From a bacterium (GTDB lineage Bacteria; Patescibacteriota; Microgenomatia; UBA1406; GWC2-37-13): a stretch of 32,539 bases of DNA. The position numbers and the translations under genes are program-made. Of the stretch, positions 1 to 32,539 are shown piece by piece (the stretch's first letter is position 1; each line of letters opens with the position of its first letter). The notes beneath the pieces are model-generated. The model worked only from the letters and a program-made list of their open reading frames with translations. It had not been told where the DNA came from and ran no database searches. The stretch covers positions 1-32,539 of the forward strand of contig JAUSJK010000048.1 in the NCBI GenBank assembly GCA_030647255.1. The letters are read 5' to 3'.

Positions 1-38
1 AGAGCCAGAATATATTCACGTTTTGCTGATATGTCCAT
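1..38 (-). CDS. Partial gene start, possible Rrf2-family transcriptional regulator
   Basis: An ATG on the minus strand (bases 38-36) opens a frame that runs off the window edge without a stop; only 12 residues are visible, MDISAKREYILA. This resembles the first helix of Rrf2-type winged-helix regulators, which typically begin M-x-I-S-x-K-x-x-Y-x-L-x-A-L. Support comes from context: a promoter (-35 TTGATA, 17-nt spacer, -10 TATTAA) lies directly upstream and its -10 sits in the middle of a strong dyad (39-71), the arrangement expected for an autorepressor. Family assignment from 12 residues is weak; any small helix-start protein could look similar. Confidence 0.35.
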   Translation of the reverse strand, partial: MDISAKREYILA

Positions 39-71
39 AGTGTAAAACCGAATTAATAATTCGGTAACACT
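39..71 (-). promoter_or_regulatory. Dyad operator overlapping the -10 of the edge gene
   Basis: Arms ACCGAATT (47-54) and AATTCGGT (58-65) are perfect inverted repeats around AAT, extended by outer arms AGTGT (39-43) and ACACT (67-71). The right half, ATTCGGTAACACT (59-71), occurs again exactly at 106-118. On the minus strand the dyad covers the predicted -10 of the edge gene. A dyad over the -10 with a second half-site upstream is typical of autorepression; as RNA it could also form a hairpin. Confidence 0.5.
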
Positions 72-81
72 ACCATATCAA
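53..81 (-). promoter_or_regulatory. Promoter of the edge gene
   Basis: Minus-strand -35 TTGATA (81-76), 17-nt spacer, -10 TATTAA (58-53). The expected start point is about 7 nt further on, giving a leader of only several bases before the ATG at 38. Confidence 0.45.
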
Positions 82-105
82 GCAACACATCAAAATGGAT
101 CACCC

Positions 106-118
106 ATTCGGTAACACT
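106..118. repeat. Second copy of the 13-bp half-site ATTCGGTAACACT
   Basis: Exact 13-bp repeat of bases 59-71, 47 bp away, upstream of the edge-gene promoter. It is probably an auxiliary operator half-site. Confidence 0.4.
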
Positions 119-184
119 TTTCTGTCATTCAATACGGCTCCGCTTCCACGCAGTGAAATCAATCTTGATGCTATAATCCTTTCT

Positions 185-285
185 ATGACCAAATTACTTC
201 TAACTGTTGAAATTACGTGTAATCATAATGTATGAATAAACAGGTAATCAAGGATGCGCTGGGTTTAGACGATCATTTGTTATAA
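185..285 (+). other. Two overlapping mini-ORFs (16 and 17 codons) ahead of the CruF-like gene
   Basis: A TATAAT box (172-177) stands 7 nt before ATG 185, which opens a 16-residue frame (MTKLLLTVEITCNHNV) ending at TGA 233-235. That stop overlaps ATG 232 (ATGA overlap) of a 17-residue frame ending at 285, 14 nt before the next gene. They may be a decayed small-protein gene or leader peptides. Nothing else is seen in 119-299. The promoter-like box is the main reason to list them. Confidence 0.2.
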
Positions 286-299
286 AAAAGTTTTCTGCA

Positions 300-998
300 A
301 TGAAATTAAAAGGAACATTTGTTCAGTTTGCTATCGCTACTTTGGTTCTCATCGGACTACACGGATGGTACTTTTTTGGCCCGGACATCTTGTACTTACT
401 TTTTTTGACGTACATTATCAGCACGGTCGCAGAACTTCTCAGTTTGAAGACGTCGTTACGATGTTTTGGGGTCAAATACTGGTATCATCTTGACCAACCG
501 CTATTTTCTTCGAGAATAAGGATTCTGAAAGTATATCCACTCGAGGTTTCATTGGCATGGGTAATATTGAAATATCTATCATTCAATCTGGCCATGCTCA
601 TAACGCAGGCATTTTTACTTCCTAATATGGTGGTTGTTTTCCTTACCCCTTTAATACTTGTTTCGTTGGACTTTATTATCGACCCGGTAGCGGTGAATGT
701 AAGCAAGCTTTGGCAATGGGAAAAGAGAGGTAAGTACTTCGGTATTCCTTTACAAAATTTCGTAGGCTGGTATGTCGTTGGTTTTTTATCCACGTTTCTA
801 TTTAGTTTTGTCTATAGAGAAAGACAGTTGACATTTAATATATTCTATCTCTTGCCGATCATTTTTTATGCGTCATTTATCAAAAATTCATGGCTGATAT
901 ATAAGCTCAATAGAAAATTGGCCTTAATCGGTTCCATTCCCGCAGCAACCTGGACATTGTTGAGTCTGATAAGTCTAGCCATTCTATATGGACGCTGA
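300..998 (+). CDS. CruF-like (DUF422) carotenoid-biosynthesis family membrane protein
   Basis: This is a 232-residue polytopic protein with about seven hydrophobic segments. The diagnostic stretch lies near residues 125-158: a DPVAV acidic motif, then a W-x-W, then YFGIPLQNFVGW, which matches the conserved core of the CruF/bisanhydrobacterioruberin hydratase family (DP-x-A ... W-x-W ... G-x-P-x-x-N-F-x-G-W). Known members hydrate C50 or gamma-carotene-type carotenoids in the membrane. At 232 residues it is shorter than usual CruF proteins (roughly 290), mainly at the N terminus. No phytoene synthase or desaturase gene is nearby, so the substrate is unknown. The gene ends in TGA, showing a standard stop. 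ATG 300 is the first start in frame; no Shine-Dalgarno sequence is visible. Confidence 0.6.
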   Translation: MKLKGTFVQFAIATLVLIGLHGWYFFGPDILYLLFLTYIISTVAELLSLKTSLRCFGVKYWYHLDQPLFSSRIRILKVYPLEVSLAWVILKYLSFNLAMLITQAFLLPNMVVVFLTPLILVSLDFIIDPVAVNVSKLWQWEKRGKYFGIPLQNFVGWYVVGFLSTFLFSFVYRERQLTFNIFYLLPIIFYASFIKNSWLIYKLNRKLALIGSIPAATWTLLSLISLAILYGR

Positions 999-1080
999 AG
1001 TAAAATGCAACCAGTACACTTTTCGGTTTAAAGCAGTTGATATAATTTAGTGACGAAACGTGCAAAAGATGTGGACAGGG

Positions 1081-1680
1081 TTAAAAAGAATGACGGACTG
1101 AGGAGGACATGATTTTATAGATCGGGTTGTGGGGGATGGTTTTTGGATAAGAAGGAAGTTTTGGCAGATTTGTGCCAAAGACAACCCTTACTCTTTTAGT
1201 TTTTTTCCTCTCTTTATTTTGGAATTTCTGCCAGTATTCGTATTTATCTTTTGATAGGTGCATAGTACTTGTGCAATTTGTACTGGCACATCTGCAGATG
1301 TGTGTACAAGGTGCACAGGTTTCGTCTTTTGGACTTAGTAAGTAAGAGATAGTGAGTTCTTCGTGAGCCTCTATTTTTCTTAGTGCAAAAAATAAACTGT
1401 GACCACGGTAGATATAGATCCAACAGTTGGGTTGACACGAGTGATTTAGAAGGTGAGGTCCTGGCTCATTTAAATTTGGATAAATACCAGCCTGATCGGA
1501 GAAATACATGAAATAAAGACCTTTTTTATCATTTTCCAGATCGTATTCTCTGATACGTATTACTTTCCCAAGGTAGTCGCCAATCACGGTGCCCATCTTA
1601 ATTTCCTTTTTGGAAAAGACTCCGTATCCTTTCTCCCTAGTTTTTTTTATTTCCCAGGAGTCATCGCTCAATAGAAACAT
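1081..1680 (-). CDS. SET-domain protein-lysine methyltransferase with post-SET zinc motif
   Basis: The 199-residue protein has the SET core in order: GYGVF near residue 18 (the G-x-G SAM loop), NHSCQPNC at 79-86 (the N-H-S-C knot motif), and EELTISY ending in Tyr113, the usual catalytic tyrosine. It is followed by a cysteine cluster (Cys122, 125, 129, 131, 136) that resembles a post-SET zinc site. Family members transfer methyl groups from SAM to lysine side chains of proteins. The basic 60-residue C-terminal tail has no recognised domain. SET genes are mainly eukaryotic and scattered in bacteria, so horizontal acquisition is plausible. The bacterial substrate is unknown; a ribosomal or nucleoid protein would be a guess. 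A -10-like TAAAAT lies 8 nt before the ATG. Confidence 0.85.
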   Translation of the reverse strand: MFLLSDDSWEIKKTREKGYGVFSKKEIKMGTVIGDYLGKVIRIREYDLENDKKGLYFMYFSDQAGIYPNLNEPGPHLLNHSCQPNCWIYIYRGHSLFFALRKIEAHEELTISYLLSPKDETCAPCTHICRCASTNCTSTMHLSKDKYEYWQKFQNKERKKTKRVRVVFGTNLPKLPSYPKTIPHNPIYKIMSSSVRHSF

Positions 1681-1702
1681 ATCTAGTTATTTTAATATAT
1701 GA

Positions 1703-1825
1703 AGGGAAGGTTGTAAGGACATTCATAGCCGCTTTCCCTTAAACGAAGAACTTCCATTCACTCTCATAAAGGAACTCATCAAAGCACGGATGAAAATGAA
1801 CGAGGAAGTTGAAAGGAAAAAATAA
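1703..1825 (+). pseudogene. 3' remnant of a DUF1801-like gene
   Basis: Between the SET gene and the ATPase there is a plus-strand frame without an early start (it follows TGA 1700-1702) that encodes about 40 residues and ends at TAA 1823-1825. The tail reads SRFPLNEELPFTLIKELIK followed by a charged helix. This resembles the C-terminal end of DUF1801 (YdhG-like) proteins, which finish with R-F-P-L-x-x-x-x-P-x-x-L-I-x-x-[IL]-[VI]-K and a basic helix. The first two thirds of such a protein are absent, so it is most likely a truncated relic. It ends 5 nt before the convergent ATPase stop. Confidence 0.4.
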
Positions 1826-1830
1826 TTTCT

Positions 1831-4368
1831 TCAACTTTGCCTGTAGTGAGTAGGATTACTTTTTCTAGAATCAAATAGTCGATAATATAGAAGCTTGACA
1901 GTTTCGGTGGATATAAAGTAGAGACAGACAATTACTAAGATTATAATAAGGTGGATCAACGTAGGAGGCTTAAACTTAAAGACGATTTGGCCAATAGAAG
2001 TGAAAGGGATAACGATAGTTGTAATAGCGGCTACTAGTGTGAGTCCCGTGATAGTGATCGAAGGAAATTTAGTTTGTAAGAAAGGGAGCCTGGTTCTTAG
2101 GGAGTAGAGTAAGACGAGTTCAGTGAGAATGCTTCCCATAAACCAATTTGTTTGAAGCACTTCAGGTGAGATTCGATAGAACAGTCCAAAAAAAATAAAG
2201 TCAAATACTGTGCTGACCAGGCCAAGAATGATCGCAATAAGGGCGAAATCACGCAGGTTGTAGCTTTCAGGAGTCTTGATTTCTTCGGCATCAACCGAGT
2301 CGGTCGCGATAGCGATAAGCGGGAAATCTGAGAGCAGATTAACGAGCAGAATTTGAATAGGCAGCATTGGTAAAAAATTGATAATAAGAGAGGCGATAGC
2401 TACGGCGTAAAAGTTGCCGAAGTTGGAAGTCAGAGTCATTTTGACATATTTAATAGTGTTGGCAAAAACTTCTCGTCCTTCCTGAATCCCATCAATGATG
2501 ACGCTCAAACTTCGGTTAAGAAGAATAACATCAGCAGCTTCACGGGCAATGTCACTGGCACCTTGAACGACTAAAGCCACATTTGCGCTTTTAAGGGCAG
2601 GCGCATCGTTGATCCCCTCGCCCAAGTAGCCAACCTCAAAGTGATGCTGGAGAATATCAATCAGTTGGTGTTTTTGGTGCGGTGAAAAACGGGCAAACAC
2701 GTTATGCTCCTTAGCAGTTTGTTTTTGCTCCGCCGGAGTTAAAGAAAAAAATTCTTGGGCTGTAATAACTTTGGTCGGGGAGTCCACAAGGTTAATTTTA
2801 TGAGCAACTGCACCGGCTATGATGGGACTATCACCGGTAATAATTTTGATAGATATCCCCAGTTGTTGAGCTTTTTTAACAGCGGCGAAAGTACTTTTTT
2901 TGAGGGGATCAGTAAAAGAGATAGCACCGGTTAAAACTAACTCATGTTCCTCTACATCTTTAGTATAGTTTTTAAGAGATTGAGGATTTTTATGAGCCAC
3001 CACAATCACTCTTCTGCCTTCTGTTTCTTCGTCTTTGATCCAAGAAGCGAGTTTCGAATCGGCGTGATTTTTCAAATGAGGCAAGATCGCTTCAGCCGCA
3101 CCTCGCACAACAAGGAGCGGTTTACCCTGAAAATCGACCAAGACACTGTTGCGTTTTCTCTCCGGATCAAAAGGAATTTCATAAACGATCTTTCCTAAGT
3201 TAGTCGGTCCGGACTCTTTTTGTAAAGCTATTTGTAGTGCTTGATCAAACGAATCTTTTTGGGTACTTTGATGATTGATGGCGAGATTGGCTTGAGACAG
3301 AACTGCTAGTTTATCACCAAAAATATCGACGACTGTCAAACTGTTTTCCGTAATGGTCCCTGTTTTATCCGTACAGAGAACTTGAATCCCTCCTAAATCT
3401 TCAATGGCAGACAGACGTTTGACTACAACTTTATGTTTTGCAAGTCGAGCTGCGCCTCGCGAGAGAGAAAAAGTAATTACCAAAGGTAGAGCTTCAGGGA
3501 TGACTGCGGTCGCAAGAGCAATACAAAAGATAAGTAACTCGCCTATGTTGGCTGATCCGCCTTTAATCATTAGGTTAGCAAAGAAAACAATAAATAAGGT
3601 GATCCCGACGAGACGAAGTACAAAAGTACTAAACTCACCCATACCTTTTTCAAAACTACTGACTTGGTGGGTTTCTATTGTGAGCTTGGCTATGGTACCC
3701 ATATATGCTTGAAACCCGGTTGCTATAACTACACCCTGACCTTTACCACTGGAGACACTGGTGGCAGAAAAAGCGATGTTAGTCGCTTTATGAATAGGAA
3801 GATGACTAGTGGTTAGCGACACTTCATTTTTTAAATTGGGCTCAGATTCACCTGTTAATACAGACTCATCGAGAAATAAATTATTAGTTTCAATCAGTCG
3901 AAGATCCGCCGGAATAATATCTCCCGGTTGCAGTTCGACAATGTCACCAGGTACAAGTTGATCTACAGGGATAGAAGTTTTCACACCGTCTCTTATAACT
4001 TTGGTGTGACCAATGGTATATCGTTTGAGAACTTTTAATGTTTGCTCCGAATGAAATTCTTGGAAGAAGCCCAAAACGGTGTTGATAAGGACAAAGATTA
4101 AAATCATTACACTATCAATAACCTCTCCAAGAAGAAGAGCTAGTAGAGCGGCTCCTAAAAGCAAGTAGATGAATGGAGATTTGAACTGACGCAGGAGTAT
4201 TGTGAACCAACTGATTTGGTGAGCCTTGAGAGCATTGCTACCATACTGACTCAATCGAGTTTTTGCTTCAATAGTCGTGAGTCCGGAGGGGCCGGTATGG
4301 AGATGATCAAATGTATTTTGAATAGAGATGTTTAAATACGATTCATAAAGTTGATCATTTTGTTTCAT
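1831..4368 (-). CDS. Cation-transporting P-type ATPase, MgtA-like (type III)
   Basis: This 845-residue P-type ATPase is probably a Mg2+ or other cation pump of the plasma membrane. Visible motifs: N-terminal cation-ATPase domain, TGES (172-175) in the actuator, PEALP in M4 (about 291), phosphorylation motif DKTGT (334-338), ITGDS (510-514), and GEGINDAP (583-590). The C-terminal membrane half has SNFGN and NLLSD-type segments, as in MgtA-like proteins, followed by further helices. The hinge motif is GEGIND rather than the usual GDGxND. Substrate cannot be fixed from sequence, because PEALP is intermediate between the Ca2+ and Mg2+ pump groups. The gene starts 21 nt after murJ and has its own TATATT box 6 nt before the ATG, so it may be transcribed alone as well as with murJ. 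Confidence 0.85.
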   Translation of the reverse strand: MKQNDQLYESYLNISIQNTFDHLHTGPSGLTTIEAKTRLSQYGSNALKAHQISWFTILLRQFKSPFIYLLLGAALLALLLGEVIDSVMILIFVLINTVLGFFQEFHSEQTLKVLKRYTIGHTKVIRDGVKTSIPVDQLVPGDIVELQPGDIIPADLRLIETNNLFLDESVLTGESEPNLKNEVSLTTSHLPIHKATNIAFSATSVSSGKGQGVVIATGFQAYMGTIAKLTIETHQVSSFEKGMGEFSTFVLRLVGITLFIVFFANLMIKGGSANIGELLIFCIALATAVIPEALPLVITFSLSRGAARLAKHKVVVKRLSAIEDLGGIQVLCTDKTGTITENSLTVVDIFGDKLAVLSQANLAINHQSTQKDSFDQALQIALQKESGPTNLGKIVYEIPFDPERKRNSVLVDFQGKPLLVVRGAAEAILPHLKNHADSKLASWIKDEETEGRRVIVVAHKNPQSLKNYTKDVEEHELVLTGAISFTDPLKKSTFAAVKKAQQLGISIKIITGDSPIIAGAVAHKINLVDSPTKVITAQEFFSLTPAEQKQTAKEHNVFARFSPHQKHQLIDILQHHFEVGYLGEGINDAPALKSANVALVVQGASDIAREAADVILLNRSLSVIIDGIQEGREVFANTIKYVKMTLTSNFGNFYAVAIASLIINFLPMLPIQILLVNLLSDFPLIAIATDSVDAEEIKTPESYNLRDFALIAIILGLVSTVFDFIFFGLFYRISPEVLQTNWFMGSILTELVLLYSLRTRLPFLQTKFPSITITGLTLVAAITTIVIPFTSIGQIVFKFKPPTLIHLIIILVIVCLYFISTETVKLLYYRLFDSRKSNPTHYRQS

Positions 4369-4374
4369 AGATTA

Positions 4375-4380
4375 AATATA
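4375..4380 (-). promoter_or_regulatory. -10 element of the P-type ATPase gene
   Basis: Minus-strand TATATT, 6-nt spacer, then ATG at 4368. It lies in the short gap after the murJ stop and would give a leaderless transcript. Confidence 0.4.
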
Positions 4381-4389
4381 ATAAACCAC

Positions 4390-5919
4390 CTATAATTTTA
4401 CTACCATGGCGATCTCTTGTCTTACAAAGAAGCCATAGACAATAATTCCTGCCAGTAATGCTAGTAAACTAATTGGAAACACAGGCAGATGAGGAAAAAA
4501 TGAAATTATTATAAATACAATACTTGCGCTTACCATCGATCCAAACAAAGATCGGGCAAAAGTATTCTTTAACGCAGAAAATAGGGGGAACATTCTGTTA
4601 AGAAGAACTAATAAAAAAATCACTTCGACGCTGACTGCGATCGAGTCGGCAGCCGCCAGTCCTATTGCTCCTGCAGCTCCAATAAATGAAATACTAAGTA
4701 TCAGAAATATCCCCGTTCTTAGAGCTGTTGCCACAAGAGGTACTATTGCGTTTTGCTTTGCGTAGTAAGCGCGAGCAACCACTTCAAGTACACATTGCGC
4801 TGTGAGTCCCGCAAGGTAGGCTCGGGTAGTCCAGGTAAGAAGGGCTATATCCGATGTCTTGAAGTCAAAAAGTACATCCAGAAACTGCGGTAACGTTATT
4901 GAAAGAAGAAAAGTAATAACAAGGGTACTCACAATGATCACTTGCAGTGATCTCTCTACCATTTGAATAAACTCGTGTCTTTTTTCTACACTGACAAGTT
5001 CAGAGAGAGTTGGTAAAAGAGCAGTCGCAATCGCAGTACCGATCAAGGTTTCTGGTACTTGCATGATGAAATAACCGTAGGTCAAAGTAGTTACGGATCC
5101 TTGAATTAAATGAGAAGCAAGATTATCCCGTGCAAGAAATATCACCTGTATAAGAAAAACTGTCAGAATACGCGGACCCATAAGTCTCATTATTTTTTGT
5201 ACACCCGGGTCTCTAAAATCAAAAGAGAATGTCCACCGGAATTTATAGAAGATAAGACCCGGTATTTGAATGACAAGGTGCAGGAGTGCTCCTAAAATCG
5301 TGCCATAGACAAGGCCATAAATGCCAAGTCCAAATGCGGGAAGAGTGAATCCAGCGATGGTTATGCCTGTGTGGGGAGAAAATATGACTGCCCCTATAAT
5401 AAGCCCAACGTTGTAAAGTATCGGTGCAATTGCTGTGAGGAGAAAATGTTTATGCGCCTGGAGAGACGCCATCACGATCCCGCTTAACGAAAAAATAATC
5501 AGAGCAATCAAATTTATCCTCATAAGCTCGACCACCAGTTGTTGTTGAGAGGCAGAAAACCCAGGTGAAATACCAAACTTCCATGAAACAATTGGTTGTG
5601 CTCCTAGCCAAAAAATAATCGCCAGTATCACAGTGAGTAAAAAGATGATATTCGCAATTTTGGAAAACAACTTCCACGAGAGATCTTTCCCGTGTTTTTC
5701 AATATGCTCAGTAAAGACAGGGATAAATGCCATAGCGAGCGCCCCGCCGGAAAATAGTGAAAACAATAGATCAGGTATATTATTGGCGACATTGAAGGCA
5801 TCGATCTCAGGTGAAAAACCAAATTGTCTGGCAATCAAAGTCTGACGGACAAGAGCGATTACTTTATTGAGTCCGAAAAAAACCATCAGTAGCAGTGACG
5901 TTTTAAAAATCTTTGACAT
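4390..5919 (-). CDS. murJ: Lipid II flippase MurJ
   Basis: The 509-residue MVF-family protein has about 14 membrane helices and the expected length. The N-terminal pattern (N-K-V-I-A-L-V-R-Q-T-L-I-A-R-x-F-G, then A-F-N-V-A-N-x-I-P-D-L-L-F-S-L-F-x-G-G-A-L) is the MurJ signature, including the conserved arginines of the central cavity. MurJ flips undecaprenyl-pyrophosphate-linked peptidoglycan precursor to the outer face of the membrane. The ATG follows the stop of a 42-codon ORF by one base, and a GGAG sits inside the end of that ORF about 15 nt upstream, so translational coupling is likely. The P-type ATPase follows downstream. Confidence 0.93.
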   Translation of the reverse strand: MSKIFKTSLLLMVFFGLNKVIALVRQTLIARQFGFSPEIDAFNVANNIPDLLFSLFSGGALAMAFIPVFTEHIEKHGKDLSWKLFSKIANIIFLLTVILAIIFWLGAQPIVSWKFGISPGFSASQQQLVVELMRINLIALIIFSLSGIVMASLQAHKHFLLTAIAPILYNVGLIIGAVIFSPHTGITIAGFTLPAFGLGIYGLVYGTILGALLHLVIQIPGLIFYKFRWTFSFDFRDPGVQKIMRLMGPRILTVFLIQVIFLARDNLASHLIQGSVTTLTYGYFIMQVPETLIGTAIATALLPTLSELVSVEKRHEFIQMVERSLQVIIVSTLVITFLLSITLPQFLDVLFDFKTSDIALLTWTTRAYLAGLTAQCVLEVVARAYYAKQNAIVPLVATALRTGIFLILSISFIGAAGAIGLAAADSIAVSVEVIFLLVLLNRMFPLFSALKNTFARSLFGSMVSASIVFIIISFFPHLPVFPISLLALLAGIIVYGFFVRQEIAMVVKL

Positions 5920-5920
5920 A

Positions 5921-6049
5921 CTAATAGACTACAACTCCGCTACGGTTAAAAGCACTCCATTTGCGATCAAAATATCCTGCCAGTAATGCGCCACCGGCAA
6001 TAAGGACTACTTTTATGGCGCCGAGTATTTCTTCTTGAGAAGCATACAT
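5921..6049 (-). CDS. 42-residue single-span membrane peptide upstream of murJ
   Basis: This ORF is too short for most gene callers. It begins at ATG 6049 and encodes MYASQEEILGAIKVVLIAGG, a further hydrophobic stretch, then GYFDRKW and a short polar tail, ending at TAG 5923-5921. One transmembrane helix spans about residues 9-26, probably with a basic cytoplasmic end. Three things support it as a gene: a TACAAT box 8 nt before its ATG, a one-base gap to murJ, and a coherent membrane-peptide composition. Function is unknown; it could be a small MurJ partner or a coupling leader. No known family is recognised. Confidence 0.5.
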   Translation of the reverse strand: MYASQEEILGAIKVVLIAGGALLAGYFDRKWSAFNRSGVVVY

Positions 6050-6057
6050 GTTACTGT

Positions 6058-6063
6058 ATTGTA
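6058..6063 (-). promoter_or_regulatory. -10 element of the small ORF-murJ unit
   Basis: Minus-strand TACAAT, 8 nt before ATG 6049. No convincing -35 is seen. It lies between the small ORF and the end of the upstream peptidase gene. Confidence 0.35.
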
Positions 6064-6082
6064 ACGTAGTCTTATGGTGTAG

Positions 6083-7225
6083 TTAAAGAGTTGATAGCAA
6101 ATCTTTTGCTTTTTGATAGTTAGGTGTATGAATAAGTGCGGTTTGAGCTTCGCTTCTTGCTTTTTCAGTTTGCCCCAAACCTTTGTATGCACGCGCCTTT
6201 TCATAATGAAGTTCGGCAAAACTAGCGTTTCCGGCCAAGACCGGATCAATCAGTCGCAATGCCTCATCAAACTTAGCTAGTTCGTTGAGAGTCTGTATTG
6301 GTTCAATCTGGTACCACAGCATACGTCTTGGCCACCCCAACTCGCGCGATTTTTCAAATGCATTATATGCATTTTGGTATTGGCCTAACGCATAGTAACT
6401 CGTTCCAAGATTAAAATACGCGTACATATCGCGGTCATTCTGTCGGATTTCCTGTGTGGCTTTTTCAATCGCTTTCTCATACATAGTTTCTCTATCCCAA
6501 TCTTGTCCTATAATTTTTTTTAAGACAGGCTCCATTTCAGATTTATATACAGGAAGATACTCACGGTTAAACGCTTTCCATTGGGTTGTCTCAAACTCCT
6601 CGTATTTATACACGATGTTTACTCCGATAAACGAGTCATCTGCGATAAATACTCCCTGCTCATCGTCATACCCTTTCAAGATGGTGACGTGACCGATATC
6701 TTCGTTGGGATGAAGCCAGTCTTCGACCATTACATAAAATCCATTGGCAATAAGAAGCTTTATTTTTTGAAGATCACCATTGTAAAAAAGTTTCGAATCA
6801 ATATCATATTGTGACTTCAGATATTCCTGAATTTCATATGTAAAAACATTGGTATCTGTCGGGTTTGTACGAAGATGGGCTTTTGTTTGATCCTGACCGA
6901 CGGTGTGTCCGAAGTACTGAAGAATCATAGAAGTGGTCGCCGGACCACAGTTGTTAAAAGTCTGAGGTATCCAGGTTGCTCCTTTCAAAAGGGCTTTTGG
7001 GCCGGCAGGCGGTACTTCAACATCTCCAAAAATTGACGGAGATGGGGTTTCTACATAGTTTTGCGGACCGGTACTTTTATAAGTTGGAGGAGGAGTAAGT
7101 TTCCTAAGAGCGACAACTAAGCCAAGAATACAAAATCCTATTAGTATCACGATCAAAGCCAATACTACCCATGGCCGTATGTAGTTTGTGACGCCAATTT
7201 TAGGCACGAAATGAGGTCGTTTCAT
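6083..7225 (-). CDS. Membrane-anchored C39-family cysteine peptidase with TPR repeats
   Basis: The 380-residue protein has an N-terminal membrane anchor (about residues 18-41) and a proline-rich linker, then a papain-like C39_2 domain: Gln88 and Cys93 in Q-T-F-N-N-C-G-P-A, His179 in GHVTILKGYD and Asp196 in IADD form the expected oxyanion/catalytic set. From about residue 250 onward there are three tetratricopeptide-type repeats (for example AYFNLGTSYYALGQYQNAY and LHYEKARAYKGLGQTEKA). The enzyme would face outside the cell and cleave peptides, with the TPR part binding a partner. C39 enzymes often trim double-glycine leaders, but no transporter or leader peptide lies nearby, so the substrate is unknown. 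A TATACT box lies 7 nt before the ATG. Confidence 0.8.
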   Translation of the reverse strand: MKRPHFVPKIGVTNYIRPWVVLALIVILIGFCILGLVVALRKLTPPPTYKSTGPQNYVETPSPSIFGDVEVPPAGPKALLKGATWIPQTFNNCGPATTSMILQYFGHTVGQDQTKAHLRTNPTDTNVFTYEIQEYLKSQYDIDSKLFYNGDLQKIKLLIANGFYVMVEDWLHPNEDIGHVTILKGYDDEQGVFIADDSFIGVNIVYKYEEFETTQWKAFNREYLPVYKSEMEPVLKKIIGQDWDRETMYEKAIEKATQEIRQNDRDMYAYFNLGTSYYALGQYQNAYNAFEKSRELGWPRRMLWYQIEPIQTLNELAKFDEALRLIDPVLAGNASFAELHYEKARAYKGLGQTEKARSEAQTALIHTPNYQKAKDLLSTL

Positions 7226-7232
7226 ATCCTAT

Positions 7233-7238
7233 AGTATA
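7233..7238 (-). promoter_or_regulatory. -10 element of the C39 peptidase gene
   Basis: Minus-strand TATACT with a 7-nt spacer to ATG 7225, consistent with a leaderless or near-leaderless transcript. Confidence 0.45.
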
Positions 7239-7314
7239 CCACATTCGAGAGAATTTTTAACCTACATGATTGTAGCACAACCTCAATTTTCACCTTCTCA
7301 GTTTCTATAACCAC

Positions 7315-7326
7315 TAGAATATTCTA
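7315..7326. promoter_or_regulatory. Perfect 12-bp palindrome in the -35 region of the first kinase gene
   Basis: TAGAATATTCTA is a perfect palindrome. It lies 8 nt upstream of the TACAAT box (7335-7340) that precedes ATG 7349, at the place where a -35 would be. It is a candidate operator; no regulator is identified. A weaker hairpin, CTACA/TGTAG, lies at 7262-7275. Confidence 0.3.
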
Positions 7327-7334
7327 ACTTTTGA

Positions 7335-7340
7335 TACAAT
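7335..7340 (+). promoter_or_regulatory. -10 element of the first P-loop kinase gene
   Basis: TACAAT, 8 nt before ATG 7349. This placement favours ATG 7349 over the upstream in-frame TTG at 7331. Confidence 0.4.
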
Positions 7341-7348
7341 TTGTTCAT

Positions 7349-7888
7349 ATGAATAAACCATTTGTAATTCTATTCAATGGAGTCCCGGGCGTAGGTAAAA
7401 CCACCTTAGTAAAAGAATTTGCAAAAAGGTCAAAGTTTGGAGCATATACTGATGTTGACCATTTAAGACATTTTGTAATTGGTGGAGTTATCGGTGCCAA
7501 AGAACAAAATAAAGATATAAAGGAGTTTGAAAGACAAAGACTACTTGCTGTAGATAATGTTGTTTCATTAGCAAAGAATTTTCTACAATATGGTTTCAAT
7601 TATTTTATTGCTGATCTAGCAAAAATTCCTTCTGTTTTAGCAAGATATAATGAAAAATTTAAGAATTTGAATTTTTATCATATTCTTCTGTCACCTTCCT
7701 TAGAAGAAACAATAAAGCGAGACGCAACGCGTCAAGGAGTAGCTTTACATGGTGCAGAAACAGTAACAAAGATTTATAACCATATGCAGACTATAGACTA
7801 TACTAGTTGGATCAAAATTGATACGACGGAAAAATCAGTTGATGAAGTAATAGAGTTGATTTGTCAAAGATTAAATATAACTATCTAA
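7349..7888 (+). CDS. P-loop kinase-like NTPase (AAA_33 type)
   Basis: The 179-residue cytoplasmic protein begins MNKPFVILFNGVPGVGKTTL, so the Walker A (G-V-P-G-V-G-K-T-T) sits near residues 11-19. A D-x-D-H motif (TDVDHLRH) follows about 20 residues later, and a lid-like region with R-D-A-T-R follows near residue 130. This is the layout of small-molecule or nucleic-acid kinases of the zeta-toxin/shikimate-kinase-like group. Substrate is unknown. I chose ATG 7349 because of the -10 box just upstream. The gene is AT-rich, like its neighbour, and the next gene encodes a related kinase, suggesting duplication or joint acquisition. No antitoxin-like gene is adjacent. Confidence 0.7.
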   Translation: MNKPFVILFNGVPGVGKTTLVKEFAKRSKFGAYTDVDHLRHFVIGGVIGAKEQNKDIKEFERQRLLAVDNVVSLAKNFLQYGFNYFIADLAKIPSVLARYNEKFKNLNFYHILLSPSLEETIKRDATRQGVALHGAETVTKIYNHMQTIDYTSWIKIDTTEKSVDEVIELICQRLNITI

Positions 7889-7895
7889 TAGGCTT

Positions 7896-7901
7896 TATAA
7901 T
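7896..7901 (+). promoter_or_regulatory. -10 element of the second P-loop kinase gene
   Basis: Consensus TATAAT with exactly 6 nt to ATG 7908, lying in the 19-nt gap between the two kinase genes. Confidence 0.5.
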
Positions 7902-7907
7902 TACAAC

Positions 7908-8441
7908 ATGAAACAAAAGGTAGTAATTCTAAGAGGGGCACCGGCAAGCGGAAAAACAACGATTTGTAAAAATCTACGTAACATTGATGAAAATATTGTG
8001 TGGCTTTCAGTAGATGGAATTAAACCCATTTTTTCAGACTTCAAAGATACCACATTAGAAAATGCCAATAATGCTTCTCTCTCGATGTTGCATTATTTAT
8101 TAGATCAAGGACATTCAGTTATCTATGATGGTATTTTTAAAAGTCCAGAGCATATAAGACAAGCAGAAGAAGTAGCTCGAAAGAAGAATGTTCCTTTTGT
8201 CGTATATGAGCTTCAGTGTTCACTTAAAACACTTCAGGAAAGAGAGAAAGTCAGAGAAGGAGTAAAACAAGGTGTATGGAAACCATTGGGAGACGATCTT
8301 GTTGCTAGTTTATATAACACACTACAAGAGAATCCGATAGAAGAAGCAATAAAGTTAGACACAGAAAACGTATCTCTAGCTCAGTGCGTTACAATTATTA
8401 AAAAGAATTTTAGTAAGAGTTCACACTCTTTGACAAATTAA
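7908..8441 (+). CDS. P-loop kinase-like NTPase (AAA_33 / zeta-like), C terminus inside a repeat
   Basis: The 177-residue protein starts with a clean Walker A, RGAPASGKTT (about residues 9-18), then WLSVDGIK with the acidic residue of the catalytic site, VIYDGIF (about residue 78) and a lid helix rich in R/E (LQEREKVREG). This matches small kinases of the AAA_33 group, such as polynucleotide-kinase- or zeta-toxin-like enzymes. Substrate is unknown. The last nine codons (SKSSHSLTN) and the stop lie within the left arm of the palindromic element at 8413-8562, so the native C terminus was probably altered by its insertion. It has its own TATAAT box. Confidence 0.7.
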   Translation: MKQKVVILRGAPASGKTTICKNLRNIDENIVWLSVDGIKPIFSDFKDTTLENANNASLSMLHYLLDQGHSVIYDGIFKSPEHIRQAEEVARKKNVPFVVYELQCSLKTLQEREKVREGVKQGVWKPLGDDLVASLYNTLQENPIEEAIKLDTENVSLAQCVTIIKKNFSKSSHSLTN

Positions 8442-8562
8442 GATAAAACGATATCAAGCGTCATTCTGGTAAGCGATGAGTTTTGGAGCGCATCCAGAAT
8501 CAAAAACGAGATTCTGGACAAGCCAGAATGACGTTTTTGTGTCAAAGACCCTGAACTCTTAC
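8413..8562. repeat. Palindromic MITE-like element, copy A
   Basis: The outer arms 8413-8435 and 8540-8562 are inverted repeats of 23 bp with 20 matches (GTAAGAGTTCA...TCTTTGACA). The inner arms CGTCATTCTGG (8459-8469) and CCAGAATGACG (8523-8533) are perfect inverted repeats. The inner arms recur, with one change on the left, in copies at 18886-19021 and 29223-29327. There is no coding capacity. It overlaps the 3' end of the preceding kinase gene and could also act as a bidirectional hairpin after that gene. Confidence 0.7.
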
Positions 8563-8577
8563 GAATTTTAATTCATC

Positions 8578-8605
8578 TTGACAAGAGAAAATAATTGTGT
8601 AATTA
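8578..8605 (+). promoter_or_regulatory. Promoter of the CHRD-like gene
   Basis: Consensus -35 TTGACA (8578-8583), 16-nt spacer and TAATTA (8600-8605). The predicted start is at or next to ATG 8614, so the mRNA is probably leaderless. Confidence 0.55.
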
Positions 8606-8613
8606 TCTAATTA

Positions 8614-9141
8614 ATGGCAGAAATAAGTTACGGTAAAAGACCAATGTGGCAGTGGGTAGTTATGTATGTTATCCTTGCGGCAGTAGTCTACGGTGCAATT
8701 TATTTCTTCTTCGTAGTAAAAATAGGAAGATACGATTATAATTCCTCAAACCCGTCATACAACACTCAAGCGACTGTTCCTCCTACTACACCTGGGGTTG
8801 TAACATCACAGGAGATGACGGTCGGTCTTGCCACGCAAAATAATTCAGGAGAATCGGGGACGGCGCTGTTAAAAGAAGAAAATGGTAAAACTACAGTTAC
8901 TATAGATTTAACAGGATATACAAAAGATGTTTCTCAACCAGCCCATATACATGTTGGGGCGTGCCCCGGAGTTGGAGCAGTTACATATCCCTTAACAAAT
9001 GTGGTCAATGGAAAATCCATCACTGTCTTATCTGTTACACTTGATCAATTGAAACAATCCCTTCCTCTTGCAATAAATGTGCATAAATCAGCCAAAGAAG
9101 TAACGAACTACACCGCCTGTGGAGAACTAGCCTCAAAATAA
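8614..9141 (+). CDS. Membrane-anchored CHRD-like domain protein
   Basis: The 175-residue protein has a single N-terminal membrane anchor (about residues 13-35), a Ser/Thr/Pro-rich linker and an extracytoplasmic domain. The domain carries P-A-H-I-H-V-G-x-C near residue 110, a G-K-S turn, and a closing I-N-V-H-K-S ... Y-x-A-C-G segment. The H-x-H ... C ... H ... C-G pattern resembles CHRD-type domains and short superoxide-dismutase-like proteins found outside the cell in many bacteria. Two cysteines could form a disulphide. Metal binding by the histidines is possible but not shown. It is preceded by a strong TTGACA promoter and followed by two small stress-type genes. Confidence 0.6.
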
Positions 9142-9188
9142 ACGTTCGCAATCTACTTTCTTGTATTCCTAATGTGCTTAAGTCCCGA

Positions 9189-9217
9189 TTGTTTTTTTAT
9201 CTGTAATAAAATACAAT
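9189..9217 (+). promoter_or_regulatory. Promoter of the YtxH-like gene
   Basis: TTGTTT (9189-9194), 17-nt spacer and TACAAT (9212-9217). Unlike most genes here, this leaves a leader of about 44 nt, which contains a Shine-Dalgarno sequence. Confidence 0.45.
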
Positions 9218-9250
9218 GAAGTTTGTCGTTTTAAAAGTTATAAAATTGAA

Positions 9251-9260
9251 AAGGGGGTGA
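9251..9260 (+). promoter_or_regulatory. Strong Shine-Dalgarno sequence of the YtxH-like gene
   Basis: AAGGGGGTGA, 10 nt from the G-run to ATG 9268. It is one of only three clear Shine-Dalgarno sites in the window. Confidence 0.6.
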
Positions 9261-9267
9261 AATATAA

Positions 9268-9534
9268 ATGACAGATCATAATCAAAAAAAGCATCATCAA
9301 GGTGGAGTCAATCCGGTAGTTGCCGCAGTAACAGGCGCAGTTGTGGGAGCAGTCGCAGTTGGTGTTGCGGGGGCCGCAATTTTGGCAAATGATGACAGTC
9401 GTAAGCAGGTAGAAAAAGCTATCGACAAAACAAAAGATAAAGTAGACGATATGAAAGCCGGCGTAGAGGAAAAAATTGCCGAAGGACAAGAAAAAGTAAA
9501 AGAAGTAGTAGATGCAGTAAAAGATTCTGTATAA
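9268..9534 (+). CDS. YtxH-like small membrane protein with amphipathic tail
   Basis: The 88-residue protein has a hydrophilic His/Lys start, a glycine/alanine/valine-rich membrane segment (about residues 14-42) with glycine-zipper spacing, and a long charged helix with a Lys/Glu/Asp/Val heptad-like pattern (QVEKAIDKTKDKVDDMKAG...). This is the build of YtxH or general-stress membrane proteins, which are thought to sit in the membrane with the helix lying on or near the surface. The gene has its own promoter and a strong Shine-Dalgarno sequence, suggesting high translation. The next gene, a Cys-rich protein, may be co-transcribed. Stress induction is an inference from the family. Confidence 0.6.
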   Translation: MTDHNQKKHHQGGVNPVVAAVTGAVVGAVAVGVAGAAILANDDSRKQVEKAIDKTKDKVDDMKAGVEEKIAEGQEKVKEVVDAVKDSV

Positions 9535-9570
9535 AGTGTTGTTTCCCGTATATATGATATATCTAAATGA

Positions 9571-9580
9571 GAGGAGGTGA
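9571..9580 (+). promoter_or_regulatory. Strong Shine-Dalgarno sequence of the Cys-rich gene
   Basis: GAGGAGGTGA with an 8-nt spacer from GGAGG to ATG 9586. It decides the start at 9586 over the GTG at 9577, which lies inside the Shine-Dalgarno sequence itself. Confidence 0.65.
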
Positions 9581-9585
9581 AGCAT

Positions 9586-9768
9586 ATGATGGATCAAAAA
9601 TGCTGTGGAGATTGCGACAATTGTAGCTGTTCTCAGGAAGAAGATCACGACAAGATGAAACTGGACTGTTGTGAAGGGCATAGTATGTCCAAAGAACATC
9701 TCGAAGCAAAAAAGAAGAAGTTAGAGGAAAAATTAAAGTGGGTAAATGAAGAATTGGGGAAAAAGTAA
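9586..9768 (+). CDS. Small Cys-rich, putative metal-binding protein
   Basis: The 60-residue cytoplasmic protein opens with MMDQKCCGDCDNCSCS, a dense cysteine cluster, has a further C-C and several His/Asp/Glu residues, and ends in a Lys/Glu-rich coiled coil (LEAKKKKLEEKLKWVNEELG). The cluster suggests binding of zinc, copper or another soft metal, and the coiled coil suggests dimerisation. The layout recalls small bacterial proteins with an N-terminal Cys motif and a C-terminal helix such as DUF5320, but I cannot assign a family. Its strong ribosome-binding site and position 51 nt after the YtxH-like gene suggest the two are expressed together. Stop codons of this gene and the convergent cupin gene are 7 nt apart. 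Confidence 0.6.
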   Translation: MMDQKCCGDCDNCSCSQEEDHDKMKLDCCEGHSMSKEHLEAKKKKLEEKLKWVNEELGKK

Positions 9769-9775
9769 ATAATCT

Positions 9776-10159
9776 TTATAAGTGATCTGTGGTATCTGCT
9801 TCAGCTTCGGCTTTTGTTTTGTGAATAGTGTCGTCTTTATGGTGTGGGGGAGAATATACGGTGTACAGTTTTAACTGTTTCTCTGACGATGTATTTATGA
9901 CATTATGTTTCGCTCCGGCAGGAACGATAATAGCGTCGCCATCTTTGACAAGATGTTCTTCACCGTTCATGATAACCTTTCCCTCACCTTCTTCAATCCG
10001 CAAAAATTGATCTACAATTTCGTGGACTTCGACCCCAATTTCTTCATTGGGTTGAAGGCACATGAGTACTAGCTGATTGTGCTGACCAGTATAAAGCACC
10101 TGCCTGAAATAGGTATTCGCTAGGGTAAGTTTTTCAATGTTTCCTATATATCCTGTCAT
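9776..10159 (-). CDS. Cupin-domain protein
   Basis: The 127-residue single-domain cupin shows motif 1 as E-I-G-V-E-V-H-E-x-x-D-Q-F-L-R-I-E-E-G-E-G (about residues 40-60) and motif 2 as D-A-I-I-V-P-A-G-A-K-H-N-V-I-N (about 75-90). In this subfamily one of the usual metal-binding histidines of motif 1 is replaced, so metal binding may use H, E and the motif-2 His. A conserved Y-S-P-P-H-H-K-D tail follows. Such proteins are common in bacteria but have no settled reaction. No clear -10 or Shine-Dalgarno sequence is seen at the ATG. It faces the Cys-rich gene convergently. Confidence 0.8.
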   Translation of the reverse strand: MTGYIGNIEKLTLANTYFRQVLYTGQHNQLVLMCLQPNEEIGVEVHEIVDQFLRIEEGEGKVIMNGEEHLVKDGDAIIVPAGAKHNVINTSSEKQLKLYTVYSPPHHKDDTIHKTKAEAEADTTDHL

Positions 10160-10310
10160 ATGTTTTCAACTTTTTGATTTCTATGGTTACGTATAGTCAA
10201 TACCAGTATACTCCAATTTTCTTCACGTTCGACAAGCTTAAATTAACTGCTGCGCCAAGAATCACAAAATTTTCATTTAGCATGTTTGAAGTATAGCAAA
10301 CTACTACTGC

Positions 10311-10316
10311 TATAAT
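10311..10316 (+). promoter_or_regulatory. -10 element of the alkylguanine methyltransferase gene
   Basis: Consensus TATAAT, exactly 6 nt before ATG 10323. No Shine-Dalgarno sequence; a leaderless start is expected. The rest of 10160-10310 shows no gene. Confidence 0.5.
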
Positions 10317-10322
10317 TTATAT

Positions 10323-10631
10323 ATGGAGCAATCTTTTTTTAAAAAAGTGTATGACCTGACAAAACAAATCCCAAAGGGTAAAGTGGCGACATATGGACAA
10401 CTTGCTAAACTTGCGGGGAGTCCAAAAGCGGCTCGCGCAGTTGGGATGTGTATGAAAAAGAATCCCGATGCTCCTCGTACCCCTTGTCATCGGGTTGTTG
10501 CCTCGGATGGAAGTCTGACGGGATACTCAGCCGGCGAGGGAGTCACGACGAAAAAGAAGATGCTTCTTGATGAAGGAGTTCAGTTTAAAGGTGCAAAAGT
10601 ATATCTGTCACGTTCTCAATGGACCAGATAA
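10323..10631 (+). CDS. MGMT-family O6-alkylguanine-DNA alkyltransferase, short form
   Basis: The 102-residue protein corresponds to the C-terminal DNA-binding/active-site domain of O6-methylguanine-DNA methyltransferases. Helix-turn-helix features G-K-V-A-T-Y-G-Q-L-A and A-A-R-A-V-G are followed by the active-site motif P-C-H-R-V-V with Cys55. It keeps the acceptor cysteine, so it is not an alkyltransferase-like (ATL) protein, which has Trp there. It lacks the N-terminal ribonuclease-H-like domain of full-length Ogt/AGT (about 160-180 residues). It is expected to remove alkyl groups from guanine in DNA by irreversible transfer to Cys55. It is expressed from a TATAAT box 6 nt upstream. Confidence 0.88.
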   Translation: MEQSFFKKVYDLTKQIPKGKVATYGQLAKLAGSPKAARAVGMCMKKNPDAPRTPCHRVVASDGSLTGYSAGEGVTTKKKMLLDEGVQFKGAKVYLSRSQWTR

Positions 10632-10640
10632 ACTACCACA

Positions 10641-10669
10641 TTGACTTTCTGCACTTTTCTTTTTATCCT
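10641..10669 (+). promoter_or_regulatory. Promoter of the anchored protein gene at 10678
   Basis: TTGACT (10641-10646), 17-nt spacer, TATCCT (10664-10669), then 8 nt to ATG 10678. The predicted transcript starts at or beside the start codon. Confidence 0.5.
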
Positions 10670-10677
10670 TAAGCTTA

Positions 10678-11286
10678 ATGTCATTTACTAGTAGGCGGTT
10701 TTTATTTTTGTTTTTCTCATGCTTTGTGATTGGCGTGTTAACCTTCATGATTGTAAGAAATAATTTTTCTCCCTTTTTTAATCGGGCGGCTACGAGAGAA
10801 TTATCTCCAACTCTGGTATCGCCAATACCAACGCCTACTCAAAATGATGAGGTGTGGTCTCCGGATGGAAAAGTCACACTTATTATGCAAACAAAGACGG
10901 AGACAGACGGTAGTGTGACCTACTCTTTTTTTACCCAAACTACTGACGGAGGAAACAATCGACTGATATTCACTGCCTCTGGCATGAAAGGAGAGTTTGC
11001 TCTTTCACCCAATGCGTGGTCGCCTGATAATGCCTATTTTTTTCTTAAGCAAACAAAAAACGAATTATTCAACGCTCTCGTATTTAAGGCAACTGAAGGA
11101 AGCGATTCATATATGACAGAGCTTCGGTCAATTTTTGAAAAACAAGAAAGAGATCACTTTATGTCCGATGTGACCGGCTGGGATTCTCCGACACTTATGC
11201 ATATCAAAACTCAAAAAAAGGACGAGATGAAAAAAGGTCCTTCCTACTGGTTCGATATCACAGGCAATTCTTTCATTCAATTATGA
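10678..11286 (+). CDS. Membrane-anchored protein with TolB/WD40-like repeat traces
   Basis: The 202-residue protein has an N-terminal membrane helix (about residues 6-26), a Ser/Thr/Pro linker, then a beta-rich extracytoplasmic domain. Two W-S-P-D motifs (VWSPDGKVTL near residue 60 and AWSPDNAYFFL near 118) are typical of TolB- or beta-propeller-like repeat strands. With only about 145 residues outside, it cannot form a full propeller by itself. The function is unknown; similar anchored proteins are common in this type of genome. It is transcribed from a good promoter (10641-10669) and ends convergently with the VanW-like gene. Confidence 0.5.
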   Translation: MSFTSRRFLFLFFSCFVIGVLTFMIVRNNFSPFFNRAATRELSPTLVSPIPTPTQNDEVWSPDGKVTLIMQTKTETDGSVTYSFFTQTTDGGNNRLIFTASGMKGEFALSPNAWSPDNAYFFLKQTKNELFNALVFKATEGSDSYMTELRSIFEKQERDHFMSDVTGWDSPTLMHIKTQKKDEMKKGPSYWFDITGNSFIQL

Positions 11287-11305
11287 GAGAGTAGCGGAGA
11301 AAAGA

Positions 11306-11944
11306 TTAGTCCACTGCTTTTATCGCTAGTTTACTTCCATCGTAATCAAATACAAAAGCGATCGGCTTATTTTTCGTGTTTGATATATAAAGGTTTTGCA
11401 CCTGGCTGGAAGAATTTTTCCCCAGACCACTATAGATAGAAACTCCATACTTTTGCGGCACTTCAGGAACAGGGGCAAAGTCGTGTCGTGTTGGTGCCTG
11501 CGGATCTAAACCGGCATCCTGAGCGACCCAATATAAAAGAGAAGCGAGATGGCAGACGCCGTCACCGACTAGGTAGCCGTCCGACTTAAATCCCTCCGAA
11601 GAGTTAAAGTGGGCATTCATGGTTTTATTTACTTTACCTCCATATTCAGGTAACACATCATCATGAAAGGCAAATGTTTCTCCCGGAGTCAAAACGAGCT
11701 TCGTCTGAAAAGGTTTCCCAATCTGTCGCCAGTCGATCTTGGCCGGGTTAATCTGTTCTCCACGAGCGTAGCGGAGAGTTAAAAGGATATTATCCTTAAA
11801 GATTTTATTAACTTCCTTATTTTCGTATCTCTTATTAAGAGAAAATTCGTGGTACGCCAAAACCTGCTCCTGGCTTTTGGTCGCCTGCAGATGGGTAAAT
11901 TGGGTCATTACGGTGAATAAGATTGAGATCAAAATAGTAAACAT
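11306..11944 (-). CDS. VanW-family exported protein
   Basis: The 212-residue protein has an N-terminal signal or anchor segment (residues 1-20) and a C-terminal VanW-like domain: P-G-E-T-F-A-F-H near residue 87, G-D-G-V-C-H-L-A-S-L-L-Y with a conserved cysteine near residue 130, then R-H-D-F-A-P-V-P and a closing beta-rich stretch. VanW genes accompany some vancomycin-resistance clusters and are common near wall-modifying enzymes, but the reaction is unknown. The gene is divergent from an L,D-transpeptidase gene 80 nt away, which fits a cell-wall role. A TATAAT box lies 10 nt before the ATG. Confidence 0.75.
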   Translation of the reverse strand: MFTILISILFTVMTQFTHLQATKSQEQVLAYHEFSLNKRYENKEVNKIFKDNILLTLRYARGEQINPAKIDWRQIGKPFQTKLVLTPGETFAFHDDVLPEYGGKVNKTMNAHFNSSEGFKSDGYLVGDGVCHLASLLYWVAQDAGLDPQAPTRHDFAPVPEVPQKYGVSIYSGLGKNSSSQVQNLYISNTKNKPIAFVFDYDGSKLAIKAVD

Positions 11945-11954
11945 ATAGAGGTGA

Positions 11955-11960
11955 ATTATA
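11955..11960 (-). promoter_or_regulatory. -10 element of the VanW-like gene
   Basis: Minus-strand TATAAT, 10 nt before ATG 11944, in the divergent gap shared with the L,D-transpeptidase gene. Confidence 0.45.
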
Positions 11961-12024
11961 ACATACTATAGGACTAAATTCAATGCGCTTCACTTTTGAT
12001 TCCAAATAGATTAATCTAGAAGTA

Positions 12025-12747
12025 ATGGCGAGAAAAAAAGTCAGTCACAAAAAAAAGCATGTTCAGGCTCGTTTATTGATCATTTTAGGCACGTTTGTCG
12101 TACTCGGGCTTGGTTTTTTTGTGCCTAAAATATCCAGCTTATTTCCCTCTTGCGCCAACTCTATCAGCTGTATTAAAGATCTTTCAGGAGCCTACGAACC
12201 AGGTCAGGAAGGTGTGTTTCTTGGGAAAAAAGTAGTTCCACCGTCATACATGGCTGATAAACAGTCTCAAAAGCCTGTACTGGGTGTTTCTACTGAAGAA
12301 AAGCATATCTTTGTTGATCTGGCGACTCAAACTCTGACTGCATACGAAGGGGGTAAATTAATGTTTACCTTTCCGGTAGCAACGGGAAAGTGGGGTCGCA
12401 CACCAACAGGAGACTTTCGTATTTGGGTAAAATTGAAGAATACACGCATGTCTGGTGGCAATACTGCTTTAGGTACTTACTATAATCTACCCAATGTTCC
12501 TTATACTATGTATTTTTCCGGTGAATCTGCCTCAAGGGATATGGGATATAGTCTTCATGGTGCCTATTGGCATAATAATTTTGGGTATCCCATGAGTCAT
12601 GGATGTGTGAATATGCGACCGATTGATGCACAAAAAATATATGATTGGGCTGGTCCTCCAACCGAGGCAGGTACTACGACTACGTATGTGACTGATAAGA
12701 ATCCGGGGACTCTTATCACCATTTTTGGGCAACCTCCAAATGAATAA
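12025..12747 (+). CDS. L,D-transpeptidase (YkuD domain), membrane-anchored
   Basis: The 240-residue protein has a basic N terminus, a membrane anchor (about residues 16-34) and a YkuD catalytic domain. Conserved features are a beta-strand start HIFVDLATQTLTAYEGG (about 94), a T-G-K-W-G-R-T-P-T-G-D-F segment, and the active-site block S-L-H-G ... S-H-G-C-V-N-M-R with Cys194. Family members form 3-3 cross-links in peptidoglycan or attach proteins to the wall. The divergent VanW-like gene suggests a shared wall function. A TAATCT hexamer lies about 7 nt before the ATG but is a weak -10. Two additional cysteines (43 and 49) lie just after the anchor. Confidence 0.9.
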   Translation: MARKKVSHKKKHVQARLLIILGTFVVLGLGFFVPKISSLFPSCANSISCIKDLSGAYEPGQEGVFLGKKVVPPSYMADKQSQKPVLGVSTEEKHIFVDLATQTLTAYEGGKLMFTFPVATGKWGRTPTGDFRIWVKLKNTRMSGGNTALGTYYNLPNVPYTMYFSGESASRDMGYSLHGAYWHNNFGYPMSHGCVNMRPIDAQKIYDWAGPPTEAGTTTTYVTDKNPGTLITIFGQPPNE

Positions 12748-12832
12748 GGCGGTTTTATTTATTTTCTATGTAAGTCTTCTTTTCTAAGATAATTTGTCAA
12801 GACAGTCTTACTCTCACTCTTATTTCCTTTGC

Positions 12833-12838
12833 TATACT
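12833..12838 (+). promoter_or_regulatory. Extended -10 element of the GNAT gene
   Basis: TGC-TATACT, with TG at 12830-12831, then exactly 6 nt to ATG 12845. It favours this start over the upstream ATG at 12794. Confidence 0.5.
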
Positions 12839-12844
12839 AGGCTT

Positions 12845-13381
12845 ATGAAAAAGTATGTAATAAAAGAAGAAAAGTCTTTAACAAGAATTGAAAGAAAATC
12901 TCTCTATAATTTACTCCCAAAGCTGCTTATCTGGAGTATTCATGTTAAAAAGTATTTATATTATAGTTCTCGTCCCAAGTGGAGATTAATGCTTTTTGAG
13001 GATGGTGAACTAGTTGGTTCACTAAGTATCGTTAAAAGAAAAGTGAATATAAATCATTCACAATTTTATATAGGCGGTATAGGAAATGTTGGAATTAAGA
13101 AAGAGTACCAAGGAAAAGGATTGGCACAAAAAATGCTTACATATGCAGAGCAATTTATGAAGAGGAACGATATTAATTTTGGCTTATTATTTTATGATGA
13201 CAAAAGAATAAAACTTTATTCGAAAGTAGGTTATCAGAAATTACATAAAGAAGTTACGTACTTTTCAAAGTCTAAATTAAAAAGGGAACCAATAGCAATG
13301 CTACTTCCTATTAAATTAAACCGAGAGGATATTTCTTCTATACGTCAAAGTGTATTGCATATTGGAAGAGGGACTTGGTAG
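12845..13381 (+). CDS. GNAT-family N-acetyltransferase
   Basis: The 178-residue protein has the GNAT core: strand LMLFEDGELVGSLSI (about residue 48), the acetyl-CoA motif A as GIKKEYQGKGLAQKML (about 83-98, with Q-G-K-G-L-A binding the pyrophosphate), then LLFYDDKRIKLYSKVGYQKL, the usual YxxxGF/Y-type end. It transfers an acetyl group from acetyl-CoA to an amine, substrate unknown. ATG 12845 is chosen because an extended -10 element (TGC-TATACT) stands 6 nt before it. The gene is AT-rich and Lys-rich compared with flanking genes. It ends convergently with the DUF4230 gene. Confidence 0.75.
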   Translation: MKKYVIKEEKSLTRIERKSLYNLLPKLLIWSIHVKKYLYYSSRPKWRLMLFEDGELVGSLSIVKRKVNINHSQFYIGGIGNVGIKKEYQGKGLAQKMLTYAEQFMKRNDINFGLLFYDDKRIKLYSKVGYQKLHKEVTYFSKSKLKREPIAMLLPIKLNREDISSIRQSVLHIGRGTW

Positions 13382-13398
13382 ATATGTGAGTGGCGTTG

Positions 13399-14001
13399 TT
13401 AACAGGAACCTGGGGGAATTTCGATACTTACGGTAGAAAATCCAAGAGCTTCAAAAAGAATAGTTAGTTGTTTTTTTGCGTTATCGGAGGCCTGCTGTAA
13501 GATGCCTCCCTGACAGGCTGCGTCGTGAATAGATTTTTCAGCTGCTTGTCGAGCTTCTGATTCCAGATTTTTTTCACCAGGGTTTAATATACCTTTTTGT
13601 TTGTCATATACACGTGTCTGGGTATTATCAAGGGCCGTTATTAGAATCTGAGGTGGAGGAAGGGTAACTTTAAGCGACGTACCTTTCACTTCAATATCAT
13701 TTTCAGATATTTGAGACAAATCAAATCCGGCAATAGCTTGACCGTGGGCGATAAGCAAAATTTTATCTCCAAAAAGAAATTGTTTAAATACATTTTTTTC
13801 CGTTGTTCCGGCATCAATGATTTTTTCAATTGTGAATGAAGCCGTTTCTATCCGTTGTAGACTTCTCATCTCTTTTATAACTGCCGCCCGATTTGTATTC
13901 ACATACATATCTGAGCCTTTTTTTATGATAAAAAACCATATGAGTAAAAAAACTATTCCACAAATACTCGCCGCAATAAGAAGTTTAGTAATCCTATTCA
14001 T
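13399..14001 (-). CDS. DUF4230-family membrane-anchored protein
   Basis: The 200-residue protein has one N-terminal membrane helix (about residues 5-27) and a DUF4230 domain: L-Q-R-I-E-T-A-S-F-T-I-E-K-I-I-D-A-G, then F-G-D-K-I-L-L-I-A-H-G-Q-A-I-A-G-F-D-L, then T-L-P-P-P-Q-I-L, and a C-terminal amphipathic region that includes GILQQASDNAKKQL. The order and spacing match the family closely. The family is exported or membrane-bound and has no known function. The gene is divergent from the Cdd1-type gene, with 30 nt between the start codons and two facing -10 boxes. The minus-strand TAAGAT sits 6 nt before the ATG. Confidence 0.82.
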   Translation of the reverse strand: MNRITKLLIAASICGIVFLLIWFFIIKKGSDMYVNTNRAAVIKEMRSLQRIETASFTIEKIIDAGTTEKNVFKQFLFGDKILLIAHGQAIAGFDLSQISENDIEVKGTSLKVTLPPPQILITALDNTQTRVYDKQKGILNPGEKNLESEARQAAEKSIHDAACQGGILQQASDNAKKQLTILFEALGFSTVSIEIPPGSC

Positions 14002-14007
14002 AATAAA

Positions 14008-14025
14008 ATCTTATCATAATATAAT
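14008..14025. promoter_or_regulatory. Facing -10 elements of a divergent gene pair
   Basis: Minus strand: TAAGAT (14013-14008), preceded by TG, 6 nt before ATG 14001. Plus strand: TATAAT (14020-14025), 6 nt before ATG 14032. The two -10 boxes are only 6 nt apart, so the two polymerases should compete for the site. Confidence 0.5.
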
Positions 14026-14031
14026 TACTTC

Positions 14032-14289
14032 ATGAAGCGAGGTCTGAGAGAAATTCCGGGAGTAGGAGTGAGTATTGAAAAAGATCTACAAAGTTTGGGT
14101 ATACAGAACGTGAGCGATTTAAATGACAAAGAACCAGAGGAGATGTGTGAAAGACTATGTACACAACAAGGAGTAAAGATAGACAGACGTATGCTCTATG
14201 TCTTCAGGTGCACTGTCTACTATGCTTCTCACACGAAACATGACCCTGAATTATTAAAGTGGTGGAATTGGAAAGATAAAAAATCTTAA
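14032..14289 (+). CDS. Cdd1-type (pathogenicity locus) helix-hairpin-helix protein
   Basis: The 85-residue protein starts with a helix-hairpin-helix, LREIPGVGVSIEKDLQSLGI (residues 4-23), which often contacts DNA backbone, followed by V-S-D-L-x-x-x-x-P-E-E-M-C-E-R-L-C and a C-terminal segment Y-V-F-R-C-T-V-Y-Y-A ... P-E-L-L-K-W-W-x-W. This is the full pattern of the small Cdd1 / 'pathogenicity locus' family. Three to four conserved cysteines suggest a possible metal site. The biological role is not known. The leaderless-type promoter is directly upstream, facing the DUF4230 promoter. Confidence 0.8.
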   Translation: MKRGLREIPGVGVSIEKDLQSLGIQNVSDLNDKEPEEMCERLCTQQGVKIDRRMLYVFRCTVYYASHTKHDPELLKWWNWKDKKS

Positions 14290-14299
14290 TATTTTCGTA

Positions 14300-14305
14300 T
14301 ATAAT
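14300..14305 (+). promoter_or_regulatory. -10 element of the 86-residue membrane protein gene
   Basis: Consensus TATAAT, exactly 6 nt before ATG 14312, located in the 22-nt gap after the Cdd1-type gene. Confidence 0.5.
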
Positions 14306-14311
14306 ATCTTT

Positions 14312-14572
14312 ATGGCATTATTTCCGATGATCGGTATGTTTGGGATTATTATAGGGATTATTCTGATGTTTGGAATAGGTCTATCTTTTCTAATTGGTGG
14401 CGGATGGGCTTTCATGATTATTGATTTTGTATTTCAATCAGGAACTGGAGGATATGAAAATCTACAGAAATCTTTTCCTCCAAAAAAAGGATTATGGGGG
14501 AAAGTGATAGGAGTTTTTTTTGTATTTCTTTCTATAGTGACTGCTTTTTTTATTTTGCCCCTTTTTATTTAG
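14312..14572 (+). CDS. Small two-helix membrane protein
   Basis: The 86-residue protein has two long hydrophobic segments (about residues 5-38 and 66-85) joined by a short polar loop with F-Q-S-G-T-G-G-Y-E and F-P-P-K-K-G-L-W-G-K. No family is recognised. The Gly/Phe/Ile-rich helices resemble small envelope proteins of unknown function. It has its own TATAAT box, and the next gene begins on the base directly after its stop codon, so the two are probably co-translated. Confidence 0.55.
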   Translation: MALFPMIGMFGIIIGIILMFGIGLSFLIGGGWAFMIIDFVFQSGTGGYENLQKSFPPKKGLWGKVIGVFFVFLSIVTAFFILPLFI

Positions 14573-14998
14573 ATGCACTGCTTCATGAATAAAGTAGTTT
14601 TGTTTATTTTCTACGATCATAAAACTCATAAAGTATTATCCGAGGAAAGGCTTCCTACGGATATCTACTATCCACTTCAAAAAATATTTCCATCGGGAAA
14701 AGTAAAACCAGGTGAAGAGGATAATCTTGAAAAAACACTTCTTAGAGAAATAAAAGAAGAACTAAACGTTATCCCAAAGGAATATTTTGAATTAAAAAGT
14801 AAAATGCCGATAATAGGGGATAATAATGAAAGCATTCTTTATCCTTTCTTTATAACGAAGTGGGAAGGAAATCTTCCCGCCAAAGTACTTGATAAGGATA
14901 ATATACTTGTCTGGGAAACGCTTGAAGAAGCCACCTCTTCTTCTGTCAAAACCAGAGGTATAGTAGTGAAGCTCATAAAGGAGTTTTTCTTGACATGA
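14573..14998 (+). CDS. Nudix-like hydrolase
   Basis: The 141-residue protein carries a Nudix-type helix region: GKVKPGEEDNLEKTLLREIK, then EEL (about residues 43-65), which fits G-x5-E ... R-E-x-x-E-E. It has one or two extra residues between the first Glu and R-E, and Asn in place of the last Gly. The four acidic residues that bind metal are kept. Nudix enzymes cleave nucleoside diphosphates linked to another group. Substrate is unknown. ATG 14573 follows the previous TAG with no gap; ATG 14585 is an alternative that removes four residues. Neither has a Shine-Dalgarno sequence, so reinitiation from the upstream gene is likely. Confidence 0.65.
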   Translation: MHCFMNKVVLFIFYDHKTHKVLSEERLPTDIYYPLQKIFPSGKVKPGEEDNLEKTLLREIKEELNVIPKEYFELKSKMPIIGDNNESILYPFFITKWEGNLPAKVLDKDNILVWETLEEATSSSVKTRGIVVKLIKEFFLT

Positions 14999-15028
14999 CA
15001 ATCTAATAAACCCCCGAGGTGTATTTGT

Positions 15029-15034
15029 TACAAT
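15029..15034 (+). promoter_or_regulatory. Extended -10 element of the EamA gene
   Basis: TGT-TACAAT (TG at 15026-15027), exactly 6 nt before ATG 15041. Confidence 0.45.
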
Positions 15035-15040
15035 TAAGGC

Positions 15041-15940
15041 ATGATGAAAAATCAGCAACGTGGTAGCATAGCTCTTATAACTGCGGCATTATTTTATGGT
15101 TTCTATGGGATATTTTCCCGACTCATCGGGAGTTCTTTCGGTAACTTTAATCAAAGTTGGATAAGGAATGTCATTGTAGTAGTTCTTATTACATTCGTTA
15201 TTATTATCAATAAAACAAAGCTGATATCTTTTCAAAAAAAAGATATTAAATGGATTATCCTATGGTTTATGTCCGGGTCTTGGTTGACCGTACTCACTTT
15301 TATAGCTTTTAATAATCTTCCTATTGGAACTACATATCTGGTTCTTTACTCGGCGATGATAATCTCTGGTTTTCTTTCCGGAGCAGTTTTTTTTAAAGAA
15401 AAAATAACTTCGCTTAAAATGGTATCACTCATTTTATCTCTTGTCGGACTCTTCATAATTTATCGATTCAGTATTTCTCCGGATAAATTTTTCTATGTAT
15501 TTCTTGTGTTAATTTCCGGTTTTATGATAGGTATCTGGAATACTATTTCAAAAAAGTTTTCTGATCATTATCATAATAATCAAATTGTTCTCATGGATGC
15601 AGTCAGTACTGTTATAGCTGTATTTATTGGGTCGATTATATTCAAAGAGCGTTTACCTCAGACTATTCTATCGATCAGTTGGGTATGGATAGGTTTATAC
15701 GCGGTCATACAGACGTTGAATGTGGGACTGATCGTATATGGTTTCAAAAATGTCGAAGCACAGATTGGAAGTACTATTCTACCGATTGAGATAATTTTTG
15801 CCACTTTTTTTGCTTACCTTATATTCCACGAAGTTCCGGGACCGCTACTATTCATAGGAGGCGTTTTCATTATTCTCGCAGCCATTATTCCAAGTTTGAG
15901 CTATTTTAGGTTGTTGAAAAAGTCCGAAGCTCACTTCTGA
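15041..15940 (+). CDS. EamA/DMT-family transporter
   Basis: The 299-residue protein has about ten membrane helices in two halves, each an EamA repeat: the first begins GSIALITAALFYGFYGIFSR, the second is VLISGFMIGIWNTISKKFS (about residue 155). The P-I-G-T-T-Y-L-V-L-Y-S-A segment (about 96-107) and the closing I-G-S-T-I-L-P-I-E-I-I-F-A region are characteristic. Family members export amino acids, nucleosides or other metabolites by proton or sodium exchange. The direction and substrate cannot be predicted. A second ATG three bases on is a possible start, but the -10 box 6 nt before 15041 favours the first. Confidence 0.85.
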   Translation: MMKNQQRGSIALITAALFYGFYGIFSRLIGSSFGNFNQSWIRNVIVVVLITFVIIINKTKLISFQKKDIKWIILWFMSGSWLTVLTFIAFNNLPIGTTYLVLYSAMIISGFLSGAVFFKEKITSLKMVSLILSLVGLFIIYRFSISPDKFFYVFLVLISGFMIGIWNTISKKFSDHYHNNQIVLMDAVSTVIAVFIGSIIFKERLPQTILSISWVWIGLYAVIQTLNVGLIVYGFKNVEAQIGSTILPIEIIFATFFAYLIFHEVPGPLLFIGGVFIILAAIIPSLSYFRLLKKSEAHF

Positions 15941-15970
15941 GGTGTGCTTGTGATATCTTATAGTAATTGA

Positions 15971-15976
15971 TATAAT
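15971..15976 (+). promoter_or_regulatory. -10 element of the orphan gene at 15986
   Basis: Consensus TATAAT, 9 nt before ATG 15986. Confidence 0.4.
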
Positions 15977-15985
15977 TCCTTTACT

Positions 15986-16465
15986 ATGAGTAACATACCT
16001 GCTCGTTTAGAAGGCCTATCAACTCCTGAGGCCAGTCTATTTCAAATAAAACAAACTCTTCAAAGAATAAATCCCATGTTAAGGAGGCTCGAAGAAGAGA
16101 TGCGTAAAGGATTTCAATTGGTTGTTGAAGGACCAGAGATCCCAATAGGCGATAAAGCATATATGACTCAGCACCTTGGTTTCTTAAACATAACTGGTGT
16201 TACCTCAGATCAAATGCACATAAATTTTAGATCAATAGCCAAAGGAAATAACTTTGATATTTTATTTGATGGGGAAAGTGTGAGCATACAAGGCAGGGTG
16301 TCTCCGGCAGAAATTGATCAGGCTATGCAAATGCTATTTACCCAAGACGGACAAATAAATCATGACGCAGGATCAATCCATTCAAACTCTACAAGAAATT
16401 TAGCTCATTATACTGAAGATGGAGATCCTAGAAATGAAACAAGTCAACCGAAGCGTATTCCTTAA
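15986..16465 (+). CDS. Hypothetical soluble protein, no recognised family
   Basis: The 159-residue protein has no membrane segment and no signal peptide. The N-terminal half is helical and charged (LRRLEEEMRKGF). The central part reads like a small alpha/beta domain (FDILFDGESVSIQGRVS). The C-terminal 40 residues are polar and probably disordered, ending in basic Q-P-K-R-I-P. No motif or family is recognised. The TATAAT box 9 nt upstream and coherent codon use support a real gene. Its neighbours (transporter, HAD phosphatase) do not suggest a function. Confidence 0.45.
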   Translation: MSNIPARLEGLSTPEASLFQIKQTLQRINPMLRRLEEEMRKGFQLVVEGPEIPIGDKAYMTQHLGFLNITGVTSDQMHINFRSIAKGNNFDILFDGESVSIQGRVSPAEIDQAMQMLFTQDGQINHDAGSIHSNSTRNLAHYTEDGDPRNETSQPKRIP

Positions 16466-16594
16466 ATTAAAAACGATCTTATAGCGGTGTTTCCATAGAT
16501 TTTCCCTATATGGGGGGCTATATAGTCAACGAAGATCTTTCCAACAGAACATTTTGAGATATAATATTATTTCTAGTTTATAATAATAATCTCT
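16466..16594. other. Intergenic region before the HAD gene
   Basis: No gene is seen. CTATAT is repeated on both sides of a GGGGGG run near 16507-16522. TATAAT (16579-16584) and an overlapping TAATAAT lie shortly before ATG 16595 and probably form its promoter. Confidence 0.3.
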
Positions 16595-17590
16595 ATGAAG
16601 AAAACATACACACATATACAGGAAGTCGTATGGAACGACAAAGTGAAGCTCGTAGTCGCAGATGTTGATGAAACAATTGCCGGTGTATATAAACTAGCGA
16701 CTCCGGAGATGATCAAGGAGTTGGAACTGCTACTTCAAGAAGGAAAAGCGATATTTTTTGTCACCGGAGCCGGTCTTCAAAGCGTGAGAGAAAGAATCAC
16801 CGATCTTATCTCTCCAGCTTTCAGAAAACATATCTTAATAGGCAACTGTCACGGAGCTGAACTGTGGGGATTCACGACAGAAGGGATACTCAATGAAAAA
16901 CCTTTTTACAGTGCATATGAAGAAAAATTTAACGAAGATCAAAAAAAACAATGGCGGGAAGTTATGAATCAGCTCATACGAGAGTTTCAATTAAAGATAT
17001 TTCCTACTATGCCTCCGGCCGATTTTCGACTAAAGGTAAAGACCGATGTTTTATCCGTGATGATGGTAGATAGAGGAGTGCAGATTACTTTGGAAGTGGT
17101 CAACGCTCATAATCTTTCGGAAGAACAAGTCAAAGAATTAGAAAAGAAGTTGGGTATTGCGATACCTTTAACCAATGATGTATATGATTTACGCTACGCC
17201 TTAATTGATAGGGCACAACAACTTTTTGATCAATATGGATTACCATTATATTGTAAAACTGGCGGAACTTTTGCACTCGATTTTATAGTCCAAGGTGTAG
17301 ATAAGACGCGCACGGTTAAGTTCGTGACAGATAGTGACAGCATATTAAAAACAATAGGTTTGACGAAAGAAGACATTGTTAACTCTGAACATATTGAAAC
17401 GTGGGGAGATAAATATATGGGGCCAGACTTTTTGATGTCTCTTGCCTTTCCTCCAGAAGTAAGGTCTATCGATTTTCGAGACGAAGATCCTACGAAATTA
17501 TCATCTGAATATAATATTCAGTTGTGGAAAGGCTCAAAAAGATTACACGAGGGGACTCTAGAATATATTCAGTCAAGGAAAAAATTCTGA
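16595..17590 (+). CDS. HAD-superfamily phosphatase-like protein (Cof/PMM-like)
   Basis: The 331-residue protein has HAD motif I as VVADVDETIAG (about residues 19-29, Asp nucleophile plus Asp+2), motif II as F-V-T-G-A (about 54), and a late acidic motif in W-G-D-K-Y-M-G-P-D. A large insert between residues 95 and 225 would form the C2-type cap found in Cof-like and phosphomannomutase-like members. It probably hydrolyses a sugar phosphate or another small phosphate ester. The next two genes, an RmlC-like epimerase and a second HAD protein, fit sugar metabolism, but co-function is inferred only from proximity. Confidence 0.65.
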   Translation: MKKTYTHIQEVVWNDKVKLVVADVDETIAGVYKLATPEMIKELELLLQEGKAIFFVTGAGLQSVRERITDLISPAFRKHILIGNCHGAELWGFTTEGILNEKPFYSAYEEKFNEDQKKQWREVMNQLIREFQLKIFPTMPPADFRLKVKTDVLSVMMVDRGVQITLEVVNAHNLSEEQVKELEKKLGIAIPLTNDVYDLRYALIDRAQQLFDQYGLPLYCKTGGTFALDFIVQGVDKTRTVKFVTDSDSILKTIGLTKEDIVNSEHIETWGDKYMGPDFLMSLAFPPEVRSIDFRDEDPTKLSSEYNIQLWKGSKRLHEGTLEYIQSRKKF

Positions 17591-17598
17591 AATTCTGA

Positions 17599-17604
17599 TA
17601 AGAT
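17599..17604 (+). promoter_or_regulatory. Extended -10 element of the rmlC-like gene
   Basis: TGA-TAAGAT, 8 nt before ATG 17613, inside the 22-nt gap after the HAD gene. Confidence 0.4.
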
Positions 17605-17612
17605 GATTTGAT

Positions 17613-18242
17613 ATGAAAATTCTTGAAGTTAAATCGCTGGTATTTTCGGAAGTAAAGACAATCCGTTTTGGCCGGTTTCCTGATGAGAGAGGTTTTTTTA
17701 CCGAAACGTATAAACATAGTGATTTTCAGAATATGCCCGAACTGAGTTTTGTAAAAGATGTCTCTTTCTTACAAACAAATGTCAGTTATTCAAAAAAAAA
17801 TGTTATACGAGGACTTCATTTCCAGCATAGTCCGATACAAGGTAAATTAATACGCACTATGGTCGGACATATGATCGATCTTTTTCTTGACATACGTATC
17901 GGTTCCCCCCATTTTGGACAGATTGCCGCTCAGGATATGCCGGGAGAACCCGATCAGGATTATGACCAGTGGATATGGATTCCTCCGGGTTTTGCCCATG
18001 GATTTGTCGCTTTAAAAGAAACATACATTGAATATTTTTGTACTGCGGAATATGGTCCTAGAGGGGAGGCGGCCATATCGCCTTTTGCCAGTGATATCAA
18101 CTGGTCAATGTGTGACCCTCAATTAAAAGCAGTTGTAGATTCAATTATCACCGATAATCCTATTATCTCCGATAAAGACAAAAATGCTCATACTCTTTCA
18201 TCCTGGAAAGCCGATCCAGACTCAAATAAATTTACTTTTTAA
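17613..18242 (+). CDS. rfbC: dTDP-4-dehydrorhamnose 3,5-epimerase family protein (RmlC)
   Basis: The 209-residue cupin-fold epimerase has motifs in order: P-D-E-R-G-F-F-T-E-T-Y (about 23-33), Q-T-N-V-S-Y-S-x-x-N-V-I-R-G-L-H-F-Q with the catalytic His69, G-K-L-I-R (about 78), and W-I-P-P-G-F-A-H-G-F (about 126). The acidic partner (D/Y region after EYFCTAEYGPRGE) is also kept. Family members epimerise dTDP-4-keto-6-deoxyglucose at C3 and C5 on the way to dTDP-rhamnose. The other rml genes (rmlA, B, D) are not in the window, so the actual product may be another 6-deoxy sugar used in surface glycans. An extended -10 (TGA-TAAGAT) lies 8 nt before the ATG. Confidence 0.88.
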   Translation: MKILEVKSLVFSEVKTIRFGRFPDERGFFTETYKHSDFQNMPELSFVKDVSFLQTNVSYSKKNVIRGLHFQHSPIQGKLIRTMVGHMIDLFLDIRIGSPHFGQIAAQDMPGEPDQDYDQWIWIPPGFAHGFVALKETYIEYFCTAEYGPRGEAAISPFASDINWSMCDPQLKAVVDSIITDNPIISDKDKNAHTLSSWKADPDSNKFTF

Positions 18243-18247
18243 TTGGA

Positions 18248-18253
18248 TATAAT
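18248..18253 (+). promoter_or_regulatory. -10 element of the HAD-IA gene
   Basis: Consensus TATAAT with exactly 6 nt to ATG 18260. Confidence 0.5.
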
Positions 18254-18259
18254 TTCCTC

Positions 18260-18859
18260 ATGATAAAAGCAGTTTTGTTTGATGTAGATGGAGTTCTTGT
18301 CAATGCCAAAAGATTTAGTCAGATCTTACAAGAAGACTATAATCTCACCACAGAAACAACTCTATCTTTTTTCTCCCAAAAATTTATGCATTGCTTGGTG
18401 GGAAAAGCAGATTTGAAAGAGGAGATAACTCCTTACTTAAAGGAATGGAAGATCGATAAAACTCCGGAGGAGTTCTTGGAGTATTGGTTTACTTCAGAAC
18501 ACAAGATTGATGAAGAGTTGATTCGCTACATTAAAACATTAAAGAGAAATAATATAAAAGTATACGTGGTCACCAATCAAGAAAAATATAGAACAAACTA
18601 TATAGTCAATAAAATGGGTTTCGGTAGTATTTTCGACGACATATTTTCTTCTGCAGATTTAGAGGTGACAAAATCAGAACAGATTTTTTTCCAGAAAGTA
18701 TTACAGAAGTTGGAGAACATAAAGGCAGATGAGATACTTTTATGGGATGACGAAGTAAAACACATTGAGATTGCAAAAAAGAGTGGCTTATTAGCAGAAG
18801 TGTATACGGACTTCGAAAATTTTAAGAAGAAAATGGCATCTTATATCACTTTCGTATAA
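18260..18859 (+). CDS. HAD-superfamily hydrolase, subfamily IA-like
   Basis: The 199-residue protein has HAD motif I as LFDVDGVLVN (residues 6-15), a helical cap (about 18-90), motif II as VVTNQ (about 101), a lysine helix TKSEQIFFQKVLQKL (motif III Lys near 137) and motif IV as L-L-W-D-D-E (about 162). This is the full set for a small-molecule phosphatase of the phosphoglycolate phosphatase or beta-phosphoglucomutase type. It is AT-rich. The neighbouring RmlC gene suggests a sugar-phosphate substrate, but this is inference. The TATAAT box just before the ATG gives it an independent leaderless promoter. Confidence 0.8.
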   Translation: MIKAVLFDVDGVLVNAKRFSQILQEDYNLTTETTLSFFSQKFMHCLVGKADLKEEITPYLKEWKIDKTPEEFLEYWFTSEHKIDEELIRYIKTLKRNNIKVYVVTNQEKYRTNYIVNKMGFGSIFDDIFSSADLEVTKSEQIFFQKVLQKLENIKADEILLWDDEVKHIEIAKKSGLLAEVYTDFENFKKKMASYITFV

Positions 18860-18885
18860 CATTTGTTTTAATTTCCATTTCTTTT

Positions 18886-19021
18886 CGTCATCCTGGTAAG
18901 TCCTTCGGTTTTGCTCAGGACGCATCCCGCCGGGCAGAGCCCTCTGGGCGGCGCCAGGATCGTTGTTAATTGTAGTAACTACGATTCTGGAGTCGTCATT
19001 TCATTCCTCCCCAGAATGACG
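18886..19021. repeat. Palindromic MITE-like element, copy B, with a GC-rich insert
   Basis: The ends are CGTCATCCTGG (18886-18896) and CCAGAATGACG (19011-19021). The body is closely similar to copy C (29223-29327), including an internal GTCCT...AGGAC hairpin and the segment ACTACGATTCTGGAGTCGTC. Copy B alone carries an extra 28 bp (18928-18955), itself palindromic around CAGAG-CC-CTCTG and much more GC-rich than the surroundings. The element lies immediately upstream of the DUF4349 promoter. Confidence 0.7.
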
Positions 19022-19039
19022 AGAAAATTCTGACACAAC

Positions 19040-19069
19040 TTGACATAATGTAATAATATCGGGTATTGT
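19040..19069 (+). promoter_or_regulatory. Promoter of the DUF4349 gene
   Basis: Consensus TTGACA (19040-19045), 18-nt spacer, TATTGT (19064-19069), then exactly 6 nt to GTG 19076. It supports the GTG start. Confidence 0.5.
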
Positions 19070-19075
19070 TATAGT

Positions 19076-19987
19076 GTGTATAGAATTGTTGAGTGGATAA
19101 AGAAAAATAAACTAACTGCGGTTTTGTTGCTCATCATTGTCATATACCTTTTAAGAAATAGTCTTTTTGGACAAGGCTATTATCCTCCTACTTTGATGAA
19201 CGAAGCTCAGTATGGGTCGGACGTTGGTCTGTCTCAAGGCAGTATGAAAGCATCTCTTCCGTTTCAGATTCCAAATCCTATGACTGGAGGCGGAAGTTCT
19301 GCCATACCTGCACAAGATCGTATGGTGGTAAAAAATTCAAATCTTTCGTTAATGGTCAAAGACGTAGTGCCTGTTCAAAAAGCTATCATAGATAAAGCGG
19401 TAGAGTTAGGCGGATATATGGTTTCCTCAAATGTATCTAATCCTCAGGACGCCGCTTCTGCCACAGTTACTGTGCGAGTTCCAGCGAATCGTCTTACGGA
19501 TACACTTGATTATTTTAGAGGATTAGCAGTGAAGGTAGTCTCCGAAAATCTAGATGGAGTCGATATTAATGATCAATATTCCGATAATGAAGCCCAATTA
19601 GCAATACTGAATACCACAAAGAAAAAGTTCGAAGAAATACTCGATAAGGCAACTCAAGTTCAAGATATTCTTACCGTACAAAGAGAGATTGTGAATCTTC
19701 AAACACAGATAGATCAGATAAAAGGTCAACAGAAATACTACGAACAGGATGCCAATTTCACCAAAGTCACTGTCTATCTTTCAACTGATGAATTAGGACT
19801 TCCATATACTCCAAGTGATTCATGGAGACCGGCGGTTGTATTCAAAGAAGCGGTAAGATCGATGCTCCTTAGCATGCAAAAACTGGGAAATTTGGTTATT
19901 TGGCTTATGGTATATGCGGTGATCTGGGTACCTGTAGTTTTGATAATCTTCATATATAAAAAACGAAAATCTTCTTCCTCTCTGTAA
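19076..19987 (+). CDS. DUF4349-family membrane protein
   Basis: The 303-residue protein starts with GTG and a short N-terminal membrane helix (about residues 12-26). A DUF4349 domain follows: R-M-V-V-K-N-S-N-L-S-L-M-V-K-D-V, G-G-Y-M-V-S-S, V-T-V-R-V-P-A-N-R-L, D-I-N-D-Q-Y-S-D-N-E-A-Q-L, then a coiled-coil (VQREIVNLQTQIDQIKGQQ) and V-T-V-Y-L-S. It ends with a C-terminal membrane helix (about 270-295) and a basic tail, so the domain is held outside the cell by both ends. The family's function is unknown; the coiled coil suggests a scaffold or sensing role. It lies just upstream of a two-component system and may be linked with envelope sensing. Confidence 0.82.
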   Translation: MYRIVEWIKKNKLTAVLLLIIVIYLLRNSLFGQGYYPPTLMNEAQYGSDVGLSQGSMKASLPFQIPNPMTGGGSSAIPAQDRMVVKNSNLSLMVKDVVPVQKAIIDKAVELGGYMVSSNVSNPQDAASATVTVRVPANRLTDTLDYFRGLAVKVVSENLDGVDINDQYSDNEAQLAILNTTKKKFEEILDKATQVQDILTVQREIVNLQTQIDQIKGQQKYYEQDANFTKVTVYLSTDELGLPYTPSDSWRPAVVFKEAVRSMLLSMQKLGNLVIWLMVYAVIWVPVVLIIFIYKKRKSSSSL

Positions 19988-19996
19988 ATTGCATTC

Positions 19997-20016
19997 TTTC
20001 AGCTCGTTTTCAGCTC
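19997..20016 (+). promoter_or_regulatory. Predicted response-regulator operator: 9-bp direct repeat with 11-bp period
   Basis: TTTCAGCTC at 19997-20005 is repeated exactly at 20008-20016, one helical turn apart. The repeats cover the position where the -35 of the response-regulator gene would be, and the second ends 8 nt before TATACT (20025-20030). Direct repeats of 11-bp period at the -35 are the classic binding arrangement for OmpR/PhoB-type dimers. This predicts direct autoregulation. Confidence 0.6.
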
Positions 20017-20024
20017 CTTTATAC

Positions 20025-20030
20025 TATACT
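20025..20030 (+). promoter_or_regulatory. -10 element of the response-regulator gene
   Basis: TATACT with exactly 6 nt to ATG 20037; a second TATACT overlaps at 20020-20025. No -35 consensus is present, as expected for an activator-dependent promoter. Confidence 0.5.
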
Positions 20031-20036
20031 ACTGCT

Positions 20037-20711
20037 ATGAGAATCCTCATCGTAGAAGACGAACACCGTATTGCTCAGTCTATCAAACGAGGATTGGAAC
20101 AAGAATCATATGCGGTCGACATCACCTTCGACGGTCAAAAGGGATTCGATTTGGCTTCAACAGAAGATTACGACGTCATTATTCTTGATAGAATGTTGCC
20201 GACCATGGATGGAATACAGGTCTGCCGAAATCTGCGCACACACAATGTCCATATTCCTATACTTCTTCTCACTGCAAAAGACAGACTCACGGATAAAGTT
20301 GAAGGATTGAACGCCGGCGCCGATGATTATCTTACAAAACCATTTGCGTTCGAAGAGCTACTTGCCCGAATACGGGCATTGATCCGTAGACCGAAAGAAC
20401 TATTAAATACAGCTCTCAAAGTTGCAGATCTAGTATTGAATACCACCTCATACGAAGTAAAAAGAGGGAGTGTATCTATTATCCTTTCAAACAAAGAGTT
20501 CGCTCTTCTTGAATATCTGATGCGAAATATTGGCAAGATTGTGACAAAAGAAAAAATTATTACTCACGTATGGGATTATGATGCCGATGTCCTTCCCAAT
20601 ACGGTTGAAGCTTATATAGGCTACTTGCGTAATAAGGTAGATAGACCATTCAAAAAATCTCCTCTCATACACACTGTCCGAGGATTTGGTTATAAAATTG
20701 CAGAAAAATAG
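20037..20711 (+). CDS. OmpR/PhoB-family response regulator
   Basis: The 224-residue protein has a receiver domain (residues 1-115) with the acidic pocket V-E-D-E (about 7-9), phospho-acceptor Asp51 in I-I-L-D-R-M-L-P, Thr in L-L-T-A-K-D (about 79), and Lys in D-Y-L-T-K-P-F. A C-terminal winged helix (about 130-224) follows with the usual L-S-N-K-E-F-A-L-L-E-Y-L and the closing T-V-R-G-F-G-Y-K. It would bind DNA as a dimer on direct repeats. ATG 20037 is chosen because the protein begins MRILIVEDE and a TATACT box lies 6 nt upstream; the longer frame from 19989 lacks support. The histidine-kinase gene begins 3 nt after its stop codon. Confidence 0.93.
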   Translation: MRILIVEDEHRIAQSIKRGLEQESYAVDITFDGQKGFDLASTEDYDVIILDRMLPTMDGIQVCRNLRTHNVHIPILLLTAKDRLTDKVEGLNAGADDYLTKPFAFEELLARIRALIRRPKELLNTALKVADLVLNTTSYEVKRGSVSIILSNKEFALLEYLMRNIGKIVTKEKIITHVWDYDADVLPNTVEAYIGYLRNKVDRPFKKSPLIHTVRGFGYKIAEK

Positions 20712-20714
20712 TAA

Positions 20715-21707
20715 ATGTTCGAATCAACCAGAATAAAACTTACGTTATGGTACGTACTTATTATCACGGTAGTCTGCGTACTTTTTGGTATTGTTATTTT
20801 TTCACTTCTTCATCGGGAACTCATGATCAGTGAAAATAGATTGGGTCCTCGTATGGAACGCTTGCGATATTTGAATCCCGATATGTTTCTCCAGTATCAA
20901 GCTCAAAGAGAAGCAACGGAACAGTCTATCAAGCTTAATCTTCTCTATATGAATATGCTCATTCTTGGCGTCTCAACAATCGCAGGCTATTTTTTGGCAG
21001 GTAAGACGCTCAAACCTATACAGCATATGGTAGAGGAACAAAACAGATTTATTGCGGATGCTTCACATGAGTTAAAAACTCCAATTACTGCATTGCGAAC
21101 AGGAACAGAGGTGACGTTGCGGGATAAAAAGCTTACTCTTATCGAGGCAAAAAAAATTCTTGAAGGAAATCTTGAAGAGATAAAAAATCTACAGTCTCTT
21201 TCAGATAACCTTTTAAGTTTGGCAAAGTTCGACAGAAACCATTCTGACATACAGACGTCGGAAGTATCGCTTAAACAAACTCTCATAGAAGCAAAAAAAA
21301 TTGTCGATCCGCTTGCATCTCGTAAACAGATCGATATAAAAATTTCAGGAAGTGATACAAAAGTTAAAGGCTATAAAGAAGAATTGGTAAAGCTATTTGT
21401 AATATTTTTGGATAACGCTATCAAATACAGTTCTGAACACACAGTAATTCAGGCGGTAATCTCTTCTTTAGGTAGGATGGGAGTAGTGAAAATCGTGGAT
21501 CATGGAATAGGTATAAATCCCGAAGATATCTCTCATATTTTCGATAGGTTTTATAGGACAGACAAATCTCGGCGTAAAGATAAGACACCCGGGTATGGAC
21601 TGGGTTTATCAATAGCTAAGAAAATTGTCGAACTTCATCATAGCGGTATCAAAGTAGAAAGCACCGTGGGAAAAGGAACGACATTTGTGGTCTCACTTCC
21701 GAAGTAA
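20715..21707 (+). CDS. Sensor histidine kinase
   Basis: The 330-residue protein has two membrane helices (about residues 9-31 and 76-95) framing a very short external loop of about 45 residues, so it is a small-loop sensor. There is no clear HAMP. The H box is FIADASHELKTP with His118, followed by the N box D-N-A-I-K-Y-S, G1 D-H-G-I-G-I, F box F-D-R-F-Y-R and G2 G-Y-G-L-G-L-S. It should autophosphorylate and act on the adjacent regulator. No Shine-Dalgarno sequence precedes the ATG; coupling with the regulator gene, three bases upstream, is likely. The signal is unknown; a membrane-intrinsic signal is suggested by the tiny outer loop. Confidence 0.92.
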   Translation: MFESTRIKLTLWYVLIITVVCVLFGIVIFSLLHRELMISENRLGPRMERLRYLNPDMFLQYQAQREATEQSIKLNLLYMNMLILGVSTIAGYFLAGKTLKPIQHMVEEQNRFIADASHELKTPITALRTGTEVTLRDKKLTLIEAKKILEGNLEEIKNLQSLSDNLLSLAKFDRNHSDIQTSEVSLKQTLIEAKKIVDPLASRKQIDIKISGSDTKVKGYKEELVKLFVIFLDNAIKYSSEHTVIQAVISSLGRMGVVKIVDHGIGINPEDISHIFDRFYRTDKSRRKDKTPGYGLGLSIAKKIVELHHSGIKVESTVGKGTTFVVSLPK

Positions 21708-21716
21708 TTCTAGGAC

Positions 21717-21735
21717 TTTTTCAGTGTTTTCTCAG
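21717..21735 (+). promoter_or_regulatory. Second predicted response-regulator operator with 11-bp period
   Basis: TTTTTCAG (21717-21724) and TTTCTCAG (21728-21735) match at 7 of 8 positions and are exactly 11 bp apart. The second half-site ends about 10 nt before TATATT (21746-21751), the same geometry as at 19997-20030. It predicts that the hydrolase gene belongs to the regulon of the adjacent two-component system. Confidence 0.45.
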
Positions 21736-21756
21736 GTTGCTAACATATATTTTAAT

Positions 21757-22809
21757 ATGACCATAAAAAAACTATTTTTTTTTATACTATTACTTCTTCT
21801 TGCTGTTCCATTTTTTATGCAAAAAATAAATAACAATATGCCAACAGATAATCCTTATGAAATGGAAAATGAAGGAGGTTTAGAGGAGAAAACTCCTCAT
21901 GAATTATCTATTGAAACACTGAGAGAAGGAACATATCCGGGCAGTGATATAACGGTAGAAGAAACATTACCTCAAGGAAGTAATTATTACCGATATATTG
22001 CTTCCTACCAGTCAGAAGGAAATAAAATATTTGCTCTTCTCACTGTTCCAATAGGGGAAAAACCTGCAACGGGCTGGCCTGTGATCATATTCAATCACGG
22101 ATACATTCCTCCGGCAGAGTATAGAACAACAGAAAAATATATTGCCTATACGGATGCATTTTCACGCAGCGGATATATTGTCTTTAAATCTGATTATAGA
22201 GGTCATGGAAGTTCCGAAGGACAACCTGCGGGAGGATATGGTTCAAATGCCTATACTATTGATGTCCTCAATGGTATGTCATCGATTAAGAAATATAAAG
22301 ATGCCGATATCAATAAAATCGGCATGTGGGGACATTCTATGGGAGGTTTTATTACACTGCGGAGCATGGTAGTAAATAAAGATATAAAAGCGGGAGTGAT
22401 TTGGGGAGGCGTGGTTGCATCATATCCTGATTTGATAAATAGATGGAGAAGGAATACAACGCGTCCTACAATATCGGGAGGATCGAGGGGATGGAGACAA
22501 ACTCTCATTGATCAATATAAATCGCCTGAAGAGAATCCCAAATTTTGGAATTCTATATCGGCAAATTCATACCTCAAAGATATCTCAGGCTCACTACAAC
22601 TGCATCACGGTACAGCAGACACTTCAGCCCCCGTTGAATTTTCAGAAATACTGGAAAAACAAATGAAAGATGCAGGTCACACAGTTGAACTGTATACTTA
22701 TATGGGCGATGATCATAATATTTCAACCAACTTATATACTGCGTTACAGAGGTCAGTCGATTTTTTTGATATACACGTCAATGGAATACAGCCAAAAATA
22801 GGCAGTTAA
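21757..22809 (+). CDS. Secreted alpha/beta-hydrolase (prolyl-oligopeptidase-like peptidase or esterase)
   Basis: The 350-residue protein has an N-terminal signal/anchor segment (about residues 4-21) and then an alpha/beta-hydrolase domain. F-N-H-G (about 112-115) forms the oxyanion region, GHSMGG holds the nucleophile Ser194, H-H-G-T-A-D the likely acid, and GDDHN the catalytic His. A wide range of peptidase and esterase reactions is possible. The longer in-frame start at 21685 overlaps the kinase gene and would place the signal peptide internally, so ATG 21757 is preferred. Its promoter carries a direct repeat like that of the regulator gene. The cupredoxin gene follows after a short gap. 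Confidence 0.8.
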   Translation: MTIKKLFFFILLLLLAVPFFMQKINNNMPTDNPYEMENEGGLEEKTPHELSIETLREGTYPGSDITVEETLPQGSNYYRYIASYQSEGNKIFALLTVPIGEKPATGWPVIIFNHGYIPPAEYRTTEKYIAYTDAFSRSGYIVFKSDYRGHGSSEGQPAGGYGSNAYTIDVLNGMSSIKKYKDADINKIGMWGHSMGGFITLRSMVVNKDIKAGVIWGGVVASYPDLINRWRRNTTRPTISGGSRGWRQTLIDQYKSPEENPKFWNSISANSYLKDISGSLQLHHGTADTSAPVEFSEILEKQMKDAGHTVELYTYMGDDHNISTNLYTALQRSVDFFDIHVNGIQPKIGS

Positions 22810-22824
22810 TATATTTTTATATTG

Positions 22825-22857
22825 AAGGAGGTGAATTAAGAGTATGAACGAAGGAGG
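22825..22857 (+). promoter_or_regulatory. Tandem Shine-Dalgarno sequences of the cupredoxin gene
   Basis: AAGGAGGTGA (22825-22834) lies 12 nt before ATG 22844, and GGAGG (22853-22857) lies 7 nt before ATG 22865. The two ATGs are in frame, so two starts seven codons apart are possible; spacing favours 22865. Confidence 0.55.
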
Positions 22858-22864
22858 CAATAAA

Positions 22865-23314
22865 ATGAACCCGATGATGCTTGTAGGTGTGATTGTAATG
22901 ATAGCCATTATAGGAGGAGTTGTGATGATTTCAGGCCAGAAAGGTTCTCCAGAATCTGCTACTCCTACCCCGGAAGTGATGGAAGCGAAACCGAGCGGTA
23001 CAATGAAAGCAGTGACGGATACTCCTGGGACTGATATGGAAGTAAAGACAATTAATATAGACGCAGGAAGTTTTTACTACGATCCTAAAGTGATAAAAGT
23101 AAAAAAAGGTGAAAAAGTAAAGATTGTTATGACGAGTAAAGACATGATGCATGACTTCAATATTGATGAATTAGGAGTCAAATTACCTATAACCAAAGCA
23201 GGCGAAACTTCGGAAGTAGAGTTTACTGCCGATACAATAGGTACATTCGAGTACTACTGTTCCATAGGACAACATAGGAAAAATGGACAAGTGGGAACAA
23301 TTATTGTAGAGTAA
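22865..23314 (+). CDS. Membrane-anchored cupredoxin (plastocyanin-like)
   Basis: The protein (149 residues from ATG 22865, 156 from ATG 22844) has an N-terminal membrane anchor (about residues 4-22), a Thr/Pro/Glu linker and a beta-barrel cupredoxin domain. Copper ligands are His in MMHDF, Cys in Y-Y-C-S-I-G-Q-H and the following His. The usual fourth ligand, Met in the G-M-V-G turn, is Gln here (GQVG), as in stellacyanin-type centres. It would be a low-potential electron-transfer or copper-handling protein on the outer face of the membrane. No respiratory oxidase gene lies nearby. The strong Shine-Dalgarno sequences stand out in this window and suggest high expression. Confidence 0.8.
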   Translation: MNPMMLVGVIVMIAIIGGVVMISGQKGSPESATPTPEVMEAKPSGTMKAVTDTPGTDMEVKTINIDAGSFYYDPKVIKVKKGEKVKIVMTSKDMMHDFNIDELGVKLPITKAGETSEVEFTADTIGTFEYYCSIGQHRKNGQVGTIIVE

Positions 23315-23329
23315 AAATTTCGGTATTAA

Positions 23330-24088
23330 CTACTGAGAGTTGCTCTTTTTGGCCGTTATTATAAGGCTTAATCCAAACCCTAAGTTAATACGGTTTTCTA
23401 TATGTTTAATCCATATGTCTATAAGAGTATGAAATAATCGAGAAAGAAAGCCTGCCTTTTTATTAATGACACGGAGGTTGTGAGGGGCAGATTTTTTGAG
23501 CATTTTTTCAAAAAAGAGATAGATAAAAAAACCTAACATATTCCAATGTCTTATAGACTCAACAGAATAACCTGTTTCATAGAGTAAATTTTTAAGTCTC
23601 GTCGCGGAATAACGTCGAAAGTGACCAAGATTTTTATCCCGGATACTATAGAGAAATTGATATGCCGGGACGAGAATAAGCAATCGTCCATCCGGTTCAA
23701 GTCTATTCTTTATTGACCAAAGAATTTTTTTGTCATCTTCTATATGTTCAAGCACGTCAATCATAGAAATCGTATCATACGTTCTTTTTATACGATTCAA
23801 GTTTTCTGCCTCTAGCGGATATACATGGCCAATGTTTCCATAAAGTTGTCTTCCTAATTTGATTAGATCGTTATTTGGCTCTATACCTTCAACTTTGACC
23901 CCTTTCATTTTACTCACTGTATTCATAAAATGTGTCGCCCCAGATCCTATATCGAGGAGTGTCTTACCTTTAACCATATGAGCAAGGAGCCAATACATGT
24001 TTTTATTTCTAAAATCGGCTGAGGTATCGCCAAGATTTTTATACAGATGTAAAAGGTGAGCGTCGGGAGTGTCCTTCGTCATATTCAT
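23330..24088 (-). CDS. Class I SAM-dependent methyltransferase
   Basis: The protein is about 252 residues and has a class I methyltransferase core: motif I as LLDIGSGATHF (about 45-55), E in GVKVEGIEPN for the ribose, motif II region I-S-M-I-D-V-L-E-H-I-E-D (about 109-120) and G-R-L-L-I-L-V-P-A (about 140). The C-terminal part is hydrophobic and basic and may associate with the membrane. The D-V-L-E-H motif is typical of methyltransferases that act on ubiquinone-like, lipid-linked or sugar substrates. ATG 24088 is chosen because a TATAAT (24102-24097) lies 8 nt upstream; TTG 24097 and ATG 24082 are alternatives. It is divergent from a second methyltransferase gene. Confidence 0.75.
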   Translation of the reverse strand: MNMTKDTPDAHLLHLYKNLGDTSADFRNKNMYWLLAHMVKGKTLLDIGSGATHFMNTVSKMKGVKVEGIEPNNDLIKLGRQLYGNIGHVYPLEAENLNRIKRTYDTISMIDVLEHIEDDKKILWSIKNRLEPDGRLLILVPAYQFLYSIRDKNLGHFRRYSATRLKNLLYETGYSVESIRHWNMLGFFIYLFFEKMLKKSAPHNLRVINKKAGFLSRLFHTLIDIWIKHIENRINLGFGLSLIITAKKSNSQ

Positions 24089-24096
24089 AAGGCACA

Positions 24097-24134
24097 ATTA
24101 TACATTTTCTTATATTGCATTTACACTTTATAAT
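24097..24134. promoter_or_regulatory. Divergent -10 elements between two methyltransferase genes
   Basis: Minus strand TATAAT (24102-24097), 8 nt before ATG 24088. Plus strand TATAAT (24129-24134), exactly 6 nt before ATG 24141. The plus-strand box decides the start at 24141, not the upstream start at 24069. Confidence 0.5.
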
Positions 24135-24140
24135 GTGTGC

Positions 24141-24992
24141 ATGAAATTGTGTAGTATATGCGACAGAAATATATATTTGTTAAAAGAAATAAATGGAGAT
24201 CAAATATGGGAATGCAGAGACTGTTCTGTCGCTTATACACGACAAGAAAAAACATATAATATTTATAATAATAAGATTGACTATAAAATTAATACTTATC
24301 GGCGCTTAGAGAAGTATCATGAAAAACAATTCAGAAATATTATTAATACTGTAACTAGATTTATTTCCTCGGGAAATCTTCTCGAAGTAGGCGCAGGATT
24401 CGGACTTTTTTCTTCTCTGCTCTCGGAGTATAAAAATTACTCAATTGAAGTAATTGAGCCTCATCTTTCATTATATTTTCTAAAAAATAATCAAAAGGTA
24501 ATTATGCATAGGAAAAAATATGAGGAATTCTTAAAAGAAAATAAAAAGAAATATGATGGTGTTTTTTTCCTCGATGTGCTGGAACATTTTGATAGGCCCG
24601 ACGACATTCTTCGTCGGACAAGAAAAATACTTTCCATAAACGGATATCTTATCCTTCAATTGCCGAATTATAGGAGCCTCATGGCGCGTATATGTAAAGA
24701 TTGGTCATGGTGGATGGTGAGTGATCATAAAATACATTTTTCTCCTCGCTCAGCAAAACTACTCTTAGAGAAAGAAGGCTATATGGTAAGGTATATAACA
24801 ACATATGAACCCTGGTATGATTTCAAAAAAAATCTCGATGGAAACTTTACTTATATCCAATCTTCAATGCTTAGAAAATCTATCAAATTAGTTTTTTTCT
24901 TGTTATTTGTGCCTTTTTATTTTTTATTCAGAAGTCTTGTATGGAGAAGTGATTATGGAGGATTACTATTGATTATTGCTAAAAAATTATGA
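24141..24992 (+). CDS. SAM-dependent methyltransferase with N-terminal zinc ribbon
   Basis: The 283-residue protein has four cysteines in two C-x2-C pairs at the N terminus (Cys4/Cys7 and Cys26/Cys29), which form a likely zinc ribbon. A class I methyltransferase domain follows with LLEVGAGFGLF (motif I, about 81-91), V-I-E-P-H (about 105), F-F-L-D-V-L-E-H-F (about 144) and Y-L-I-L-Q-L-P-N-Y. This layout is common for methyltransferases in sugar or glycan gene clusters, for example C-methyltransferases. The C-terminal part has a hydrophobic segment (about 238-260) that may anchor it to the membrane. The gene is very AT-rich. Confidence 0.75.
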   Translation: MKLCSICDRNIYLLKEINGDQIWECRDCSVAYTRQEKTYNIYNNKIDYKINTYRRLEKYHEKQFRNIINTVTRFISSGNLLEVGAGFGLFSSLLSEYKNYSIEVIEPHLSLYFLKNNQKVIMHRKKYEEFLKENKKKYDGVFFLDVLEHFDRPDDILRRTRKILSINGYLILQLPNYRSLMARICKDWSWWMVSDHKIHFSPRSAKLLLEKEGYMVRYITTYEPWYDFKKNLDGNFTYIQSSMLRKSIKLVFFLLFVPFYFLFRSLVWRSDYGGLLLIIAKKL

Positions 24993-25000
24993 AGTGCTAA

Positions 25001-26407
25001 TTAGTTAACTTTCTTAAAAACATATTGGTCTCCTTCATGATAGTAGATAGAGTATTTTTTATCAGATAAAAGCCTTTGAAGAAGATTTTTAATATCAGAA
25101 ATGCCCAAATAATTACCCGGGCTCTGTCCATCCCGTGCATCGATCAATATATAATCAGGTGTGTGTTTTTTATAATCATCTCGGAGAATATAGACGTTAT
25201 TGTGCAAAAAAGGCACTGTTAGATTATTTTGTGCTGCTATTTTCGCATCTTTGGGCACTGCTTGTATCATTTTATTCAAGAATGCAAAATCGTTAGTGTG
25301 TTTATAAAAAGCAGGATGGTAGGCCAGTCCTAAAGGTCCATGAAATATGAATCTATGTAAAAAAAGTGAGTTGATTATAAGTAAGAAAGCTATGACATAG
25401 CTTAGTTTATGAAGTTTTCCTTTTTGTATCCAAGCCAACGCACAGACTGACGCAATTGCAAGAGTGGGAGCGATCTCGGCGTTATAATGTAGGCCTAAAT
25501 CCCATCGAATAGCACCTTCTGTAAGAAATCGATGACTATAATGAAGAAGAAATAATGGCCAGAGTGCTGGAGAAAACAGAGGAAGAAAAAGAAAACTTAA
25601 CCCCGTCCAGAATAAAGTTTGTAATTTGATAAGCGGGGAAACCATTTGCACAAGGATATCTGTTATTCCTCCGATATTTTTAGGTGCATATTGATATGTA
25701 GGAGAAAGTCCGGCAATAATTATTTTTATGGCTATAAATCCCCATAGTAGAGATGCCAAAAAAGTGGCAATGCTTAATTTTCTCCACTCTTTTTTATATA
25801 AGAATACAAATATAGAAACACCTATTCCTAAAAGAAAAAGACTTTCTTTAAATCCCAATGTAATTATAAAAAATAAAAGAAATAGTTTTTTTCTAGAATT
25901 AAACATTGCCCAATAGGTAAGCATAAGAAAGACTGTCATGACAGTAAGTTCATGAAAGTCGGAGTAAATCGCATTTTGTAAACCAATAAATAAAAAGTAG
26001 GCGAGCACGACAGACGTAGATAAAAAATAGTTTTTAAGAATTTTATTTCCAATCAAAAAAAGAACGTATCCACTCAATCCTACTAGTAATGATTCTGCAA
26101 TAAGGAGGGCTTCGCTTCTAGATGTAAACCAGTAGATAGGTGTAAGAAGAAATATACTGGGATTAAAGTGATCAGCAAAAATAATTTTTCCTGGAACGAT
26201 AAAATGGTCAATAATTGGAGCTTGAAAACGAGATAGCTTCCAGATTGCGACATCAAATATTCCAAAATCGTAATATCCTAAATCATACTGCAAAAAGCGA
26301 TTTACATTTATGAGGCTTCCTGCAAGTGCATATAGACCACAGCATACTATAATAAATATCTGCCAGATAAAGGAACGTTTAAGGAGCTGTAGTATTTTAA
26401 TTTTCAT
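25001..26407 (-). CDS. DUF2079-family polytopic membrane protein
   Basis: The 468-residue protein has about ten membrane helices and a hydrophilic C-terminal portion. The N-terminal region reads D-L-G-Y-Y-D-F-G-I-F-D (about 42-52), then A-D-H-F-N-P near residue 78, motifs found in DUF2079 proteins and resembling the acidic loop of GT-C glycosyltransferases. The C-terminal part contains H-R-F-L-T-E-G-A-I-R-W-D-L-G-L-H-Y, also typical. The family is often found with surface-glycan genes, and members may transfer sugars from lipid carriers, but no activity has been shown to my knowledge. It starts 3 nt after the patatin stop codon and is probably translated together with it. Confidence 0.78.
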   Translation of the reverse strand: MKIKILQLLKRSFIWQIFIIVCCGLYALAGSLINVNRFLQYDLGYYDFGIFDVAIWKLSRFQAPIIDHFIVPGKIIFADHFNPSIFLLTPIYWFTSRSEALLIAESLLVGLSGYVLFLIGNKILKNYFLSTSVVLAYFLFIGLQNAIYSDFHELTVMTVFLMLTYWAMFNSRKKLFLLFFIITLGFKESLFLLGIGVSIFVFLYKKEWRKLSIATFLASLLWGFIAIKIIIAGLSPTYQYAPKNIGGITDILVQMVSPLIKLQTLFWTGLSFLFLPLFSPALWPLFLLHYSHRFLTEGAIRWDLGLHYNAEIAPTLAIASVCALAWIQKGKLHKLSYVIAFLLIINSLFLHRFIFHGPLGLAYHPAFYKHTNDFAFLNKMIQAVPKDAKIAAQNNLTVPFLHNNVYILRDDYKKHTPDYILIDARDGQSPGNYLGISDIKNLLQRLLSDKKYSIYYHEGDQYVFKKVN

Positions 26408-26410
26408 ACA

Positions 26411-27403
26411 TTATGGTCTCTTATATTGATACCACATAGTGTTTTTATTCGTTACTTTAAATTTTTTATCTGTTCCATCCAAAATGGCACTCCAGTCTAT
26501 CATCGAAGCAAACTTTTCTCCGTACTCGATGAGTTTTTCTATCTTTGCTACATCGTCACTAGGAATATTTGTCGTAAGAGAAGGATCGATATCTTTCAAG
26601 TCCGGATCAAGCCGGTAGAACGGGCTTAAGGGAAAATGTCTTTGTACTATCTCTGTCTGTTGTTCTCCCGGAGAGCTCAACAGCTCCGCCAAAATCCAGT
26701 CAAACCATTCTGGAAGCCATCGAGGTTGATACATCCGTGGAAATCTCCCAGTTCCCAAAGATACAATGGTCGTCGTAGACGGATCATAACCGTCATTATA
26801 GTAGAAGGCTTCTACACAGGCTTGATAGACTGGATTACCCGCTACACCTACACCTCCATCCGTAAAAAGTGCTTCTTTGCCCTCGATTTTTAATTTCCAA
26901 GGATAAAAATATGTCGGTGCCGCAGCCGATGCCGTGATCACATCAGTAAGTAAGATATCCCCACAACGGCAGGAATTGCCTCGATTATTTTTTACAAAGT
27001 AAAATGGCATTCCATCAATTACTCTTTTGGAAGAAATAAGCAGGTCAATGGGTGAATCATTTATTGTCCAATTGGAGAAAGGCCCGAGCTCCTCTTTAAT
27101 GACGGAGTGTAGTCTTTCTGTCGAATAAAGAAACCCGAGAAATAATCGTTGAACGAAAGAAAATGGAGTAGTTCGAAATATTTCTTTGCTTCTCTTTACG
27201 TATATATCAAGTATTTGGCCGGCTGGCATTCCTGCGGCAATAGCTCCGGCAATGATCGCCCCAGTGGAAGTGCCAGCAACAAACGAAAAAGTCTCGCGGC
27301 TGAGCATATGTGTCATATGCTCAAGTTTTACCAAGGCGATAAGTGGAATAATTCCGCGTATACCTCCACCATCAAGAGAAAGAATATATTTTCTACGAGT
27401 CAT
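26411..27403 (-). CDS. Patatin-like phospholipase
   Basis: The 330-residue protein has the full patatin set: oxyanion loop D-G-G-G-I-R-G (11-17), nucleophile elbow G-T-S-T-G with Ser46, and catalytic Asp182 in F-T-D-G-G. There is also S-L-G-T-G further on. These enzymes hydrolyse lipid acyl esters by a Ser-Asp dyad. No signal peptide is seen, so action on the inner face of the membrane is likely. In bacteria similar patatins take part in lipid turnover, and some serve as effectors in CD-NTase anti-phage systems, but no cyclase gene is present here. A TATCTT-6-ATG promoter with TTGAAT as -35 is directly upstream. The DUF2079 gene follows. Confidence 0.88.
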   Translation of the reverse strand: MTRRKYILSLDGGGIRGIIPLIALVKLEHMTHMLSRETFSFVAGTSTGAIIAGAIAAGMPAGQILDIYVKRSKEIFRTTPFSFVQRLFLGFLYSTERLHSVIKEELGPFSNWTINDSPIDLLISSKRVIDGMPFYFVKNNRGNSCRCGDILLTDVITASAAAPTYFYPWKLKIEGKEALFTDGGVGVAGNPVYQACVEAFYYNDGYDPSTTTIVSLGTGRFPRMYQPRWLPEWFDWILAELLSSPGEQQTEIVQRHFPLSPFYRLDPDLKDIDPSLTTNIPSDDVAKIEKLIEYGEKFASMIDWSAILDGTDKKFKVTNKNTMWYQYKRP

Positions 27404-27409
27404 ATGAAT

Positions 27410-27438
27410 AAGATAGCGATAATTATGAAAAGATTCAA
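27410..27438 (-). promoter_or_regulatory. Promoter of the patatin-DUF2079 unit
   Basis: Minus strand -35 TTGAAT (27438-27433), 17-nt spacer, -10 TATCTT (27415-27410), exactly 6 nt before ATG 27403. Confidence 0.45.
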
Positions 27439-27453
27439 CTCATTGGTAAGAAA

Positions 27454-28557
27454 CTAAGCAAGGGTAAATTTTTTCCCTTTAAAATCTCGATAATGAGTAT
27501 AATCAACATCCCATGCGTCTCCTTCGGGGACAGGAATCTTTCCGTATCCGTTTTCTACGTCGATAGCAAAGCGAGCCGTAGCGGCAATTCCCGATAGTTG
27601 AGGGCGTAGTTTTTTCCATATTTTAATGGCTTTATGAATTGGTACAGTAAAATGTTGTGCCCAGTAGACAGGATCATTTTGAAATAAGTAATAAGGGCGT
27701 ACGCCTTCTTTCGAGAGTACCGTGAATAACTTATAAAGTACTTCAACATTGTCATTTACTTCTTTCAAAAGTACTGTTTGACTCATAATAGTTGCTCCGG
27801 AAAGTTTTCTAAAATTGTTGAGTACACTGAGAGTTTCTTCGGTGAGTTCAAGCGGGTGGTTTATATGTAACATAATATAAGGATTTTTAAGAGTTGAGAG
27901 AAGTTGATAATGCCAATCTCTTACTGCAATAGGATTGTGTACAGGTAATCGGGTACCAATTCTTATAATGTCCAGATGTCCTTTCTGTTGAAGTTGAGCC
28001 AGCTTTTGGATAATATCTGTAAGGTATGGCTGAGGAGATACGAGAGGATCCCCTCCGGATATGATCACTTCATTTATCTCTTTTGCATTTTTGAGAAAAG
28101 CAATTGCTTTTTCGATTTGTTTTGAGGATAAATACGGAGTTTGAGCGATGCTGGCCTTGCTATGGCTTTTGACAAACGATGGCATACCAACCTCTCGTCC
28201 TCTAGTACAAAATCTGCAGTATGTGGCGCAGAAACGGGTAATTGTCCAGAGGGCTCTTCCATGGTATATAACATTACCTTTTTTATCGAGCTTACCTCTA
28301 TATTTATAGACTATTCCTGGAGCAACTTCATGGTAGTCTTCGTTAAGCGGGTCACTCGCTTTTTTTTGATAATATTTTTTTTCCTCTTTAGGTGATGCGA
28401 TAAATTGTCTTCCTAAAGGTCCATTTTTTCCCCCTGTTTTTTCAATAAGACGAATCATGTAGAGAGATATCATTTCGGGTAATGCGCCATGTGGCAGCAT
28501 CGCGTCAATACCTCGAGGTTTGACAGATATAGTTTGTGAAGTGCTTACAAAAGACAT
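27454..28557 (-). CDS. KamA-family radical SAM lysine 2,3-aminomutase-like protein
   Basis: The 367-residue radical SAM protein has C-x3-C-x2-C at Cys110, Cys114 and Cys117 (TRFCATYCRFCTRG), SAM-binding G-G-D-P-L (about 168) and the KamA C-terminal region. The pyridoxal-phosphate lysine is kept in E-N-G-Y-G-K-I-P, and the two substrate-binding aspartates (in Q-N-D and in A-I-D-V) are present. The conserved Arg of H-F-R is Thr here (HFTVP), a change near the substrate site. Family members convert L-lysine into beta-lysine or modify elongation factor P. No EF-P or EpmA gene is nearby. A TAAAAT box lies 6 nt before the ATG. Confidence 0.88.
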   Translation of the reverse strand: MSFVSTSQTISVKPRGIDAMLPHGALPEMISLYMIRLIEKTGGKNGPLGRQFIASPKEEKKYYQKKASDPLNEDYHEVAPGIVYKYRGKLDKKGNVIYHGRALWTITRFCATYCRFCTRGREVGMPSFVKSHSKASIAQTPYLSSKQIEKAIAFLKNAKEINEVIISGGDPLVSPQPYLTDIIQKLAQLQQKGHLDIIRIGTRLPVHNPIAVRDWHYQLLSTLKNPYIMLHINHPLELTEETLSVLNNFRKLSGATIMSQTVLLKEVNDNVEVLYKLFTVLSKEGVRPYYLFQNDPVYWAQHFTVPIHKAIKIWKKLRPQLSGIAATARFAIDVENGYGKIPVPEGDAWDVDYTHYRDFKGKKFTLA

Positions 28558-28563
28558 CTTCCT

Positions 28564-28569
28564 ATTTTA
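28564..28569 (-). promoter_or_regulatory. -10 element of the kamA-like gene
   Basis: Minus-strand TAAAAT with exactly 6 nt (AGGAAG) to ATG 28557. AGGA could also act as a weak Shine-Dalgarno sequence in read-through from the upstream glycosylase gene. Confidence 0.35.
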
Positions 28570-28579
28570 GCAGAACGAT

Positions 28580-29173
28580 CTAGATGAAGAGTTTGAGAAT
28601 TTGAAAATCTTTTTCCAGCTCTTTCTTGCTGGAGTTTTTGTACAGAGCGACTGCCGGATGGTACAAAGGTATTATTTTTATCTTTCCGTATGACGCTTGA
28701 GTATCGAGATCTTTTCCGTGAAGTTGACTGATGGGCATATCTTTTTCTGGCATGCTAAATTTCTCTAAAATGAATTTCATTGAGAATCTTCCGAGAGTGG
28801 CAATAGCAGAAGGTTTGATTATCTCAATCTGTCTCTCCAGAAAAGGGGAGTAGAGTTCTATCTCGACAGGTAAAGGGTCTCTGTTTCCAGGAGGGCGATC
28901 CTTAACAATGTTTGTTACGTAAACTTCTTTTCTATCAAGATTGATAGACCGCAAAAGCTCATCGAGTATTCTTCCCGCCGCACCGCAAAAAGGACGGGCA
29001 GTTTTGGCTTCGTTTTCACCGGGAGCTTCGCCGATAAATATAATTTTGGCATCATGGTTGCCTTCGCCGATGACAGGATAGTATTTATTTTTCACCCGAT
29101 ACTCATACAAAGGTGATTCTTTTAAATTCAATATTTCATCCCTTATTTTTTTCAGTTGATCGGACTTTGACAT
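28580..29173 (-). CDS. Family-4-type uracil-DNA glycosylase homologue lacking Fe-S cysteines
   Basis: The 197-residue protein matches the family-4 (UdgA) fold: F-I-G-E-A-P-G-x-x-E (about 48-57), P-F-C-G-A-A-G-R-I-L-D-E-L-L, Y-V-T-N-I-V-K, R-P-P-G-N-R-D-P, and Y-H-P-A-V-A-L (about 165). The family removes uracil from DNA. Four cysteines normally bind a [4Fe-4S] cluster; at those positions this protein has no N-terminal C-x2-C pair (ESPLYEYR instead of a CPLY-type stretch), Asp in KDRPP instead of KCRPP, and Tyr in ELYSPFL instead of a Cys. The start is ATG 29173, since a TATAAT is 7 nt upstream; a longer frame to 29218 lacks support. Confidence 0.85.
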   Translation of the reverse strand: MSKSDQLKKIRDEILNLKESPLYEYRVKNKYYPVIGEGNHDAKIIFIGEAPGENEAKTARPFCGAAGRILDELLRSINLDRKEVYVTNIVKDRPPGNRDPLPVEIELYSPFLERQIEIIKPSAIATLGRFSMKFILEKFSMPEKDMPISQLHGKDLDTQASYGKIKIIPLYHPAVALYKNSSKKELEKDFQILKLFI

Positions 29174-29180
29174 GCGTATA

Positions 29181-29186
29181 ATTATA
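29181..29186 (-). promoter_or_regulatory. -10 element of the uracil-DNA glycosylase gene
   Basis: Minus-strand TATAAT, 7 nt before ATG 29173. Confidence 0.45.
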
Positions 29187-29222
29187 CCTCGTAACTCGCA
29201 ACATGTAACTTGTAACATTCTA

Positions 29223-29327
29223 TGTCATCCTGGTAAGTCCTTCGGCTTTGCTCAGGACGCATCCAGGATCGTTATCAACGAATTAACTACGATTCTGGAG
29301 TCGTCGTTCCTCCTCCCCAGAATGACG
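29223..29327. repeat. Palindromic MITE-like element, copy C
   Basis: The ends TGTCATCCTGG (29223-29233) and CCAGAATGACG (29317-29327) match those of copy B. The body has GTCCTTCGGCTTTGCTCAGGAC, an internal hairpin with a 5-bp GTCCT/AGGAC stem, then CCAGGATCGTT paired with ACGATTCTGG, so the RNA or single-stranded DNA would fold into several stems. It lacks the 28-bp GC-rich insert of copy B. It lies between the divergent glycosylase and small-membrane-protein genes. Confidence 0.7.
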
Positions 29328-29389
29328 ACGTGCCTACTACTTTTTAATACAAAATACGAAATACTTTTTATTCACTACTTATCCCGATG

Positions 29390-29395
29390 TATACT
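29390..29395 (+). promoter_or_regulatory. -10 element of the small membrane protein gene
   Basis: TATACT with exactly 6 nt to ATG 29402. It argues against the in-frame ATG at 29387, which would overlap this box. Confidence 0.5.
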
Positions 29396-29401
29396 ACTCT
29401 C

Positions 29402-29599
29402 ATGAGCGAAAGAGAATCTGAGACTAATAAACCAAAAGATATAGTTGATCCTTTTGCTAATCTTCAAGCGCTACTGAAGAGAATAGTTGAGTTTCTTCTT
29501 CAAGGATTTAATACAGTAGTTATTGCCGGAGGAATTATATTTCTTTTTATTTTAGCTCTCCTGTATGTTCTGTTTAAAATATTAGGATTTGGCGGATAG
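29402..29599 (+). CDS. Small single-span membrane protein
   Basis: The 65-residue protein starts at ATG 29402 with a charged, polar N terminus (MSERESETNKPKDIVDPF), a short amphipathic helix, and one long hydrophobic helix (about residues 37-61) ending in G-F-G-G. No family is recognised. Its topology is probably N-in, C-out. The stop codon lies one base before that of the convergent CcdA-TlpA gene. No function is suggested by context. Confidence 0.55.
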   Translation: MSERESETNKPKDIVDPFANLQALLKRIVEFLLQGFNTVVIAGGIIFLFILALLYVLFKILGFGG

Positions 29600-29600
29600 A

Positions 29601-30899
29601 TTATTCTTTCAATAAATCCTGAATCGATCGTTCCATGATGTCATAATCGCCGGCCGTCTGGACGGAATAACGGATAAAACCTTTTTTATCGATGAGGTAT
29701 TCGCTGGGAAAAGAGCGATTATTATACATGTCCCACATAGTATAGTTATTATCCACTCCAACAGGATACGAAACCTGATATTGGTCGATGATTTTTTGAA
29801 TATTTTCTATGGACTTGGCTTCTTCATACCCGGGAGTATGGATAGCAACCACTTCAAATCCTTGAGATTTATATTTTCTCAACCAATCGTTTTTATACGC
29901 GATGCCAGGTAAACAAGGGGCGCAAGTATATGACCAAAAATCAAGAAGTACTACCTTACCTCTCAAAGAGGAGAGTGAATAATTTTCGGGAGTATTCGTA
30001 TTGAGCCAGTTTGTTAACCCGCGTATTTCTTTGGAGAATCCTAAGTTTGGAAGTGATGATGCATATCTTGAGGGCACAGACGTCGGGTAAATAGGGACAA
30101 TGTTAGTGAGGTTTTTTTGGGGAAGTAAAGAGAGATTGATTCTTTTCTCTTTGAGAAGCTGGAGTTTGAATTCAAATTGTTGCTGAGCATTGAGGTCGTA
30201 ATTCTGCTGTAAATCTAAAAAAATGGGAAATCTTTCTAAGAAATATGTCTGGATGATTTTATCGTAATTCGTAAACATCAGTACTGCAGATAAAAGAATA
30301 ATATAGCCGAAAAACTGTTGGATCCGATGAGTGTAACGAAGGAAAAATGGATGATGTTCTGCTAACCAATTTTCTCCAAACGATAAAATAAGAATAGGAA
30401 CTCCCACACCGAGAGCATAAAAAAAGATAATAAAAAAAGAAAAGGAAGTTACTTTCTGTGAGGCGGCCAATAATGATATGGTAGCCAAAATAGGACCGGT
30501 ACAAGGTGTCCATAATATTCCGAGAGATGCTCCTGTGAGGAACCCTTCAATAGTACCCGTTCTATCTGTAGTGTGTATGCGATGTGAGGCAAGTAGTCGG
30601 CTTAAATTTCCTTCAACAAACTCTGATATGCGGGGAACAACCATAATAAGGCCGGAAATAAAGATCACGCCGATACTTATAACCCGAAATATATGAGGAT
30701 CGATATTGAGTATTTTCATCAGATTGGAGAATGATAGAGTGACTAAGGTGAAAGTGCTCACTATACCCGCGGTTATCGCAAACGGTCTCCATTTTCCTGC
30801 CTTGACCGAAGAGGAGATAATGACCGGAAGTATGGGCCAGATACAGGGCGAGAGAATTGTTATTATGCCAGATATAAAAGAAGCTCCATATATAAACAT
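29601..30899 (-). CDS. CcdA/DsbD-type membrane domain fused to TlpA-like thioredoxin
   Basis: This 432-residue protein has a CcdA-like transporter domain (about residues 1-215, six helices) with the two redox cysteines in S-P-C-I-W-P-I-L-P (Cys19) and T-P-C-T-G-P-I-L (Cys133). An external linker follows, then a thioredoxin-fold domain with Cys326 and Cys329 in W-S-Y-T-C-A-P-C-L-P-G and a late cis-Pro (SFPSEYLIDKKG). It carries reducing power across the membrane and hands it to the outer thioredoxin domain, as in DipZ/DsbD-like proteins, to keep extracellular disulphides or cytochrome sites reduced. The start codon is 4 nt after the flavodoxin stop codon; the two genes form a likely redox operon. 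TACGAT stands 6 nt before the ATG but lies within flavodoxin coding sequence. Confidence 0.88.
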   Translation of the reverse strand: MFIYGASFISGIITILSPCIWPILPVIISSSVKAGKWRPFAITAGIVSTFTLVTLSFSNLMKILNIDPHIFRVISIGVIFISGLIMVVPRISEFVEGNLSRLLASHRIHTTDRTGTIEGFLTGASLGILWTPCTGPILATISLLAASQKVTSFSFFIIFFYALGVGVPILILSFGENWLAEHHPFFLRYTHRIQQFFGYIILLSAVLMFTNYDKIIQTYFLERFPIFLDLQQNYDLNAQQQFEFKLQLLKEKRINLSLLPQKNLTNIVPIYPTSVPSRYASSLPNLGFSKEIRGLTNWLNTNTPENYSLSSLRGKVVLLDFWSYTCAPCLPGIAYKNDWLRKYKSQGFEVVAIHTPGYEEAKSIENIQKIIDQYQVSYPVGVDNNYTMWDMYNNRSFPSEYLIDKKGFIRYSVQTAGDYDIMERSIQDLLKE

Positions 30900-30903
30900 A
30901 TAC

Positions 30904-31356
30904 TTATCGTATCAAAAGTTTTTTCGACCAGGCGGTTAGTTCCTGTGTATACTTCTCCTGATTTACAAAAAATCCATCGATACGAAGAGATTCTACAGCA
31001 AGTAGACCATGTGCTTTCTTTACAAATTCTTCCAGATGGTCGACAGCTCCGCAGAAATGAGCGTATGACGAGTCTCCCAATCCAAAGATGGCGAATTTTT
31101 TATTATCGAAAGTTTTATCTTGCATATGAGACATAAACTGCATAAAGTCGATATGAGGTTGCCCGTCCTGTCCTTCATGTTCCCATGAGGGGGATCCCAT
31201 AAGGATAATATCATACCCATTCATTCCTTCGAAATTTATTTCTGCAGGGTTAGAAAGAGTCACAGTATGCCCGGCTTTTTTCAGTTCTGTTTCAACAATT
31301 TGTGCAGCAGTCTGTGTGCCTCCAGAATATGTCGCAAAAAGAATAAGAATATTCAT
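30904..31356 (-). CDS. Flavodoxin
   Basis: The 150-residue flavodoxin has the FMN phosphate loop T-Y-S-G-G-T-Q-T near residues 9-16, G-S-P-S-W-E-H-E-G-Q-D-G near residues 54-65 and F-G-L-G-D-S-S-Y-A-H-F-C-G-A-V-D (about 90-105), which closes over the isoalloxazine ring. Length and motifs are those of short-chain flavodoxins. It carries electrons in the cytoplasm. It lies directly upstream of the CcdA-TlpA gene, and could act as an electron donor, although CcdA-type proteins normally use thioredoxin; that link is an inference. A TATAAT box lies 8 nt before the ATG. Confidence 0.88.
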   Translation of the reverse strand: MNILILFATYSGGTQTAAQIVETELKKAGHTVTLSNPAEINFEGMNGYDIILMGSPSWEHEGQDGQPHIDFMQFMSHMQDKTFDNKKFAIFGLGDSSYAHFCGAVDHLEEFVKKAHGLLAVESLRIDGFFVNQEKYTQELTAWSKKLLIR

Positions 31357-31364
31357 ACAGTGAA

Positions 31365-31370
31365 ATTATA
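31365..31370 (-). promoter_or_regulatory. -10 element of the flavodoxin-CcdA operon
   Basis: Minus-strand TATAAT with 8 nt to ATG 31356. Confidence 0.45.
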
Positions 31371-31391
31371 CTATTTTTTTCTTGATACTTC

Positions 31392-31420
31392 TTGAAAATC
31401 GAAGTATTTAGACCTATACT
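31392..31420 (+). promoter_or_regulatory. Promoter of the Cys-rich mini-protein gene
   Basis: TTGAAA (31392-31397), 17-nt spacer, TATACT (31415-31420). The expected start is about 23 nt before ATG 31450, so this transcript has a short leader but no Shine-Dalgarno sequence. Confidence 0.45.
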
Positions 31421-31449
31421 CAAGTCATATATCAGTTTTTTTAGTTCCT

Positions 31450-31644
31450 ATGTGTTATAACTGTGGGTGTGGAATTAACGATGACGATATGGGAAAAGGT
31501 AAAGTGTCGGAGGGAGGAGGATCATTAACAGAGGCTGATTTCGAGAAAATAGCCAAAGAGTGGGGGATGAGTGTGGAAGATACCAAAAAGAACACATATA
31601 AGTTGCTTCAGCAGGAAGTAGGAAGTAAAGATAAGGAAAAATAA
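31450..31644 (+). CDS. Cys-rich mini-protein (MCYNCGCG type)
   Basis: The 64-residue protein begins MCYNCGCGINDDDMGKGKV: three cysteines in C-x2-C-x-C at the very N terminus with a following acidic cluster, then a helical C-terminal half (ADFEKIAKEWGMSVEDTKKNTYKLL). The cysteine cluster plus aspartates could bind iron, zinc or an Fe-S cluster. No established function is known to me. It shares the small-size, N-terminal-Cys plan with the protein at 9586, but the two are not clearly related. The promoter at 31392 is well formed. Confidence 0.55.
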   Translation: MCYNCGCGINDDDMGKGKVSEGGGSLTEADFEKIAKEWGMSVEDTKKNTYKLLQQEVGSKDKEK

Positions 31645-31709
31645 TACTTGCGGACTAAATTATTAAAATCTATTGAAGATATAATCTTGTTCTGGACAAT
31701 TATAAATAA

Positions 31710-32539
31710 TTACTCTACAAAATAGTCTTTGAGACTACTCCTTTTTATTTTTCCTGTAAAAGTTCTTTGTATATTTGATTTAGACAGCGATATATATTTT
31801 GATGGCTGTTCATAGGGTATTAAACCTTCAATTTCAGAAGGTATTATATGCTCTACCCCATCTTTCCATACAAGCACTGCTCCTATAATTTCACCATATC
31901 TTTCATCCGGTAGACCGACCACAATAGTGTCTACTAAGTTAATAATAGATTTTAATATTTTCTGTTCTATTGCTAAAGGGGATATTTTGATGCCACCTTT
32001 ATTAATTATTTCATCAATTCTCCCTTTTGTGAAGAAATACTTTTTATCATTTATTATCTTCCAGAAGCCGTAATCACCTGTATGAAACCATCCAAACTTA
32101 AATGCTTGTAATGTTTTATGTTTATTATTAATATAACCTTTCATAATTATCGGTCCCCTGACACAGATCTCACCTAAGATATCTGTTCCCACAGGTTCTC
32201 CTTTGTTATTTAGTATTATTACGTTTGTATATTTTAATTCATGACCAATAGTATTCAACTTAACAAGCCTGAGATATTCTTTTTCTTTTATATTCACATC
32301 TATTCCTGTAGAACGCATTGACGTTTCGGTATTTCCGAACGCCTGGAAAAGTTTTACAGTAAAAGTATTATAAAAGTTTATTACTACGTCCGGATTTACT
32401 GGTGAAGAGCCTATTTGTATTCCTTTGAAAGTATGATTTTTTTTAATAAAATTAATAGATTCATTTGATATGTTAACTCTTAATAGATCAGAAGCTATTA
32501 ATGGGATTATTGAAGAAGTAGTTGCATTATTTTTAATTG
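31710..32539 (-). CDS. AMP-forming acyl-CoA synthetase/ligase (ANL superfamily), C-terminal part
   Basis: The frame is open from the window edge to the stop at 31710, so this is the C-terminal 276 residues of a longer protein (full length usually about 500). The first in-frame ATG (32318) is internal: upstream codons read V-K-L-F-Q-A-F-G-N-T-E-T-S, which is motif A5 of the superfamily. Later motifs are W-F-H-T-G-D-Y-G-F-W (A7), G-R-I-D-E-I-I-N-K-G-G-I-K-I-S-P (A8) and the catalytic lysine in F-T-G-K-I-K-R (A10). It would activate a carboxylic acid as an adenylate and form a thioester. It is noticeably more AT-rich than most neighbours. Confidence 0.85.
   Translation of the reverse strand, partial: IKNNATTSSIIPLIASDLLRVNISNESINFIKKNHTFKGIQIGSSPVNPDVVINFYNTFTVKLFQAFGNTETSMRSTGIDVNIKEKEYLRLVKLNTIGHELKYTNVIILNNKGEPVGTDILGEICVRGPIIMKGYINNKHKTLQAFKFGWFHTGDYGFWKIINDKKYFFTKGRIDEIINKGGIKISPLAIEQKILKSIINLVDTIVVGLPDERYGEIIGAVLVWKDGVEHIIPSEIEGLIPYEQPSKYISLSKSNIQRTFTGKIKRSSLKDYFVE

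Follow-up and report, generated by a model that had tools for sequence, protein, structure and literature searches.

Our analyses have identified a perfect direct repeat ahead of a response regulator gene which, judging from its layout and conservation, is very probably the binding site of that regulator, an activator of the PhoB/CiaR/PhoP type that would control its own regulator-kinase operon together with a regulon of export and envelope genes. Within the window (the whole 32,539-nucleotide stretch of DNA that was analysed), TTTCAGCTC is found twice on the forward strand, at positions 19997-20005 and 20008-20016, and the sequence runs CATTC TTTCAGCTC GT TTTCAGCTC CTT TATACTATACTACTGCT ATG, with the ATG at 20037. 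The original prediction of a perfect repeat with an 11-bp period before this start codon is thus borne out by the window sequence. Together with the alignment of orthologs, the sequence delimits two half-sites of 7 bp each (TTTCAGC at 19997..20003 and at 20008..20014, both on the + strand) separated by a 4-bp spacer, with TTTCAGCTC running on to 20005 and 20016, respectively. The search motif that had been suggested for this site (TTTYWCAG-N3-TTTYWCAG) fails to match it, and the correct forms are TYTCAG-N5-TYTCAG or TTTCAGC-N4-TTTCAGC.

No other 9-mer of the window recurs exactly at an 11-bp spacing (Markov copies of the window give 0.1 such repeats on average), and the full 20-bp repeat pattern, allowing up to 3 mismatches, matches the window only at the site itself (0.06 expected). 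In the 1.22-Mb genome of the source organism, exact TTTCAG-N5-TTTCAG occurs a single time. A regulon search by the box alone with one mismatch was dropped, because the hexamer pair, with one mismatch allowed and no -10 element required, gave 15 matches genome-wide vs 15 for the reversed control, i.e. no enrichment; the box is therefore useful for genome searches only together with its promoter context.

The gene that follows (20037..20711, + strand) encodes a 224 aa protein with a Response_reg domain (PF00072, E=2.3e-31) and a Trans_reg_C domain (PF00486, E=1.3e-24), in which the phospho-acceptor Asp51 as well as Thr79 and Lys101 are all present and the recognition helix reads NTVEAYIGYLRNK; its assignment as an OmpR/PhoB-type regulator, as predicted, is hence upheld. 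A sensor histidine kinase gene with HisKA and HATPase_c domains (20715..21707, + strand) lies in the same operon and encodes the partner of the regulator, and a kinase homologue occupies the corresponding position in 108 of the compared loci. Further downstream are the genes for a 350 aa alpha/beta hydrolase (Peptidase_S9/Hydrolase_4-like; 21757..22809, + strand) with an N-terminal hydrophobic segment and, after it, a cupredoxin (22844-23314). The DUF4349 gene upstream of the regulator (19076-19987) was rejected as a conserved partner and is a chance neighbour, since no DUF4349 match was found in any of the 109 regulator loci.

Conservation of the repeat in related genomes, on which the original prediction depended, proved to be extensive. 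The 109 ortholog loci, drawn from two collections, yield 102 distinct upstream regions (window included), and of the named organisms in the genome collection the nearest relatives belong to the Patescibacteria, viz. Gottesman-, Roizman-, Woese- and Berkelbacteria, WWE3, and Saccharibacteria. Counting a box wherever at least 8 of the 10 scored positions agree, T(T/C)TCAG-N5-T(T/C)TCAG is present in register in 95 of the 102 upstream regions, vs 2.9% of Markov shuffles; it is absent at this threshold in the other 7, one of which (L106) falls just under it. When 94 promoters are aligned on the box, positions 3-6 of both half-sites are nearly invariant (T 98-100%, C 93-95%, A 100%, and G 97-98%), and a C is preferred directly after the first half-site. 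The box is also specific for this regulator: of 20 paralogous regulators of the OmpR type from related genomes (43-52% identical), none has it at the corresponding place. A strict pattern consisting of the box, 8-11 nt and TATAMT gave 44 matches in 91 related genomes vs 0 for the reversed pattern, and in 287 genomes sampled from the whole phylum it gave 22 vs 2, with matches in 18 of the 287; these matches lie mostly before the same regulator.

Two variations on this arrangement were seen among the relatives. Tandem triple half-sites with an 11-bp period are present upstream of two regulators (L049 and L052; e.g. TTTCAGTCGCTTCTCAGTTGTTTCTCAG in L052) and of one adaptor gene (L091), as though dimers were able to bind in more than one register. 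In a close relative (genome G011; loci L017 and L047) the regulator gene has no box in front of it, but a perfect one precedes both the hydrolase gene and the gene for a small membrane protein (G011:C5:77885); autoregulation may thus have been lost there and the control of targets kept.

The prediction that a TATACT -10 element follows the repeat stands, with a correction as to which copy is meant. Two overlapping TATACT copies are present, at 20020-20025 and 20025-20030 (+ strand). The distance from the end of the box to the -10 element is 8-12 nt in the 94 related promoters, and because of this spacing the copy at 20025-20030, which lies 11 nt past the hexamer pair TTTCAG-N5-TTTCAG, with 6 nt left to the ATG, and is the one matched by the strict pattern, is the likeliest -10 element; the copy at 20020-20025, at a distance of 6, lies outside the range and was rejected. 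The -10 hexamer is TATAAT in 64 and TATACT in 14 of these promoters (together 78/94), and its end is 6-9 nt from the start codon in 87 of them. A TTGACA-like hexamer (at least 5/6 matching positions) is found in 0/94 promoters, in agreement with the predicted position of the repeat at the place of the -35 element, which the box evidently replaces. In its 11-bp period, its replacement of the -35 element and its distance of about 10 nt from the -10 element, the site has the features of a PhoB-like direct-repeat site.

Transcription starting 6-7 nt past 20025-20030 would place the first nucleotide of the regulator mRNA on or beside the ATG, and this mRNA therefore looks leaderless, with a putative start site at the start codon; Shine-Dalgarno-like sequences occur in only 3 of the 94 promoters. 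The idea that this layout is peculiar to the regulator promoter was rejected; it reflects a general tendency of the genome, since several other genes of the window likewise have a -10-like hexamer immediately ahead of the start codon and lack a Shine-Dalgarno sequence. In the region 15041-19076 many gene starts have such a hexamer 5-10 nt ahead and no Shine-Dalgarno sequence, which suggests that leaderless mRNAs are common in the source organism.

The box recurs before other genes of the window's own genome. A second box, TTTCAGTGTTTTCTCAG (21719..21735, + strand), is located ahead of the hydrolase gene, a predicted target, and is followed after 10 nt by a -10-like TATATT (21746..21751, + strand) which ends 5 nt before the ATG at 21757. 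A loose pattern of box and -10 element has 6 matches in this genome, 4 of which lie before the regulator, the hydrolase, an adaptor operon or a small secreted protein. The adaptor operon (contig C45) encodes an HlyD-type adaptor, a MacB-like ATPase and an FtsX-like permease, with a DUF5666-like gene nearby, and the small secreted protein (contig C25) belongs to the same family as boxed small secreted proteins of relatives; both families had been found first in relatives and were later recovered in the own genome. The boxed C25 gene is split over two overlapping frames of 65 and 119 aa (L266 793-1303; G000:C25), a frameshift or an assembly error.

Strict-pattern matches in the own 1.22 Mb number two. 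A strict match lies before a XerC-like recombinase gene (G000:C80:2491), which is doubtful as a target, no clear box having been found before its orthologs in 29 relatives; a further match of the loose pattern, before an 89-aa ORF (C14:48890), is probably due to chance. A few bases before the start codon of this recombinase gene (G000:C80:2491-3426 in the own genome), a different, conserved motif, (A/G)(C/T)GTCGTTTAATAT, is present in most relatives (L235-L264); it may be a promoter, an operator or a site connected with recombination.

Among the relatives, genes for HlyD/MacA-like adaptors (Pfam domains HlyD_D23 and HlyD_3) are boxed in 29 of 41 cases at the regulator loci, mostly directly after the kinase gene, and genes for the small secreted protein family in 9 of 19, as compared with 2.2% of random windows. 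Other boxed genes encode an HtrA-like serine protease (L141) and four small membrane proteins that resemble the SHOCT type (L136, L145, L226, and L227), all assigned by eye, two DUF5666 proteins (L066 by Pfam, L142 by similarity) and two ABC ATPases (L209 and L213). Of 28 hydrolase orthologs in relatives, 5 are boxed; L089 and L037 add to these cases. Because the hydrolase is boxed in so few relatives and several target boxes (those of adaptor genes) are accompanied by weak -10 elements, membership of the target set appears to turn over. The recurrence of the box before the same gene families, in relatives and in the own genome, most likely marks part of the gene set that the regulator controls, and the prediction that the half-site would offer a way to define the regulon is to this extent supported.

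Several known systems resemble the one described here. The pho box of E. coli, which stands for the PhoB class of activators, is an 11-bp-period direct repeat of the half-site CTGTCAT in place of the -35 element, about 10-11 nt from the -10 element of an autoregulated operon. The present system has the same period, the same place and nearly the same distance, and is predicted to be autoregulated; however, its half-site is different, no phosphate-uptake genes are seen among its targets, and the regulator scores 191.5 bits vs the NCBIfam PhoB cut-off of 296.2. The best NCBIfam matches of the regulator are the heavy-metal family TIGR01387 (CztR/SilR/CopR; 237.3 bits) and the RppA family NF041734 (236.3 bits), and an HlyD/CusB-like adaptor is among the targets here, but both scores are under the curated cut-offs (279.2 and 250 bits, respectively), so that membership of neither family is indicated.

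In geometry the closest match is the CiaR box of streptococci (TTTAAG-N5-TTTAAG, at 10 nt from the -10 element; PMC3091779), which shares the 11-bp period, the hexamer length, the invariant T..AG positions and a near-equal distance to TATAAT, and TTAAG half-sites occur as natural variants in some orthologs of the present regulator. The serine protease gene htrA is under strong control by CiaR (PMC3091779), a parallel to the boxed HtrA-like protease of the relative L141. In contrast, the fourth position of the half-site is A in CiaR boxes and C here, the organisms are different, and in the present system HlyD-MacB exporters and small secreted proteins are among the boxed targets, with promoters of leaderless appearance. 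The two regulators do not qualify as orthologs, the recognition helix being NTVEAYIGYLRNK here vs VVEVYVSKVRKKL in CiaR (PMC3091779) and the half-site TTTCAG vs TTTAAG.

How the half-site may be read is illustrated by PhoP of M. tuberculosis, which by sequence ranks among the nearest proteins of solved structure and whose box, TCACAGC-N4-TCACAGC, is read by Asn212, Val213, Glu215, Ser216, Tyr217, and Tyr220 (PMC4832192). Both sites are 7-4-7 direct repeats with a common CAGC core. The residues aligned with these in the window regulator are Asn, Thr, Glu, Ala, Tyr, and Tyr, i.e. 4 of the 6 base-reading residues are identical (Asn212, Glu215, Tyr217, and Tyr220); the kept Asn and Glu face the CAG core common to both half-sites, whereas Val213 and Ser216, which are replaced, touch or come near the two differing bases (C5 and A6). 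The N-T-V/I-E of the recognition helix is invariant in every one of the 90 orthologs whose helix pattern could be recognised. The systems differ in the 5' side of the half-site (TCA there, TTT here) and in their regulons, and PhoP's own autoregulatory site lies downstream of +1 (PMC3413638).

From these features we infer a mechanism of activation rather than repression. A phosphorylated regulator dimer, on whose phosphorylation binding is presumed to depend, would sit head-to-tail on the two TTTCAGC half-sites in place of a -35 contact and recruit RNA polymerase to the -10 element at 20025-20030, leading to autoregulated, probably leaderless transcription of the regulator-kinase operon. The box at 21719 would drive the adjacent hydrolase gene, and boxes elsewhere in the genome the operon of adaptor, MacB-type ATPase and FtsX-type permease as well as the small secreted protein gene. 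The prediction of an autoregulatory OmpR/PhoB-type activator agrees with the layout and conservation of the site, and its binding and activation steps are put forward here as a proposal. In view of the boxed hydrolase, HlyD/MacB/FtsX operon and small secreted protein, the likeliest role of the system is the regulation of envelope or export stress, widely shared across Patescibacteria, with such stress as its presumed signal.

Alternatively, the regulator could bind this box to repress its own gene by blocking RNA polymerase in the -35/-10 region, since the box and the footprint of the polymerase overlap upstream of the -10 element in all promoters. We regard this as unlikely: the near-consensus -10 elements and the lack of any -35-like hexamer in the 94 promoters amount to an activator-dependent design, and the box-to-minus-10 distances of 8-12 nt (11 here) span the 10 nt of activated CiaR promoters (PMC3091779). 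Still less probable is the binding of a different global regulator, or a role of the box as a lineage-specific core promoter element; its presence before several genes would fit either, but it is overwhelmingly tied to the regulator ortholog and its neighbours, is missing from all 20 of the paralog promoters, has only two strict matches in the genome, and is matched in its constancy by a near-invariant recognition helix. A chance repeat in an AT-rich intergenic region, which a single short repeat and the unenriched one-mismatch motif might by themselves suggest, has almost no likelihood left and is already refuted by the comparative sequence data, viz. the in-register conservation across many lineages of the phylum and the enrichment of 44 vs 0. 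Activation through the box by the regulator encoded downstream is thus the reading that we retain.

Patescibacteria are mostly uncultured, have tiny genomes and are thought to live on other cells. No response-regulator binding motif or regulon for them is described in the open-access literature searched. On balance, the distribution of the box favours one ancestral two-component system that acts through leaderless promoters and a box of almost constant sequence, TYTCAG-N5-TYTCAG, to control export and envelope-stress genes across much of the group (Roizman-, Woese-, Gottesman- and Saccharibacteria, Berkelbacteria, WWE3, and some Parcubacteria); if true, this would be the first regulon defined by a DNA motif that is common to this mostly uncultured phylum. 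The type of site is already known from PhoB and CiaR, and what goes beyond the routine is the phylum-wide breadth and a regulon that, through its conserved motif and gene targets, can be read from genomes alone and examined by a laboratory reporter test without culturing the source organism. The exporters, small secreted proteins, HtrA-like protease and hydrolase point to one joint response in these small-genome bacteria.
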